DNA from: Cyanobium sp. E1_MAG_00006
GTDB lineage: Bacteria; Cyanobacteriota; Cyanobacteriia; PCC-6307; Cyanobiaceae
Reading direction: 5' to 3'
Assembly (NCBI GenBank): GCA_027488975.1
Contig: JAIYAQ010000032.1
Location: forward strand, 1 to 64,000
Length of the DNA: 64,000 bases
Part shown: one piece after another, positions 1-64,000 of the stretch
Numbering within the stretch: the stretch's first letter is position 1
Layout: every line of letters starts with the position of its first letter
The notes under the pieces: model-generated
What the model was told of the DNA's origin: nothing
What the model saw: only the letters and a program-made list of their open reading frames with translations
Database searches by the model: none
Position numbers and translations under genes: made by a program

Positions 1-752
1 GGCTGCGTTCCCTCCGCCGCCAGCAGATCCAGCAGCTCCGTGTCCTCGCCATCGCCCACCTTCGTCTCCAGGCTCACCGGCTGACGCGCACGGCACAGCA
101 GATCCTTCACCTCCTCCTCCGGCAGCTCCACGTACTCCGCCAGCTCCGTCACCGTCGGCGTCCGACCCAGCTCCTGGCTCAGCTCGCGCTGACCCTTCTT
201 CAGCTTGTTCAGCGTCTCCGTGATGTGGATCGGCAGCCGGATCGTGCGGCTCTTCTCCGCGATCGCCCGCGTGATCCCCTGACGGATCCACCAGTACGCA
301 TACGTGCTGAACTTGTAGCCCCGCGTCGGATCGAACTTCTCCACACCCCGCACCAGGCCGATCGTTCCCTCCTGGATCAGGTCCAGAAGCTCCATATTCC
401 GCTTGGTGTACTTCTTCGCCACGCTCACCACCAGCCGCAGGTTGGCGGACACCATCCGCTCCTTGGCCCGCTGACCCGCCCGTAGGCGCTTCCGCAACTG
501 CTGCGGCTCCAGGCCAGCCGCCTCGGCCAGCTGGGACTCCGTGGGAGGATCACCGCCCGCACGCAGCGTGATCTCCTCACGCAACTCCTCAAGGCCCATC
601 AGCTCCTGCACCTGGCGACCGAGGGTGATCTCCTGCTCATGACTCAGCAGCGGCACACGGCCGATGTCGCGCAGGTAGGAGCGCACCAGGTCGGCACCTC
701 CCAGCAGGGCCGCGGCTTCGCGGTCGGAGCGGATCACGGGCAGCGAGGGCAT
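1..752 (-). CDS. Group 2 RNA polymerase sigma factor (RpoD-like), 3' part cut by window edge
   Basis: This gene encodes a sigma-70 family factor that directs RNA polymerase to promoters. Translation from the ATG at 752 gives about 250 residues before the window ends. A short N-terminus without region 1.1 (DLVRSYLRDIGRVPLL) is followed by the region 2 core: NLRLVVSVAKKY, then DLIQEGTIGL and the region 2.3-2.4 stretch with KFSTYAYWWIRQ. The start of region 3 follows (RLPIHITETLNKLKK). The lack of region 1.1 fits cyanobacterial group 2 (non-essential, stress or circadian-responsive) rather than the principal SigA. Which paralogue (SigB to SigE) it is cannot be told. Region 4 lies outside the window. 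A perfect palindrome sits 12 nt upstream of the start, which suggests specific control. Confidence 0.93.
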   Translation of the reverse strand, partial: MPSLPVIRSDREAAALLGGADLVRSYLRDIGRVPLLSHEQEITLGRQVQELMGLEELREEITLRAGGDPPTESQLAEAAGLEPQQLRKRLRAGQRAKERMVSANLRLVVSVAKKYTKRNMELLDLIQEGTIGLVRGVEKFDPTRGYKFSTYAYWWIRQGITRAIAEKSRTIRLPIHITETLNKLKKGQRELSQELGRTPTVTELAEYVELPEEEVKDLLCRARQPVSLETKVGDGEDTELLDLLAAEGTQ

Positions 753-764
753 GGCGCCTTGCAG

Positions 765-788
765 TTACGAAACCGTTTTGTTTCGTAA
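765..788. promoter_or_regulatory. Perfect 9-bp inverted repeat upstream of the sigma factor
   Basis: TTACGAAAC (765-773) and GTTTCGTAA (780-788) form a perfect inverted repeat around a 6-nt spacer. It lies in the 83-bp gap between the minus-strand sigma factor (start 752) and the plus-strand pseudouridine synthase (start 836). It is distinctly AT-richer than its surroundings. On the sigma factor strand it ends 12 nt before the ATG, with an AAGG Shine-Dalgarno-like tract between. It could be a repressor operator or an mRNA hairpin that controls ribosome access. The binding protein is unknown. Confidence 0.6.
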
Positions 789-835
789 ATCTACCACCTT
801 TTTTCAGGTTTCCCTCGGCCGGGCCGATCGGCAGA

Positions 836-1588
836 ATGCGGTTGGTGACTAACGGAACGCCCGTGGCTGCCGAGCGCCTTCAGAAGCTGATGGCGGCCGC
901 CGGGCTCTGCTCCCGCCGCCGCGCTGAGGACATGCTCCGGGCCGGCCGCGTCCTGTGCAACGGCCGCGTAGCGCGACTCGGGGACCGTGCCGATCCAGAA
1001 CGGGATGCCATCCAGATCGACGGTCGCTTGCTGCAGCCCACCGCGGCGCCGCTGGTGCTGCTGCTGAACAAGCCGGCGGGGGTGTTGAGCAGCTGCCATG
1101 ACCCCGAGGGTCGCCCGGTCGTGCTTGACCTGCTGCCGCCGGAGCTGGCCAGCGGCCGCGGCCTTCATCCGGTGGGACGCCTGGATGCCGCCAGCCGCGG
1201 CGCCTTGCTGCTCAGCAATAACGGCGCCCTCACCCTGCAACTGACCCACCCCCGCTACCAGCACCGCAAGACCTACCGGGTGCGGGTGGAGGGGGAACCC
1301 GATGCGCAAACTCTGGAACGCTGGGCCCGCGGCGTGCCGCTGGACGGTCAGCCCAGTCAGCCGGTGCAGCTGCGGCGGCTACCTGGGCGGGGCAGCGGCA
1401 CCCTGCTGGAACTGGTGATGACGGAGGGTCGCAACCGACAGATCCGTCGCACAGCCGAACTGCTGGGCCATCCGGTGCGCGACCTGCAGCGCGTGGCCAT
1501 CGGGACCATCCATCTGGACGACCTGCCGGAGGGTCGCTGGCGACGGGTCGATCCCCAAGAATGGGCCAACCAGGATCCACGGCCTTGA
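836..1588 (+). CDS. rluB: Pseudouridine synthase of the RsuA/RluB family
   Basis: A 250-residue enzyme that isomerises a uridine in ribosomal RNA. An S4 RNA-binding domain occupies residues about 13-60 (ERLQKLMAAAGLCSRRRAE). The catalytic domain contains the motif HPVGRLDAASRGALLLSNNG, which carries the family's catalytic Asp, and a later EGRNRQIRR motif. Length is normal for RluB-type proteins. The stop overlaps the start of the next gene (TGATG at 1586-1590), so the two are probably co-transcribed and translationally coupled. Whether the target is 23S (RluB) or 16S (RsuA) rRNA cannot be decided from the sequence; RluB is the more common bacterial annotation. Confidence 0.88.
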   Translation: MRLVTNGTPVAAERLQKLMAAAGLCSRRRAEDMLRAGRVLCNGRVARLGDRADPERDAIQIDGRLLQPTAAPLVLLLNKPAGVLSSCHDPEGRPVVLDLLPPELASGRGLHPVGRLDAASRGALLLSNNGALTLQLTHPRYQHRKTYRVRVEGEPDAQTLERWARGVPLDGQPSQPVQLRRLPGRGSGTLLELVMTEGRNRQIRRTAELLGHPVRDLQRVAIGTIHLDDLPEGRWRRVDPQEWANQDPRP

Positions 1589-2538
1589 TGCCACGGCTCG
1601 CCCCGAAACTTCCAGGCCTGGCCCGCTGGCTCCCGTGGCACCGCCGCAACAGCGGCGGCGAGAACGGCCATGGTCCGCAGGAGGATCCCCTGCTGGAGGC
1701 CGGCCGTCGCCTGCGCCAGGAGCGGGAGCAGCGGGGCCTGAGCCTGCGCCAGCTCGCCCTGGAAACCCGTATCAGCACGCCGGTGCTGGAGGCCCTCGAG
1801 CGCGGCTGGAGGGGCCGGCTGCCGGAGGCGGCCTATCTGCGCACGATGCTGCCCCTGATCGAGCAGCGGCTCGACCTTCAGGCGGGCAGCCTCGAGGTGG
1901 CGCTACCAGCCCGCAGCAGTGGCAGAGCGGGTGTTGAACAGGGTCGGGCCAGCCTGCTGCAGCGCTTCACCCCCGGCTCGATCGAGGTGTTCAGCACCTG
2001 GCAAGGCACGCTGCTCTACGGAGGCCTCACCCTGGGGCTGATCTATGTGATCAACCTGCAGCAGCAGCAGCTCGCCGCCGCCAACCTGCTGACCCTGCGG
2101 CCGATCGCACCGCTGACGGAACGGGATCAGGCCAGTCCCATCGATGCAGGCGCCACCCTGCTCAGGCTTTACCCAGACCTGCGCCCCCTGCAGCGCGCTG
2201 GCAACGGCATGGCACTGACTGCCCTGCAGACACCTGCCAGCAGGATCGATCCAACCGAACCGGGAGTGCTGCAGCTCAACCTCAGCCAGCCCAGCACGGT
2301 GGCGCTCCGCAACGACAGCGGCCAGCGGACCAACCTGCAGGGGGCTCAGGGACAGCTGGTGCTGACGCTGCAGCCCCCCCTTCAGCTGAGCATCACACCG
2401 TCACCGGCCACCGGCGAAGTGCTCTGGAACGGCACTCCCCTCAGGCCGCTGAGCGGTCAGCCGGGCCGCTACCGCCTGCCGCAGTCTCCGGCTCAGCCGC
2501 CGCAGCAGCAATCCCAGCCTCAGGCTCAGCGGCCGTAA
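1588..2538 (+). CDS. rodZ: RodZ-like helix-turn-helix membrane protein
   Basis: A protein of 316 residues starting at the ATG that overlaps the stop of the preceding pseudouridine synthase gene. An N-terminal Xre-type helix-turn-helix domain (about residues 30-75, GRRLRQEREQRGLSLRQLA) is followed by a single transmembrane segment (about 135-155, LLYGGLTLGLIYVINL). A periplasmic beta-rich C-terminal region follows, ending in a Pro/Gln-rich tail. This HTH-TM-DUF4115 arrangement is that of RodZ, which links MreB to the cell-wall elongation machinery. Its 3' end overlaps the convergent malQ by 13 bp. The cell-shape role is inferred from the architecture. Confidence 0.75.
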   Translation: MPRLAPKLPGLARWLPWHRRNSGGENGHGPQEDPLLEAGRRLRQEREQRGLSLRQLALETRISTPVLEALERGWRGRLPEAAYLRTMLPLIEQRLDLQAGSLEVALPARSSGRAGVEQGRASLLQRFTPGSIEVFSTWQGTLLYGGLTLGLIYVINLQQQQLAAANLLTLRPIAPLTERDQASPIDAGATLLRLYPDLRPLQRAGNGMALTALQTPASRIDPTEPGVLQLNLSQPSTVALRNDSGQRTNLQGAQGQLVLTLQPPLQLSITPSPATGEVLWNGTPLRPLSGQPGRYRLPQSPAQPPQQQSQPQAQRP

Positions 2539-4016
2539 CGGCTGGCCATCTCACCGAAGCCACGCAGCGGACCCGCGATGGCATCGAGACCGGTGGTCAG
2601 ACGCCAGCTCCAGTTGCCGGAGGTGGTGCCGGGGCTGTTGAAGCGCGCCTCATCCCCGAGCCCGAGCAGATCCTGCAGCGGCACCACCGCCAGCTCAGCG
2701 CTGGAGCACAGCGCCAGCTCCAGCAGCTGCCAGCCCGGTGCATGCACCGACGTGCCGAGGCAGCTCTCCACCCGGCCACGCTCCTCATCGCCGAGGGCAT
2801 GCCACCAGCCGATGCAGGTGGCATTGTCATGGGTGCCGGTGTAAACGACCCAGTCGCTGCCGTTGAAGTTCTCCGGCAGGTAGGGGTTGTCCGGGTTGCC
2901 ATCGAAGGCGAACTGCAGGATCTTCATGCCCGGCAGCCGGTAGTGATCGCGCAGGGCATCCACCTCCGGGGTGATCACGCCGAGGTCTTCAGCGATCAGC
3001 GGCAGCGGACCGCCGCCCTGCACCGCCTGCAAGCGTCGCAGCAGGGCCGGGCCGGGCGAGCGACGCCAGACCCCGTGTTCGGCTGTGGTGTCGTTGCCGG
3101 GCACGCACCAGGCGGCCTCGAGAGCACGGAAGTGATCCAAACGGAGCAGATCAAGCAGCTCCAGTTGCCGCTCCAACCGTTGCATCCACCAGCGGAAGCG
3201 GGTGAGGCGATGCAGCGGCCAGGCGTAGACCGGTGTGCCCCAGAGCTGACCGGTGGCCGAGAAGTAATCGGGTGGCACGCCGCTCTGAGTGGTGAGCCGG
3301 CCGTCGGCACCCACGGAGAACAGGCGGCGACGGCTCCAGACATCGGCGCTGTCGTGGGCGACGTAGAAGGGCAGATCACCCACCACCTCGACCTTGCGGC
3401 TGCGGGCGTGCTCCAGCAGCCGCTGCCACTGCCACTGGAGCTGCCACTGCAGCAGGGCTTCCCGCTCGAGGGCCTCGGCGTTCTGACGTTCAAACTCCTT
3501 GAGTGCGGAGCGGCGGCGACGGGCCAGCGGTGCCGGCCACTGCCACCAGGGCCTCTGCTGGTACTCACGGCGCAGCACCATGTAGCGGCAGTGGTCCTGC
3601 AGCCAGAACGACTGAAGGGAGCGCCAGTACGCCAGGGCCCGGTGCTGATGCTCGGGCCAGTCGGGGCAGCGACGTAGCAGCGCCTCGGCCAGCAGTTCCG
3701 CACGCTGATCGGCCAGGGCGATGTCGAGATGCTGAGGATCACCGCCGCCGGGCAACGCCTCCAGATCGGAGTCCGCAATCAGGCCATCGAGCACCAGCTG
3801 CTCGCCGTCGAGCAGCCAGGGATTGAGGGCAAAGCCGCTTGGGGAGCTGTAGGGCGAGCCGGTGCCGTCGGTGGGGGCCAGCGGCAGCAGTTGCCAGGCG
3901 CGAACACCGTGGTCGGCGAGGGTATCAATCCAGTCGTGGGCCACCCGGCCGAGACTGCCGCAGGCCGGTGTGCCCGGCAGCGCCGTGGGATGGAGCAGAA
4001 CGCCGGCCCGTCTCAT
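2526..4016 (-). CDS. malQ: 4-alpha-glucanotransferase (amylomaltase)
   Basis: A 496-residue GH77 disproportionating enzyme that transfers alpha-1,4-glucan segments during glycogen turnover in the cytoplasm. The N-terminus carries the family signature GVLLHPTALPG and the SPYSSPSGFALNP substrate loop. The (beta/alpha)8 catalytic residues are visible: the nucleophile Asp in LLRLDHFRALE, the acid/base Glu in LIAEDLG, and the Asp in YTGTHDN. The start ATG overlaps the stop of upstream bciB (ATGA at 4013-4016), which indicates an operon. Length is normal. Confidence 0.95.
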   Translation of the reverse strand: MRRAGVLLHPTALPGTPACGSLGRVAHDWIDTLADHGVRAWQLLPLAPTDGTGSPYSSPSGFALNPWLLDGEQLVLDGLIADSDLEALPGGGDPQHLDIALADQRAELLAEALLRRCPDWPEHQHRALAYWRSLQSFWLQDHCRYMVLRREYQQRPWWQWPAPLARRRRSALKEFERQNAEALEREALLQWQLQWQWQRLLEHARSRKVEVVGDLPFYVAHDSADVWSRRRLFSVGADGRLTTQSGVPPDYFSATGQLWGTPVYAWPLHRLTRFRWWMQRLERQLELLDLLRLDHFRALEAAWCVPGNDTTAEHGVWRRSPGPALLRRLQAVQGGGPLPLIAEDLGVITPEVDALRDHYRLPGMKILQFAFDGNPDNPYLPENFNGSDWVVYTGTHDNATCIGWWHALGDEERGRVESCLGTSVHAPGWQLLELALCSSAELAVVPLQDLLGLGDEARFNSPGTTSGNWSWRLTTGLDAIAGPLRGFGEMASRYGR

Positions 4017-5260
4017 CGTGTCGGCAACCGGTAGCGGCTGATGATGCGCTGGGCGAAGGCGGGAATGTGCGCCGCCACCTTCTCAGGGTGGTTGCGGCGC
4101 AGCCAGAGGGCATTGCGGGTGAAGTGGGAGTCGATCGAGAAGCGGCCGTACTCCAGGCCCTGGGGCCCGAAGCGCTGCACGAAGAACCCGATCAGATCCG
4201 CCAACCAGAGCGGCAGCTTCACGGCCTTGTCGTAGGCCTCGATGCCCTGCTGCACGGCAGGCTGGCGCTGGCCACGGCTGGTGACTGGAGCCACGTCCAG
4301 TTCGTCCTCCACCAGATCGAGCAGCTGCTGCCCTTTCGGATTGCGCACGGTGAGCCATTGACGCCCGAACGTCGCGCCCATGTAGCCGACCACCAGATCA
4401 GCGCCGGCGTTGGTGTAGTCGAAGCAGCTCAGACAGCTCGGCGCAAACACGTCCTTGAGCTTCGGTGTGTCGAGCCCGAAGAAGGGAACGGTCTCCTCGC
4501 GGCCATCGCTGTGACGGAAGTGGATGCGGAAGTCCTGCATGAACTCGTAGTGCACCACTGTTTCTGGTGAGCTGACGGTGCTGTCCAGGAAGGTCTGCAG
4601 ACCCTGACGCGAGACGTTGTCGACGCAGGGCAGCCCCAGCACGTAAAGCGCATCGAGTGGCAGGGTCGACTGGACGGCGCGCAGGGCCTGGATCTGACAG
4701 CCCACACCGATGGCCAGCAGACGTCGGATGCCACTGCCGGGAAGCTGCTCCAGAACCTCAAGATTGGGGGAGAGGGTCGGCTTGTTGACCCGGGCACTGA
4801 GCACCTCCTCCGGGGTCCGGGCCAGTCGCGGTACCGGTGTGAAGCGATCGTCGTCGCTCTGGCCGACGCACAGGACCGCGTCCACCAGACCGGTTTCCAG
4901 GGCGCGCACCCCAAGGCGGCTGACGATCCCCGTCCACTGCGCGCCCGCGATCGGCTGGCGAAGCCGGGCTGTGAGCATGCGCTGCTGCACCCCGAAATAG
5001 AGCTCGTCCTCGTTGTCGAGATCACGGCTGCGCCCATGGGCGCCCGTCTCCATCGCCTCGAAGCGCTGGTTGAGGAAGGCGCAGCTGTCCTTCACGTAGG
5101 CCACCCAGCGGCTGTCGCAAAGGCCGCACTGGCTGCAGAGGTCTTTGGCGGGGTAGACGCTGCCCTTGCCCAGTGGACGGGCGCGCTCGTGCGGCAGTGA
5201 TGCGGAAGCGGGGCTCGCGGGCGCGGGAGTCGCGGAGGGGTGGGGCGCGGAAGTCAACGG
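4013..5260 (-). CDS. bciB: 3,8-divinyl chlorophyllide reductase, ferredoxin-dependent BciB type
   Basis: About 415 residues of the F420-reducing hydrogenase beta-subunit family. In cyanobacteria the orthologue (slr1923 type) reduces the 8-vinyl group of divinyl chlorophyllide. An N-terminal CSQCGLC cluster and the later SCLSCFDYTNAGAD segment supply iron-sulfur cysteines. The middle part (LAIGVGCQIQALRAVQ, LYVLGLPCVDN) is typical of the family. The reading frame is open up to a TTG at 5353. I chose the TTG at 5260 because conserved sequence only begins at about ARPLGKGSVYPAKDLC; GTG at 5296 is another option. It is translationally coupled to malQ. BciB rather than the NADPH-type BciA is the form here. 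Confidence 0.88.
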   Translation of the reverse strand, partial: PLTSAPHPSATPAPASPASASLPHERARPLGKGSVYPAKDLCSQCGLCDSRWVAYVKDSCAFLNQRFEAMETGAHGRSRDLDNEDELYFGVQQRMLTARLRQPIAGAQWTGIVSRLGVRALETGLVDAVLCVGQSDDDRFTPVPRLARTPEEVLSARVNKPTLSPNLEVLEQLPGSGIRRLLAIGVGCQIQALRAVQSTLPLDALYVLGLPCVDNVSRQGLQTFLDSTVSSPETVVHYEFMQDFRIHFRHSDGREETVPFFGLDTPKLKDVFAPSCLSCFDYTNAGADLVVGYMGATFGRQWLTVRNPKGQQLLDLVEDELDVAPVTSRGQRQPAVQQGIEAYDKAVKLPLWLADLIGFFVQRFGPQGLEYGRFSIDSHFTRNALWLRRNHPEKVAAHIPAFAQRIISRYRLPTR

Positions 5261-5403
5261 GAAGTCAACGTGAGGGGGCCTGCCGGCGGACACGTGCAAC
5301 AGGGCCAGTCTGAAGCAACAACCTATCGGCCCCGACCACAGCGGAGCCGGCAAAGCGGAGAGCTTGCGTCAGAGTGGGCCGAACGTGTTCCGCCAGGCCG
5401 GCC

Positions 5404-6354
5404 ATGGCGCCCAGACGGAAAAGTGCAAACCCGCCAGCGCGCGGCCAGGGACGACTCCTGGCCGTGCGCCTGCTGGCCGCAGGAGTGGGAGTTGCCGCAG
5501 GCCTGGGGCTGCTGGGGCTGATGTGGCCGGAGGGCGACCGGGCCGTGAAGCCCGAGGAGCTGCCGACGGCGGAGGCCCTGGCTGATGTACCAAGCCGGGC
5601 GATCACGGTGCTGCTGATCGGCTCGGATGCCGACCGGCGTGGGGCCGTGCGCAACGGAGCGGCACCGGCGGGCCCGGCCAACAGCGATGCCCTGGTGCTG
5701 GTGCGGGTGGAGCCGAAAGGCCCTCTGCAAGTGCTCAGCCTGCCGGTGGACGCTGCAGTCCAGCTGCCGGGCGACAAGCGGCCCGTCGCCCTCGGCAGCC
5801 TCTATCGCCGCGGCGGCCCCGCCCTGGTGGCGGGAGCCAGCGCCGAGCTGCTGGCCCTCCCCGCCGGGCAGCCCGACCGCTATCTGGTGCTCCCCCGTGC
5901 AGCCCTGCGCCAGCTGGTGGATGACCTGGGACGACTGGAGCTCTCCCCCGACCGCACCATGCGCTACCGGGACAAAGCTCAGAAATACACGATCAGCCTG
6001 GAGGGCGGACTGCAACAGCTCAATGGCAGCCAGGTGGAGCAGCTGCTGCGCTTCCGCGACAGCGAGTCCGGCGAGGATGGGCGACGGGGACGCCAGGACC
6101 AAGTGATCGAGAGCGCACTGCGCCAGATGGGCCAGCACCGCCAGCTGCAGCAACTGCCCGACCTGCTGCGTCAGCTGCAGAACGAGGTGGACACCAACCT
6201 CACCCAGAGCGAAGCCCTCAGCCTGCTGGCGGCCGCCCTGCAGCAGAGCAAACCGATCCGCTTCCGCAGCCTTGCCCTCAAGCCACCCCTCAAACCTGGC
6301 GATCGGTTGCGCCAGGTGGACCCAACGGCAGTGGATCAGGCCTGGCCACGCTGA
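5404..6354 (+). CDS. LytR-CpsA-Psr (LCP) family protein
   Basis: A protein of 316 residues from the ATG at 5404. A positively charged N-terminus and one transmembrane helix (about residues 18-40, LLAVRLLAAGVGVAAGLGLLG) are followed by an extracytoplasmic LCP domain. Markers are ITVLLIGSDADRR, SDALVLVRVEPK, the beta strand LQVLSLPVDAAVQLPG and the Arg-rich segment QLLRFRDSESGEDGRRGRQ. LCP enzymes attach glycopolymers to peptidoglycan. The usual Asp-rich motif 'D..R.DS..' is present only in altered form (NSDALVLVRV), so the enzymatic role is not certain. Its last 65 bp overlap a convergent gene. Confidence 0.8.
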   Translation: MAPRRKSANPPARGQGRLLAVRLLAAGVGVAAGLGLLGLMWPEGDRAVKPEELPTAEALADVPSRAITVLLIGSDADRRGAVRNGAAPAGPANSDALVLVRVEPKGPLQVLSLPVDAAVQLPGDKRPVALGSLYRRGGPALVAGASAELLALPAGQPDRYLVLPRAALRQLVDDLGRLELSPDRTMRYRDKAQKYTISLEGGLQQLNGSQVEQLLRFRDSESGEDGRRGRQDQVIESALRQMGQHRQLQQLPDLLRQLQNEVDTNLTQSEALSLLAAALQQSKPIRFRSLALKPPLKPGDRLRQVDPTAVDQAWPR

Positions 6355-6862
6355 TCGCCCGCCATCGGGCAGCCATGGTGGCCGCCAGAGCCAGCTCGGC
6401 CTCCGACGCCGGAGAGGCCGGCAGCCAGCCCAGCCAGGGCAGGCCATCGCAGCGACGTTGCTCGGGGGCCCACTCTCCGCCGGACTGGATCAGCCCCAGG
6501 AGGGGAACGCCAGTGAGCTGAAGCAGGGCGTGATAAGCCCGGGCCACGCCAGCCGGAGCAGCAGCGGTGGCAACGGCTGGGGTCAACAGCAGCACCGGCT
6601 GACGCCAGGCTCCAAGCGCATCGGCCCAGCAGCCCGCCCCCGCCAGCTGCTGGCCGGGATCGAGGCAGAGGGGCAACAGCCAGCCAGGGGTCTCCAGCCC
6701 GAGCGCGTGCAGAACAGCGGCTGGATCCTCAGCCGGAGCAATCGGCCGCGGCAGGGTCCGCAGGCCCAGCAGGGCCGCCAGACGATCTGCTGGCGCCAGG
6801 GGCACGCCGCCGGGGGCCACGAGCACCAGGCCTCCCGTTGGCCAGGAGAGTGCGCTTTGCAT
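6290..6862 (-). CDS. Conserved cyanobacterial hypothetical protein
   Basis: A protein of 190 residues starting at the ATG at 6862 (MQSALSWPTGGLVLVAPGG). It is rich in Ala, Leu and Pro, with alternating hydrophobic strands (LVLVAPGGVPLAP, PGWLLPLCLD, QPVLLLTPAVATAAA, LLQLTGVPLLGLIQSGG). This suggests a soluble alpha/beta fold rather than a membrane protein, and no catalytic motif is recognisable. It ends inside the 3' end of the convergent LCP gene (65-bp overlap). It lies 65 bp from divergent prs. Function is unknown; coding status rests on the intact frame, position and strand-like hydrophobic pattern. Confidence 0.6.
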   Translation of the reverse strand: MQSALSWPTGGLVLVAPGGVPLAPADRLAALLGLRTLPRPIAPAEDPAAVLHALGLETPGWLLPLCLDPGQQLAGAGCWADALGAWRQPVLLLTPAVATAAAPAGVARAYHALLQLTGVPLLGLIQSGGEWAPEQRRCDGLPWLGWLPASPASEAELALAATMAARWRAISVARPDPLPLGPPGATDRQV

Positions 6863-6927
6863 GGAGGGCTGCCTGATATCCGTGCGGCTTCTACGATCGG
6901 GTCTCAACCGATCACGCCCCGGCCGCC

Positions 6928-7923
6928 GTGACCAGTTTCCTGACCGCAGAACGGGTCGAGCAGGCGAGTGTGGGCCATGACACCAGGCGGCTGCGCCTGT
7001 TCAGCGGCACGGCCAACCCCGCGCTGGCGCGGGAAATCGGCGCCTACCTGGGCGTTCCGGACGGGCCGCGGGTGATCAAGCGCTTCGCCGACGGTGAGCT
7101 CTACATCCAGATCCAGGAATCGATCCGCGGCTGCGATGTCTTCCTGATTCAGCCCACCTGCGCTCCTGTGAACGATCACCTGATGGAGCTGCTGATCATG
7201 GTGGACGCCTGCAAGCGGGCCTCCGCCCGCCAGATCACGGCTGTGATCCCCTACTACGGCTACGCCCGCGCCGACCGCAAGACGGCAGGGCGCGAATCGA
7301 TCACCGCCAAGCTGGTGGCCAACCTGCTGGCCAAAAGCGGTGTCGACCGCGTGCTGGCCATGGATCTGCACTCCGCCCAGATCCAGGGCTACTTCGACAT
7401 CCCCTGCGATCACATCTACGGCTCACCGGTGCTGGTGGACTATCTGGCCGGCCGCGACTTCGGCGATGTGGTGGTGGTGTCGCCGGACGTGGGCGGCGTG
7501 TCCCGGGCCAGAGCCTTCGCCAAGCAGATGAAGGACGCCCCCCTGGCGATCATCGACAAGCGCCGCTCCGGCCACAACGTGGCCGAGAGCCTGACGGTGA
7601 TCGGTGATGTGGCCGGCAAGACCGCGATCCTGATCGACGACATGGTCGACACCGGCGGCACGATCTGCGCCGGAGCCCGTCTGCTGCGGGAGCGGGGCGC
7701 CACACGGGTGCTGGCCTGTGCCACCCATGCCGTGTTCTCCCCGCCTGCAGTGGAGAGGCTCTCCGCCGCGGGACTGTTCGAGGAGGTGATCGTGACCAAC
7801 TCGATTCCGATGGGCGAGGAACGCAGGTTTCCGCAGCTGCAGGTGCTCTCGGTGGCCAACATGCTCGGCGAGGCGATCTGGCGTATCCACGAGGAGAGCT
7901 CCGTGAGCTCGATGTTCCGCTGA
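6928..7923 (+). CDS. prs: Ribose-phosphate pyrophosphokinase
   Basis: A 331-residue enzyme that makes PRPP from ribose 5-phosphate and ATP for nucleotide, histidine and tryptophan synthesis. It starts at a GTG. Visible motifs include FADGELYIQIQESIRG, the flexible catalytic loop region DKRRSGHN, YYGYARADRK (ATP site), LAMDLHSAQIQGYFDIP, and the PRPP-binding loop ILIDDMVDTGGT. Length is typical for class I PRPP synthases with a short N-terminal extension. The stop codon lies within CTGA, which may also be the start of the next gene. Confidence 0.97.
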   Translation: MTSFLTAERVEQASVGHDTRRLRLFSGTANPALAREIGAYLGVPDGPRVIKRFADGELYIQIQESIRGCDVFLIQPTCAPVNDHLMELLIMVDACKRASARQITAVIPYYGYARADRKTAGRESITAKLVANLLAKSGVDRVLAMDLHSAQIQGYFDIPCDHIYGSPVLVDYLAGRDFGDVVVVSPDVGGVSRARAFAKQMKDAPLAIIDKRRSGHNVAESLTVIGDVAGKTAILIDDMVDTGGTICAGARLLRERGATRVLACATHAVFSPPAVERLSAAGLFEEVIVTNSIPMGEERRFPQLQVLSVANMLGEAIWRIHEESSVSSMFR

Positions 7924-9086
7924 GCCAGTCCTTCCCGCTGCGGACGCGCCTGAAGCGCTGCCTGCCTGTCCTGGCCACCCTGGCCCTGACGGGCGTCCTG
8001 CAACTGGTCGGCACCCTTGAGGCCCGATCCGCGCCGCGGCGGCTCGGGGTGTGGCTGACTAACAGCCCAAGCCCGCTCTATTACGAGACGCGCAGGATCG
8101 ACCAGGCGGTGGCCGAGCTCGCGGCGACGGGCTTCAACACCCTCTATCCGAATGTGTGGAGCCGGGGCGCCACCTTCCACCGCAGCCGCTGGGCGCCACT
8201 GGAACCTGCCCTGGCCCAGGCCGGGGTGTCTCACGATCCCATCTGCCGCATGACGGAGCAGGCTCATCGCCGCGGCCTGCAGGTGATTCCCTGGTTTGAG
8301 TACGGACTGATGGAGCCCGCCAGCGCCGCGGTGGTCCGGCAGAACCCGGACTGGGTGCTGCAGAAACGCGATGGCAGCACCGCCCTCGAGATGCACGGCC
8401 GGCAAATGGTGTTCCTCAACCCGGCACATCCGGGGGTGCGCCAGCGCTTCCTCGGCCTGATCGGCGAGATCGTGCAGCGCTGCAAGGTGGATGGCATCCA
8501 GCTGGATGACCACTTCGCCTGGCCCGTGGAACTCGGCTATGACCCCTACACCCGCGACCTCTACCGCCAGAGCACGGGCCGTGAACCACCCGACAACCAC
8601 ACCGATCGCGCCTGGATGACCTGGCGGCGCCACCAGCTCACGGACCTGCTGCGGGAGCTGCGGCGGGTGCTCAAGAGCAGTGGCTTGGGGACTGCCTATG
8701 TGAGCCTGTCACCGGGCCCATTCCGCTTTGCTTACAACACCTGGCTGCAGGACTGGGAGATCTGGGCCCTGGGCGGACTGATCGATGAGCTGGTGGTGCA
8801 GAACTACGCCTACTCGCTGGCGGGATTCGCAAAGGATCTGCGCCAGCCTGCCCTGGTGAAGGCCAGCAGCTGGGGCATTCCGGTGGAGATCGGCATCCTC
8901 TCGGGCTTCGGTGGCCGCACCACCCTGATGCCGACCCTGGCCGAGAAGGTGCGGCTGGCGAGCCAGCGGGGGCATGGGGTCATCTACTTTTACTGGGAGG
9001 GGATGTGGGGCGTGCATGCCGGAGCGGAAGGTCCGGCACTGCGCCAGAGCGGCTTCAGCCAGCTGCATCAGGAACTGCCCCGCTGA
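7920..9086 (+). CDS. Secreted glycosyl-hydrolase-like 10 (GHL10) protein, probable CTG start
   Basis: A GHL10/YngK-type TIM-barrel protein, probably acting on polysaccharide in the periplasm. The first canonical start codon in frame is a GTG at 8049, which would begin inside the first barrel strand (GVWLTN). Upstream the frame is open to the prs stop and encodes a convincing signal peptide: basic RTRLKR, a hydrophobic core about LPVLATLALTGVLQLV, and an ARSAP cleavage region. The only plausible start codons there are CTG at 7920 (overlapping the prs stop as CTGA) or CTG at 7950. Later motifs are FNTLYPNVWSRG, VIPWFEYGLM, VDGIQLDDHFAWP (the likely catalytic acids) and VVQNYAYSLAGF. The family is well supported. 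The start is inference. Confidence 0.8.
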   Translation: MSQSFPLRTRLKRCLPVLATLALTGVLQLVGTLEARSAPRRLGVWLTNSPSPLYYETRRIDQAVAELAATGFNTLYPNVWSRGATFHRSRWAPLEPALAQAGVSHDPICRMTEQAHRRGLQVIPWFEYGLMEPASAAVVRQNPDWVLQKRDGSTALEMHGRQMVFLNPAHPGVRQRFLGLIGEIVQRCKVDGIQLDDHFAWPVELGYDPYTRDLYRQSTGREPPDNHTDRAWMTWRRHQLTDLLRELRRVLKSSGLGTAYVSLSPGPFRFAYNTWLQDWEIWALGGLIDELVVQNYAYSLAGFAKDLRQPALVKASSWGIPVEIGILSGFGGRTTLMPTLAEKVRLASQRGHGVIYFYWEGMWGVHAGAEGPALRQSGFSQLHQELPR

Positions 9087-9101
9087 CACGCCCGCCCTGA
9101 C

Positions 9102-11837
9102 TCAGCCGCGGCCGAGGCACTGCTCCACCACTTCGCGGCTGTTGGTGGAGAGAGAGGTGCTGGCGAGCTGCTCGAGCGCCTCACGCATGCGGGCGCTGCG
9201 CTCGGGTCCATAGCTCTGCCAGCGGCTGAACACCTTGGCCATGCGTGAGGCCGTGATCGGATTGCGCTGATCGAGCGCAGCAATCTGCCCGGCCATGAAG
9301 CGGTAGCCGCCACCATCGAGAGCGTGGAACTGAGGCGTGTTGGCCGTGAAGCCCCCCAGCACGGCCCGCAGGGTGTTCGGGGCCGCCGGATCAAAGCGGG
9401 GGTGCTCCATCAGCCGTTGCACGCGGGCAACGCCATCACCGAAGGGGGCAGACGCCTCAAGGCCGAACCAGGCATCAAGAATCACCGGCCTGTCCTGCCA
9501 GCGGTCATGGAAGGCGGCCACCGCCGCAGTGCGCTCGGGGGTGTCGTGGCATTGCAGAGAGCGCAGGCCGGCACGGGCCAGGGTCATCGATGGACCATGC
9601 ACCGCGGCGGCGGCCTCAGCGCGGGCACCCAGATCGCCGGCGGCGGCACGCAGGCTCCAGGCTGTGGCGGTCAGCAGACGATCCCCCACCCCATGGGGCC
9701 AGGCCTCGAGCCACTGGGGACGGCAACGCTCCAGGCTCTCCTCCAGCGACCGCTCCAGCGCGGCCCCGAAGCGGGCCTGCAGCTCCAGGAGAGCGTGGAA
9801 GAGCGCTGGCGGATCGCATGGGCCACCGCCGGCCACGGCCGCATCCTCCAGCTCCGGCAGGCCAGGCAGGGCCAGCAAAGCACTGCGGTTGGCGTCGCAG
9901 AGGCCCACCTCCGCCAGGATCCGCTCGAAGGCGGCCACCAGGCCCTCCTCCAGCTCATCATCCGGGCTGCCTGCGGCGCGCAGCAGCACCCCACGGCGCA
10001 GCAGGGTCTGGCTGGCATCCCAGCGGGCGAAGGGATCGCTGTCGCAGGCAATCAGGTGCAGCAGTTCGCTGATCGGCCGCTCCAGCTCCAGCTGCACCGG
10101 CGCTGAGAAACCACGCAACAGCGACAGGGCCGGTGCATGGCTGTGGGGCTCGAGTCCCTCGATGTGAATGGTCTGCTCCGGCTGATCGATCACCAGCAGT
10201 CGGGTTCCCAGGCCCCAGTGGCGATCAATACGCCGGCTGGCAGCCTCGGCCTCGGCGGCCGTTTCACCGCGCAGACACAGCGGCAGGGCGTCGCCGCCCT
10301 GCCCCACCAACCCCAGGGCCAGAGGAATCACCACCGGCAGTTTCTCCGGCTGGCCCGGGGTGGCCGGCGTGCGCTGGCGCAGCGTGAGCGTGAGGCTGCC
10401 GGCTTCACCATCCCAGTGGCGGTCCACCTGCAGCCGGGGCGTGCCGGCCTGGTGATACCAGCGGCGGAACTGCTGGAAATCGAAGCGGGGAATGGCCGTG
10501 CCATCGGCCCAGCCCTGCTCGGCCGCATCCTGCATCGCCTGCACGAAATCCTCACAGGTGGCGGCGGTGCCGTCATGACGACTCACGTAGAGCGCCATGC
10601 CGCGCATGAAGGTCTCCTCCCCAAGCAGGCTGTGCAGGGCACGGATCACCTCCGACCCCTTTTCATAGATCGTGGTGGTGTAGAAGTTATCGATCGCCTG
10701 ATAGTGATCAGGTTGGATCGGGTGGGCGGTGGGGCCAGCATCCTCACGGAACTGCGTGTTGCGCAACAAGGAAACATCCTCGATCCGCTTCACCGCTGGC
10801 GAATGCAGATCCGCGGTGAAGCAGGCATCGCGGAACACCGTAAGCCCCTCCTTGAGCGAAAGCTGAAACCAGTCGCGGCAGGTGATGCGGTTGCCGGTCC
10901 AGTTATGGAAATACTCATGGCCGATCACACTCTCGATGCGCTCAAGCTCAGCATCGGTTGCCGTTTCGGCATCAGCCAGCACCAACTTGGAATTGAAGAT
11001 GTTGAGGCTCTTGTTCTCCATCGCGCCCATGTTGAAGTGGCGCACGGCAACGATATTGAACTCATCCAGGTCGTATTCCAGCCCGTAGCGCCGCTCATCC
11101 CAGGCCATCGCCCGCTGCAGCGATGCCATCGCATGGGCTGTGTAGGGGAGATCACCGGGTTCCACGTGAATGCGCAGAGCCACAGGGCGGCCACTGGCCG
11201 TGGTGAAACGATCCGTCACCTCCTCGAGACGTCCCGCCACCAGGGCGAACAGATAGGAGGGCTTGGGGAATGGATCGTCCCAGATCGCGAAGTGGCGCGC
11301 CGTGCGCTCGGCACCCTCGCGGTTCGGCGCCGCCGGCAAAGAACCGGTCGCCACACAGTTGCCGTTGCTCAGCAGCACCGGACAGCTGGCCACGTCCGCC
11401 TCGAGGCGCACCCGGAAGCGACTGAGCAGATCGGGACGATCAGGGTGGAAGGTGATGCGGCGGAAGCCCTCGGCCTCGCACTGGGTGGTGAACATCCCGC
11501 CACTCACGTACAGCCCCTCGAGGCTGGTGTTGGTCTCCGGGTGAATCCGCACGACGCTGCGCAGCCGGAAGGGTCGCTCAGGCGGCTGCAGCAGGGTCAG
11601 CAGCCCCGGCTCCTGCCGCCAGGCCTCCGCCGGGAGGGCCTCGCCGTCGAGCTGGAACTCCAGCAGCTCCAGCGACTCGCCCCGCAACACGAGCGGCCCC
11701 GGATCAGCATCCGGATTCGGGCAGAACGCGAACTCCGCCTCCACCAGGGTGCGATCGGCATATAGCTGCACCGTGAGCGCGGTGTCGCGGATCAGGCACG
11801 GAGCCGGGCGGTAGTCAGCGAGACGAACGGAGACCAT
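9102..11837 (-). CDS. pepN: Aminopeptidase N (M1 zinc metallopeptidase)
   Basis: About 911 residues from the ATG at 11837; a TTG five codons upstream is an alternative. This M1 family enzyme removes N-terminal residues from peptides in the cytoplasm. The substrate-anchoring motif is FNMGAMENKSLN. The zinc site is HEYFHNWTGNRI followed by the third ligand Glu in SLKEGLTVFRD. The C-terminal half matches the Ig-like and helical domains of E. coli-type PepN. Length is typical of the bacterial PepN subgroup. The upstream gene on the same strand ends only 15 bp before the ATG, so they may share a transcript. Confidence 0.95.
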   Translation of the reverse strand: MVSVRLADYRPAPCLIRDTALTVQLYADRTLVEAEFAFCPNPDADPGPLVLRGESLELLEFQLDGEALPAEAWRQEPGLLTLLQPPERPFRLRSVVRIHPETNTSLEGLYVSGGMFTTQCEAEGFRRITFHPDRPDLLSRFRVRLEADVASCPVLLSNGNCVATGSLPAAPNREGAERTARHFAIWDDPFPKPSYLFALVAGRLEEVTDRFTTASGRPVALRIHVEPGDLPYTAHAMASLQRAMAWDERRYGLEYDLDEFNIVAVRHFNMGAMENKSLNIFNSKLVLADAETATDAELERIESVIGHEYFHNWTGNRITCRDWFQLSLKEGLTVFRDACFTADLHSPAVKRIEDVSLLRNTQFREDAGPTAHPIQPDHYQAIDNFYTTTIYEKGSEVIRALHSLLGEETFMRGMALYVSRHDGTAATCEDFVQAMQDAAEQGWADGTAIPRFDFQQFRRWYHQAGTPRLQVDRHWDGEAGSLTLTLRQRTPATPGQPEKLPVVIPLALGLVGQGGDALPLCLRGETAAEAEAASRRIDRHWGLGTRLLVIDQPEQTIHIEGLEPHSHAPALSLLRGFSAPVQLELERPISELLHLIACDSDPFARWDASQTLLRRGVLLRAAGSPDDELEEGLVAAFERILAEVGLCDANRSALLALPGLPELEDAAVAGGGPCDPPALFHALLELQARFGAALERSLEESLERCRPQWLEAWPHGVGDRLLTATAWSLRAAAGDLGARAEAAAAVHGPSMTLARAGLRSLQCHDTPERTAAVAAFHDRWQDRPVILDAWFGLEASAPFGDGVARVQRLMEHPRFDPAAPNTLRAVLGGFTANTPQFHALDGGGYRFMAGQIAALDQRNPITASRMAKVFSRWQSYGPERSARMREALEQLASTSLSTNSREVVEQCLGRG

Positions 11838-11852
11838 GGGGCGCAGCGGCAA

Positions 11853-12305
11853 TCACCAGGGCAGAGGACCCCGGCCAGCAGCCGCGCTGCAGCCCACCTG
11901 GGAGCCGAGCAGGGCGCCGAGCGGGATCGCCCAGGCCCTCCCATCCTGGCGGGAGAGGCCATAGCCCAGGACTCCACCCAGCAGACCCCCGACCAGGCGA
12001 CCGGTGTTGCAGCGCTGAGCCATCTGCACCGGGGTGAGGGGCTGGCTGGCGTAGGGCCCCGCTGCATAGGGTCCCGGTGCATAGGGAGCCGGCACCGATG
12101 ACGGCGGGGGCAGGCTGTCGCTGCCATCGCTCACCATGTCGCCGTAGGTCCAGGGATAGGGACGCGGCTGCACCGGTACCCGCTGATAAGGCGCGACACC
12201 AGTGGGCCAGGCCTGCGCGGAAGCCGGCGGCAGAGGCGCGATGACGGCACCGGACAGCAGCAGCGGAGCCATCAGCCAGGTGGGAAGGGCACGGGGATGA
12301 GTCAT
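11853..12305 (-). CDS. Exported glycine-zipper protein
   Basis: A protein of 150 residues from the ATG at 12305. An N-terminal signal peptide (LPTWLMAPLLLSGAVIAPL, cut near ASAQA) is followed by a Pro/Tyr-rich region with APYAPGPYAAGPYA-type repeats. The C-terminal hydrophobic stretch is Gly-rich (GRLVGGLLGGVLGYGLSR and IPLGALLGSQVG), like glycine-zipper 2TM domains of the 17-kDa surface antigen type. It probably sits in the envelope or outer membrane. Function is unknown. The long upstream open frame to 12518 is unlikely to be translated because the signal peptide begins at 12305. Confidence 0.65.
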   Translation of the reverse strand: MTHPRALPTWLMAPLLLSGAVIAPLPPASAQAWPTGVAPYQRVPVQPRPYPWTYGDMVSDGSDSLPPPSSVPAPYAPGPYAAGPYASQPLTPVQMAQRCNTGRLVGGLLGGVLGYGLSRQDGRAWAIPLGALLGSQVGCSAAAGRGPLPW

Positions 12306-12423
12306 GGCCGGGTCGTGTGGAAGTGGAGGCCCCTGGAGCCAGGAACCTCCCATCACGAAAGCCGGAACGACTGGCCCGGGCGCAACCGAATCCGCTGCGA
12401 ACTGCAACCAGATGCGACTGGCC

Positions 12424-12918
12424 TCAGGGCTTGGCCGCCGGAGCCGGCTTGGGCTTGGTGGCCGGAGCCGCAGCAGGGGCCGGCGCCGAGCCGGGAGCGC
12501 CCTTGAGCACCGCCTCAACCTTGGTCTTCACGTCGGCGGGCACCTCCTTGGGACAGAGCTCCACGGCACCGAGCACCGCGGAGTTGATCGAGCCCTTGCG
12601 CAGCTCCTCGAGCGTGAGGGCCTTGGGACCGACCTGGGCGATCTGGCCACCGTGCTGGCCCTGGATCACCTGGGCGATGGTTTCGCCGGCCACCGCCACA
12701 GCCTTGTCGAACTCGATGCCGGCCGCCCGCGAGATGCAGACGTTGATCGCCGCGATCCGGGTGTAGAGGCCCATGTCGGCATCATTGGCCGGCGCAGCCA
12801 GGGCGGGCGCCGCCGCGAGCAGCAGACTCAGGGGAAGCAGCAGAAGGCCGAGGCGGCCGGCGGTGTGGCGCACGCACAGGAAGACGAGGTCCGCCAATCC
12901 TGCTGCAAAACCGGCCAT
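12424..12918 (-). CDS. Secreted conserved cyanobacterial protein with Ala/Pro/Lys tail
   Basis: A protein of 164 residues from the ATG at 12918. A GTG at 12873 would start directly at the signal peptide and is an equally good choice. The signal peptide (LGLLLLPLSLLLAAAPALA) is followed by a small conserved domain with two cysteines (NVCISRAAGIEFDKA and AVELCPKEVP) and a low-complexity APAPAAAPATKPKPAPA tail. Relatives in marine Synechococcus and Prochlorococcus are, from memory, sometimes labelled cAMP phosphodiesterase. I see no metallo-hydrolase motif that would justify that. The two cysteines may form a disulfide. Confidence 0.65.
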   Translation of the reverse strand: MAGFAAGLADLVFLCVRHTAGRLGLLLLPLSLLLAAAPALAAPANDADMGLYTRIAAINVCISRAAGIEFDKAVAVAGETIAQVIQGQHGGQIAQVGPKALTLEELRKGSINSAVLGAVELCPKEVPADVKTKVEAVLKGAPGSAPAPAAAPATKPKPAPAAKP

Positions 12919-12968
12919 CCGCCAGGTGATCCAGGCGTCCCGATACCTCCGGATCACGGCGAAGCTGC

Positions 12969-13532
12969 TCAGGCGTCGGCCTGCAGGGGCTGTCCGGGGC
13001 CCTCGAGGCGAATTTCGTGGTGCATCTCTGCCAGCTCGAGGGTGCCGTCGCACCAGGAATAGATCGAGCGGGCACGGAACTGATCCTGGTTCACCAGGCG
13101 GATGTGCTCAAGGATGTCCCACTCGAGGTAGTGGGACTCGAACACCACCTCATGCTCATCGACCTGTCGGATCTGGCTCTTGGTGGGCGAACCGCACAGG
13201 TAACCGCGACTGCGACGCAGCTGATGGCCGCAGAGCGAGGCGTCCATGGTTCCCTCTCGCACATACTTCGGCTTGATCGCGAAGAAGTCGTATTCCTTCT
13301 CCGGCCACCAGGTGAAGCGATAGCGGGGCTCGACCTCGGCCAGGTCTTCGAAGGTCTCGACCCGCAGCAGCATGTCGACCCGCAGCACCTCGTCGTCAGG
13401 AAAGAAGTACTGACGTCGGGAGCGCCAGAGCCCGAGGTTGCGGCTGAACCAGCGGCGGATGCTGCTGTCGAGCTGAATGCGACTGCCGCTGGGAGACGAC
13501 GCTCGGGAAGCCACCGGGGGGACCCGGGTCAC
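12969..13532 (-). CDS. CpeS/CpcS-like phycobiliprotein lyase family protein
   Basis: A protein of 187 residues from a GTG at 13532, chosen because a GAGG Shine-Dalgarno lies 7 nt upstream and no ATG fits. The N-terminal part (RRWFSRNLGLWRSRRQYFF) has the W.S.R motif of CpeS-like lipocalin-fold proteins. A run of beta strands follows (EVLRVDMLLRVE, RYRFTWWPEKEYDFF, SRGYLCGS, EHEVVFESHY, RARSIYSWCDGTLELAE). Such proteins attach bilins to phycobiliprotein cysteines or escort chromophores. It lies divergent from sasA. Substrate and lyase activity are not shown by the sequence. Confidence 0.55.
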   Translation of the reverse strand: MTRVPPVASRASSPSGSRIQLDSSIRRWFSRNLGLWRSRRQYFFPDDEVLRVDMLLRVETFEDLAEVEPRYRFTWWPEKEYDFFAIKPKYVREGTMDASLCGHQLRRSRGYLCGSPTKSQIRQVDEHEVVFESHYLEWDILEHIRLVNQDQFRARSIYSWCDGTLELAEMHHEIRLEGPGQPLQADA

Positions 13533-13769
13533 CAGATCCTCAAGGTGAGCCAAACCAGTGCCCCAGAACAACGTCTCATCACAGTCGTCATAGCGGGGGC
13601 GGACAGCCCTGGCCAAAGCCCATAACGTGACTCCAAGTTTTCTCCAGGATTCGCCGCGCCGGTGCACGCCGCAGGGGAACCCGACCCCGCTGAGCCGCAA
13701 CCCAGTCGCCTCCCCGATGGCGTCAGCCCCGAGCCCGAGCGGCGCGTGGCCCCACATCGGGAGGCAGGG

Positions 13770-14897
13770 ATGCGTGCGCCCCTGCGCGGGACGGTGGAAC
13801 CGCTGCAGCGGCGCCAGCTGAAGCTGCTGCTGGTGGCGGCTCCACACCACCGCGCCACCCCCGATCTGCGCGGGCTGGTGAACTTCCTCGAAGGGGAGGA
13901 CTTTGGCTTCGAGGTGAGCCTCGAGCTGGCGGATCCGGCGCAGCGACCGGAGCTACTGGAGCTGCACAGGCTGGTGGCCACCCCCGCCCTGATCAAGCTG
14001 GAGCCCACACCTCGCCAGGTGTTCGCGGGCAACACCCTGCTGCAGCAGCTGCGCAGCTGGCTGCCGCGCTGGCAGCAGCTGGAGGTGGTGAGCGGCCTGG
14101 GCATGAGCCTGCGGCCGCCGGAAAGCGATGGCAGCCGCACCCAGCGGGAGCTGCAGCTTGAGGACCAGGTGCTGGTGCTGCGCCAGGAGAACGAGACCCT
14201 GATCGAACGCCTGCGGGTGCAGGAGCGGCTGCTGCGAATGGTGGCCCATGAGCTGCGCACGCCGCTCACCGCCTCCAAGCTCGCCCTGCAGAGCATGACC
14301 CTCGGCCAGATCGACCAGGCCCGCTTCCGTGATGTGCTCGGCCGCCGTCTGGACGATATCGAGCAGCTCTCCAAGGACCTGCTGGAGGTGGGCACCACCC
14401 GCTGGGAAGCCTTGTTCAACCCCCAGCGCCTAGCCCTCGGCCCCGTGGCCGCCGAAGCCATACTCGAGCTCGAGAAGCTCTGGGTGGGCCGAGGCCTCGA
14501 GCTCATCACCGATATTCCCACCGACCTGCCGGATGTGTTCGCCGATCAGCGGCGCATGCGCCAGGTGCTGCTCAACCTGCTTGAGAACGCCTTCAAGTTC
14601 ACCCCCGACGGCGGCCAGGTGAGCCTGACGATCCTGCACCGCACCAGCCAGTGGCTGCAGGTGAGCGTCTGCGATTCCGGCCCCGGCATCCCCCGCGATG
14701 AGCAGGAGAGGATTTTCCTGGAGCGGGTGCGCCTGCCGCAGACCTCCTCCACCACCTCCGGCTTCGGCGTGGGGCTGTCTGTCTGCCGGCGCATCACCGA
14801 GGTGCATGGCGGCCGGATCTGGGTGGTCTCCGAGCCCGGCGAGGGAGCCTGCTTCCACTTCACTGTGCCGGTGTGGGACGGACAGGGGGTGGCCTGA
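13770..14897 (+). CDS. sasA: Circadian clock output histidine kinase SasA
   Basis: A protein of 375 residues from the ATG at 13770, preceded by a strong GGGAGG Shine-Dalgarno; an upstream GTG at 13662 would add 36 unconserved residues. The N-terminal thioredoxin-like KaiB-homologous domain (about residues 12-105, [27 protein letters not shown]) binds KaiC. The HisKA domain carries the phosphoacceptor His about 160 ([18 protein letters not shown]). The HATPase domain shows the N box ([14 protein letters not shown]), G1 (VCDSGPGIP) and G2 ([12 protein letters not shown]). SasA phosphorylates RpaA to time gene expression. No kaiABC genes are in this window. Confidence 0.92.
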
Positions 14898-15004
14898 TTG
14901 ACGAAGGGCCCCTCCGACCCGTAACTTCAAACCCATCGGAGGGATGGCAAACGCCTGATCCCGCAAGGCAGCAGGTCGTCCGCTCCTCTGCTTTCCGAGT
15001 CCAG
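14898..15004 (+). other. Intergenic gap sasA to tRNA-Glu with an 8-bp inverted repeat
   Basis: CCCTCCGA (14910-14917) and TCGGAGGG (14936-14943) form a perfect inverted repeat with an 18-nt loop, just after the sasA stop. No T-run follows, so it is not a clear intrinsic terminator. It could still stabilise the sasA 3' end. The remaining bases before the tRNA show no ORF and no strong promoter that I can name. Confidence 0.35.
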
Positions 15005-15077
15005 GCCCCCATCGTCTAGAGGCCTAGGACACCTCCCTTTCACGGAGGCGACAGGGGTTCGAATCCCCTTGGGGGTA
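15005..15077 (+). tRNA. tRNA-Glu (anticodon TTC)
   Basis: A complete 73-nt cloverleaf. The acceptor arms are GCCCCCA (15005-15011) and TGGGGGT (15070-15076) with a terminal G-U pair and discriminator A. The anticodon stem CCTCC/GGAGG encloses the loop CTTTCAC with anticodon TTC. The T arm is AGGGG-TTCGAAT-CCCCT. CCA is not encoded. In phototrophs this tRNA also supplies glutamyl-tRNA for 5-aminolevulinate and thus chlorophyll, heme and bilin synthesis. Confidence 0.96.
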
Positions 15078-15086
15078 TCCAGAGAA

Positions 15087-15109
15087 GCGGCCAGAAGGCC
15101 GCTTTTTTT
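15087..15109 (+). terminator. Intrinsic terminator after tRNA-Glu
   Basis: GCGGCC (15087-15092), loop AGAA, GGCCGC (15097-15102), then seven T residues: a textbook rho-independent terminator 10 nt after the tRNA. The next 150 bases up to 15260 contain no convincing gene. Confidence 0.9.
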
Positions 15110-15260
15110 GTAGCGCCGATCACCGGCCGGCCGTATCGCTGACGACCGGTTCAGGCTGCCTGTGGCTCAGGTCCGCCCATGGGGCCGGCAGCGCTGATGA
15201 TCTGCGGGCTGGGGGCCATGACCGCGCGGACAAAGACAGCGCCGATCAGGGCAGAGCGGG

Positions 15261-15731
15261 TCAGGACAGGGCGGCGCGGCGCTGGGCTTCCTGCTGCACT
15301 GCTCGCAGGTTGGCGGCCAGATCCTCGCGCAACCGCTGCTCGATCAGGCCGATCGGCATGCCCACACAGCCCTGCACGGTGAGTTCATAAAGAAGGGTGG
15401 TGCCGGCAGCGTTCTGGCCGATCTGCCAAACACCTTCAAAGCGACGGAAATCGCCCTTGGTCATCACGAAGCTGAGACGACGCTCCTGCAGGTGCTCGGT
15501 CAGCTCCAGCTGCACCCGTGCCTTGAACCGCAGGCCCATGAAACTCTGGGCACCCTCCTGCTCCAGACCCACCACGTTGGCCCGCCGCCACAGCAGACGG
15601 GAGGTCTGAAGGTTGGGGATGAACGAACTGAGCTGGGCGTAGTCGGTGAGCACCGTCCAGACCCACTCGGGATCAATGTCAAGACGCAGCTGCACCGCCA
15701 ACCGGCGGCAGCCACCCGGCAGTCGCTCCAT
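15261..15731 (-). CDS. SRPBCC-fold (START/polyketide cyclase-like) protein
   Basis: A protein of 156 residues from the ATG at 15731. It has the helix-grip pattern of the SRPBCC superfamily: an N-terminal strand (RRLAVQLRLDI), the helix segment DPEWVWTVLTDYAQLSSFIPNL, several strands (SRLLWRRANVVGLEQEG, FKARVQLELTEH, RRLSFVMTKGDFRRFEGVW, TTLLYELTVQG) and a long C-terminal helix (LIEQRLREDLAANLRAVQQE). Such folds bind lipids, pigments or other hydrophobic ligands. The ligand here is unknown. It is transcribed away from petH with a 342-bp gap between. Confidence 0.75.
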   Translation of the reverse strand: MERLPGGCRRLAVQLRLDIDPEWVWTVLTDYAQLSSFIPNLQTSRLLWRRANVVGLEQEGAQSFMGLRFKARVQLELTEHLQERRLSFVMTKGDFRRFEGVWQIGQNAAGTTLLYELTVQGCVGMPIGLIEQRLREDLAANLRAVQQEAQRRAALS

Positions 15732-17222
<1,491 letters not shown>

Positions 17223-17264
17223 TCGCAGGCCCAGGGCTTCAGCCCTCCCACGGCTTGTGTCAGG

Positions 17265-17288
17265 GCCCGCCCACCGGCGGGCTTTTTT
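17265..17288 (+). terminator. Intrinsic terminator after petH
   Basis: GCCCGCC (17265-17271), loop CACC, GGCGGGC (17276-17282) and six T residues form a strong rho-independent terminator 42 bp past the petH stop. It separates petH from zwf. Confidence 0.9.
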
Positions 17289-17355
17289 GTTGCCAGGTGA
17301 TGCGGGCTGGCGATGTCGCCGTTAAACCAGGGTCACGCACATCCCGCGTTGCCCC

Positions 17356-18879
17356 ATGGCCGCCACCCAGACCAATCCACTGCGCGTTGGCCTGCGCCAG
17401 GAGCGGGTGATCTCGCCCCAGTGCCTGGTGATCTTCGGTGCCAGCGGCGACCTCACCCACCGCAAGCTGATTCCGGCGCTGTTCGAGCTCTTCCGCCAGC
17501 GACGCCTGCCAACGGAATTCGCGGTGCTGGGCTGCGCGCGCCGGCCCTGGAGCGACGAGGACTTCCGCAGCCGCATGGCCGAGGCCCTCGCCGAAGAGGT
17601 GAAGCAGCACCAGAGCGCCTGGCAGCAGTTCGCCGCCTGCCTGTTCTACGAACCGGTGGATCTGCAACAGGACGAGGACGTCGTGCGGCTGGGCACGCGA
17701 CTGGAAGCGATCGACCGGCTGCGGGCCACCCGTGGCAACCGCACCTTCTACCTCTCCGTCTCCCCCGCCTTCTATGGCAGCGGCTGCCGCGCCCTGGCGG
17801 CCGCCGGACTGTTGCGCGATCCCGCCCGCAGCCGGGTGGTGATCGAGAAGCCCTTCGGCACCGATTACGCCAGCGCCGAGCAGCTCAACCGGGTGGTGCA
17901 GGCCTGCGGCCAGGAGCAGCAGATCTTCCGGATCGACCACTACCTCGGCAAGGAGACGGTGCAGAACATCCTGGTTCTGCGCTTCGCCAACACGATCTTC
18001 GAACCGATCTGGAACCGCAATTACATCGCCAACGTGCAGATCACCGCTGCCGAAACGGTGGGGGTTGAGGAGCGGGCCGGCTACTACGAATCAAGCGGGG
18101 CCCTGCGCGACATGGTGCAGAACCACCTCACCCAGATGCTGGCTCTCACCACGATGGAGGCGCCCGGCCGCTTCGACCCGGAGGCCATTCGCAACGAGAA
18201 GGCCAAGGTGCTGCAGGCCGCTCGCCTGGCCAATGAGGACGAGCCGTGGAAGTGCTGCGTGCGGGGCCAGTACAGCCGTGGCGGCAGCCCGGCCATGCCC
18301 CTGTCGGGCTATCGCCAGGAGCCGGGGGTGAACCCCAACAGCACTACCGAAACTTATGTGGCGATGAAGCTGTTCATCGACAACTGGCGCTGGCAGGGGG
18401 TGCCCTTCTACCTGCGCACCGGCAAGCGTCTGCCCAAGCGGCTGAGCGAGGTGGTGCTCACCTTCCGCGAAGCCCCGGTGCACCTGTTTGATGCCGCCGG
18501 CGGCAGCCCCACCGCTAACCAGCTGGTGCTGCGCATCCAGCCCGATGAGGGGGCCGGCTTCGTGTTCGAGGTGAAAGCGCCGGGCTCCGGCATGCGCAGC
18601 CGCCCGGTGGACATGCACTTCAGCTACGACGAATCCTTCGGCGAGCCCTCCGACGAGGGCTACGTGCGCCTGCTGGCGGACGCCATGCTGGGTGACCCCA
18701 CCCTGTTCACCCGCAGCGACGAGGTGGAGGCCGCCTGGCGCCTTTACACCCCCCTGCTGGAGCTGATCGAGGAAGCACCCTGGCAGCTGCCGGTGCAGCC
18801 CTACGAGGCTGGCACCTGGGGGCCCGGTGCCGCCGACAGCCTGCTGGCCGACGACGGCCTGCTCTGGCGACGCCCCTGA
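17356..18879 (+). CDS. zwf: Glucose-6-phosphate 1-dehydrogenase
   Basis: A 507-residue first enzyme of the oxidative pentose phosphate pathway, making NADPH in the dark. The Rossmann motif is LVIFGASGDLTHRKLIPALF. The conserved substrate and catalytic motif is RIDHYLGKETVQN, followed by RFANTIFEPIWNR. Two cysteines in CLFYEPVDL and EPWKCCVRG may relate to the redox regulation known for cyanobacterial G6PDH. opcA, which encodes its allosteric activator, follows 78 bp downstream, the classic cyanobacterial arrangement. Confidence 0.97.
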   Translation: MAATQTNPLRVGLRQERVISPQCLVIFGASGDLTHRKLIPALFELFRQRRLPTEFAVLGCARRPWSDEDFRSRMAEALAEEVKQHQSAWQQFAACLFYEPVDLQQDEDVVRLGTRLEAIDRLRATRGNRTFYLSVSPAFYGSGCRALAAAGLLRDPARSRVVIEKPFGTDYASAEQLNRVVQACGQEQQIFRIDHYLGKETVQNILVLRFANTIFEPIWNRNYIANVQITAAETVGVEERAGYYESSGALRDMVQNHLTQMLALTTMEAPGRFDPEAIRNEKAKVLQAARLANEDEPWKCCVRGQYSRGGSPAMPLSGYRQEPGVNPNSTTETYVAMKLFIDNWRWQGVPFYLRTGKRLPKRLSEVVLTFREAPVHLFDAAGGSPTANQLVLRIQPDEGAGFVFEVKAPGSGMRSRPVDMHFSYDESFGEPSDEGYVRLLADAMLGDPTLFTRSDEVEAAWRLYTPLLELIEEAPWQLPVQPYEAGTWGPGAADSLLADDGLLWRRP

Positions 18880-18957
18880 GACATTCGCCACTCGCACCGC
18901 GACGCGGCCGACTCCTTTCAGCCTCCATCGCTCCCCCCCTTCGTCCTTTGATCCGCC

Positions 18958-20262
18958 ATGGCTCCCCAACTCACCCTGCAGGCCCCACTGGAACTGCCAC
19001 CCGCAGAGGTGCCGGGCTATCTCGACCGGCTCTGGGGCGAGGCGCTCCAGGAATCGACCGGTGCCGCCACCTTCACCCTGCTGGTGTGGGAACCCTCCTG
19101 GCTGCAGCAGCAGCTGATCCGCACCGGCCGCATCGATGGACCTCTCAGCGGCCTGCTCAACGGCGAGCTGCTCGAAGCGGCCCGCCAGGTGGTGGGTGAG
19201 GTGGGGCTGCCGACCAGCACCGCACCGATGGCACCGGAGGTGGCCTGGCGGCTGGGGCAGCAGGCCGGCGACCACAGCGCTGAGGATCTGCGCGGTCAGT
19301 TCGTGGACCGCGCCATCAGCGCGCACCGCCCGCGGCGGCTGATCACGCTGGCCCCCACCCTGGCGGCGGATCACCCTCTCGAAACCCTGGTGGCGGCCTA
19401 CTGCCCGCTGGCAGAGGAGCGCAGCGGCAGCGAAGACGCCTGTGGGGATGTGGTGGTGTTGCGGGGCGGCATGGGGGCAATCGAGCAGGGACTGGCGATG
19501 CTGCAGCCGCTGATTCCCGCGGAGCTGCCCTGCTGGGTGTGGTGGAACGGCTCCATGGACGAATCACCGGAGCTGCTGGAGGCCCTGGCAGTGCCGCCAC
19601 GGCGGCTGGTGGTGGACAGCTCGATCGGCGAGCCCCGCCGCTGCCTGGATCTGCTGGTGGACCGGATCGAACTGGGCCAGGCGGTGAACGATCTGAACTG
19701 GCTGCGGCTACGCAGCTGGCGCGAGTCGCTGGCGATGGTGTTCGACCCGCCGCGGCGCCAGCTGGCGCTTGATCAGGTGGTGCAGCTCGACATCGACGTG
19801 GAGGGAAACCATCCGGTGAAAGGCCTGTTGCTGGCCGCCTGGATCGCCGACCGGCTGGGCTGGCATCTGCAGAGCAGCTACTGGATCCATGGCGACCGCC
19901 CGGAGGGCCTCGGCATCGGCGCCGAGTTCCAGCGCACCGACGGCCAGAGCGTGCAGTTCCGGCTGATGCCGGTGCCTGTGGGCATCAGCAAGACCCACCC
20001 CGGGGCCTTGGTGGGCCTGCGCCTGATCTGCGCTCCTGCCGGTCAGAGCCCCCTGTGCGTGATCCTCTGCTCGGAATCGGGCGGTTGCATGCGGCTGGAG
20101 GCGGGCGGCGTGGCTTCGATGGAGCTGGCCGAGGAGGTGGTGCCTCTACCCAATGAAAGCGAGGAGATGGAAATGGCCCGGCTGCTGGCGGGCGGCCACG
20201 ACAGCACCAACCCCCTGCTGGCCGCCGCCGCGCCGCTGGCTGCCAAGCTGCTGCCCAGCTGA
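18958..20262 (+). CDS. opcA: Glucose-6-phosphate dehydrogenase assembly/activator protein OpcA
   Basis: A 434-residue protein that activates and oligomerises G6PDH in cyanobacteria and carries its thioredoxin-sensitive redox control. Recognisable parts are the N-terminal LWGEALQESTGAATFTLLVW, the block RARISAHRPRR-like VDRAISAHRPRRLITL, the central LPCWVWWNGS, and the conserved NDLNWLRLRSWRESLAMVFD. Gene order zwf-opcA supports the call. The two should be co-expressed at night. Confidence 0.93.
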   Translation: MAPQLTLQAPLELPPAEVPGYLDRLWGEALQESTGAATFTLLVWEPSWLQQQLIRTGRIDGPLSGLLNGELLEAARQVVGEVGLPTSTAPMAPEVAWRLGQQAGDHSAEDLRGQFVDRAISAHRPRRLITLAPTLAADHPLETLVAAYCPLAEERSGSEDACGDVVVLRGGMGAIEQGLAMLQPLIPAELPCWVWWNGSMDESPELLEALAVPPRRLVVDSSIGEPRRCLDLLVDRIELGQAVNDLNWLRLRSWRESLAMVFDPPRRQLALDQVVQLDIDVEGNHPVKGLLLAAWIADRLGWHLQSSYWIHGDRPEGLGIGAEFQRTDGQSVQFRLMPVPVGISKTHPGALVGLRLICAPAGQSPLCVILCSESGGCMRLEAGGVASMELAEEVVPLPNESEEMEMARLLAGGHDSTNPLLAAAAPLAAKLLPS

Positions 20263-20310
20263 GCCCGCCGGCCGGCGGCGCCGGCCCCGCCACCGTGCCC
20301 CTGTTCCGCC

Positions 20311-21726
20311 ATGCCCTGCCTGATCGCCGCCCCGGCCAGCGGCAGCGGCAAGACCCTGGTGAGCCTGGCCCTCACCGCCATGGCACGGCGGCACGGCCGC
20401 ACGATCCAGACCTTCAAAGTGGGGCCCGACTACCTGGACCCCCAGCTCCTCACGGCTGCCAGCGGCCGGCCCTGCCGCAACCTCGATCCGCTGCTCTGCG
20501 GTGAAGCCTGGGTGCAGGCCAGCTTCCAGCGCCATGGCTGCGCTGCACAGCTGGCACTGGTGGAGGGGGTGATGGGCTTGTTCGACGGCCGCGGCCCCAG
20601 CACAGTGGGTAGCTCCGCCGCCGTGGCTGCGCTGCTTGGTTTACCGGTGGTGCTGGTGGTGGAGGCCAGCCGTCAGGCGGGATCGCTGGCGGCGCTGGTG
20701 CGCGGCTTCCGCGATCACCAGCCGAAGCTGCACATCGCCGGCGTGGTGCTGAACGGCATCGGCAGCGAACGCCACCACGCCCTGCTCGCAGAGGCGCTGG
20801 CCAGCATCGCCATGCCGCTGCTGGGAGCCCTGCCCCGCCACGACAGCCTGGAGCTGCCATCACGCCACCTGGGCCTGCTGCCGGCCCACGAACTCGGCGA
20901 TCTGCAGCAGCGCCTCGGGGCCTGGGCGGATCTGGCGGAGCGCCATCTCGATCTGGAGCAGCTCTGGCCCTTGTTGGAGGCACCCCAGTGGTCGCCAGCA
21001 TCCCTTCAACCTGCCGCCTCCCCCCGGCCCACGGCGTCCAGCCCGGTGCCGGTGGCGATCGCCAGTGATGCGGCCTTTCACTTCCGCTATCCCGAGGCGG
21101 CAGAACTTCTGGAAGCCCAGGGACTGACGGTGCTGCCCTGGTCGCCCCTGGCCAATGAGGCACTGCCTCCCGGCAGCCGGGCCCTGATCCTGCCGGGGGG
21201 CTACCCGGAACTGCATGCTGCCGCTCTGGCCTCAAGCTGCAGGAGCCTGGCGGCGCTGCGCGGCGCTGCCGCCGCTGGGCTACCGATCTACGCCGAGTGC
21301 GGCGGCCTGCTGCTGCTGGGCCAGAGCCTGGCGGATGCCAACGGGCTGGCGCACGCCATGGCGGGGCTGCTGCCGTTCCATGCCCGCCGCGGCAGCCTCA
21401 GCCTCGGCTATCGCGATGCCCTTGCCCACAATGACGGCCTGGTCCTGCGCCGTGGCGAGCGGCTCTGCGGCCATGAATTCCACCGCTGGCAGCTGAACGA
21501 TCAGCCCGGCAGCGCAGCAGACGATGAGCTCTGGGGACAGGCGGGTGAGGCAACCGCTCCGCTCTGGCAGCTGGCGGGCTGGGGTTCGCCAGCGCGAGCC
21601 GAGGGCTGGGGCAGCCCTCAGCTGCATGCCAGCTGGCTGCATCTGCACTGGGGCGGCTGTCCCCAGATTCCGCACCGCCTCGCCGCTGCCGCCCGCAGGG
21701 CCAGCCCCCTCACCCCACTGATCTGA
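20311..21726 (+). CDS. cbiA: Cobyrinate a,c-diamide synthase
   Basis: A 471-residue ATP-dependent amidotransferase that amidates the a and c side chains of cobyrinate in (pseudo)cobalamin synthesis. The P-loop is near the N-terminus (APASGSGKTLVSLAL), with the segment KVGPDYLDPQLL. The middle shows VEGVMGLFDGRG. The C-terminal class I glutaminase-like domain contains LILPGGYPELHAAAL, the nucleophile Cys in PIYAECGGLLLLGQ and CGHEFHRWQL. Length is normal. It starts 48 bp after opcA, perhaps in one transcript with the phosphatase that follows. Confidence 0.94.
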   Translation: MPCLIAAPASGSGKTLVSLALTAMARRHGRTIQTFKVGPDYLDPQLLTAASGRPCRNLDPLLCGEAWVQASFQRHGCAAQLALVEGVMGLFDGRGPSTVGSSAAVAALLGLPVVLVVEASRQAGSLAALVRGFRDHQPKLHIAGVVLNGIGSERHHALLAEALASIAMPLLGALPRHDSLELPSRHLGLLPAHELGDLQQRLGAWADLAERHLDLEQLWPLLEAPQWSPASLQPAASPRPTASSPVPVAIASDAAFHFRYPEAAELLEAQGLTVLPWSPLANEALPPGSRALILPGGYPELHAAALASSCRSLAALRGAAAAGLPIYAECGGLLLLGQSLADANGLAHAMAGLLPFHARRGSLSLGYRDALAHNDGLVLRRGERLCGHEFHRWQLNDQPGSAADDELWGQAGEATAPLWQLAGWGSPARAEGWGSPQLHASWLHLHWGGCPQIPHRLAAAARRASPLTPLI

Positions 21727-21732
21727 TCCGCC

Positions 21733-22332
21733 ATGCCCACCCCCGAACTCTGGCTGCTGCGCCACGGCGCCACCGACTGGGCCGTGAACGGCCGCCACAC
21801 CGGCCGCACCGACCGTCCCCTGCTTCCCGCCGGTGAATTGGAAGCGACCTCCCTGGCACCGGTGCTGGCGGCCCAGGCCTTCCAGGCAGTACTTGTGAGC
21901 CCGCTGCAGCGGGCCCGGCGCACCTGCGAGCTGGCCGGCCTGGGGGCCGCAGCCGAGGTGTGTGACGACCTGCGCGAATGGGACTACGGCGACTACGAGG
22001 GGCTGACAACCGCCGAGATCCGCCTGAGCGTGCCGGGCTGGACGATCTGGAGCCACCCCTGCCCCGGTGGCGAGAGCACCGATCAGGTGGGCGAGCGCTG
22101 CGGCCGACTGATCGAGCGGGCGCTGGAGCTGGCGGGCGACGATGGCCGCGTGGCCCTGTTCGCCCATGGCCATATCCTGCGCAGCCTGGCGGGCTGCTGG
22201 CTGGGGCTGGGGCCAGCCGGCGGCGCTCTGCTGGTGCTCGGCACCGCCGGCATCTCGGTGCTGGGGCAGGAGCGGCAGCAGCGGGCCCTACTGCGCTGGA
22301 ACGCCCCTGCGTCGTTCAATCCAGCGCCGTAG
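21733..22332 (+). CDS. Histidine phosphatase family protein (phosphoglycerate-mutase-like)
   Basis: A 199-residue protein with the catalytic RHG motif at the N-terminus (WLLRHGATDWAVNGRHTG). A second Arg lies in VSPLQRARRTCELAG, the Glu in REWDYGDYEG, and the second catalytic His in VALFAHGHILRSLAG. This is the two-histidine phosphatase superfamily, with a phosphohistidine intermediate. It sits 6 bp after cbiA. In cobalamin operons a similar enzyme (CobC, alpha-ribazole phosphatase) is common, so that role is possible, but a general sugar phosphatase is equally likely. Confidence 0.85.
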   Translation: MPTPELWLLRHGATDWAVNGRHTGRTDRPLLPAGELEATSLAPVLAAQAFQAVLVSPLQRARRTCELAGLGAAAEVCDDLREWDYGDYEGLTTAEIRLSVPGWTIWSHPCPGGESTDQVGERCGRLIERALELAGDDGRVALFAHGHILRSLAGCWLGLGPAGGALLVLGTAGISVLGQERQQRALLRWNAPASFNPAP

Positions 22333-22498
22333 CCGAAATCGCGCTGCCGTGGCAGGTTGAGACTGGCCAGCGTGCAGGAGCCCCGTGGAGAAACCACTGC
22401 CCCGCCAGATGAACTCCCAGGCGCCGGGCTGGCTGTTCGCCGACATGAGCCCGATGACCCGCAGCAGCCGGGCGGCGCGGCTGCGGGAGTGGCGTCGG

Positions 22499-22801
22499 GT
22501 GGAGCGGGGCGAGCCGCGCAGCACCCCCCACATCGAGCGCTGGCAGCTGATCGTGCGCGGCCGTGTGCAGGGGGTGGGCTACCGCGCCAGCTGCTGCCAG
22601 AAAGCCAAACAGCTCGATCTGCACGGCTGGGTGCGCAACCTGCCCGATGGCTGCGTCGAAGTGCAGGCGGAGGGGGCCGTGCATCTGCTCACCGAGCTGC
22701 GCCTGTGGTGCGAGCACGGACCCGCCGGCGCTGAGGTTCACAGCGTCAGCCACGCGCATCTCGCCCCCAGCAGGGAAGACTGGTTCGAAATCCGAGCCTG
22801 A
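22499..22801 (+). CDS. acyP: Acylphosphatase
   Basis: About 100 residues from the GTG at 22499, which has a GGAG tract about 10 nt upstream. The frame is open to a GTG at 22385, which would give a 138-residue protein with an unusual basic N-terminus. Both catalytic residues are present: the Arg in RGRVQGVGYRASC and the Asn in LHGWVRNLPDGCVEVQ. Acylphosphatases hydrolyse acyl phosphates such as carbamoyl or 1,3-bisphosphoglycerate mixed anhydrides. The metabolic role in bacteria is not settled. Confidence 0.88.
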   Translation: MERGEPRSTPHIERWQLIVRGRVQGVGYRASCCQKAKQLDLHGWVRNLPDGCVEVQAEGAVHLLTELRLWCEHGPAGAEVHSVSHAHLAPSREDWFEIRA

Positions 22802-22810
22802 CCTGCACCC

Positions 22811-23497
22811 ATGAGCCATGGCACTCTCTGGGCCGAACTGCTGGCCTACGGCAGCGGCATCAGCCTGAGTCCGATTCACATCGGCCTGCTGCTGCTGCTG
22901 CTGCTCGGACCAAACCCGCTGCGCCGCGGCGGCCTGTTCGTGCTCAGCTGGATGGTCACCATCACAGCGACCCTTGTGGTGCTGCTGACGGTCGGCCACA
23001 GCCTGCTGCTCACGATGGAGCAGGGCTCCAGCCACAGGACGGGTCTGGACCTTCTCGGCGCCGGCGCCCTGCTGGCCCTGGGGCTGCGGGAACTGCTTGA
23101 GCGCCGCGAGGAGGGTCAGGAGCCACCCGGCTGGACCCGCCAGCTGGACCGCCTTTGCGCCATGCCCCTGCCGCTGCTGCTGGGGGCCAGCTGCGCCATC
23201 GAGGTGGTGAGCCCGGACGACCTGTTCCTGTTCGCCAAGGCGGCCTCGGCCCTGCTGGCCAACGGTCTGAGTCGGGCCCAGGAGGTGCTGTTCACGGCAG
23301 GATTCACCCTGGCGGCCAGCCTGGCGTTGCTGCTGCCGTTCGCCGCGGTGCTGGTGGGCCGGACGCAGGTGCTGCCGCTGCTGGAGCGTGGCAAGCAGCT
23401 GCTGTTCGCCCGCGGTGATCTGCTGGTGGGCGGCCTGAGCCTGGTACTGGCCGGCTACCTGGGCTGGCAGGGCATCGAGGGGCTCCAGCTCAGCTGA
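22811..23497 (+). CDS. GAP-family integral membrane protein
   Basis: A 228-residue protein with about six hydrophobic segments (for example IHIGLLLLLLLGPNPLRRGG, LSWMVTITATLVVLLTVGH, LLGAGALLALGLRELL, FTLAASLALLLPFAAVLVG). The N-terminal SPIHIG and the loop AIEVVSPDDLFLF fit the GAP/LysE-like transporter family (which includes mycobacterial Sap proteins). It probably exports a small molecule or lipid, with substrate unknown. It follows acyP by 9 bp, so co-transcription is likely. Confidence 0.75.
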   Translation: MSHGTLWAELLAYGSGISLSPIHIGLLLLLLLGPNPLRRGGLFVLSWMVTITATLVVLLTVGHSLLLTMEQGSSHRTGLDLLGAGALLALGLRELLERREEGQEPPGWTRQLDRLCAMPLPLLLGASCAIEVVSPDDLFLFAKAASALLANGLSRAQEVLFTAGFTLAASLALLLPFAAVLVGRTQVLPLLERGKQLLFARGDLLVGGLSLVLAGYLGWQGIEGLQLS

Positions 23498-23522
23498 AGC
23501 GAACCCACCAGCGCCGGATCGC

Positions 23523-24978
23523 TCAGGCCCCCTGTCCCAGCCAGTCGGACCAGAGCCGGCGATCGGCACCAGCCCCGCCATCGGCCATCAGCCAGACCGC
23601 CTGACTGGCGCGGCTGACCGCGACATACACCAGCTGCTGGCGCAGCACAGGATCCTGGGGCCAGAAGACGTCGCCGGCGATGAACACCTCACCGAAGGTA
23701 CTGCCCTGGCTGCGGTGCACCGTGAGCACGGCCGCCGGCCCGAGAGAGGCGAAGGCATCGCGCACCAGGAAGTAGCGGCGCCACAGGCCCCGGCCCGCCT
23801 GCTTGCCCGCGTCGCGGGCCTGCTGACGCAGACGCTGCAGCACGTCATCGAGTTGCCGGCGGCCGGCGCTGCCAACCGGCGGCAGCAAGCGCAGGCTGAG
23901 GCGGGTGTCACCGGTCTCCACCTCGGCGGTGAGCGTCTCGATCACCGGAGGCAGCAGGCCATCGTCGCTGCCGACGCCGAACTCCGACAGGTCACAGCGC
24001 TCCGGCGTCACATCGCGCACCACCAGCTCCCGATTGGAGCCCAGCAGCAGATCGGGCTCCTCGGCCGCCTCCTCGCCGGCGCGGCAGGCGGGCGCCATCA
24101 CAGCGCTGCGGGTGATCAGCACCTCGCCCGGCAGCACCGGCAGCTGATCGGCCATATCGCCATGGATGGCCCGGCGCGCCAGGGGCACCAGCTCCTCGAG
24201 GCAGCGATTCGTGTAGCAGAGGATGCGGGCGTGATCCGGGTTGTCGAGCTCGGCGGCGCGGCGCAGCCCCGCCTGAGCCGCCGCCAACCAGGCGCTGCGC
24301 GACAGGGCGCTCACCTGAGCGTGGTCATCGCGCACAGGCGCGAAGGCAGGCGGGCGGCGGCAGGGAAGCTGCCCGTTGCGCAGGCCCGTGGCCAGCTGCA
24401 GCACGGGCCCCTGATGGCGCACCACCTCGGTGAGGCGGGCTGCCGCAGCCCGCGCCATGGCGAACACAGGGCTCTCCGCCTCCCCCACCGGCGGCAGCTG
24501 GGCCGGATCGCCCACGAACACCAGTCGCGTGCGGAAGGGATGGGCGCAGCGCAGGGCGATCTCCAGCAGGGTGCTGTCAACCATTGAGGCCTCATCCACC
24601 AGCACCAGTCCGAGGTTCTCGAGGGAGGCAGCGGTCTGCTCGGTCTCCTCGCAACGCTCGAGATCCCCCTGGCGCTTGAGCTTCAGGCGCAGCAGGCGGT
24701 GAATCGTGCTGGGGAACCAGGTGGGCTGCAGGCCCGCCCAGGCCAGCTGCTGGCGCAGCACCCCGACCGCCTTATGAGTCGGGGCCACCACCGTCCAGCA
24801 GAGGCCGGTGGTCTCCACCTGCTGCAGCAGATGCCGGCAGAGGTAGGTCTTGCCGGTGCCGGCGTAGCCGCTGAGCACAAAGGGGGTGCCGTCCCAGGGG
24901 GCCGCCAGCCAGACCGCGAAGGCCTCGGCGGCGGCGGCCTGACCATCCGTCAGGGCCGTTGCTCCATCGCCGCTGGCG

Positions 24979-24986
<8 letters not shown>
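23523..24986 (-). CDS. SF1B DNA helicase, RecD/Dda-like
   Basis: A 487-residue ATP-dependent helicase. Walker A is GYAGTGKTYLCRHLLQQ (about residues 40-50). Walker B is LVLVDEASMVD, motif III is LVFVGDPAQLPPVGE, and the C-terminal motifs are VLTVHRSQGSTFGEVFIAGD and QLVYVAVSRASQAVWL. This matches AAA_30/UvrD_C_2 helicases such as RecD2 or Dda but lacks the long N-terminus of RecD2. It overlaps the stop of the upstream PAP2-like gene by 8 bp and is the last gene of the folD-crtE operon. It probably acts in DNA repair. Confidence 0.88.
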
Positions 24987-27442
<2,456 letters not shown>

Positions 27443-27517
27443 GGGGCGGAGAGAGTCAAGGCTCCCTCTCAGCATGCAACGTCAGGGCTAGCTTGATTCA
27501 CACTTTCTTCGGCTGCG

Positions 27518-29623
27518 TTGACCCGCCAGGGCCCCGGCCATCGACCGCGGCGCGTCGCCCGGCGCCTGTGGCGGCAGCTGCTGCGGATTGAGCGCCCACG
27601 CCAGGCCCTCACGCCCTGGCGTCGCCGGGACGGTGTCGCCGTGGTGCTGGTCTGCCTGCTGGTGGCCCTGCTCTCCAGCTGGCCCTGGCTGATCGAGCCG
27701 AGCCTGAGGCCGGGCGTGCCGGCTCCCTTCACCGCCCGCGCCCCCAAGTCCGCCACCGTGGTCGACTCCGATGCCCTGGAGCAGCGACGCTCCCAGCTGG
27801 GGCCGCGCAGCCATGTGCAGGTGGTGGATCCACGCATCAACAAGGAGCTGGAAGAGCGCCTGGAACGCCAGCTGATGGCGATCACCCCTCTGACCGGAAC
27901 CCAGGCGAACCGGGTGGCCCCCCTGGCGCTCAAGCCGATCGAACGGCAATGGCTGTCGGATCTGCCTCGCGCTGAGTTGTCGCAGTGGCAGCAGCAGCTC
28001 TCCCAGGCCCAGCGCCGGATGCTGCAGCAGGGCATCGTCGGCAGTGTGGCCCGTCAGCAGTTGGAGCAGGCCGCACTGCTGCAGCTGGAAAGCACGCCGG
28101 AACCGGGCCGCAGGATCGGAGCGCGCCTGCTGGCCGGCAATCTGCAGGGCCGCAGCAATCTGCGCATCGACGCCGCCCTCACCCAGCGACTGATTGAAGA
28201 CCTGCTCACCCAGCAGGGCATTCCCACCATCAACGTGCGTCAGGGGGAGCTGATCACGCGTCAGGGGGAGTCGATCAGTCCGCAGGCCTACGCCGTTCTC
28301 GACTATTTCGGCCTCGTGAACCGCAGGCCGCTTGTCGGCGCCTGGCTGCTGCATGGCTCCGAGGCCCTGGCCGCCTGCGGCGTGATGGTGCTGCTGATCC
28401 GCCGGTACCGCGCCAGCCTGGAACCCAGACAGGCGCTGCTGGCGCTGGGGCTGTTGCTGCTGGTGCAGGGCTTCAAGCTCTGGCTCGGCGGTGCCGCCAG
28501 CCCGCTGGCGCTGCTCGTGCCGCCGACGCTGCTGCTGGCCCAGGGACTCGGCACCGCCGCCGGGCTGGCCTGGCTGGCCGCCGCCAGCCTGCTCTGGCCG
28601 CTGCCCCTGGAAGGCTTCAACGACCAACGTGTGCTGGTGGCGGCCGGCGTGGCGGCGCTCACGGCGGTGCTGGCGGGCCGGCAGCGCAACCGGGCGCAAC
28701 TGCTCCAGCTCACGCTGCTGGTGCCGGTGGTTGCGCTGGCGGCCGAGTGGCTGCTGCTGCAGTTCGCCGTGGCCCGCAGCGAGGGCAACGGGCTCCTGCC
28801 GATCGGCGCCGACCTTCCCGGCGAGGCCCTGCTTTTGGGCGGACTGCTGCTGGCGGTGCTGCTGCTGAGCCCGCTGCTGGAGAGCAGCTTCGATCTGCTC
28901 ACCCGCAGCCGCCTGCTGGAGCTGGCGGACCTGGAGAGGCCGCTGCTGCGGCGCCTGTCCTGCGAGGCCCCCGGCACCTTTGAACACACGCTGATGATCT
29001 GCGGTCTGGCGGAGGAAGGGGCGCGCACGATCCAGGCGGATGTGGACCTGATCCGCACCGGGGCGCTGTACCACGACGTGGGCAAGCTTCACGGTCCCCA
29101 ATGGTTCATCGAGAATCAGGAAGACGGCAGCAACCCCCACGACAACCTCGACGACCCCCAGCTCAGCGCCGGCATCCTGCAGGCCCATGTGGATGAGGGG
29201 CTGCGGCTGGCGCGCCGCTACCGGTTGCCGCGCCCGCTGGCGGACTTCATCCCCGAGCACCAGGGCACGCTGAAGATGGGGTATTTCCTGCACGAGGCCC
29301 GACGGCGCGACCCGGAGGTGAATGAACGCGCCTTCCGCTATCGGGGACCGAACCCCCGCAGCCGCGAAACCGCCGTGCTGATGCTGGCCGACGGCTGCGA
29401 GGCGGCCCTGCGCTCCCTGCCACCGGACACCAGCGAGCAGCAGGCCCGCGCCATGGTGCACCGCATCGTCGATGCCCGCTGGCAGGACGGTCAGCTGGCG
29501 GACAGTGGCCTGAGCCCGGCGGAACTGGAGCTTCTGGTCAGCGCCTTCGTGCGCGTCTGGCGCCGCATGCGCCATCGCCGCATCCCCTACCCAATCCCGG
29601 CCCGCAAGGGCTACAGCGCCTGA
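27518..29623 (+). CDS. 7TM-HD domain phosphohydrolase (PgpH-like, probable c-di-AMP phosphodiesterase)
   Basis: A 701-residue membrane protein starting at a TTG. An N-terminal transmembrane helix (VVLVCLLVALLSSWPWL) precedes an extracytoplasmic 7TMR-HDED domain. A block of about seven transmembrane helices follows (residues about 270-460). The C-terminal HD domain has EAPGTFEHTLMICGLAEEG, the HD pair in GALYHDVGKLHGPQWF, HDNLDDPQLSAGIL and IPEHQGTLKMGYF. PgpH-type enzymes hydrolyse cyclic di-AMP, the potassium and osmotic second messenger, which also affects night survival in cyanobacteria. It is divergent from folD and 3 bp upstream of a Rieske oxygenase gene. Confidence 0.88.
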   Translation: MTRQGPGHRPRRVARRLWRQLLRIERPRQALTPWRRRDGVAVVLVCLLVALLSSWPWLIEPSLRPGVPAPFTARAPKSATVVDSDALEQRRSQLGPRSHVQVVDPRINKELEERLERQLMAITPLTGTQANRVAPLALKPIERQWLSDLPRAELSQWQQQLSQAQRRMLQQGIVGSVARQQLEQAALLQLESTPEPGRRIGARLLAGNLQGRSNLRIDAALTQRLIEDLLTQQGIPTINVRQGELITRQGESISPQAYAVLDYFGLVNRRPLVGAWLLHGSEALAACGVMVLLIRRYRASLEPRQALLALGLLLLVQGFKLWLGGAASPLALLVPPTLLLAQGLGTAAGLAWLAAASLLWPLPLEGFNDQRVLVAAGVAALTAVLAGRQRNRAQLLQLTLLVPVVALAAEWLLLQFAVARSEGNGLLPIGADLPGEALLLGGLLLAVLLLSPLLESSFDLLTRSRLLELADLERPLLRRLSCEAPGTFEHTLMICGLAEEGARTIQADVDLIRTGALYHDVGKLHGPQWFIENQEDGSNPHDNLDDPQLSAGILQAHVDEGLRLARRYRLPRPLADFIPEHQGTLKMGYFLHEARRRDPEVNERAFRYRGPNPRSRETAVLMLADGCEAALRSLPPDTSEQQARAMVHRIVDARWQDGQLADSGLSPAELELLVSAFVRVWRRMRHRRIPYPIPARKGYSA

Positions 29624-29626
29624 GCC

Positions 29627-30958
29627 ATGACCACACCACACGACAACCTCTGGCAACAGGCCTGGTACCCGGTCGCCTACCTCGATGACCTCGATCCAGC
29701 CAACCCCAGCGCGTTCACGCTGCTGGGCGACGACCTGGTGCTCTGGTTCGACAGAGCGGCCGGCAGCTGGCGAGCCTTCGCTGATGTCTGCCCGCACCGG
29801 CTGGTGCCCCTCTCCCAGGGGCGGCTCAATGCCGCTGGGGAGCTGGAGTGCCCCTATCACGGCTGGAGCTTCAACGGGTCTGGCAGATGCACCGCCATCC
29901 CCCAGGCGACGGACGGCCAGAGCATCGGCCAGCGCAGCCACTGCCGCAGCTATGCCACCGCCGCAGCCCAGGGGCTGCTCTTCGTGTTCAGCGGTGATGC
30001 GGCCGCCGCCGCCGAGGCGCCATTGCCCTTGGTGCCTGTGCTGCAGGAGCAGCCCGGCGGCTGGGCCGATGGCTGGACGGTGCAGGACACCTTCCGCGAC
30101 CTGCCGATGGATGCCCTCACACTGCTGGAGAACGTGCTGGATGTGAGCCACGTTCCCTTCACCCACCACGCCACCGTCGGGCGCCGGGAGAACGCAGGCC
30201 CTGTTGAGCTGGAGCTCACCGCCTTCGGCCCCAGCGGCTTCACGGGGTTGTGGCAGGAGGGACCTCGGCGCGGAAAGCTCGGCAGCCAGCACACCACCTT
30301 CGCGGCCCCGTGCCTGATGTGGCACGACCTCACCGCCCCGGCCTTCGCGCGCATTCTCACGGTGGTGTACGCCACACCGACGCACAGGGGCGAATGTCGC
30401 CTATTCGCCCGCTTCCCCTTTCAGTTCCGCTCCCCCTGGCCGGCGCGGCTTCTGGCCCTGCGTCCACGCTGGCTGCAGCACATCGGCAATCACACCGTGC
30501 TCGAGGACGATCAGCTGTTCCTGCACTGGCAGGAGCGGGTGGTTGAGCAGCGCGGCGGCAACCGCCGGGCACTGCGCCAGTTCCACCTGCCCACCAGCGC
30601 CGACCTCTACGTCCGCAGCCTGCACGACTGGGTGCAGCGCTACGGCGGCGAGCCGTTCCCGGGCGAACCGCTCCCGCCACGCCTCGGGCTTGCGGCCCTG
30701 ATGGAACGTGACGAATCCCACACCCGCCACTGCCGCAGTTGCTCGGGGGCCCTGCAGCGGCTGCGGCAGCTGCGCCGTCTCTGTGTTCCCACAGGAGTTG
30801 CGGGGCTGGCCGCCGCCGCCTGGCTGGGTGCCGGGCCAGCGGCTCTGGCTGCCCTGTTGCTGGTGGGGGTGGCCCTTGCCCTGCACGCACAGTGCAGCAG
30901 CTGGATCGATCAGATGCAGCAGGGCAGCGGCCTGCCGCCCCGCAATCGAACAGCCTGA
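29627..30958 (+). CDS. Rieske oxygenase of the PAO/TIC55 type
   Basis: A 443-residue protein. The Rieske [2Fe-2S] site is CPHR (residues 55-58) and CPYHGW (75-80). The mononuclear iron site falls in ENVLDVSHVPFTHHATVG. The C-terminal part has a CRSC motif (369-372), the redox CxxC that typifies the plant PAO/PTC52/TIC55 family, followed by two hydrophobic segments that anchor it in a membrane. Plant PAO opens the pheophorbide macrocycle. Cyanobacterial members are of unknown substrate, so chlorophyll catabolism or modification is an inference. It is coupled closely to the 7TM-HD gene (3-bp gap). Confidence 0.85.
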   Translation: MTTPHDNLWQQAWYPVAYLDDLDPANPSAFTLLGDDLVLWFDRAAGSWRAFADVCPHRLVPLSQGRLNAAGELECPYHGWSFNGSGRCTAIPQATDGQSIGQRSHCRSYATAAAQGLLFVFSGDAAAAAEAPLPLVPVLQEQPGGWADGWTVQDTFRDLPMDALTLLENVLDVSHVPFTHHATVGRRENAGPVELELTAFGPSGFTGLWQEGPRRGKLGSQHTTFAAPCLMWHDLTAPAFARILTVVYATPTHRGECRLFARFPFQFRSPWPARLLALRPRWLQHIGNHTVLEDDQLFLHWQERVVEQRGGNRRALRQFHLPTSADLYVRSLHDWVQRYGGEPFPGEPLPPRLGLAALMERDESHTRHCRSCSGALQRLRQLRRLCVPTGVAGLAAAAWLGAGPAALAALLLVGVALALHAQCSSWIDQMQQGSGLPPRNRTA

Positions 30959-30992
30959 GGGGCCTGCCGAACGTCACTGCGCCCCCCGGTTC

Positions 30993-31277
30993 TCAGCGCC
31001 GGCCCGCCAGCACGGCCCGCGCCTTGCGCTCCAGGATCAACCCGGCGGTGAGCAGGGTGATGGCATTGGCAACGATCAGCGGACCATCGCCGGTGAGCAG
31101 GCCATAGATCCCCCACAGGGCGATGCCGCTGGTGAACAGGAGATACATGCGCAGGGAGATGGCGGTGGTGTCGCCACTGCGCAGGGTCTTGATCGCCTGG
31201 GGGATGAAGCTGACGGTGGTGAGGCTCGCGGCCACATAACCGAGGACGGCGACAGCAGGGGAGTGGGGGGCGGCCAT
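30993..31277 (-). CDS. SemiSWEET-type sugar transporter
   Basis: A 94-residue protein from the ATG at 31277 with three transmembrane helices (VAVLGYVAASLTTVSFIPQA, MYLLFTSGIALWGIYGLLTG, PLIVANAITLLTAGLILE). The PQ motif in SFIPQAIKTLRSG and the S/T-rich ISLRMYLLF stretch match the half-size bacterial SWEET (MtN3/PQ-loop) transporters, which dimerise to move sugars. It lies 20 bp downstream of the RluA gene on the same strand. Confidence 0.88.
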   Translation of the reverse strand: MAAPHSPAVAVLGYVAASLTTVSFIPQAIKTLRSGDTTAISLRMYLLFTSGIALWGIYGLLTGDGPLIVANAITLLTAGLILERKARAVLAGRR

Positions 31278-31297
31278 GGCGCTGCGTTCCGAAGAAG

Positions 31298-31990
31298 TCA
31301 GAAGGGACAAGGGGAGTGAAACCTCAGCTCCCGGCCCGAATCCGGGTGCTGAAACCCGAGGGTGGTGGCGTGCAGATGCAGCCGCCGCTGACCGGCCAGC
31401 GGCGGAGGCGGACCATAGAGCGGATCCCCAAGGATGGGATGACCGATGGCGCTGAGGTGCACCCGCAGCTGATGGGAGCGACCCGTCAGGGGCCGCAGCT
31501 CCAGGCGGCTGCTGGCACCGCCGCAGGAGGCAGCAAGCAGCCGCCAGTCGGTGCGGCAGGGCTTGCCAGCCGGATCCGCGCCGTAGAGGGGCGGTCGATG
31601 CTGCTGCTTGGCAATCGGCAGGGTGATGCAGCCCTCCGGATCGTCAGGGACACCACGCACCTCGGCGACATACAACTTCAGCACCGCCCGCTCAGCGAAC
31701 AGCGCACTCAGCTCGCGGTGCAGATCGGCGCTGAGCGCCACCAGGATCAGGCCTGAGGTATCGCGGTCGAGCCGGTGCACCAGCTGTGCCTCGGGCCAGC
31801 GGGAGCGCACGCGCGTGATCAGGGAATCCGCCAGATCGGGTCCGAGTCCGGGTTGAGAGAGCAGGCCCGCCGGCTTGTTGAGCACCAGCAGACCGTCGCC
31901 GCCATGAAGGATCCAGGCATCCGGGAGCTGGCCCGCTGCAAGCTGGCCCGCTGCAAGCACCCCCTCAGCAGGTCCTGCCGCTGTGGCCAT
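31298..31990 (-). CDS. RluA-family pseudouridine synthase
   Basis: A 230-residue enzyme. The catalytic Asp is in VHRLDRDTSGLILVAL. Other motifs are LLVLNKPAGLLSQPG, RPLTGRSHQLRVHLSAIGHPILGDPLYG and the C-terminal LHATTLGFQHPDSGRELRF. There is no S4 domain, as in RluA and TruC-type tRNA or rRNA pseudouridine synthases. The N-terminus contains a duplicated AAGQL segment encoded by a 15-bp tandem repeat. The start overlaps the end of the upstream GGDEF gene by 26 bp. Confidence 0.9.
   Translation of the reverse strand: MATAAGPAEGVLAAGQLAAGQLPDAWILHGGDGLLVLNKPAGLLSQPGLGPDLADSLITRVRSRWPEAQLVHRLDRDTSGLILVALSADLHRELSALFAERAVLKLYVAEVRGVPDDPEGCITLPIAKQQHRPPLYGADPAGKPCRTDWRLLAASCGGASSRLELRPLTGRSHQLRVHLSAIGHPILGDPLYGPPPPLAGQRRLHLHATTLGFQHPDSGRELRFHSPCPF
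31926..31955. repeat. 15-bp tandem duplication within the RluA-family gene
   Basis: Two identical 15-bp copies (agctggcccgctgca at 31926-31940 and 31941-31955) lie head to tail in the 5' end of the RluA-family gene. They duplicate five residues in frame. It looks like a recent replication-slippage event in a tolerant N-terminal region. Confidence 0.85.
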
Positions 31991-32981
31991 CGGCCAGCAT
32001 TCGAGCGATCTGATCGCGACCGTTTCCCTTGGCCAGATACAACGCCTGATCAGCCCGGTAGAAGAGATCCGAGAAGCTGGCGTCAGCCCCCACCAACGCC
32101 GTCACGCCACCACTGATGTGGGGGCGGTAGTCGGACTGACTGAAGACGCCGGCCATGGTCGCCACGTCCTGGCGGATCCCCTCGGCATTCGCCATCGCCT
32201 GGCCGTCATCGCAGTCGGGAAACAACACGGCGAACTCCTCATCGCCGATGCGACCGAACAGGTCCTGGGGCCGAAGGCGTTGCTCAGCCAGACGGCAGAT
32301 GTCGAGCAGCACCCGATCGCCCGCCTCATGGCCCCAGCGGTTGTTGATCTGACGGAAGTCGTCGATGTCGAAATTGAGCAGAGCCAGGGGCCGGCCGTCG
32401 CGGCGGGCCTGCTGCAGCTCCTGTTCGCCGAGTCTGAAGAAACTGCTGCGGTTCACCAGGCCGGTGACCGGGCAGAGGCTGCTGAGCCGGCGCAGTTCCA
32501 GCTCCCGCATCACCAGGTCGGCCATCGTCTGCAACTGATTGAGCTGGCCGGCCTCAAGCCGGCGCGGCTGCTGATCAATCACGCAGAGGGTGCCGAGGTT
32601 GTGGCCTTCGGGTGAACGCAGGGGAGCACCCGCGTAGAAGCGGATGTGCGGCTCATCGAGCACGAGGGGATTGGTGGCGAAGCGATCATCCGCACGGGCG
32701 TCGGGCACCATGAGCACCCCATCGCCGACGATGGCATGGGCGCAGAAGGCCATTTCGCGCGGTGTTTCGCTGGCATCGAGACCATGCCGCGCCAGAAACC
32801 ACTGACGATCCCGATCGACCAGCGATACCAGGGAGATCGGCATGTCGAGCACGGTGCTCGCCAGCTCGACGATTCGATCCAGATGGGGATCGGCCGGGGT
32901 GTCGAGAACGCCATGGCGCAGGAGGTCGCGCAGGCGCTGCTCCTCATCGACGGGGATCGGGTAGTCGGGGAAGGGGGGCAC
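31965..32981 (-). CDS. GAF-GGDEF protein with altered signature (GDEEF) and intact I-site
   Basis: A 338-residue cytoplasmic protein from a GTG at 32981. A GAF domain (about residues 25-160, MPISLVSLVDRDRQWFLARHG, FYAGAPLRSPEGHNLGTLCVID) is followed by a GGDEF domain (about 170-335). The metal-binding NFDIDDFRQINN is present. The signature reads GDEEF (246-250) rather than GG(D/E)EF, so the second Gly is Asp. An RPQD I-site (237-240) lies exactly five residues before it, as in product-inhibited diguanylate cyclases. It may be a weak cyclase or a c-di-GMP receptor. The GAF domain resembles sensors of redox or small ligands. Confidence 0.9.
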   Translation of the reverse strand: MPPFPDYPIPVDEEQRLRDLLRHGVLDTPADPHLDRIVELASTVLDMPISLVSLVDRDRQWFLARHGLDASETPREMAFCAHAIVGDGVLMVPDARADDRFATNPLVLDEPHIRFYAGAPLRSPEGHNLGTLCVIDQQPRRLEAGQLNQLQTMADLVMRELELRRLSSLCPVTGLVNRSSFFRLGEQELQQARRDGRPLALLNFDIDDFRQINNRWGHEAGDRVLLDICRLAEQRLRPQDLFGRIGDEEFAVLFPDCDDGQAMANAEGIRQDVATMAGVFSQSDYRPHISGGVTALVGADASFSDLFYRADQALYLAKGNGRDQIARMLADGHSGRTC

Positions 32982-33087
32982 GTTGGAGTTCCTCCGTCTT
33001 CACCGTAGGTCGGCCGGGACGGAGTGGCAGGAGGCCCTGGCGTCTGCATGGGGCCATCGCCACACTGACGGCAGCCGGCAACGCACC

Positions 33088-33462
33088 ATGGCTCTCGAGC
33101 GCTTCAAACAGGCCCTGGCTTCGCTGCTGGATGGAGCTCCCAGTGATCCGCTCGAGCGCGATGAATACTTCGAGCTGCACACCCTGCCCACCGCTGGCGG
33201 GCAGGACTTTGAGGTGGTGATCTGCGACGAGGAGAAGGAGATCTTCGCCGTGATCTACACCGCGCACCTGTTCGAGGAGGGAGAGGAGGGCCAGGAGGCG
33301 GTGGAGGCCCTGGTGCCGGCCTTCCTGGAGCAGGCCTTCGGTCTGACCCCTGAGGAGTGGCAGAGCAGCGAACCCTTCGATCTGGGCTGGCGCAGCCGCG
33401 AATACCTCTGGTTCATGGAGTTCGCGGTGCCCGGCCTGACGCCGCTCTGCCGCTACGACTGA
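33088..33462 (+). CDS. Conserved cyanobacterial hypothetical protein, acidic
   Basis: A 124-residue protein from the ATG at 33088; the frame is open upstream to 32983 but that part looks non-conserved. It is acidic and aromatic, with strands (FELHTLPTAGGQDFEVVIC, EIFAVIYTAHLFEEGEEG) and a WFMEFAVPGLTPLCRYD C-terminus. No known catalytic motif is seen. The sequence character (balanced, not Arg-rich) supports real coding. It overlaps the convergent gene by 10 bp. Function is unknown. Confidence 0.65.
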   Translation: MALERFKQALASLLDGAPSDPLERDEYFELHTLPTAGGQDFEVVICDEEKEIFAVIYTAHLFEEGEEGQEAVEALVPAFLEQAFGLTPEEWQSSEPFDLGWRSREYLWFMEFAVPGLTPLCRYD

Positions 33463-33755
33463 ACCTCCAGCAGCTGCACGGCCAGCTGCGGCAGGCTGAC
33501 CAGCAGCAGTACCCCATCTCCCTCGGGCACGGGCAGACCCGTCGCTGCCCTCAGCGCGTCACGCTCCATCAGAGCGATGCCGCAGGTCTCGACCAGGAGC
33601 AGGGGGAACGTACCGGGCCCACCGCGCATGGCCTGCAGATCGAGGGCCTGACGCGCCGCCCGGGAGCTCCGCTCCAGACCGAGACGGCCGACCAGTTCAG
33701 GCCAGAGGTGGTTGACCGGAGTGGCTGCAGCGAGATCGAGATCGGATGTCTGCAT
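33453..33755 (-). CDS. Small hypothetical protein downstream of the SepF-core gene
   Basis: A 100-residue protein from the ATG at 33755; an upstream ATG-type codon at 33785 would add ten residues. The sequence LVGRLGLERSSRAARQALDLQAMRGGPGTFPLLLVETCGIALMERD and a C-terminal hydrophobic strand (GVLLLVSLPQLAVQLLEV) suggest a small alpha/beta protein. It follows the SepF-like gene by 35 bp and is the last of four minus-strand genes. It is not recognised as a known family. Confidence 0.55.
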   Translation of the reverse strand: MQTSDLDLAAATPVNHLWPELVGRLGLERSSRAARQALDLQAMRGGPGTFPLLLVETCGIALMERDALRAATGLPVPEGDGVLLLVSLPQLAVQLLEVQS

Positions 33756-33790
33756 GGGCAGCAGGCTGGATCGCGGCATCAGCATGCCGC

Positions 33791-34072
33791 TCAGCTGCGG
33801 TGCAGATGCACGAAGTGGGGGGCGAACAGAAACACCGACTCCCCCAGCCGCTCCTGCTGCCCATCGAGGGCAAAGGCGCCGCCCGCCATGAAATCCGCTG
33901 CCCGCTGGGCCTGTTCCGGAGGCAGGGAGCTGAGATTGAGCAGCACCGTGGCGTGATCGCGCAGGGCCATCACCGCCTCCTGCACCGCCTCGAAGCTGGT
34001 GGGCTGCATCACCACCACCTCCGCGCCCCAGTGCCCTGGGTTGGGGGCGAAGTCCGGGGGCAGGAGCTCCAT
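33791..34072 (-). CDS. SepF core-domain protein (short form)
   Basis: A 93-residue protein from the ATG at 34072. It matches the C-terminal core of cell division protein SepF: EVVVMQPTSFEAVQEAVMAL, a VLLNLSSLPPEQAQRAADFMAGGAFA block with the conserved G-rich dimer loop, DGQQERLGESVFLFAP. SepF anchors FtsZ to the membrane. Usual cyanobacterial SepF is roughly twice as long, with an N-terminal amphipathic membrane helix and linker. Here both are missing. It may be a second, soluble SepF that interacts with the full one. It starts 7 bp after the preceding gene. Confidence 0.8.
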   Translation of the reverse strand: MELLPPDFAPNPGHWGAEVVVMQPTSFEAVQEAVMALRDHATVLLNLSSLPPEQAQRAADFMAGGAFALDGQQERLGESVFLFAPHFVHLHRS

Positions 34073-34079
34073 GGAATGC

Positions 34080-34328
34080 TCAGCCGTCCAGATCCGGCCC
34101 ATCCAGCATGGACGGACTGGGGTGGATTGTCTCGATGGCGTCTTCGTTGTCGAGGAACGCGTCGAAGGAGCGATAGCGGCGAATCAATGGAGCCGCCTCT
34201 GGATCCTGGCAGAGCTGCTCCCAGGTGAGCTCCTTGGGCTTCGCCTCACGGAACGCCGCCATCGCCTCGTCAAGATCACCGGCATCGCCGAATGCCTCCC
34301 CCTGAAGCAGCAGTTCGTAGAAGGTCAT
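34080..34328 (-). CDS. Small acidic protein with one TPR-like motif
   Basis: An 82-residue protein from the ATG at 34328, which overlaps the stop of the AbrB-like gene (ATGA). It is strongly acidic. The N-terminal half (MTFYELLLQGEAFGDAGDLD, then EAMAAFREAKP) resembles a single tetratricopeptide helix pair. A second helical part with PLIRRYRSFDAFLDNEDAIE and a disordered DGPDLDG tail follow. Translational coupling and short spacing tie it to the SepF-core gene downstream. Function is unknown; a protein-binding adaptor is a guess. Confidence 0.6.
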   Translation of the reverse strand: MTFYELLLQGEAFGDAGDLDEAMAAFREAKPKELTWEQLCQDPEAAPLIRRYRSFDAFLDNEDAIETIHPSPSMLDGPDLDG

Positions 34329-34582
34329 CGCCTGCATCCAGCTACGTCAGGCTGACACAGCCCCTCGGATCGAAGCCGCTCCCCGCTGCCGGAGCCTGCA
34401 CTGCCCGTGGATCGGAAGTTGAGACCGTTAACTTCAAACAGCGCTTCATCGAAGGCCGTGAAATTGAGACGCTGACGGCCAGCCTTCTTGGTACTCACGA
34501 TGCCGCCAGAGCGCGCGAGGTCGGATTTGCTGAGATCTCCCAACTCTTTCACCCTGGCGTGAAGATCGGATCCAGTGTGCAT
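34325..34582 (-). CDS. Small CyAbrB-like protein (N-terminal domain only)
   Basis: An 85-residue protein from the ATG at 34582. Residues about 5-55 (ARVKELGDLSKSDLARSGG, then VSTKKAGRQRLNFTAFDEAL) match the conserved N-terminal part of cyanobacterial AbrB-type regulators. The C-terminal AbrB swapped-hairpin DNA-binding half is absent and replaced by a short Ser/Gly/Arg-rich tail. It may be a partial copy, a specialised small regulator, or a dominant interactor of full CyAbrB proteins. The stretch has lower GC than its neighbours. Its stop overlaps the start of the next gene. Confidence 0.6.
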   Translation of the reverse strand: MHTGSDLHARVKELGDLSKSDLARSGGIVSTKKAGRQRLNFTAFDEALFEVNGLNFRSTGSAGSGSGERLRSEGLCQPDVAGCRR

Positions 34583-34719
34583 GCCCGAGACAATGCTGCA
34601 CCGAAGGTAACGGCCTGGCGCAGCATGGCCAGAGCGGACATGCTGCATGAAGAGAGATTGCACGCGGCAGCCGGCTTCGACCTGCTCATTAGCCTCAGCA
34701 CAGATCTCTGAACACGGCC
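34583..34719. other. Short divergent gap between the AbrB-like operon and the 60-aa gene
   Basis: These 137 bp separate the minus-strand AbrB-like gene from the plus-strand 60-aa gene and should hold both promoters. The base composition is less GC-rich than the window average. I cannot name a clear -10/-35 pair. Confidence 0.4.
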
Positions 34720-34902
34720 ATGAGCGTTGGCGAACTGTTCCTCGAGAGTTTCTCCACCGGTGTGATCACCGTCGAGGAAATCGACTGGATCACTGCACAG
34801 CAGGGTTGCTTCAACCGCCAGGAGGAGGCGACCGTGCTCAAGCTCGGACGCCTGCTCGACGCCGGCCGGATCCAGATCGGCTGCCGTCTGCTCAAGGCCT
34901 GA
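34720..34902 (+). CDS. Small conserved cyanobacterial protein (60 aa)
   Basis: A 60-residue protein starting at an ATG. Its sequence (MSVGELFLESFSTGVITVEE, then IDWITAQQGCFNRQEEATVLKL, GRLLDAGRIQIGCRLL) is well balanced and matches a family of about 60-residue proteins I recall from many cyanobacteria. It is mostly helical and soluble, with two cysteines. No catalytic motif is present and the function is not known. It stands alone between divergent and convergent neighbours. Confidence 0.75.
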   Translation: MSVGELFLESFSTGVITVEEIDWITAQQGCFNRQEEATVLKLGRLLDAGRIQIGCRLLKA

Positions 34903-34920
34903 CAGCCTGCGTCGTGTGGC

Positions 34921-35394
34921 TCAGATCAGCTCCGGATGGTCGGGATCGCCCTTGAACGGTCCCTCCACAGCGGAGGTGATCCAGCCCCCGTAGAAGCCGC
35001 CGGGCTGGGGGCGCACCGCTTCACCGTCCAGCCAGCAGCCATCCATCAGCGCCGGATAAACGGCGTACCAGCCCGCCAGGGCCGAGAACGCCGGGGTTGG
35101 ATCGTCGTAGCACCAGAGCGCACGAGCCAGACACCGCTCGCCCACCAGCACATCGCAATAGCGGGCCACCCCCTTCCACTCACAGAAGCTGCGACCGGCG
35201 GCGGGCCGCAGCAGTTCCGTGCGCACGGCCTCGGGCGGCAGGTAGTAGGTGGGTGGGTGGAACGTCTCCAGAACCCGCAGCGAACGGCGTGTTTCCGCCA
35301 GCCGCTCCCCGAGAGCGCGCACCAGAACATGCTGATCCGATGCCACCAGGGCCGGCGGCCGGGGGTAGTCGCAGACCCGCTCCGTCGGGGCCAT
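34921..35394 (-). CDS. DUF427 family protein
   Basis: A 157-residue protein of the DUF427 (nucleotidyltransferase-like beta-rich) family. Signature parts are VLETFHPPTYYLPPEAVRTELL, SFCEWKGVARYCDV, ALWCYDDPTPAFSALAGWYAVYP and the C-terminal DGCWLDGEAVRPQPGGFYGGW. These conserved aromatic and Pro-rich loops define the family. Biochemical function is not established. It lies 9 bp downstream of the Nif11-like gene on the same strand. Confidence 0.9.
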   Translation of the reverse strand: MAPTERVCDYPRPPALVASDQHVLVRALGERLAETRRSLRVLETFHPPTYYLPPEAVRTELLRPAAGRSFCEWKGVARYCDVLVGERCLARALWCYDDPTPAFSALAGWYAVYPALMDGCWLDGEAVRPQPGGFYGGWITSAVEGPFKGDPDHPELI

Positions 35395-35403
35395 CGCCGC
35401 CGC

Positions 35404-35649
35404 TCAGCCGGGGATGAACGTGCGCAGGCGCCGAGCTTCCTCACCGGCCCGCCGCTGCAGCTCGGTATCGCTCAACAGCTCCTCCTCACGCAGCTGGGCT
35501 GCGATCACATCGGCCTCCTCCACGGCAAAGCCCTCCCCGGCCGCCAGCTGCAGCAACTCCTCCAGCGGCAGGGGCCGTCGCAGGCGCTCCGCCAGCTCCG
35601 GTGCGGAGCGTGCACGGGCCAGAAAGGCATCGAGTTGCTCTAGCGACAC
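35404..35649 (-). CDS. Nif11-domain protein
   Basis: An 81-residue protein from a GTG at 35649. SLEQLDAFLARARSAPELAE, then LEELLQLAAGEGFAVEEADV and EEELLSDTELQRRAGEEARR, reproduce the two-helix Nif11 pattern. Nif11 domains occur as free small proteins near nitrogen genes and as leader peptides of RiPP precursors (prochlorosins and related) in picocyanobacteria. Here the C-terminus is short (RLRTFIPG), with no Cys/Ser/Thr-rich core, so it does not look like a lanthipeptide precursor. No modifying enzyme is nearby. Confidence 0.7.
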   Translation of the reverse strand: MSLEQLDAFLARARSAPELAERLRRPLPLEELLQLAAGEGFAVEEADVIAAQLREEELLSDTELQRRAGEEARRLRTFIPG

Positions 35650-35766
35650 AGCGGACCCAGTCGGACGTCTCCGTCCTAACCGGTCGCGACAGCCGCTGCA
35701 GACCCGGCCGGCCCACTCGCCAAGGGAGGGCCCACACCGCAGACTTGCCACAGCCGCCGCGGCCCG

Positions 35767-36231
35767 ATGAGCCGAACCCCCGCCCGCCCGGATGCCGTAC
35801 CCGCAGCCTCGGACCTGCCCAACTGGATGCGCTGGGGCGGCGCCGGCCTGACGGCCCTGCTGGCGGTTCTCTTCGTGGTGCTTCTGCTGCAGGTTCGCGG
35901 CCAGGGACAGCGGCTGCAGGCGCTGCAGGACCGGATCCAGTCGCTCGAGAATGCGCAGGACCTGGAACGCACCAATGCCCTCGAGGAACAGCTGCGCTCC
36001 ACCGTGCAGCGGCTGCAGAACCTTGAGGGGATCGAGCAGAGCCTGCAGCGCCTGAGCAGCGAGCAGGAGAACCTGCGGCTGCAGCTTCGCAGCGCCGGCA
36101 GCCGCAAGGGCAGTGGCGATCTGGAACCGATGCTGCCACCGGAACTCCCTGAGCCATCGGCACCGAGCAGCAGCCGCGATCGCCCAGGCCGCCCGGTCAC
36201 GCCGCCACCGGCACCGACAGTCCAGCCATGA
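35767..36231 (+). CDS. Membrane-anchored coiled-coil protein
   Basis: A 154-residue protein. One transmembrane helix (about residues 23-44, WGGAGLTALLAVLFVVLLLQV) is followed by a long coiled coil rich in Leu, Gln and Glu (residues about 45-115, LQALQDRIQSLENAQ, LRSTVQRLQNLEGIEQSLQR) and a disordered Pro/Ser tail. There is no enzymatic motif. It probably scaffolds an envelope or thylakoid complex. Its stop overlaps the start of the aminotransferase gene (ATGA at 36228-36231). Confidence 0.7.
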   Translation: MSRTPARPDAVPAASDLPNWMRWGGAGLTALLAVLFVVLLLQVRGQGQRLQALQDRIQSLENAQDLERTNALEEQLRSTVQRLQNLEGIEQSLQRLSSEQENLRLQLRSAGSRKGSGDLEPMLPPELPEPSAPSSSRDRPGRPVTPPPAPTVQP

Positions 36232-37397
36232 GCAGCGGCCGCCGTGCCGCGCGCCGCCTGTCCCAGGTGCAGACGCCGGTGATCCCCGTGATTGGAGAGC
36301 TGATCCGCAGCACCCCTGGCACCCTCTCCCTGGGCCAGGGAATGGCGCACTGGGGGCCACCGCCTCAGGCCCTGGACGCGGCGCAGCGGGCTCTGCTCGA
36401 CGATCGGGAGCTGAACGCCTACGGCCCCGTCGCCGGCGAACCAGCTCTACGCTCAGCTCTGGCGAGCTGGTTACGCGAGCAGCACCATCTGGATCTGGAT
36501 CACTCCGATCTGGTGGTGTGCGCCGGCAGCAACATGGCGTTCAACGCCGTGGTGCAGGTGCTCTGCGATCCCGGCGACGAGCTGATCCTGCCGGTTCCCT
36601 ACTACTTCAACCACGCGATGGCGATCCAGCTGGCAGGGGGCCGGCCGGTGCCTGTGCAGGCGGGCTTGATTCCGGACCCCGCCGCACTGGAGGCGGCAAT
36701 CACCGCCCGCACCCGCGCGATCGTGACGGTCTCGCCCAACAACCCCAGCGGCGCTGTGATCCCTCAGGCGGTGCTGAGGGCGATCAATCACCTCTGCGCC
36801 GAGCGCGGCCTGCTGCACATCAGTGATGAGGCCTATGGGCTGTTCCGCCATGGCGACACCCCCATCTGGAGCCCCGGCAGCTCCAGCGGCAGCGGCGGCC
36901 ACACGATCACGCTGGGATCCCTCTCCAAGAGCCATGGCATGGCCAGCTGGCGCGTCGGCTGGGCCGTGGTGCCCCAGGGGCTGATGGGCGAGCTGGCGAA
37001 GGTGCAGGACACGATCCTGATCTGCCCACCGAGGCTGATCCAGCAGGCCGCCATCGCGGCCCTTGAGGCCGGAGCCGACTGGTGCCGCGAGCGCATCAGC
37101 GAACTCAAGGGCCGCCGCGCTCAGGTGCTGGCGGCCCTCGATCAGCCAGGGGTCCCCTGGCAGGTTCTTGGCCCGGCGGATGGTGCGTTCTATGGGCTGC
37201 TGCAGCTCGATAGCGGCCTCAGCAGCGATGCGGCCATAGAACTGCTGATTCGCGAGCAGCGGGTGGCGCTGGTGAGCGGCAGCAGCTTCGGGCTGCAGGG
37301 CTGCTGCCTGAGGCTCAGCTACGGGATGCTGAACGAGGCGGACCTGGGCGAAGCCCTGCGGCGCCTGGTGGGCGGGCTGCATGAACTCGCTCGCTGA
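36228..37397 (+). CDS. Class I/II PLP-dependent aminotransferase
   Basis: A 389-residue fold-type I aminotransferase. The N-terminal PGTLSLGQGMAHWGPPP, the cofactor-binding CAGSNMAFNAVVQVLCDPGDE, the Asn-Pro pair in VTVSPNNPSGAVIP, the Asp in HISDEAYGLF and the PLP Lys in TLGSLSKSHGMASWRVGW are visible. The C-terminal Arg lies in CCLRLSYGML. It resembles aspartate/kynurenine-type enzymes (such as YbdL or KAT). The amino donor is not known from sequence. It overlaps the upstream coiled-coil gene by 4 bp. Confidence 0.88.
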   Translation: MSSGRRAARRLSQVQTPVIPVIGELIRSTPGTLSLGQGMAHWGPPPQALDAAQRALLDDRELNAYGPVAGEPALRSALASWLREQHHLDLDHSDLVVCAGSNMAFNAVVQVLCDPGDELILPVPYYFNHAMAIQLAGGRPVPVQAGLIPDPAALEAAITARTRAIVTVSPNNPSGAVIPQAVLRAINHLCAERGLLHISDEAYGLFRHGDTPIWSPGSSSGSGGHTITLGSLSKSHGMASWRVGWAVVPQGLMGELAKVQDTILICPPRLIQQAAIAALEAGADWCRERISELKGRRAQVLAALDQPGVPWQVLGPADGAFYGLLQLDSGLSSDAAIELLIREQRVALVSGSSFGLQGCCLRLSYGMLNEADLGEALRRLVGGLHELAR

Positions 37398-37440
37398 GCT
37401 CACGGAAGGGCAGATCTGATCCAGAGCCAAGCTCGAGGCC

Positions 37441-38289
37441 TCAGCCCTTCACCGCATCACCGCTGGCGCTGGGCAGGATGTAGCGCTGCAGGCCGATGAA
37501 CAGGGCCAGCACCGGCAGGATCGACACCACGGCACCGGCGGCCACGAGCCGCCAGTCGAGCGAAAAGCTGCTGGAAAGCTGCTGGAGCCCCAGCGGCAGC
37601 GTGTAGAGGTTGGGGTCATCGAGGATCACCAGCGGCCAGAGGAAGTCGCTCCAGGTGCCGATGAACACGAACATCGCCAGGGTGATGAGATCGGCACGGG
37701 CGGCCGGGATCATCACGTTCCACCACTCGCCGAGGGGAGTGCAGCCATCGATGCGGGCCGCCTCCTCCAGCTCCACCGGCACACCGGCGAAGCTCTGGCG
37801 CAGCAGGAAGATGCCGAAGGCGGTGGCGGCCTGGGGCAGGATCAGCGCCCAGAGGGTGTTGCGCAGGCCCAGCTGCACCATCAGCAGATACAGCGGGATC
37901 ATCACCACCTGAAAGGGGATCAGGATGGTGGACACCACCAGCGCCAGCACCAGGCCACGCCCGGCGAAGCGCATCCGCGCCAGCGGGTAGGCCGCCAGCG
38001 AGCAGAACAGCAGATTGGCGATCACCGCCAGACCGCTCACGATCGCGCTGTTGCGGATGTAGGCGAGCATCGGGCTGTCGGCGAACAGCCGCCGGTAGGC
38101 ATCCAGGCTCGGTTGGCTCGGCAGCAGCGCCGGTGGGGTGGTGAAGATGTCCTCGGCCGGCCCCTTGAGCGAAGTGCTCACCAGCCAGAACAGCGGCACC
38201 AGCATCGCCAGGGCGATCAGCAGCAGCGCCGCCAACTGCACGGCCGCGGCGATCGGACTGCGGGGCCGGCCACGGCTGAGGTCAGCCAT
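37441..38289 (-). CDS. Carbohydrate ABC transporter permease (MalG/GgtD type)
   Basis: A 282-residue inner-membrane permease with six hydrophobic segments. The EAA loop reads EEAARIDGCTPLGEWWNVMIPAA, which contacts the ATPase. The N-terminal LVPLFWLVSTSLKGPAEDIFT is typical of MalG-type permeases of the CUT1 family. In cyanobacteria the closest known example is GgtD of the glucosylglycerol/sucrose/trehalose system. The partner permease, ATPase and binding protein are not nearby. It starts inside the leuA stop (TGATG), so it is translated from the leuA mRNA. Confidence 0.88.
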   Translation of the reverse strand: MADLSRGRPRSPIAAAVQLAALLLIALAMLVPLFWLVSTSLKGPAEDIFTTPPALLPSQPSLDAYRRLFADSPMLAYIRNSAIVSGLAVIANLLFCSLAAYPLARMRFAGRGLVLALVVSTILIPFQVVMIPLYLLMVQLGLRNTLWALILPQAATAFGIFLLRQSFAGVPVELEEAARIDGCTPLGEWWNVMIPAARADLITLAMFVFIGTWSDFLWPLVILDDPNLYTLPLGLQQLSSSFSLDWRLVAAGAVVSILPVLALFIGLQRYILPSASGDAVKG

Positions 38290-39929
38290 CAGAGGCGGGG
38301 CCGCTCGGCGGGCGCCAGATCCCCCACCGGCAGCGGCGCCTTCTGGGGGTGAAGAGGGGTGCGCTGGCTGCCGGCCACCAGCCTGTTGAGGGCGTTCACG
38401 AACGCCTGGGCCGCCGCCACGACGATGTCGGTGTCGGCGGCATGGCCGGAGTAGAGCACCCCATCGGCCCGCAGGCGGATCGTCACCTCGCCCATGGCAT
38501 CGATGCCCTCGGTGACGGATTTCACCGAGAACTCCACCAGCTCATTGGGCACGCGCGCCAGGTGATTGAGGGCCTGGCAGACCGCATCCACCGGGCCGGT
38601 GCCGATCGCCGCTTCGGTGAGCTCGGCACCATCACCGTTCACCAGGGTGACGGTGGCGGTGGGCTGCAGGTTGGTGCCGGTGCTCACCTGAACCAGTTTG
38701 AGCGTGTAGCGGGCTTCATCTTGCTGCTGCACCTGCTCGCTCACGATCGCCTCAAGGTCGCGATCGGTGATCTCGCGCTTGCGGTCGGCCAGCTCCTTGA
38801 AGCGGGCGAAGGCGTCGTCGAGATCGTCGCGCTCAAGGGTGTACCCGAGCTCCTCGAGGCGGGCACGGAAGGCGCTGCGGCCGCTCAGCTTGCCCAGGGA
38901 GATACGGTTGTCGGCCAGGCCGATGGTGCGGGCATCAATGATCTCGTAGGTGAGACGGTTCTTGAGCACGCCGTCCTGGTGGATGCCGCTCTCGTGGGCG
39001 AAGGCGTTGGCGCCCACGATCGCCTTGTTGGGCTGCACCGCCATGCCGGTGAGGTTGCTCACCAGGCGTGAGGTTTTGTAGATCTCTTCGGTGCGGATAC
39101 CGGTGAGCGGCTCGGTGCTGTCGGCCGGGCGGCCCAGGAAGGGGTTGTAGTAGCCGCGGCGCACGTGCAGCGCCATCACCAGCTCCTCGAGCGAGGCATT
39201 GCCGGCCCGTTCGCCGATGCCGTTGATCGTGCACTCCAGCTGGCGGGCACCGTGTTTGACGGCCTCGAGGAAATTGGCAACCGCCAGGCCGAGGTCGTTG
39301 TGGCCATGCACCGAGATCACGGCCTGATCGATGTTGGGCACGTGGCGGTTGATGCCGTCGATCAGGGCGCCGAACTCGGCCGGGGTGGCGTAGCCGACCG
39401 TGTCGGGGATGTTGATCGTGGTGGCGCCGGCGGCGATGGCCGCCTCGATCACCTGGTACATGAACTCCGGATCGGAGCGGCCGGCGTCTTCGCAGGAGAA
39501 CTCGACGTCGTCCACCAGCGAGCGGGCATAGGCCACCATCTCGCCGGCGATCTGCAGCACCTCGGCGCGGTTCTTGCGCAGCTTGTGCTCGAGATGGATA
39601 TCGCTGGTGGCGATGAAGGTGTGGATGCGGCGGTTGGCGGCCGGGGCCACCGCCTCAGCGCAGGCCTTGATGTCGCCCTGGGCGGCGCGGGCCAGACCGC
39701 AGATCACCGGACCCTCCGGTGTGCCAACCGAGGCAGCGATGCGCTGCACGGCATTGAAATCGCCCGGGCTCGCAAAGGGGAAGCCGGCCTCGATGATGTC
39801 GACCCCCAGGCGCGCCAGCTGCTGCGCGATCGCCAGCTTCTCCTCCAGATTCAGGCTGGCGCCGGGCGACTGCTCGCCATCGCGGAGCGTGGTGTCGAAG
39901 ATCAGTACCCGGCCGGGGTCGCGCGCCAT
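38289..39929 (-). CDS. leuA: 2-isopropylmalate synthase
   Basis: A 546-residue first committed enzyme of leucine synthesis, condensing acetyl-CoA with 2-oxoisovalerate. The catalytic domain begins with [17 protein letters not shown] and includes [15 protein letters not shown], the [18 protein letters not shown] metal motif and [19 protein letters not shown]. The C-terminal LeuA allosteric domain (leucine feedback) is present from about residue 400. The upstream region holds a GAATGG/CCATTC inverted pair but no clear attenuator leader peptide. Confidence 0.97.
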
Positions 39930-39944
39930 GACGGCAATAAGTCG

Positions 39945-39969
39945 GAATGGTTATGAGTTAGATCCATTC
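39945..39969. promoter_or_regulatory. Weak inverted repeat upstream of leuA
   Basis: GAATGG (39945-39950) and CCATTC (39964-39969) flank a 13-nt AT-rich spacer 16-40 bp upstream of the leuA ATG. The AT content stands out from the GC-rich surroundings, so this is probably the leuA promoter region, possibly with an operator. Six-bp arms are short and could be chance. Confidence 0.35.
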
Positions 39970-40002
39970 TAGGCCGCGGCCGGCGGTCCGACCTGCGCGG
40001 GC

Positions 40003-40533
40003 TCAGAGCCGGCTGAACACCGGCTGCTGCTGCGCCTCCACCTTCTCAAGCTGCGGGCGCAGGTCCGCCAGGTCCACAAAGCGATCCGCAGCGTTGCGCA
40101 GCTCCCGCGGCACCATGCCATCGGTGCTGATCAGCACCACCTTCAGGCCGCGGGCCCGCAGCACCTCCAGCAGCCGCTCCAGATCGCGGCTCCCGCTGAG
40201 CAGCCACACCTCATCGGAGCGGTGGGCCACCGCCATCAGATCGATGGCGATCTCCACATCGAGATTGGCGCGGGAAAACTGGCGCTGCTCCGGATCACCT
40301 CCGAATTCGCGCAGCGGCTTGGCGCGCACCGTGAAACCCAGGCTGGTGAGGGCATCACGAAAGGGCCGCTGATCCGTGGGGTCCTTCAAGCCGGTGTACC
40401 AGAAGGCGCTGCCGATCTCCAGCCCGGGTGCGGCCGCTGCCAGCTCCAGCAGACGACGGGGATCAAAGAACCAGCCCAGCTTCTGCTGCACGTAAAACAT
40501 GCTGTGACCATCGACTGCCAGAGACAGCTGCAT
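40003..40533 (-). CDS. LabA-like NYN domain protein
   Basis: A 176-residue protein of the LabA/DUF88 NYN (PIN-like) family. Conserved parts are VDGHSMFYVQQKLGWFFDP, AFWYTGLKDPTDQRPFRDAL, FSRANLDVEIAIDLMAVA, and STDGMVPRELRNAADRFVDL. LabA in S. elongatus takes part in clock-controlled gene repression. The usual SGDGDF block reads SGSRDL (113-118) here, so one acidic metal ligand is lost. The usual DGxN is DGHS. It may have lost nuclease activity and kept a regulatory role. sasA, another clock-output gene, is also in this window. Confidence 0.82.
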   Translation of the reverse strand: MQLSLAVDGHSMFYVQQKLGWFFDPRRLLELAAAAPGLEIGSAFWYTGLKDPTDQRPFRDALTSLGFTVRAKPLREFGGDPEQRQFSRANLDVEIAIDLMAVAHRSDEVWLLSGSRDLERLLEVLRARGLKVVLISTDGMVPRELRNAADRFVDLADLRPQLEKVEAQQQPVFSRL

Positions 40534-40603
40534 CCGTCACTCCAACCTGGTGGGCAGGTTAGGGAGCACGCGTAAAGTCGTTTCACTGCGAGCTGGTGGG
40601 CCC

Positions 40604-42208
40604 TTGGCCGCCGGGAACCTGGCCCTGGTGCTGCACGCGCACCTGCCCTATGTGCACTCCAGTGAGCCAGGCTCCCTGGAGGAGGACTGGTACTTCCAGG
40701 CCTTGCTGGAGTGTTACCTGCCCCTGCTCGATGTGCTCGAGCAGGCCGCTGCCGATCCCGCCCAGCACCCGCGGCTGAGCATGGGCCTCTCACCCACGCT
40801 GCTCTCGCTGCTGAGCAACCCGGAACTGAGCCGCCGCTTCACCCCCTGGCTGGCGGTACGGCAGGAGCTGCTGACCCTGGCACCTGCCAGTCACGGACCT
40901 GCTGCGACCGCCCTTCAGGCGCAACTGCGGCGAGCGAGTGCCAGCTGGCAGGCCTGCAGCGGTGACCTGCTGCCCCGCTTCCGCAGCCTGCAACAGGCCG
41001 GCGTGCTCGATCTGCTCACCTGCGCCGCCACCCACGGCTACCTGCCACTGCTGCGCGACTGTCCGGAAGCGGTGCGTGCCCAGCTGCTCACGGCGGTGCG
41101 CGAGCACGAACGCCTGCTTGGCGTGCGGCCCCAGGGCATCTGGCTGCCGGAATGCGCCTACTACGAAGGTCTCGATCGGCTGCTGGTGAGCTGCGGCCTG
41201 CGCTACGCGATCCTCGACGCCCACGGACTGCTGCACGGTCAGCCCCGGCCCCGGTACGGCGTCTACGCCCCCATCTGCACGCCGGCGGGGATGGCCTTCT
41301 TCGGGCGTGACAGCGAATCCACGCTGCCGGTGTGGAGCGCACGCGATGGCTACCCGGGCCAGGCCCACTACCGCGAATTTCACCGCGACCTGGGCTGGGA
41401 TTTACCAGTTGCGGAGCTGGAGAGCCGCGGCATCACCTGCCCGCGGCCCCTGGGCCTAAAGCTGCACCGCGTCAGCGGCCGCAACTGCAGCCTCGAGGCC
41501 AAGCAACCCTACATACCGGCGGAGGCAGCAGCGGCCGTGCAGCGCGATGCCAGCCACTACCTGCAGGGCCGCGCCCACCATCTGGCAGCACTGGACACGG
41601 CCATGGAGCGCCAGCCACTGCTGGTGGCCCCCTTCGATGCCGAACTGTTCGGCCACTGGTGGTTCGAGGGGCCACGGTTCCTGGCCGAACTCTTCCGCCA
41701 GGCAAGCGGCGAGGGGGTGGGGCTCGTCACCTTGCGCGAGAGTCTCAGCCGCGGCGAAGCCCTGCAGCTCTGCCAACCCTCCCCCTCCAGCTGGGGGCAG
41801 GGCGGCTATCACAACTACTGGCTGAACGACAGCAACGCCTGGGTGATCCCCCACTGGCACCGGGCCTCGAGGGCCATGGTGCAGCGGGTGAACCGTGGCG
41901 TCGCCAGCGCTGCCGACCGGGACCTGCTGACCCAGGCGGGGCGCGAACTGCTGCTCGCCCAAAGCTCAGACTGGAGCTTCATCCTTAGGGCCGGAACCAC
42001 CACTGAGCTGGCGCGCGAGCGTATCGAGCGCCACCTGGGCCGCTTCTGGCTCCTGATGGAGGCGCTCGACACTGGCAAGCCCCTGCCGGAGGGCTGGCTG
42101 GAGGCGGTGCGCCGGGAAGATGGCCTGTTCCCCAGGCTCAATGCGGCGGACTGGGCGACGCCACCTGGAACTCCAGCCACCAGCGCGACAGCGCCGGAGC
42201 CGGTCTGA
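40604..42208 (+). CDS. GH57 alpha-glucan enzyme (branching-enzyme-like, DUF1957)
   Basis: About 534 residues from a TTG at 40604; the frame is open to a GTG at 40550. The GH57 motifs are present: LVLHAHLPYVH near the start, GIWLPECAYYEGLDRLL with the nucleophile Glu, and VAPFDAELFGHWWFEGPRFL with the acid/base Asp. The C-terminal helical part resembles the DUF1957 domain. Members of this group branch or transfer alpha-1,4-glucan, consistent with a glycogen-storing cyanobacterium and with malQ in this window. It is divergent from the LabA-like gene and 4 bp upstream of arsS. Confidence 0.85.
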   Translation: MAAGNLALVLHAHLPYVHSSEPGSLEEDWYFQALLECYLPLLDVLEQAAADPAQHPRLSMGLSPTLLSLLSNPELSRRFTPWLAVRQELLTLAPASHGPAATALQAQLRRASASWQACSGDLLPRFRSLQQAGVLDLLTCAATHGYLPLLRDCPEAVRAQLLTAVREHERLLGVRPQGIWLPECAYYEGLDRLLVSCGLRYAILDAHGLLHGQPRPRYGVYAPICTPAGMAFFGRDSESTLPVWSARDGYPGQAHYREFHRDLGWDLPVAELESRGITCPRPLGLKLHRVSGRNCSLEAKQPYIPAEAAAAVQRDASHYLQGRAHHLAALDTAMERQPLLVAPFDAELFGHWWFEGPRFLAELFRQASGEGVGLVTLRESLSRGEALQLCQPSPSSWGQGGYHNYWLNDSNAWVIPHWHRASRAMVQRVNRGVASAADRDLLTQAGRELLLAQSSDWSFILRAGTTTELARERIERHLGRFWLLMEALDTGKPLPEGWLEAVRREDGLFPRLNAADWATPPGTPATSATAPEPV

Positions 42209-42212
42209 GCCG

Positions 42213-43274
42213 ATGAGCATGGTCAGCAACGCACGACTGGCTCCCACTGCCCAGATCGAGCTGCTCGAGGCGGCGCTTCCGAGCCAGAACCACTTCAGCG
42301 CGGCGCTGAGCGGCCGCGGACTGTCGGCGCCCCGGCGCAGCACCCTGCGGGTGCTGCAGCTGAACCTGGGACGGCTCTGCAACATGCGCTGCAGCCACTG
42401 CCATGTGGATGCAGGGCCGCACCAGGCCCACACCCAGATGGACGCCGCGGTGGTGGAGCAGTGCTTGGAGGCGATCGTGCGGCTGCAGCCGGCCGTGCTC
42501 GATCTCACCGGTGGCGCCCCCGAGCTGCATCCGCGCTTCCGTGATCTGGTGCGGACGGCGCGGGCCGAGGGCTGCCACGTGATCGATCGCTGCAACCTGA
42601 CGGTGCTGCTGCTGCCAGCCCTGGCGGATCTGGCGCCGTTCCTGGCGGAGCAGGAGGTCGAGATCGTGGCCAGCCTGCCCCAGCCGGAAGCGACCGGTAC
42701 CGATGCCCAGCGGGGAGAAGGCACCTGGGAGGCTTCGATCGCGGCGCTGCGGCTGCTGAACGAACTCGGCTACGGCCAGGGAAACCCGCGACAGCAGCTG
42801 ACGCTGATGAGCAACCCCTGCGGCACCAGCCTGCAACAGCTGGGCCCTTGCGAGGAGAAGGCCTGGAAGCAGCGGCTGGAGAGCAACGCCGGCGTGCACT
42901 TCGACCGGCTGATCGGACTGAACAACATGCCGATCGCTCGCTTCCTCGAGCAGCTGCAGCGGGATGGCCACGTGAACTGCTACCTCGGTCTGCTGCAGCG
43001 GGCCTTCAACCCGGCGGCCCTCGACGGGCTGATGTGCCGCGACACAGTCTCGGTGGCGCCCGACGGTCGCCTGCATGACTGCGATTTCAACCAGATGCTG
43101 GAGCTGCCGCTTGGGGCTGCCGCTGCGGTCCAGGGATCCCGTCCACTGACGGGGCGTATCGCTGATCTGGCGCAGCACGATCTGTTCGATGCCCCGATCC
43201 ACTGGGGCAACCACTGCTACGGCTGCACCGCCGGCCAGGGCAGCTCCTGCAGCGGCGCTACGACCGCGACTTGA
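42213..43274 (+). CDS. arsS: Arsenosugar biosynthesis radical SAM protein ArsS-like
   Basis: A 353-residue protein from the ATG at 42213. The radical SAM cysteines are in GRLCNMRCSHCHVDAGP. The segment AVLDLTGGAPELHPRF follows. The C-terminal DUF3641-type domain has CYLGLLQRAFNPAALDGLMCRDTVSV, DGRLHDCDFNQMLELPL and a terminal HCYGCTAGQGSSCSG cysteine cluster. ArsS adds the adenosyl group in arsenosugar synthesis. No arsM is adjacent, so the actual substrate could differ. Confidence 0.85.
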   Translation: MSMVSNARLAPTAQIELLEAALPSQNHFSAALSGRGLSAPRRSTLRVLQLNLGRLCNMRCSHCHVDAGPHQAHTQMDAAVVEQCLEAIVRLQPAVLDLTGGAPELHPRFRDLVRTARAEGCHVIDRCNLTVLLLPALADLAPFLAEQEVEIVASLPQPEATGTDAQRGEGTWEASIAALRLLNELGYGQGNPRQQLTLMSNPCGTSLQQLGPCEEKAWKQRLESNAGVHFDRLIGLNNMPIARFLEQLQRDGHVNCYLGLLQRAFNPAALDGLMCRDTVSVAPDGRLHDCDFNQMLELPLGAAAAVQGSRPLTGRIADLAQHDLFDAPIHWGNHCYGCTAGQGSSCSGATTAT

Positions 43275-43304
43275 GCGGGCCTGACACTTGCACCTCCACT
43301 CGGC

Positions 43305-44588
43305 TCAGGGCGCCAGCACACGAAGCAGCAGCGCCAGCTCACGGCCCTGCTGCTGCATCAGCCCCCAGCGCACGGACCACGGCGCCACGACGAACAGCCG
43401 CACCATGGCGGCAATCAGCTCCGGCAGGCTGAGGGTGTTGGTCAGGAAGCCGTACCACTGCTCAGCGGGCAGGCTGAAGAAGGTGCGGAAGAACAGCCGC
43501 AGCTGATCCTCCCGATACCGCATCAGCTTCTCCAGGCCGAAGCGATACAGGGCGTGCTTGCGGCGTAGCTCCAGCGGCCAGAGGGCAGCCCAGGCGCGAC
43601 GCGCCAGCTCAGGAGACTCCACGTCCGGATCGGCGAGCCCACTTGCGATCACATCCGCCAGGGCGGGCGCCCGCCGCAGCAGCGACCCCACCATGTAGCC
43701 GGAGGCGGGGTGCACCAGGCTGGCGGCCCCGCCGAAACCGAGCACCTGCTGGTCCAGATCCGGCAGAGGCAGGTTCATCGGGAACAGGCAGAACTCCTCG
43801 TGTTCCACCGTCTCCACCATCACACCGCGGTGGGCCAGACGGCGGTGCAGGCGATCCTTCAGCACGTCGTAGGGCACCGGCGGCGCCAGGGCCAGGGAGG
43901 TCTCCTCAACGAAGAACCGGCCGCCGCCGAGATCCATGGCATAGAGAAACGTTGGCGGAGCGCAGCGCTGCTCCGCTGGGCTGAGGTGATCGCAGCGGAA
44001 GTCCATCAGCACGAACTGTCCCGGCTGCACCGGCGGGGCCGAGAGGGTGCCGACGATGCCGTAGGCCGCCTGACCCGCCACAGGGCCCTCATCGGGGCGC
44101 TGCACGAACGCCGCCTGATGACCGCTGGCATCCACCACCAGCCGGGCCCGCAGGCTGCGGCCATCGGCGGTGGTCACCGTGGAGCCGTGGCGGTCGTGGG
44201 CGATGGACGCCGCCATGCCCTGCTCCCACGCCACCCCACCGGCGCGGCAATGGCCCAGCCAGTGCTGCTGCAGCCGGCTGTGATCGAACAGGCCGTAGTC
44301 AAAGGGGTGAAGGCTGGCTCCAGCGGTGGCGTCATCCCCCTCCAGGCCGACACCGAAATAGCTGCGGCAGTCGCTCCAGCGATGCTCCAGCAGCTCCCCC
44401 AAACCCTGGCCATCCAGCTCAGGCCCCCAGATGCCGTAGGTGTTGGCCCAGGGAGCCTGCGGGTCGGCTGGGGCCAGCAGTGCCAGGCGCACACCACGCT
44501 CAGCCAGGACGGCGGCGATCGCCAGGGCGGCGGGCCCAGCCCCGATCACCAGCACATTGAGGGCCGGCGCCGCTGGTGAGGCGCTCAC
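43305..44588 (-). CDS. crtL: Lycopene cyclase, CrtL type
   Basis: A 427-residue flavoprotein that closes the ionone rings of lycopene. The N-terminal FAD-binding fold is LNVLVIGAGPAALAIAAVLAE. Conserved cyclase motifs include VVDASGHQAAF, VLMDFRCDH, FLYAMDLGGGRFFVEETSLA and LGFGGAASLVHPASGYMVGS. The beta/epsilon specificity cannot be read with certainty; beta is the default for cyanobacteria with one CrtL. crtE is in the same window but not linked. Confidence 0.93.
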   Translation of the reverse strand: MSASPAAPALNVLVIGAGPAALAIAAVLAERGVRLALLAPADPQAPWANTYGIWGPELDGQGLGELLEHRWSDCRSYFGVGLEGDDATAGASLHPFDYGLFDHSRLQQHWLGHCRAGGVAWEQGMAASIAHDRHGSTVTTADGRSLRARLVVDASGHQAAFVQRPDEGPVAGQAAYGIVGTLSAPPVQPGQFVLMDFRCDHLSPAEQRCAPPTFLYAMDLGGGRFFVEETSLALAPPVPYDVLKDRLHRRLAHRGVMVETVEHEEFCLFPMNLPLPDLDQQVLGFGGAASLVHPASGYMVGSLLRRAPALADVIASGLADPDVESPELARRAWAALWPLELRRKHALYRFGLEKLMRYREDQLRLFFRTFFSLPAEQWYGFLTNTLSLPELIAAMVRLFVVAPWSVRWGLMQQQGRELALLLRVLAP

Positions 44589-44669
44589 ACCCGCACCTCC
44601 AGGACAAGGCGATTGACGAGCCTGGTGGGATCGCTCACTGTGTTGGCGATCCAGAGATCGCCGCGGTGA

Positions 44670-47339
44670 TCAGGCATCGGTAGCCGCGGCGTCCGTGGTG
44701 TCGGTGGGGGCTGCGGTGCCGGCCTCGGCCTCAGCATCGGCATCGGCGTCCTCATCGTCCGGCGCCGGCGGCACCAGCACCACCTCCGTCAGCCGATCAC
44801 CGGCATCGAGCCGTTGCAGACGCACACCCGTGGCCGCCCGCGATTGCTGCGGCACCGCATCGGCCTGCATGCGCACGATCACGCCCCGCTCGCTGACGAG
44901 CAGCAGCTCTTCACCGGATCCGAGCACCTTCAGGCCCACCAGCACGTCGCCATCACGGCGGAACTTCATGCAGCGCAGACCCATACCGGCTCGCTTCTGC
45001 AGGCGGAACTGATCCACCGGCACGCGCTTGCCCAAGCCGCTGGCAGAGGCCACCAGCACCCAGGGGCCCTCACTCACGGCAACTTCGTCCACCTCGCCGT
45101 CGGTCTCAGCCTCGTCGTCACCGGCGGCGGCGCTGCCCTCGACACGGTCGGCCAGCTCCACCGGCAACACATCCATGCTCACCAGCTGATCGCCCGCGCG
45201 CAGGTTCATCGCGCGCACGCCACGGGCCGTGCGACCCAGGGGCCGCAGCTCCTCATCGCTGAGGCGGAAGTGGATCGTCATGCCGTTGCGGGAGCCGATC
45301 AGCACCGAATCGCCCGGCTGCGCCAGCCGCACCCAGGTGAGGGCATCGCCCTCCTCCAGGGAAATGGCGATGAGGCCATTGGAGCGGATGTTGGCAAAGG
45401 CCGAGAGGCGCGTGCGCTTCACGTAGCCGCCGCTGGTAAGCATCACCAGGACGGCATCCTCAGTGAACTCACTCACCGCCAGCAGTGAGGTGATCTGCTC
45501 CTCGCGCGGAATCGGCAGCAGCTGCACGATCGGCGTGCCCTTGGCGGCGCGGCTGCACATCGGCACGCGATAGGCGGGCACGGTGTAAACCACGCCGCGG
45601 TCGGAGAACAGCAGCAGGTTGTCGTGGTCGTTGCAGCTGATGAACAACCGCACGGCCTCTTCGCCCTGACTCTTGGTGCCGGCCTTGCCGCGGGTGCCGC
45701 GGCTGGTGGCCTCGAATTCGCTCACCGGCATCCGCTTGAGGTAGCCGTTCTCGGTGAGCAGCACCACCGAGCGCTCATTGGCGATCAGATCGATGTCCTC
45801 AAGGCCACCCTCGAGATCGAGGATTTCGGTGCGGCGCGGCGAGTCGTAGCGGGAGCGGATGACGGCCAGCTCTTCAGTGATCAGGCCAAACACCCGTTCA
45901 CGGCGGGCAAGGATGTCCTTGTAGTCGGTGATCTTGGCGAGCAGATCCTCGTGCTCGAGGCGGATCTTGTCGGCCTCGAGGGCCGTCAGCCGCCGCAGCT
46001 GCATCTGCAGGATGGCGTCCGCCTGGGCATCACTGAGGCCGAAGCGCTCCATCAGCTCCGCGCGGGCCGAGGCCGTGTCCGCAGCCGCCCTGATCAAAGC
46101 GATGATCGCGTCGAGATTGTCGAGGGCGATCAGCAGGCCGAGCAGGATGTGATCCCGCTCCTCGGCCTTGCGCAGCAGGTAGCGGGTGCGCCGCTCGATT
46201 GTCTCGACGCGGAACTCGAGGAACACCTCGAGCATCTTGCGCAGGGTGAGCAGCACCGGCTCGCCCTTCACCAGCGCCAGCATGTAGGCACTGAAATTGC
46301 TTTGCAGCGGCGTCAGCTTGAACAGATTGTTCAGCACCACCTGCGGATAAGCGTCGCGTCGCAGTTCGATCACGATGCGCATGCCGTCGCGATCGCTCTC
46401 GTCGCGAATGTCGGCGATGCCCTCGAGCTTCTTGTCGTTCACCAGCTCGGCGATGCGCTCGATCAGCGCCGCCTTGTTGGTCTGGTAAGGAAGCTCGGTG
46501 ATGATCACCGCATCGCGATCAGGGCGGCCCTTGGCCTCGATCGTCTCGATTGAAGCCACGCCGCGCATGGTCACCGAGCCGCGACCGGTGGCATACATCT
46601 CGCGGATGCCGCGGCGGCCGAGGATCTGGCCGCCGGTTGGGAAATCGGGGCCTGGGATGATCGCCGTCAGCTGACGGTCCTCAATCTCAGGGTTGGCGAT
46701 CAGCGCCAGCAGGCCATCAATCAGCTCGGTGAGGTTGTGGGGTGGGATGTTGGTGGCCATCCCCACGGCAATGCCGGTGGAGCCGTTCAGCAGCAGCTGC
46801 GGGATGCGCGCCGGCATCACCGTGGGCTCCTGCTGCGAGCCGTCGAAGTTGTCGCTGAAATCGACGGTCTCGCTCTCGATGTCCTCGAGCAGGCTGTCGG
46901 TGGTGAGGGCCTGCAGCCGCGATTCGGTGTACCGCATGGCCGCCGGCGGATCGTTGTCCACCGAGCCGAAGTTGCCGTGCCCGTCGATCAGGGGCATGCG
47001 CATCGAGAAATCCTGCGCCATGCGCACCAGCGCGTCGTAGACCGCCGTGTCGCCGTGGGGGTGGTACTTACCGAGCACCTCGCCCACCACACGGGCGCAC
47101 TTGCGATACGGCCTGTCGCTGGTGAGGCCCAGCTCGTACATCGCATAGAGGATGCGCCGGTGAACCGGCTTGAGACCGTCGCGGGCATCGGGCAGAGCCC
47201 GGCCCACGATCACGCTCATCGCGTACTCCAGATAGGAGCGCGACATCTCGTTGCGCAGGTCAGCCAGGATGATCCGGTCGTCAGATCCGCCTGGGCCGTC
47301 ACCGGGAGTCAGGTCACCGGGGCCGGTTGGATCCGCCAT
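44670..47339 (-). CDS. gyrA: DNA gyrase subunit A
   Basis: An 889-residue subunit that breaks and rejoins DNA in gyrase. The N-terminal part includes [20 protein letters not shown] and the quinolone-determining region with [20 protein letters not shown]. The catalytic Tyr is in [12 protein letters not shown]. The C-terminal beta-pinwheel contains the GyrA-box-like [12 protein letters not shown] (Q-rich variant), which wraps DNA, and an acidic tail ([13 protein letters not shown]). The acidic tail is a frequent modulator of activity. It is divergent from a DUF39 gene with a small inverted repeat between. Confidence 0.97.
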
Positions 47340-47355
47340 TCACCACCGTTTCGTT

Positions 47356-47377
47356 AGAACCCATTTTATCGGGTTCT
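47356..47377. promoter_or_regulatory. Perfect 7-bp inverted repeat between gyrA and the DUF39 gene
   Basis: AGAACCC (47356-47362) and GGGTTCT (47371-47377) flank the AT-rich spacer ATTTTATC. The repeat lies in the 44-bp gap between the divergent starts (47339 and 47384). It is very well placed to act as an operator or supercoiling-responsive promoter element for both genes. The spacer resembles a -10 region. Confidence 0.5.
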
Positions 47378-47383
47378 CGGCCA

Positions 47384-48541
47384 GTGTCTTCCGCATCGCT
47401 CCGCTCCGAGGCCGGACGCTGCCCCAGCCGCAGCGAAGGGCAACTGCTGAAGCGACAGCAGCAAGGCGATCTACAGGTGCGCAGCGCCGCCGATTTTCGC
47501 GCCCTGGTGGCGGCGCAGGGGCTGGCGGAGGCCTACCGCCACACCGATGTGGTGGTGGCAGCCAACGCCGAATTCACCGACCAGGCCAGCCTGCTGCTGC
47601 ATCTCGGGCCGAGTGATCCGCCGATCCGCGTGCGCCGGTTCCGCCTGGGAACCGCCGAGGGCAGCGGCGGCCATGGCAACACCGATCTGGTGGTGCCGAT
47701 CGGCCAGGGAGGTGCCGAGGCACTGGCCACCCTTCTCGCAGGCGAGACCCTATCCCTGAGCCTCAGCGGCGAGGCCACCGGCCAGCAACCGCGCCAGGAG
47801 CTGGAAACCCGGCTGAACCTGGCGGACATCGGCGCCGGAAGGCTGCTGCTGCACCGCGGCATCACGGAGAACGGCGTGGTCGCGCTGAACAGCCGCGAGG
47901 GCACCATCGCCACCCCCTGGGGACCGGTGCTGGGACCCATGACCACGGCGCTCTACAGCTGCGGCGGCGCCGGCAGCATCGGACTCACCATGCCGGGGCT
48001 CTCCCTGCTGGGGACGGGATCACCCCTGCTGGTGGCCGGTGCCATCGGCCAGGTGAGCGGCGCCGGCAGCGGCCATAACCCCCAGGCCCGGCGGCAGGTC
48101 AGCGGTCATGCCCTCAGCCCCGGGGCCTGTGCCGCCGTGGAGGTGGATCTCCACAGCCTCGATCACCGCTGGCTGCGGGCCACCAGGCTCGAGGGAGGGG
48201 GCAGCGGACTGCTGGTGGCGATCGCGGCACCCGTTCCCCTGATCAACGGCACGGTGGCGCTTCAGGCCGCCTGCGGCGATGACGCGCTTGAGGCACCGGT
48301 GCTGGATTTCGGCATTCCCCGGCGCGTGCGGCCCAGCTACGGCAGCGTCACCTACGCCCAGCTCCACAGCGGCAGCCTGCATCTGCGGGGGCATCGGCTC
48401 ACCTGCGCCCCGGCCCACAGCCCCCGGCTCACGGCGGAGATCGGCGAGTGCCTGGCTGAGCGGCTGCGACAGGGCACCTTTCCGCTGCGGCTGCCACTGC
48501 AGCCGCTGCCCCAGCGCACGGCCCTGTTACCGCTGGAATGA
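47384..48541 (+). CDS. DUF39 (COG1900) homocysteine-biosynthesis-type protein
   Basis: About 385 residues from the GTG at 47384. The opening RSEGQLLKRQQQGDLQVRSA, the LLHLGPSDPPIRVRRFRLG block, VALNSREGTIATPWGPVLG, the Cys-containing ALYSCGGAGSIG (Cys about 183) and VAGAIGQVSGAGSGHNPQARR all align by eye with DUF39 proteins. In methanogens these make homocysteine from aspartate semialdehyde and sulfide. The cysteine usually found before the SDPP block is missing here. It lacks CBS and ferredoxin domains. Reading frame and divergence from gyrA support coding. Confidence 0.75.
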   Translation: MSSASLRSEAGRCPSRSEGQLLKRQQQGDLQVRSAADFRALVAAQGLAEAYRHTDVVVAANAEFTDQASLLLHLGPSDPPIRVRRFRLGTAEGSGGHGNTDLVVPIGQGGAEALATLLAGETLSLSLSGEATGQQPRQELETRLNLADIGAGRLLLHRGITENGVVALNSREGTIATPWGPVLGPMTTALYSCGGAGSIGLTMPGLSLLGTGSPLLVAGAIGQVSGAGSGHNPQARRQVSGHALSPGACAAVEVDLHSLDHRWLRATRLEGGGSGLLVAIAAPVPLINGTVALQAACGDDALEAPVLDFGIPRRVRPSYGSVTYAQLHSGSLHLRGHRLTCAPAHSPRLTAEIGECLAERLRQGTFPLRLPLQPLPQRTALLPLE

Positions 48542-48595
48542 ACACCCCGGCAAATCGCCTTAAGCTCCCGGTTCGATTGCCGCCTCCACGGATCC

Positions 48596-49342
48596 ATGGC
48601 TGACGTTGCCGCCCCCACGCCGGACAACGACCAGCAGCCTCCGCAGCAGCCGCAGACCGCCGCTGGTGCCAGCCTGAGCGAGGCGCCCGCCGAGGCTGTG
48701 GCGGCTGCTGCCGAGGCTGCCGAGGTGAGGGCTGCCGAAGAGGTTGAGGCTGCCGAAACCGTTTCGGAGACCGCTGCTCAAGCAGTGGAGCCGACCGAGG
48801 AACCGACCGAAGTGGCACCAACCCAGGCGGCACCAGTCGAGGCGGCACCGGTCCAGGAGGAAGCCGTCGTGACGGCGGCAGCGCCCAATGAGCCTGAACC
48901 CGTTGCGGCCGGCGTCGTTCCCGCAGAACCCGTCATCACGCCAAGCGAGGCACCGCTCGCCATGCCCAGCGTGGCCAGCACGATCGAGGTTCCGGCCAGC
49001 GCCCCCGGCGGCCAGACCTCGGGCGAGGGAGGCGAGTGGGAGCTGCTGGTGGAGAAGCTGCGCCAGTGGATCGGCAGCGGCCAGCTGCAGGAGCAGTGGC
49101 AGGCCTCACGCACGCCCCTGAGCCTGCTGGCGGGTCTGATTGCCCTGCTGCTGGTGCTGCGCCTCTACGGCGCCCTGCTGGCGGTGATCGACAGCCTGCC
49201 CCTGCTACCAGGCCTGCTGGAGCTGGCCGGACTGATCGCCGTGGTGCAGTTCAGCCTCAGCCGACTGGTGCGCAGCGAGGAGCGCCGCAGCCTGATCCAG
49301 TCCCTGCAGCAACGCTGGAAGTCGTTCCGCGGGCAGGGCTGA
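48596..49342 (+). CDS. CURT/CAAD-domain thylakoid membrane protein
   Basis: A 248-residue protein. The first 140 residues are a long disordered Ala/Glu/Pro-rich acidic region. The C-terminal CAAD domain has an amphipathic helix (WELLVEKLRQWIGSGQLQEQW), two transmembrane helices (PLSLLAGLIALLLVLRLYGALLAV, PLLPGLLELAGLIAVVQFSLS) and a basic helix. This is the cyanobacterial CAAD/CURT1 domain, which curves thylakoid margins. The acidic low-complexity N-terminus is much longer than in typical CurT. Confidence 0.85.
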   Translation: MADVAAPTPDNDQQPPQQPQTAAGASLSEAPAEAVAAAAEAAEVRAAEEVEAAETVSETAAQAVEPTEEPTEVAPTQAAPVEAAPVQEEAVVTAAAPNEPEPVAAGVVPAEPVITPSEAPLAMPSVASTIEVPASAPGGQTSGEGGEWELLVEKLRQWIGSGQLQEQWQASRTPLSLLAGLIALLLVLRLYGALLAVIDSLPLLPGLLELAGLIAVVQFSLSRLVRSEERRSLIQSLQQRWKSFRGQG

Positions 49343-49411
49343 AGGGCTCAATCCCGCGGGGAGCATCGCCGGGCAGGTTGATAGCTTGGCGCGATTGCGT
49401 CATGGTTTTCG

Positions 49412-50575
49412 GTGGACATTCAGCTCGGCCGCTCCCGCACCGTTCGCCGCGCCTACGGCATCGATGAGATCGCCCTGGTTCCCGGTGGACGCACGGTTGA
49501 TCCGGCTGTCACCGACAGCAGCTGGACCCTGGGCGGCATCAGCCGCGAGATCCCGATCATCGCCAGCGCCATGGACGGCGTTGTGGATGTGGGCATGTGC
49601 GTGGAGCTATGCAAACAAGGCGCTCTGGGGGTACTGAACCTCGAGGGCGTTCAATGCCGCTACGACGACCCCAACCCTGCACTGGATCGCATCGCAGCGG
49701 TTGGCAAGGAGGAGTTCGTGCCATTGATGCAGGAGCTCTACAGCCAACCGGTGCGTGAAGACCTGATCCGCAGGCGCATCGCCGAGATCAAGGAGCGCGG
49801 TGGCATCGCCGCGGTGAGCGCTACGCCGGTGGCAGCGCTGAAGTTCGGCACCGCCATCGCCGAAGCCGGTGCCGACCTGTTCTTCGTGCAGGCCACCGTG
49901 GTCAGCACCGAGCACATCGGTCCCGAGGGCCAGATAAGCCTGGATCTTGAAGCCCTCTGCCGAGACTTCGGCGTGCCGGTGATCATCGGCAACTGCGTCA
50001 CCTACGAGGTGGCCCTCAAGCTGATGCGCGCCGGTGCCGCCGGCGTGATGGTGGGCATCGGTCCTGGGGCCGCCTGCACCAGCCGCGGCGTGCTCGGCAT
50101 CGGCATCCCCCAGGCCACGTCCGTAGCCGACTGCGCAGCTGCCCGCGATGACTATTTCAGCGAGAGCGGCCGCTACGTGCCGATCGTCGCCGATGGCGGC
50201 ATCGTCACCGGCGGTGACATCTGCAAGTGCCTGGCCTGCGGCGCCGACGCCGTGATGATCGGCTCGCCGATCGCCCGCGCGGCCGAGGCCCCCGGCCGTG
50301 GCTTCCACTGGGGCATGGCCACCCCGAGCCCGGTGCTGCCTCGCGGTACCCGCATCAAGGTGGGCACCACCGGCAGCCTGGAGAAGATCCTGCGCGGCCC
50401 CGCGTCTCTGGACGACGGAACCCAGAACCTGCTGGGCTGCATCCGCACCTCGATGGGCACCCTGGGTGCCCGCACCCTCAGGGAGATGCAGCAGGTGGAA
50501 GTGGTGGTGGCGCCGTCCCTGCTCACCGAAGGCAAGGTTTACCAGAAAGCTCAGCAACTCGGCATGGGCAAGTGA
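49412..50575 (+). CDS. guaB3: GuaB3 family IMP dehydrogenase-like protein
   Basis: A 387-residue TIM-barrel protein from a GTG. It is of the IMPDH/GMPR superfamily without the CBS module, the GuaB3 form found in cyanobacteria and actinobacteria. The nicotinamide and IMP site residues are in IIASAMDGVVDVGMC, MVGIGPGAACTSRGVLGIGIPQ (catalytic Cys) and PIVADGGIVTGGDICKCLACGADAVMIG. The loop PGRGFHWGMATPSPVLPRG is GuaB3-specific. It is thought to convert IMP to XMP or interconvert purine nucleotides. Confidence 0.93.
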   Translation: MDIQLGRSRTVRRAYGIDEIALVPGGRTVDPAVTDSSWTLGGISREIPIIASAMDGVVDVGMCVELCKQGALGVLNLEGVQCRYDDPNPALDRIAAVGKEEFVPLMQELYSQPVREDLIRRRIAEIKERGGIAAVSATPVAALKFGTAIAEAGADLFFVQATVVSTEHIGPEGQISLDLEALCRDFGVPVIIGNCVTYEVALKLMRAGAAGVMVGIGPGAACTSRGVLGIGIPQATSVADCAAARDDYFSESGRYVPIVADGGIVTGGDICKCLACGADAVMIGSPIARAAEAPGRGFHWGMATPSPVLPRGTRIKVGTTGSLEKILRGPASLDDGTQNLLGCIRTSMGTLGARTLREMQQVEVVVAPSLLTEGKVYQKAQQLGMGK

Positions 50576-50773
50576 GGGCGCGGCGTTAGCCTCCGCATGT
50601 GCGGGCTTCGGCCCACACACTCCTCACACCCCCCGGCCCGGCGCGTCCGGGCTTTCTGTCATCTCCCCCGGCGGCAGCCAGCTCAGCCAGCACAGTCCGT
50701 TAACGAGTCCGCTTCAACTGGCTGCAAGCTGGAAACTGGTTGCTAGATTCCGAAAACACTGTTCCCTCCTCGG
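50576..50773 (+). other. guaB3-trxA gap with two hairpins
   Basis: Two hairpins follow guaB3. One at 50599-50620 has a TTCG tetraloop and GGGC/GCCC core with TGTG/CACA arms. The second (50636-50652, GCCCGG/CCGGGC) is followed by TTTCT and is a weak intrinsic terminator. The AT-richer segment just before trxA (about 50740-50770, with GCTAGATT) is the likely trxA promoter region. Confidence 0.45.
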
Positions 50774-51097
50774 ATGTCCAGCGCCGCTGCCGTCACCGAC
50801 GCTTCCTTCGAGCAAGATGTGCTCAAGAGTGATGTGCCCGTGCTGGTTGATTTCTGGGCGCCCTGGTGCGGCCCCTGCCGCATGGTCGCGCCGATCGTCG
50901 ATGAAATTGCCAAGGAATTCGAGGGCAAGATCAAAGTCTTCAAGCTGAACACCGACGAAAACCCCAACGTTGCCAGCCAATACGGCATCCGCAGCATCCC
51001 CACGCTGATGGTCTTCAAGGACGGCCAGAAAGTGGACACCGTGGTCGGCGCCGTGCCCAAGACCACCCTTTCCGGCACGATCACTAAGTACCTCTGA
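50774..51097 (+). CDS. trxA: Thioredoxin
   Basis: A 107-residue m-type thioredoxin that reduces disulfides in light-regulated enzymes. The active site is WCGPC in [19 protein letters not shown]. Other conserved parts are [25 protein letters not shown], with the cis-Pro, and [11 protein letters not shown]. It can act on targets such as G6PDH/OpcA, encoded in this window. Length is typical. Confidence 0.97.
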
Positions 51098-51122
51098 ATC
51101 GCAGAGCCTGAGGTCGGCGCCG

Positions 51123-52175
51123 ATGGAGCAGAGCCCGCTGCAGGCCCTGGAAACCCAGCTGCAGGATCACCCACAGCGGCGCTCCATCGAACGCAGCATC
51201 GTCACCCTGCTGGAGATCGCTCGCAACAGCCGCGACAGTGATGACTGGCGGCTGATAAGCGGCGCCCTCGCCGACATCCGCGACGGCTTCCAGGTGTTCG
51301 CACCGCACCGACTCACCAGAAAGGTGACGGTGTTTGGCTCGGCTCGCACCCAGCCCGATGAGCCCGCCTACAGGCTGGCCCAGGCCCTGGCGGTGGAGGC
51401 CGTCGCGCGGGGCTTTGAGGTCATGACCGGTGCCGGCGGCGGCATCATGGAGGCCGCCAACAGCGGTGCCGGCTGCGAGAAGAGCATCGGCCTGAACGTG
51501 GAGCTGCCGTTCGAACAGCACGCCAACCGCTATGTGAGCGGCTGCGAGGGGCGACTGCTGCACTTCCGCTACTTCTTCACCCGCAAGCTGTTCTTCCTGC
51601 GCGAAAGCGACGCTCTTGTGGTGCTGCCCGGCGGCTTCGGCACCTTCGATGAGCTGTTCGAATCCCTCACCCTGATCCAGACCGGCCGCACCCCACCGAT
51701 CCCGCTGGTGATGCTGGCCCCGGATGGCGACGACTTCTGGCCCGCCTGGCTGCACGACATTCAGAGAGATCTGGCGAGTCGCGGTCTGATCTCCGCCGAG
51801 GACACCTCCCTGCTCAAGCAGGCCCGCAGTGCCGCCGAGGCCATGGATCAGATCAGCCGCTTCTATCGGGTCTTCCACACCTCGCAATTCCAGGAGGATG
51901 TGCTGGAGCTGCTGCTGCATGTGGCCCTGCTGGCCGAGCTGGTGAGCGAGCTCAACCACGACTTCGACGCCCTGGTGGACGAGGGAAGCATCAGCCAGGG
52001 CGAGAGCTGCGACAGCCACGGCATCCTGCGGCCCTGCCTGCGTTTCCACATCGACCGTCGGCGCATCGGCCTGCTGTATCAGCTGATCGATCGTCTCAAC
52101 GACCTGCCGCTGCCGAACGAACCTGCGATCGAGCAACCTGGCCAGCGACGCTGCCTCGTTCCGCCCTGCCCATGA
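51123..52175 (+). CDS. LOG family protein (cytokinin riboside 5'-monophosphate phosphoribohydrolase-like)
   Basis: A 350-residue protein. The central Rossmann-like LOG domain has VTVFGSARTQPDEPAY, EVMTGAGGGIMEAANSGA, HFRYFFTRKLFFLRESDALV and the PGGFGTFDELFE nucleotide motif. LOG enzymes release nucleobases from nucleoside monophosphates. The protein is longer than plant LOG by an N-terminal helical part and a C-terminal 110-residue helical extension, as in a group of bacterial type II LOGs. It overlaps hisH (ATGA). Confidence 0.88.
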   Translation: MEQSPLQALETQLQDHPQRRSIERSIVTLLEIARNSRDSDDWRLISGALADIRDGFQVFAPHRLTRKVTVFGSARTQPDEPAYRLAQALAVEAVARGFEVMTGAGGGIMEAANSGAGCEKSIGLNVELPFEQHANRYVSGCEGRLLHFRYFFTRKLFFLRESDALVVLPGGFGTFDELFESLTLIQTGRTPPIPLVMLAPDGDDFWPAWLHDIQRDLASRGLISAEDTSLLKQARSAAEAMDQISRFYRVFHTSQFQEDVLELLLHVALLAELVSELNHDFDALVDEGSISQGESCDSHGILRPCLRFHIDRRRIGLLYQLIDRLNDLPLPNEPAIEQPGQRRCLVPPCP

Positions 52176-52795
52176 CGCGCATCGGCCTGATCGACTACGG
52201 CATGGGCAATCTGCACTCCGTGCAGCGGGCCTTCGAGCGCCTCGGTGCCGAGGTTGTGGCGGTGCACAGTCCGGCGGCGATGGAGCAGTGCCAGGCCCTG
52301 GTGCTGCCGGGGGTGGGCGCCTTCGATCCCGCCATGGAGCGCCTGCATCAGTCCGGCATGGTGCCGGCGATCAAGCACTGGTGCGCCGCCGAGCGACCAC
52401 TGCTGGGCATCTGCCTGGGGCTGCAACTGCTGTTTGAGAGCAGCGATGAAGGCAGGGCCCGCGGCCTTGGCCTGATCGCCGGCCATGTGGCCGCGCTGCC
52501 GCGCTGCCAGGGCCTGCCGATTCCGCACATGGGCTGGGAGCCGCTGCGCCCAGCCCAGCCCAGCCCCTTGCTACCGGCCGACACCCCGGAAGCCTGGATG
52601 TACTTCGTGCACTCCTTCGCCGCCGAACCCCGCGATCCGGCCTGCGTGACTGCCCGGGTGGGTTTCGGCAGCAGCGTCGTCACGGCAGCGGTCTGGCAGG
52701 GCGCACTCGCGGCCTGCCAGTTCCATCCGGAGAAATCCAGCCTGGCGGGGGCGCAGCTGCTGCAGCGCTGGTTGGCCTGGGTGCAGGAGGCCTGA
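52172..52795 (+). CDS. hisH: Imidazole glycerol phosphate synthase glutaminase subunit
   Basis: A 207-residue glutaminase that feeds ammonia to HisF. It begins RIGLIDYGMGNLHSVQRAF. The nucleophile Cys is in LGICLGLQLLFESSDEG, the His/Glu pair in CQFHPEKSSLAG, and the oxyanion loop in LVLPGVGAFD. It is tightly joined to the genes on both sides (ATGA with log, TGATG with rsmD). hisF is not in the window. Length is normal. Confidence 0.97.
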   Translation: MTRIGLIDYGMGNLHSVQRAFERLGAEVVAVHSPAAMEQCQALVLPGVGAFDPAMERLHQSGMVPAIKHWCAAERPLLGICLGLQLLFESSDEGRARGLGLIAGHVAALPRCQGLPIPHMGWEPLRPAQPSPLLPADTPEAWMYFVHSFAAEPRDPACVTARVGFGSSVVTAAVWQGALAACQFHPEKSSLAGAQLLQRWLAWVQEA

Positions 52796-53406
52796 TGGCC
52801 CTGCGCCTCAGCGGCGGCCGCAAGCTGCAGAGCCCACCGGGAGACACTGCGCGCCCCACCCCTTCACGGGTGCGACTGGCGGTAATGAACATGCTGAGCG
52901 CCGAGCTGCCGGGGGCGCGCTGGCTGGACCTGTGCTGCGGCAGCGGCGTGATGGGCTGCGAAGCGCTGCAGCGCGGCGCCGTGGAGGTGGTGGCAGTGGA
53001 TCAGGACCGCCGCATGGCAGGCACGGCCCGCAGCAATCTCGAGCTGGTGGCAGCAGCCCAGACCCCACCTGCCCGGGTGACCGTGGTGAGCCTGGAGGTG
53101 CTGCGCTGGCTGAAGCAGGTCCCCTGTGCGGGCTCATCCAGCAACACAGTGGCTGACGCTGCGGGTTTTGACCTGATCTATGCCGATCCCCCCTATGCAG
53201 CTGGGCTCTACGGGGCGATCGCCAAGGCCGTGGCCGAGCGGGGTTGGCTGAAAAGCACTGGAGTTCTCCTGCTCGAGTGTGGCTCGGGAAATGTGCCTGA
53301 AGAACCGCCGGGCTGGAGGCTGGTCAAAGAGCGCCGATACGGCAGCAGCACCGTGTTGATGCTGCAGCAGTCGAGCGACGCTGATGAGCAGCCGACAAGG
53401 CGGTGA
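52795..53406 (+). CDS. rsmD: 16S rRNA (guanine966-N2)-methyltransferase
   Basis: A 203-residue class I SAM methyltransferase that modifies G966 of 16S rRNA. The N-terminal RLSGGRKLQSPPGDTARPT and RPTPSRVRLAVMNML are characteristic of RsmD. The SAM site is ARWLDLCCGSGVMGCEALQRGA. The catalytic motif is DLIYADPPYAAGLY (DPPY). The C-terminal tail is a little longer than in E. coli. It overlaps hisH by one codon edge and lies 9 bp from convergent petG. Confidence 0.93.
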   Translation: MALRLSGGRKLQSPPGDTARPTPSRVRLAVMNMLSAELPGARWLDLCCGSGVMGCEALQRGAVEVVAVDQDRRMAGTARSNLELVAAAQTPPARVTVVSLEVLRWLKQVPCAGSSSNTVADAAGFDLIYADPPYAAGLYGAIAKAVAERGWLKSTGVLLLECGSGNVPEEPPGWRLVKERRYGSSTVLMLQQSSDADEQPTRR

Positions 53407-53415
53407 GGCTGAGGA

Positions 53416-53529
53416 TCAGCCGCCCAGGGCGCTGCCGCGGCGGTACTGATTCCAGGCGGCCACGAACAGGCCCACCAGCGTCACGGGGATCAGACCGAGC
53501 ACGATGCCGCAGAGCAGGGGTTCGATCAT
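53416..53529 (-). CDS. petG: Cytochrome b6f complex subunit PetG
   Basis: A 37-residue subunit of the cytochrome b6f complex in the thylakoid membrane. The sequence starts [20 protein letters not shown] and continues [17 protein letters not shown], matching PetG over its full length with one transmembrane helix. The reading frame continues upstream, but the ATG at 53529 is the family start. It is divergent from cytM, so the two electron-transfer genes share a promoter region of about 76 bp. Confidence 0.95.
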
Positions 53530-53605
53530 GGTCCGATTGCAACCGAAAGTCGTTGCACAATTCTCCCACGACCCTGGTGGGGACTGTGACCGTCCTGCAA
53601 CAACT

Positions 53606-54019
53606 GTGAGCGCCGAAACCGTGAGCGTCGATGTGAGCGCACCAGCCGGCGACGAGACCGCCCCCCGCAGCCGCGGGCTGATCCCGGCCCTGGCACTGCT
53701 GGCGGCCATCTGCCTGACCCTGCTGGCCCTGCTGGTGGTGCTGCCGGCCGTGCGCAGCGACCCCTACAGCCGCAGCGCTCTGCAGCTGAGTGGCAGCCAG
53801 GAGCGGGGCGAACAGCTGTTCCTGATCAACTGCGCCGGCTGCCATGGCATCGCTGCCCAGGGGCTGGTGGGGCCCAACCTGCACGGGGTCCAGACCCGCA
53901 AGAGCGACCGCCAGCTGATCCAGCAGGTGGTGAGCGGCCGCACGCCGCCGATGCCGCGGTTCCAGCCCGAACCCCAGGCCATGGCAGATCTGCTGGCCTA
54001 CCTGCACACGCTCACGTGA
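53606..54019 (+). CDS. cytM: Cytochrome cM
   Basis: About 137 residues from a GTG at 53606; GTG codons at 53621 and 53633 are alternatives. An uncleaved N-terminal membrane anchor ([21 protein letters not shown]) is followed by a single c-type heme site CAGCH in [20 protein letters not shown]. The axial Met is in [20 protein letters not shown]. The sequence and size match the cyanobacterial cytochrome cM family, which suppresses photosynthesis in heterotrophic conditions and is stress-regulated. It overlaps the next gene (GTGA). Confidence 0.85.
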
Positions 54020-54774
54020 GCCTGGCCCTGGTGCTGGTGGAACCGGCCGGGCCCCTCAATGTGGGCAGCGTGGCCCGGTTGTGCGCCAATTTCGGCATCG
54101 CCCAGCTGCGGCTGGTGGCCCCCCGCTGCGACCACAGGGGGCCTGAAGCGCGGCTGATGGCGGTGCATGGCGGTGCCTTGCTCGATAGCGCTCTGCTGTT
54201 CCCCGACCTGGCAGCCGCCCTGGCGGACTGCCGACGCGTGGTGGCCACCAGCGGCCGGATCGAGCAGGAGGGGCTTCCCCTCTCGCCGGCGAACGAGGCC
54301 CTGGCCTGGCTGCGGCAGGACCGCTCCCCCGCCCTGGGTGCTCTGGTGTTCGGCCGGGAGGACCGCGGACTCAGCAACGATGAACTGCTGCTGGCCGGCC
54401 GAGTGGTGCGCCTCTCCACCGACGCCGCTTACAGCTCGCTCAACTTGTCCCATGCCGTGGCCATCTGCCTGCACGAGCTGCAGCAGCTCGATGAGGACGG
54501 GGGCATGACGGGCACGGCTGCCATGGCTGGCATGGCTACCGCCGCAGCCGATGACGCCCCGGAGCCCTGCCCCCGAGCGGCGCTTGAAGCAGCCCTGGCG
54601 GATGCCGAAGCACTGCTCCTGGAAGTGGGGTTTCTCTACCCGCACACGGCCCACGCCCGCATGGCCAAGCTGCGCGGCCTGTTGCAGCGCGCCCAGGTGA
54701 CGGATGCGGAGGTGGCGCTGCTGCGGGGCATGGTGCGTCAACTGCGCTGGGCAGCCCAGCAAAGAACCCCCTAA
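54016..54774 (+). CDS. SpoU/TrmJ-family RNA methyltransferase
   Basis: A 252-residue SPOUT-class methyltransferase from a GTG overlapping the cytM stop. Knot motifs are LVEPAGPLNVGSVARLCANFG, LVFGREDRGLSNDELLLAG and STDAAYSSLNLSHAVAICLHEL. TrmJ 2'-O-methylates position 32 of tRNAs. The C-terminal helical extension (LRGLLQRAQVTDAEVALLRGMVRQLRW) is also TrmJ-like. TrmJ itself or a close rRNA relative are both possible. Confidence 0.85.
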   Translation: MSLALVLVEPAGPLNVGSVARLCANFGIAQLRLVAPRCDHRGPEARLMAVHGGALLDSALLFPDLAAALADCRRVVATSGRIEQEGLPLSPANEALAWLRQDRSPALGALVFGREDRGLSNDELLLAGRVVRLSTDAAYSSLNLSHAVAICLHELQQLDEDGGMTGTAAMAGMATAAADDAPEPCPRAALEAALADAEALLLEVGFLYPHTAHARMAKLRGLLQRAQVTDAEVALLRGMVRQLRWAAQQRTP

Positions 54775-54803
54775 GGTCCGGTCCGTCCGCCCTGCCCTCA
54801 CCC

Positions 54804-55913
54804 GTGAGCGCCAGCCGCCCCACCCGCTCCAGCACCGGCAGCGCCTGGGGAGCTCCGCTGCGGCTGGTGCTGCGACTGCTGGTGATGGGCATCGGCCTCG
54901 GGGTGATCACCGGCACCACGCTCAAGCTGCTGGCACCACGCCTGGCCGGCGGTGGGAGCCCGGGGCCGTCGCTCCTGCCGGCAGGCACCCCCTCCCTGCA
55001 GCCGCTGCAGCGGGGGCTGAGCCTGGGGCGCTTCGAACCACGCAGCGAGCTCTCCGGTCTCAGCCAGAAGTGGGCCCAACTCGCGGCCAAGCACAAGGAT
55101 CTGCAGGCCAGCGGTTACCTGCTGGTGCTGGACGACGGCCGCTACGCCCAGCTGCAAGCCGAGAAGCCTCTGCCGGCGGCCAGTTCGATCAAGACGCCGA
55201 TCCTGCTGGCGGCCCTGGAGGACCTCGACACCGGCAAGCTCCGCTGGAACGACCCGCTGCTGCTGACCAAGGAGGTGATCGGTGGCGGAGCCGGCTGGAT
55301 GGCCAGCAAACCCCTGGGCACCCGCTTCCCCTTCTGGGAGGCCGCCACCGAGATGATCCGGGTGAGCGACAACAGCGCCACCAACCTGCTGATCAAGCGC
55401 CTGGGGGGCAAGACCGTTCTCAATGGCCGCTTCCAGGCCCTGGGCCTGACCGGCACGGTGATCAACAACTGGCTGCCGGATCTCGACGGCACCAACACCA
55501 CCAGTGCCCACGACCTGGCCCGCTCCATCGCCCTGGTGGACACCGGCGAAAAACTCAGCCCCCGCGCCCGCGACCTGTTCCGCGAAGTGATGGGCACGTC
55601 GCGCACCAACACCCTGCTGCCCCTGGGCCTGCTGATGGGCCTCGGCGGTGATTCCGCCGACCCGGACAGCGACCTCCTGGCCCACGGTGTGACCGTGCTC
55701 AACAAGACCGGCGACATCGGCATCGCCTACGCCGATGGCGGCCTGATCGAGCTGCCCAATGGCCAGCGGGCCGTGGCGGCCTTCCTGGTGAAGGGTCCGT
55801 TCAACGACCAGCGCTCCACCGACCTGATCCGCGCCATGGCCGCCGAGGTGGCCCGAACGCTTGTAGGACGCGGCAGCGGCAAAGGCCCCACCGTCTCCCC
55901 AACAGCCCGATGA
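54804..55913 (+). CDS. Class A beta-lactamase-fold serine hydrolase lacking the general-base Glu
   Basis: A 369-residue protein from a GTG. An N-terminal membrane anchor (LVLRLLVMGIGLGVITGT) is followed by a penicillin-recognising domain with SSIK (SxxK, Ser127-Lys130), SDN (178-180) and KTG (291-293). The omega-loop position, normally ExxLN with the deacylating Glu166, reads WLPDLD here (213-218), so the general base is absent. It is thus more likely a DD-peptidase-like or cell-wall protein than an antibiotic-degrading beta-lactamase. It overlaps the next gene (ATGA). Confidence 0.85.
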   Translation: MSASRPTRSSTGSAWGAPLRLVLRLLVMGIGLGVITGTTLKLLAPRLAGGGSPGPSLLPAGTPSLQPLQRGLSLGRFEPRSELSGLSQKWAQLAAKHKDLQASGYLLVLDDGRYAQLQAEKPLPAASSIKTPILLAALEDLDTGKLRWNDPLLLTKEVIGGGAGWMASKPLGTRFPFWEAATEMIRVSDNSATNLLIKRLGGKTVLNGRFQALGLTGTVINNWLPDLDGTNTTSAHDLARSIALVDTGEKLSPRARDLFREVMGTSRTNTLLPLGLLMGLGGDSADPDSDLLAHGVTVLNKTGDIGIAYADGGLIELPNGQRAVAAFLVKGPFNDQRSTDLIRAMAAEVARTLVGRGSGKGPTVSPTAR

Positions 55914-57361
55914 TCCCCGCCCTCGCCCCACTGCTGCTGGCCGCCACGCCCGCACCCACCGCACTGGCCCAGGCTCCGGCATCAACCTCGCCGCCGCAGA
56001 CCCAGGCCGCCAGCACCGTCCTTCGTCCACAGACGGTGGCGCCGCTGCCTGGGGGGCTCGATGCCCTTCTGATGCTCAACGACAACAACCCCGAGCTGAT
56101 CACGGCACCGGGGGTGTTGCTCTCCACCTTCCCGGCCGCCGGAAGACCCCAGCCCGACGCCCACCTGGATCTGGCGCTCAGCGGTCGCTTCGACCTCTTC
56201 AGCCACCACGTTTATGCCGGCAGGCCGGAGACCCTCGATTCCACCCTCTGGCTGGCGGTGCTGGCCCAGCCCCGCACAAACAAGCCTGTACCACTCCGCC
56301 TGCTGGCAGGGGCGACAGCCCTCTCCCAGGCCACGGACCGTCAGCAAGCGTCAGCTCCGTTTCTTCCCCTGCCAGCCCTTCTCCCCCAGGACGGCACCGT
56401 GTTCTCCGGCCCCGGCAGCCGCGTGGCCACCGAACTGCTCAGCCGCCAGCGCAGCCCGCTGCTGCCGCAGCAGTGGACCCTGACGCCTGGCCAGCCCACG
56501 GTGCTGCTGGTGCTGCCACTGCCGGTGCGGGGCCTGGATCCGTTGCTCAACGGTCTCAACCTGCAGCTCCGGCTCCAAAGCGAAGGGCCGGTGAGCGTGG
56601 CCACCGTGGCGGCCTTCGGCAAAGGCGATCAACCACCGCCGCAGGACTCCTGGGCCGCCCTGCTTGATGGGCCCCTCAGCCCGCGTGAGCACAGCCCCAC
56701 CCCCCGCGACAACAAAAAGGGCCCGATCATCTACTCCAGGGTCAACGGCGTGCAGGTGGGCAGCACCTGGAGGGCCACCATCACCGACCCCGGCCAGCGC
56801 TGGCTGAGCGCGAGCCGGGCACCGATCTCCTGGCCCATCAGCTCCCTGGAGCGGGGCAGCCTCGGCACCGGCCAGGTCCAGACCGCCGAACTGAAGCGCT
56901 TCTATCCCGGCACCGCCTGGGCCGCCCACGGCAACTACGGCGTGGAGTACGACCTGGCCATCCCCCTGCGCAATACCGGTTCCGCGCCGGTCCAGCTGCA
57001 GCTGCAGCTGGATTCACCGCTCAAGCACGACCAACCCCTGGGCGGACTGCGCTTCAACCCCGCCCCCGGCAGGGCCGTGATGTTCCGCGGCACCGTGGAG
57101 GTGAGCGGGCTGGATGGTGACGCCGGCCAGCCCAGTGGCCGCCGCCAGTTCCATCTGATCCAGCGCTCCGGTCAGCAGGGGCCGGCCCTGGGCACGGTGA
57201 GCCTGGCCCCGGGCGCCCAGCGGCAGCTGCAGGTGCGGCTGATCTACCCGGCCGATGCCACCCCGCCGCAGGTGCTCAGCCTGCTTCCGCTGCAGCCCCC
57301 GGCAGCGGCCATTGCGCCTGTGAAACAATCGCCACCGCTCCCCGCCAGCCGCCAACCGTGA
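55910..57361 (+). CDS. DUF3370 family exported protein
   Basis: A 483-residue protein of the cyanobacterial DUF3370 family. A signal-peptide-like start (LAPLLLAATPAPTALAQAPA) is followed by a large beta-rich domain. Recognisable parts are LRPQTVAPLPGGLDALLMLNDN, DLFSHHVYAGRPET, IIYSRVNGVQVGSTWRATI and AAHGNYGVEYDLAIPLRNTG. It is probably periplasmic or at the outer face of the envelope. No catalytic residues are known for the family. It overlaps chlI (GTGA). Confidence 0.85.
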   Translation: MIPALAPLLLAATPAPTALAQAPASTSPPQTQAASTVLRPQTVAPLPGGLDALLMLNDNNPELITAPGVLLSTFPAAGRPQPDAHLDLALSGRFDLFSHHVYAGRPETLDSTLWLAVLAQPRTNKPVPLRLLAGATALSQATDRQQASAPFLPLPALLPQDGTVFSGPGSRVATELLSRQRSPLLPQQWTLTPGQPTVLLVLPLPVRGLDPLLNGLNLQLRLQSEGPVSVATVAAFGKGDQPPPQDSWAALLDGPLSPREHSPTPRDNKKGPIIYSRVNGVQVGSTWRATITDPGQRWLSASRAPISWPISSLERGSLGTGQVQTAELKRFYPGTAWAAHGNYGVEYDLAIPLRNTGSAPVQLQLQLDSPLKHDQPLGGLRFNPAPGRAVMFRGTVEVSGLDGDAGQPSGRRQFHLIQRSGQQGPALGTVSLAPGAQRQLQVRLIYPADATPPQVLSLLPLQPPAAAIAPVKQSPPLPASRQP

Positions 57362-58446
57362 CGCAAGCCCGCAAGCGCAGGGTCTTCCCCTTCACCGCGA
57401 TCGTGGGCCAGGAGGAGATGAAGCTGGCGCTGCTGCTCAACGTGATCGACCCGCGCATCGGCGGCGTGATGATCATGGGCGACCGCGGCACGGGCAAAAG
57501 CACGACCATCCGTGCGCTGGCCGACCTCCTCCCCGAGATCGATGTGGTGGCGGGCGACCCCTACAACAGCTCGCCGCAGGATCCGGATCTGCAGAGCGCC
57601 GAGGTACGCCAGCGGGCCGACCACGGCGAGACACTGCCGACCGAGAAGCGCCAGGTGCCGATGGTGGACCTGCCCCTGGGTGCCACCGAAGACCGCCTCT
57701 GCGGCACGATTGACATCGAGAAGGCCCTCAGCGAGGGCGTGCGGGCGTTTGAGCCCGGCCTGCTGGCCAAGGCCAACCGCGGCCTGCTCTACGTGGATGA
57801 GGTGAACCTGCTGGACGACCACCTGGTGGACGTGCTGCTGGATTCAGCGGCCTCCGGCTGGAACACGGTGGAGCGTGAGGGCGTGAGCGTGCGCCACCCG
57901 GCCCGCTTTGTGCTGATCGGCTCCGGCAACCCCGAGGAAGGCGAACTGCGGCCGCAGCTGCTCGATCGCTTCGGCATGAGCGTGGAGGTGCGCACCGTGC
58001 GCGATCCCGAGCTGCGCGTGCAGGTGGTGGATCAGCGCACGGCGTTCGATAACGACCCGGACGGCTTCAACAACGCCGTGCAGACCACCCAGGACGCCCT
58101 GCAGGATCGGGTCATCGCCGCGCAGACGCTGCTGCCGCAGGTGGCGATCGACGACGACCTGCGCATCCGCATCAGCGCCATCTGCGGTGAGCTGGATGTG
58201 GACGGCCTGCGCGGCGACATCGTGACCAACCGCGCCGCCCGCGCCCTCGCCGCCTTCGAAGGCCGCACTGAAGTAACAGAAGTCGACGTGGCCCGTGTGG
58301 CCGCCTGCTGCCTGCGCCACCGCCTGCGCAAGGATCCGCTCGAGCAGATCGACTCGGGCGACCGGGTGGTGAAGGTGTTCTGCAAGGTGTTCGAGCGCCC
58401 CGACAGCACAGACCGCGGCGCCTTCGAACTGGCCTTGGCAGCCTGA
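57358..58446 (+). CDS. chlI: Magnesium chelatase ATPase subunit I
   Basis: A 362-residue AAA+ ATPase from a GTG. It drives Mg insertion into protoporphyrin IX, the first step of chlorophyll synthesis. Walker A is [20 protein letters not shown]. Walker B is [21 protein letters not shown]. The arginine-finger and sensor parts ([25 protein letters not shown]) are complete. Cysteines in the C-terminal part ([13 protein letters not shown]) may be redox-regulated. chlD and chlH are not in the window. Confidence 0.97.
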
Positions 58447-58465
58447 TGAAGCGCCGGGGGCCCGT

Positions 58466-58939
58466 ATGAGGATCCTCGGCATCGACCCCGGCCTGGCCAG
58501 GGTGGGCTACGGCGTGATCGAGGTGGAGCCTGGCCCCGGCGGCCATCAGCGCCTGCTCGACTGCGGCATCATCCGCACCGACCCGGGCCGCAGCGAAGGG
58601 GATCGGATGGTGGAGATCGCCCGCGACCTGCGCCAGCTGATCCGCGCCTGGCGGCCGGAGCTGGCGGCCGTTGAGAAATTCTTCTTCTACCGCTCCAGCA
58701 CCACCATCGCCGTGGTGCAGGCCCGCGGCGTGCTGATGATGACCCTGGCGCGGTTCCGGGTGCCGGTGGTGGAGTTCCCGCCGATGCAGATCAAGCTGGC
58801 CCTGGCGGGCCATGGCCACGCCCAGAAGGACGAAGTGCTGGAGGCGGTGATGCGCGAGCTGGATCTGAGCGACCCGCCGCGCCCGGATGACGCCGCCGAT
58901 GCCCTGGCGGTGGCCCTCACCGGTTGGTTCCAGCGCTGA
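58466..58939 (+). CDS. ruvC: Holliday junction endonuclease RuvC
   Basis: A 157-residue nuclease that resolves Holliday junctions. The acidic catalytic residues lie in [18 protein letters not shown], in [20 protein letters not shown] and in [19 protein letters not shown]. Length is normal. It lies 19 bp after chlI and 10 bp before the 5-formyl-THF cyclo-ligase gene, in the same direction, suggesting one transcript. Confidence 0.96.
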
Positions 58940-58949
58940 GGGTGAGGGC

Positions 58950-59513
58950 ATGGCCAGTCAGTCCAAGGAGGATCTGCGCCGCCGCTTCTGCCAGGAGCGC
59001 CGTCGCGCCCAGTCCGCGGCCGCCGATGCGATCAGCCGGTCGGCAGCCGCCCTCCTGCCGCCGCTGCTGAGACCCGGCCGTCATCTGGGGATGTACTGGC
59101 CCATCGGTGCTGAGCCTGATCTGCGCGCCCTGGCTCAGAACGGCGCCACCGGCGAACTGGCCCTGCCGGCAGTGGTGGCAGGCCACCTGCTCTACCGCGC
59201 CTGGCGGCCGGGCGAGGCACTGGTGCCGGATGCCTGCAGGATCCCGGCACCAGCCGGAGCAGCCGCCCTGAAGCCGAATGAACTCAGCCTGCTGCTGGTG
59301 CCAGCCCTGGCGCTGGATCAGCACGGCATCCGCCTGGGCTCCGGCGGCGGCTGGTACGACCGCTTGCGCGCCGATCCGGCCTGGCGGGCCATCCCAGCTC
59401 TAGCGGTGCTGCCGGCCGCCTGCATCACCCGCGACTTGCCGCGGGATCCCTGGGATGTGCCCTTCGATGGCTGGCTGGATGAGCGGGGCCTGCATTGGTT
59501 GCAAGCTGTGTAA
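58950..59513 (+). CDS. 5-formyltetrahydrofolate cyclo-ligase
   Basis: A 187-residue enzyme from the ATG at 58950, which recycles 5-formyl-THF to methenyl-THF with ATP. The N-terminal SKEDLRRRFCQERRRA, the pocket PGRHLGMYWPIGAEPDL, the motif NELSLLLVPALALDQHGIRLGSGGGWYDRL and the C-terminal DVPFDGWLDERGL are typical. It connects to folD of the same pathway in the window. The upstream open frame to 58887 lies within ruvC and is not used. Confidence 0.92.
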   Translation: MASQSKEDLRRRFCQERRRAQSAAADAISRSAAALLPPLLRPGRHLGMYWPIGAEPDLRALAQNGATGELALPAVVAGHLLYRAWRPGEALVPDACRIPAPAGAAALKPNELSLLLVPALALDQHGIRLGSGGGWYDRLRADPAWRAIPALAVLPAACITRDLPRDPWDVPFDGWLDERGLHWLQAV

Positions 59514-59582
59514 GCACGCCCGGCTACCGCACGCTGCTGGCCTCTGTTTGGCAGGATTGGGGTAATTGTTCCAGCGGTTTCC

Positions 59583-59843
59583 TTGGACCTTCAGGCCAAC
59601 GATGCGTTCCTGTCCGCCACCGGAGCCAGCCAGTCGGCCAGTCAGTCCCTGCATGCCGCAGCGGGCCGCCGCAGCGGTCCCGGCATCCGCCTCGACCGCG
59701 GCACGGTCGCTGAGCAGGTGCTCGCCTCCGAGCTGCGAGGCCGTCAGGACCCCTCGGATGCCCTCTCGATGATGGTCAGCTCGATGGTGCACATGGTGCA
59801 GGCCGGCAAGACCCAGAGCGCCGCCAGCCGCTGGTCAGCCTGA
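59583..59843 (+). CDS. Small hypothetical protein
   Basis: An 86-residue open frame starting at TTG (59583). The N-terminal part is Ser/Ala-rich, and the C-terminal SDALSMMVSSMVHMVQAGKT looks like an amphipathic Met-rich helix. It may be real given its separate position and balanced composition, but no family is recognised. It is followed by a 77-bp gap before the next gene. An alternative is that only the C-terminal part is coding. Confidence 0.4.
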   Translation: MDLQANDAFLSATGASQSASQSLHAAAGRRSGPGIRLDRGTVAEQVLASELRGRQDPSDALSMMVSSMVHMVQAGKTQSAASRWSA

Positions 59844-59920
59844 TCGAGGTCATCGCCTCGGCTCCCTGTCGACGAACGCTCCAATCACGCTTGACTGGGT
59901 GAACTGACCCAGCTCCAGCC

Positions 59921-60385
59921 ATGCGCCTCTCGCCCCGGGCCGTCTGCTTCGGCCTCACCATGCTCGTGCTCTCCCCGGGCCTGGCGCGGGCCCACGCCAT
60001 CGAGAGCAGCCTCACCAAGCTGCAGAACCTGAGCGATCAGTTCCTGCTTCAGAGCCAGTTCTCCAGCGGCCAACCCACCGCCGATGCGGTGGTGCGCCTC
60101 GTACCTCCCGGCGGCCAGCCCGTTGAGCTGGGCCGCACCGACAGCCGCGGCCAGCTGAGCTTCAACCTGCCCAGCAACGCCAACGGCGAGTGGGAGCTGC
60201 AGGTGGATGGTGGCCCCGGCCACCGCGATTACCTGGAGATGCCCGTGAAAGGGGGCAAGGCCCAGCTCGATCGGATCAGCCAGCACGAACATCACGACGG
60301 CCCCTGGGGCTGGCTGCTGGGGCTCGGTGGTGCTGGTGCGGCTGCCATGCTGCTGGGACTGCAACGCATCCGACGCCCCCGTTGA
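59921..60385 (+). CDS. Exported protein with an Ig-like domain and C-terminal membrane anchor
   Basis: A 154-residue protein. The signal peptide (AVCFGLTMLVLSPGLARAHA) would leave a mature N-terminus at or near His-Ala-Ile. A beta-sandwich region resembling carboxypeptidase-regulatory or DUF4198 domains follows (ADAVVRLVPPGGQPVELGRT, LSFNLPSNANGEWELQVDGG). A His-rich QHEHHDGPWGW segment and a transmembrane helix (LLGLGGAGAAAMLLGL) end the protein. The N-terminal His and the His cluster suggest metal binding, as in NikL-type nickel uptake proteins. That is inference. It overlaps sufE (TGATG). Confidence 0.6.
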   Translation: MRLSPRAVCFGLTMLVLSPGLARAHAIESSLTKLQNLSDQFLLQSQFSSGQPTADAVVRLVPPGGQPVELGRTDSRGQLSFNLPSNANGEWELQVDGGPGHRDYLEMPVKGGKAQLDRISQHEHHDGPWGWLLGLGGAGAAAMLLGLQRIRRPR

Positions 60386-60807
60386 TGGCCACCGGCAGCG
60401 AGAAGCTCGATCAGATCGTTGAACGCCTCAAAGGCACTGCCGATCCGAAGCGGCGCTACGAATACGTGCTCTGGCTGGCGAAAAAACTCGAACCTCTGCC
60501 GGAGGCCTGCCGCAACGATGCCTTCAAGGTGAAGGGCTGTGTCTCCCAGGTTTATGTGGTGGGACAACTCGTGGATGGACGCCTGCACTGGCGTGGGGAC
60601 TCCGATGCCGCCATCACCAAGGGGCTGCTGGCCCTGCTGATCGAGGGGCTGGAGGGCCTGGAACCGGCCGCCGCGGCCGCCATCGATCCGGCCTTCCTCG
60701 CCGAAACAGGGCTGCAGGCGAGCCTGACCCCATCGCGGGCCAATGGTTTTCTCAACATCCTGCGGATGATGCAAGCCCAGGCCAGCGCCCTGGCGGCCGA
60801 AAGCTGA
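60385..60807 (+). CDS. sufE: SufE family sulfur acceptor
   Basis: A 140-residue protein that accepts sulfur from SufS and stimulates iron-sulfur cluster assembly. The conserved Cys is in FKVKGCVSQVYVVGQLVDG. The opening EKLDQIVERLKGTADPKRRYEYVLWLAKKL and the C-terminal TPSRANGFLNILRMMQ match SufE. It starts within the stop of the upstream exported-protein gene. Length is normal. Confidence 0.93.
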   Translation: MATGSEKLDQIVERLKGTADPKRRYEYVLWLAKKLEPLPEACRNDAFKVKGCVSQVYVVGQLVDGRLHWRGDSDAAITKGLLALLIEGLEGLEPAAAAAIDPAFLAETGLQASLTPSRANGFLNILRMMQAQASALAAES

Positions 60808-60871
60808 GCGAATCCCGGCTGACCGCTTGCGCCCGGATTTCTAGGATCCCGGTTTCGACGGACACGCAGGC

Positions 60872-62182
60872 ATGACCATCGGCATCGGCTTGCTCGGGCT
60901 CGGCACGGTGGGAGCAGGTGTTGCCGGCATTCTCACCAGCCCCGAGGGGCGCCATCCGCTTGTGAGCCAGCTGGCTCTGCGGCGGGTGGCAGTGCGGGAT
61001 CTGGCAAGGCCGCGGCCGCTGGAGCTGCCTGAGGCGATCCTCTGCACTGATCCCGAGGCCGTTGTCGACGACCCGGCCGTGGACATCGTGGTGGAGGTGA
61101 TGGGGGGCCTTGAGCCCGCCCGCAGCCTGATCCTGCGGGCCATCGCCGCCGGCAAGCCGGTGGTGACCGCCAACAAGGCGGTGATCGCCCGCTACGGCGA
61201 GGAGATCGCCGCCGCCGCCGCCGCGAAGGGCGTCTACGTGCTGATCGAGGCGGCCGTGGGCGGTGGCATCCCGATCATCGAGCCGCTGAAGCAATCCCTG
61301 GGGGGGAACCGCATCCAGCGGGTGAGCGGCATCATCAACGGCACCACCAACTACATCCTCAGCCGCATGGCCGCTGAGGGGGCGGCCTATGGCGAGGTGC
61401 TGGCCGACGCCCAGCAGCTGGGCTACGCCGAGGCCGACCCGGCAGCCGATGTGGAGGGGGGGGATGCCGCCGACAAGATCGCGATCCTTGCAGGCCTCGC
61501 CTACGGGGGGTCGATTGAACGTCCGGCAATCCCCACGGAAGGAATCAATCGGCTCGACGCCCGGGATGTGAACTACGCCGCCCAACTGGGGTACGTGGTG
61601 AAGCTGGTGGCCAGCGCCCGTTTCCTCGGTACGGATGCAGACGGCACAGTGCAACTTGATGTGGGCGTCAGCCCCACCCTGCTGCCCAGGGAGCACCCCC
61701 TCGCGGGGGTGCATGGCGTCAACAACGCCATCCTGGTGGAGGGTGATCCGGTGGGTCGTGTGATGTTCTACGGCCCCGGCGCCGGCGCCGGCCCCACCGC
61801 CTCGGCCGTGGTGGCCGACATCCTCAACATCGCTGGCATCCGCGAGGCGAGCGGCAGCGGCGGCAGCCTGGATCCACTGCTGGCCGCCAGCCGCTGGCGC
61901 CGCTGCCGCCTGGTGGATCCGGGGCAGACCCAGCACCGCAACTACCTGCGCCTGCGCACCAGCGATCAGGCCGGTGTGATCGGCAAGATCGGCAGCTGTT
62001 TCGGCGATGCGGGCGTATCGATCCGATCGATCGTGCAGTTCGAAGGCAGTGCCGATGGCGCCGATGCCGAGATCGTGGTGATCACCCATGAGGTGCCGGA
62101 AGCCAGCTTCCGGCGGGCGCTGGCGGCGATCGAAGCCCTGCCGGATGTGACCGCCGTGGCGGCCTGCCTGCGCACCCTGTAG
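60872..62182 (+). CDS. hom: Homoserine dehydrogenase
   Basis: A 436-residue enzyme of threonine, methionine and isoleucine synthesis. The NAD(P) motif is GIGLLGLGTVGAGVAGIL. Catalytic and substrate parts are VTANKAVIARYGEEI, EAAVGGGIPIIEPLKQSL and INGTTNYILSRMAAEGAAYGE, then ADPAADVEGGDAADKIAILA. The C-terminal ACT domain (QTQHRNYLRLRTSDQAGVIGKIG) gives allosteric feedback by threonine. Length is normal for the ACT-containing form. Confidence 0.96.
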   Translation: MTIGIGLLGLGTVGAGVAGILTSPEGRHPLVSQLALRRVAVRDLARPRPLELPEAILCTDPEAVVDDPAVDIVVEVMGGLEPARSLILRAIAAGKPVVTANKAVIARYGEEIAAAAAAKGVYVLIEAAVGGGIPIIEPLKQSLGGNRIQRVSGIINGTTNYILSRMAAEGAAYGEVLADAQQLGYAEADPAADVEGGDAADKIAILAGLAYGGSIERPAIPTEGINRLDARDVNYAAQLGYVVKLVASARFLGTDADGTVQLDVGVSPTLLPREHPLAGVHGVNNAILVEGDPVGRVMFYGPGAGAGPTASAVVADILNIAGIREASGSGGSLDPLLAASRWRRCRLVDPGQTQHRNYLRLRTSDQAGVIGKIGSCFGDAGVSIRSIVQFEGSADGADAEIVVITHEVPEASFRRALAAIEALPDVTAVAACLRTL

Positions 62183-62526
62183 GGACAACCGAACCTGGCG
62201 GCCGGCCTCGCCGCTGATGCAGAGTGGAAGCAAATCGGAAGAATTCGCGCCGTTCTGCTCAAGGTCCATGCCACCAGCCAGGTGGGCAAGCGCTGACGCA
62301 GCAGTTGCCCGGTAACAGCAGCAACCCTTTGCTGGGATCGAGCCTCCAAGGCTGGTTCCAATCCGAGAGATCCCACGCTCTCCCCTTGGACACCCACTCG
62401 ATCCGAATCCCCCAGGAGCCGACCGGCTCCAACCCGGCGCCCCACGTGCCGGCCAACCCCTCCCCGGCCAACCAGGCCAGCCCCACAGAAACGCCCCCGT
62501 CCGAGATCCCTCCTTCACTGGAAGTC
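62183..62526 (+). other. 344-bp gap after hom
   Basis: A frame is open from 62224 through into the small CDS at 62527 and would add about 100 Pro/Ser/Asn-rich residues (for example NPAPHVPANPSPANQASPTE). That part does not look like a folded domain and is less GC-rich than most of the window. It could be a disordered N-terminal extension or noncoding leader. No RNA gene is seen. Confidence 0.4.
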
Positions 62527-62730
62527 ATGACGCTCCATCAGGGTGATTGCATCACCCTCAACAGCGACGAAAACGTGTACCAGGTCATCGGTGTCGATGA
62601 CCGCCACAACCGTTGCTGGGTCCGCCGCTGGCCGCTTGCCCGCCACGGCTCGCCCGTGTTTGAAATTTCCCTGCAACAGGTGGCCAGCAGCAGCCACCCC
62701 CATCCGCCACGCAAGCCCGCCGGGGTCTGA
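62527..62730 (+). CDS. Small conserved cyanobacterial hypothetical protein
   Basis: About 67 residues from the ATG at 62527. The domain (MTLHQGDCITLNSDENVYQV, then IGVDDRHNRCWVRRWPLARHGSP and FEISLQQVA) is compact and beta-rich, and resembles a family of short cyanobacterial proteins I recall. A 168-residue version starting at 62224 is possible. There is no catalytic motif. The function is unknown. Confidence 0.6.
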   Translation: MTLHQGDCITLNSDENVYQVIGVDDRHNRCWVRRWPLARHGSPVFEISLQQVASSSHPHPPRKPAGV

Positions 62731-62963
62731 AGCCTGGGTCTGAATCCTGGGCCTGCCCCTCCCAGAGCAGGACGGCCCAGCACTCCGGCTCCTGGGCGGC
62801 CATCGTTGCGTTGTCCCCGACGCTGCACATCCGCCGCTTGACCGGTTGAATGGTGGCGCTCCGAGCGCGTTCCTTGCCGCTGCCGCCGCTCCCAGCATCG
62901 AGAGCCAGCCATGCGGCTGCATCCCAGGCCATACCCCCTGGCGCTGGTTCTGGGGACGAGCCG

Positions 62964-64000
62964 ATGTCGCCCCTTCCGCTGCCAACACACGCCGCGGCCC
63001 TGAAGCCCGCCCGCCGGGTTGGTGCAGTCCAACCTGCCGGGCTGGTGGCAGGACTGGCGGCCGTGCTGCTGACCCTGCTGGCTGGGTGCCAGCCCCAGCG
63101 GCCGGCAGGCACCCTGGTGGTGGGTCACAAGAGCCGCATCGACTCCCTGGATCCGGCCAAGGCATCCCGCAGCGGCCAGATGCAGGTGCTCAGCGCCCTT
63201 GGGGATCCGCTGTACGTCATCAGCGCCGACGGCCGCATTGAGCCCCGGCTGGCCACGGCCCTGCCCCGGCTCAGCGCCGATGGTCTGCGGGCCCGCATCC
63301 CCCTGCGCACCGGCGTGGTCTTCCACGACGGCACGCGCTTCGATGCCGACGCCATGGTGTTCTCCCTGCGGCGGTTCCTCGGCATCGGCACCCTCGGCTA
63401 TCAGCTCAGCGAGCGCGTGCGCGAGGTGCGCGCCACCGGTCCCCACGAAATCGAGCTGGAGCTCCGCCGGCCCTTCGGCCCGCTGCCACGACTGCTGAGC
63501 GCCATCTTCCTGACCCCGGTCTCACCCACCGCCTACCGCAGCCATCGGGACAAGCCGTTCAACGACCGCTTCGTGGGCACCGGGCCCTATCGGCTGTCGT
63601 TCTTCAGCAATCAGCAGCAGCGGCTCACTCCCTTCCAGGGCTACTGGGGCACCCGGCCAGCCAACCGTGGCCTGGCCCTGGTGACGCTGAGCAACTCCAC
63701 GGCCCTGCTCGGTGCCCTGCGCAGCGGCGAGCTGGATGTGCTGCTCAGCAGTGGCATGGAGATCGACCACCAGCAGGCGCTGCATCAGGACGCCCGGGCG
63801 GGGCGACTGAAGGAGGCCGTGGGACCGTCGATGGAGATCGGCTTCATCTCCCTGCTCAGCGATCAGCCCCCCCTGGCGACGGTCACCGTGCGCCAGGCGA
63901 TCGCCCACAGCCTCGATCGCCGCACCCTCGGCCAGAGGGTGGGCCTGGGGCTGCGCCCTCCCCTGCGCCAGCTGGTGCCACCGAGCCTGCCTGGATCCGA
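62964..64000 (+). CDS. ABC transporter substrate-binding lipoprotein (family 5), cut by window end
   Basis: About 345 residues are present and the gene runs past the window end. A lipoprotein signal with lipobox LLAGC (Cys 42) follows a hydrophobic stretch (LVAGLAAVLLTLLAG). The mature part has the family 5 (DppA/OppA-like) features SLDPAKASRSGQMQVLSALGD, RIPLRTGVVFHDGTRFDADAMVFSL and FVGTGPYRLSFFSNQQQRLTPFQGY. It probably binds peptides or another small solute in the periplasm. Permease and ATPase genes are not visible within the window. Confidence 0.9.
   Translation, partial: MSPLPLPTHAAALKPARRVGAVQPAGLVAGLAAVLLTLLAGCQPQRPAGTLVVGHKSRIDSLDPAKASRSGQMQVLSALGDPLYVISADGRIEPRLATALPRLSADGLRARIPLRTGVVFHDGTRFDADAMVFSLRRFLGIGTLGYQLSERVREVRATGPHEIELELRRPFGPLPRLLSAIFLTPVSPTAYRSHRDKPFNDRFVGTGPYRLSFFSNQQQRLTPFQGYWGTRPANRGLALVTLSNSTALLGALRSGELDVLLSSGMEIDHQQALHQDARAGRLKEAVGPSMEIGFISLLSDQPPLATVTVRQAIAHSLDRRTLGQRVGLGLRPPLRQLVPPSLPGS

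Follow-up and report, generated by a model that had tools for sequence, protein, structure and literature searches.

The window, by which we mean the whole 64,000-nucleotide stretch of DNA analysed, lies in a genome assembly of 2.70 Mb in 40 contigs. At positions 33453-34582 it carries four open reading frames (ORFs) on the minus strand, as the initial annotation had noted, and the spacing described there is also as stated: ORF A and gene B overlap literally as ATGA at 34325-34328, and 7 bp separate gene B from gene C. We refer to gene C as SepF2, a name coined for the present analysis only, and treat B, SepF2 and D as the working unit (Table 1). Gene E converges on this set from the opposite strand and overlaps the 3′ end of gene D by 10 bp; no family scored above cut-off for gene E in profile searches against Pfam and NCBIfam. 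The only promoter-like site in a scan of positions 33000-35000 falls inside gene B (0.2 such sites expected) and the only terminator-like site inside SepF2 (0.7 such sites expected), which says little either way.

Table 1. Features of the SepF2 locus, with positions numbered from the first nucleotide of the window.
Feature	Coordinates	Strand	Description
ORF A	34325..34582	-	85-aa truncated cyAbrB remnant; outside the working unit; deletion junction at about 34381/34380
Gene B	34080..34328	-	82-aa acidic protein without a named family; directly upstream of SepF2
SepF2 (gene C)	33791..34072	-	93-aa core-only SepF paralogue, PF04472
Gene D	33453..33755	-	100-aa protein without a named family; longer start possible at 33785
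Gene E	33088..33462	+	Convergent 124-aa acidic protein; syntenic neighbour on the opposite strand

The SepF core that had been claimed for gene C is clearly present, residues 19-89 matching PF04472 in Pfam at 82.5 bits (cut-off 27, E = 2.6e-23). The genome also encodes another, longer SepF (G000:C1:48077; 95.9 bits in the profile search), flanked by YggS-like and ProC-like ORFs when its surroundings are read by eye, and SepF2 is therefore a paralogue. A single FtsZ match was found by profile search, and the end of that protein, likewise read by eye, contains the motif IPSFL. Residues 1-16 of SepF2 hold no proline-free 11-mer, prolines intervening in all 14 members scanned, whereas an amphipathic stretch was recovered from each of the five canonical SepF N-termini tried (moment 0.39-0.66). 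Judged from its sequence, SepF2 is thus without the N-terminal amphipathic membrane helix and without the long linker, and because both are missing we regard it as a SepF-domain paralogue rather than a complete SepF. Compared with canonical SepF (YlmF/Cdv2), from which it also differs in lacking the C-terminal tail, it retains the PF04472 core. That known SepF proteins are larger, as the initial annotation had remarked, is true of the genome's longer SepF, but relatives also have other short SepF paralogues.

When SepF2 proteins were aligned on Bacillus subtilis SepF, the equivalents of R102, G109, G122 and P130 proved to be conserved in 22 of 22, as part of the likeness to canonical SepF. The position of F126 is more variable, being F in 12 of the 22, including the protein of the window, and L in the other 10, whereas canonical SepF has F in all 22 rows. 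In B. subtilis, G109K is reported to impair multimerisation and F126S to impair FtsZ binding (PMC5717166), and by this comparison SepF2 keeps most of the residues used for self-assembly and FtsZ-tail binding in characterised SepF. The gene is evidently under purifying selection: it differs from that of the nearest relative (L004) by no nonsynonymous and four synonymous changes, and its dN/dS against three more distant relatives is 0.11-0.20.

In a tree of 62 rows and only 77 columns, which leaves the branching order of the groups unresolved, a branch with support 99/95 separates the 22 SepF2 rows from the rest, including the 17 rows of canonical SepF (82/88); four SepF2-like rows from a second genus (g41) form a branch of their own (94/82). 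Rows L002 and L003, which are the SepF2 of the window itself and identical in protein to L004, were excluded from the tree, as were L033-L041, L063-L083, L119, and L137-L161 except L139, L140, L141 and L146; identical cores were also removed. The longer SepF of the genome differs from SepF2 in both clade and locus. Among 52 pattern stretches from viral contigs no relatives of SepF2 were found, and a phage source was not seen.

The initial annotation had staked its proposal on synteny in related genomes, and the order B-SepF2-D does recur across the genus. We searched 60 relatives, 24 of them from the same genus, for close SepF2 (at least 106 bits in an open frame of less than 200 aa), which is present in 22 of the 24 same-genus genomes and absent from G006 and G016. 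Of these 22 loci, 21 have gene B immediately upstream of SepF2 in the same orientation; the one other (L006) begins at a contig edge and was left out of the gene B and cyAbrB counts. The spacing between the two genes ranges from -1 to 53 bp. Downstream, gene D is found in 20 of the 22 loci, and gene E is kept in 20 as well. Synechococcus sp. HJ21-Hayes (locus L142) has B-SepF2-D too. In the nearest relative (L004) the proteins are 100% (SepF2), 94% (B) and 95% (D) identical to those of the window. All six g41 loci likewise have B and SepF2 adjacent, and in the stretches covered there, two of them cut by contig ends, genes D, E, G and H of the window were not found; g41 is the second genus noted above. 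Five further stretches (L156, L157, L158, L160 and L161) have a gene with GAF and GGDEF domains immediately before B in the same orientation; the related gene of the window occupies 31965-32981, on the far side of gene E. One of these stretches, L160, is titled as a Bifidobacterium breve metagenome-assembled genome and carries a picocyanobacterial B gene and the GAF-GGDEF gene; it is probably mislabelled.

Genes B and D have a wider distribution than this arrangement. Of 201 family genomes sampled, 96 have D and 87 have B; outside the window's genus (g1), 33 genomes have both, 52 only D and 43 only B. The broad distribution of gene D in the family extends to small genomes that lack B. In the phylum sample, B matched 11 of 244 genomes, all 11 of them in family f1. 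Wherever B and D occur together outside g1 (33 of 33 genomes), they lie on one strand, 13-187 bp apart, a gap that therefore leaves no room for SepF2 between them. From these distributions B-D looks like the older pair, with SepF2 lying inside it in one genus and B-SepF2 kept without D in another. The two same-genus genomes without close SepF2, G006 (L043) and G016 (L042), carry a different small ORF in the B-D interval; of the two ORFs, the one tested, at L042:1873-2124, is a DUF3136 protein (107.5 bits). Since another ORF fills the slot there, the B-D gap may accept various small genes. Taken together, B-SepF2-D is best described as a small operon-like set of freshwater picocyanobacteria, presumably co-transcribed.

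Short SepF proteins are not confined to this set. A further 20 short or divergent SepF loci were collected: 14 same-genus genomes contributed 17 of them, two came from elsewhere in the family and one from elsewhere in the class. One more short match (G018:C115) lies outside these 20 loci. Three of the collected proteins were compared with Pfam, and all three scored above cut-off. By profile, neither B nor D was detected beside any of them (0 of 20 loci). Several of the divergent short proteins at L097-L116 begin with a PFGxW-like motif (for example L101:1498-1767, L105:1471-1743 and L115:1471-1746). In a family sample of 300 genomes, 287 had a match to the SepF profile. Counted by eye, two to four matches occur in 24 of 25 g1 genomes, the exception being G017 (86% complete) with one, and genera g10, g40 and g79, which have small genomes, show one SepF match per matching genome.

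ORF A had been taken for a natural single-domain AbrB protein, which it is not. Alignment of the DNA with intact relatives shows that about 170 bp of cyAbrB are missing from the window at the junction given in Table 1, an internal, frame-shifting deletion that removes most of the PF14250 domain. The counterpart of ORF A in L004 is an intact cyAbrB of 120 aa with PF14250 at residues 43-112 (95.3 bits), whereas ORF A itself matched no Pfam family and its PF14250 AbrB-like domain was not detected. The opening 56 codons of ORF A come from a cyAbrB start and are 70% identical to the nearest relative; the ATGA overlap with gene B exists because the frame shifted by the deletion runs into B. Over these 56 codons the distances from L004 are 0.154 nonsynonymous and 0.49 synonymous (ratio 0.31), against 0-0.04 and 0.06-0.15, respectively, for the neighbouring genes; the nonsynonymous distance of ORF A is thus about as large as the synonymous distances of its neighbours and far above their nonsynonymous ones. 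The ratio of 0.31 alone would not prove decay, and because the synonymous distance of 0.49 is also high, recombination may add to the divergence. With its deletion, ORF A is a broken gene and a remnant of cyAbrB.

Synteny does not supply a regulator half either. An intact cyAbrB precedes B in 11 of the 21 informative relatives, stopping 52-150 bp before it (a gap that depends on the start codons picked by the script), and none was found upstream in the other 10, over a stretch of about 3.3 kb. cyAbrB is, moreover, multi-copy in this genome, with six matches (for example C17:1600, C17:14322, C22:6455 and C9:59514, the four listed being full length), and a relative has as many as nine. Proteins of this family (PF14250) have been linked to ftsZ transcription in Synechocystis and Anabaena (PMC7766704), but nothing found here ties the broken copy to ftsZ regulation. 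ORF A resembles these regulators in its first 56 codons and departs from them in the deleted AbrB-like domain and the shifted frame. Of the division control module that the initial annotation had suggested, there remains a conserved unit with a SepF core, B-SepF2-D; its regulator half, the truncated cyAbrB, falls away.

Gene B (pI 4.05) had been described as TPR-like. Its best TPR match reaches 15.1 bits against a cut-off of 26.3, and each TPR model was matched, below cut-off, by only 2 or 3 of the 23 members of the B family. The predicted structure (pLDDT 89.0) begins with two strands, followed by mixed helices and strands, and given the sub-cut-off matches and this mixed alpha/beta model we rejected the TPR assignment. 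A likeness to designed PPR proteins was set aside as well, the strong profile totals arising from one short stretch matched to many repeats; in several of the designed-PPR rows no single stretch passes. Gene B finds its best VIA matches among ERH proteins, with Z 5.6-5.0, rmsd 4.3-4.7 and alignments of 73-75 residues; Z scores of this size are common, and no conclusion is drawn from them. For gene D, one of 16 family members had a single Pfam match (E = 0.22), and the best sequence match in the PDB had E = 0.75. Neither B nor D matched NCBIfam or PHROGs, and Foldseek returned nothing at E ≤ 0.001 for either.

The predicted structure of gene D (pLDDT 86.7) is nearest to CcmS (Z 4.4 over 81 residues, rmsd 3.2), a weak score of a kind that is common; a second CcmS entry follows at Z 3.9 and the next rows at 2.5. 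CcmS, a carboxysome shell chaperone, is reported to dimerise and to bind CcmK1 at a short C-terminal extension (PMC11635287). Its likeness to gene D is one of fold only, since no sequence match was found, and a middling Z may simply reflect a common arrangement; we treat it as a lead.

The reading that we favour, tentatively and with slightly less than even confidence, makes SepF2 a soluble protein that binds the FtsZ tail or partners SepF and thereby tunes the Z-ring. Staying in the cytosol, SepF2 dimers would attach to the C-terminal tail of the one FtsZ present, or the core would let SepF2 form pairs with the longer SepF. Each of these interactions would compete with, or dilute, the membrane-anchored SepF, and the timing and firmness of FtsZ filament bundling and attachment would be tuned as a result. 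Gene B would be a partner or regulator of SepF2, and D a member of the older B-D pair. We infer that SepF2 binds FtsZ, that mixed dimers form and that the set is transcribed together, and likewise which way the effect runs and what B and D do. In favour of this reading are the second SepF in the genome, the single FtsZ with its IPSFL tail, the conserved core residues, the linkage to B, the dN/dS values and the separate clade; counting against it are the L found at the F126 position in 10 of 22 SepF2 and a B-D slot perhaps open to small genes.

Work on other bacteria bears on the reading from both sides. In Corynebacterium glutamicum, a SepF core without helix and linker is reported to bind and bundle FtsZ, though it neither reaches mid-cell nor complements (PMC7118173). 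SepF2 resembles this construct and is its natural counterpart, the one being made in the laboratory and the other a natural gene beside a complete SepF. SepF of B. subtilis is reported to compete with other FtsZ-tail binders, and overproduction of its membrane-dead variant L7D leaves growth and division unaffected (PMC5717166); because the L7D protein is harmless there, a soluble SepF may do little.

The main rival to the FtsZ-binder reading, which we consider somewhat unlikely, is that SepF2 has been repurposed, its core now binding another protein, such as B or D, with no further part in division. The alternation of F and L at the F126 position would fit such a change, as would the company of B and the resemblance of the gene D model to CcmS, itself a dimer that binds a short protein extension; yet most of the compared core residues are conserved and the FtsZ tail is still IPSFL, and the CcmS score is weak. 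It is also conceivable, but improbable, that SepF2 is a passenger between B and D, with a mild or redundant role and no functional tie to either. The two same-genus genomes with another small ORF in the slot, the 33 outside-genus genomes that pair B and D without SepF2, and the 20 loci at which other short SepF paralogues lie away from B and D would all suit a passenger; purifying selection on SepF2 would not, nor would its adjacency to B in g41, where D and the other neighbours seen in the window were not found. Finally, a single division control operon that joins a SepF core to an AbrB N-domain regulator, as initially proposed, has in its favour the literal four-ORF array with its ATGA overlap and the regulation of ftsZ by cyAbrB proteins reported elsewhere (PMC7766704), but it is highly improbable and already largely refuted by the deletion in ORF A, which leaves no AbrB-like domain, by the 10 of 21 informative relatives that have no cyAbrB upstream and by the other full-length copies in the genome.

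Extra SepF-like proteins are already known from Streptomyces, where SepF2 and SepF3 are also called SflA and SflB. Like the SepF2 of the window, these occur besides SepF (PMC8748795), but they belong to another phylum, and the likeness drawn here is one of description. According to the title of one study, cited in a reference entry of PMC10473828, FtsZ and DivIVA are kept from localising ectopically by SflA and SflB. What appears to be new is a natural core-only SepF in picocyanobacteria, of which we found no report in the open-licence full-text literature, a weak negative.

Cyanobacteria are reported to lack FtsA, and SepF to be essential in Synechococcus and Synechocystis (PMC8178401, PMC7766704). 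More broadly, and as a speculation that we think rather unlikely, picocyanobacteria may have a family of anchorless SepF proteins, the B-linked SepF2 among them, that would act in the cytosol as a counterpart of the membrane anchor, buffering the FtsZ tail or forming mixed dimers with SepF. With B as a dedicated partner, SepF2 would then provide cells that lack FtsA with a tunable brake or timer on the attachment of the Z-ring. Were this true, relatives with small genomes and one SepF would either never have had the anchorless protein or have lost it. An anchorless second SepF, under purifying selection and part of a conserved gene set, would make the timing and limits of Z-ring attachment in picocyanobacteria testable by one small deletion, and it would give a functional lead for two conserved protein families, B and D, that are still without a name.
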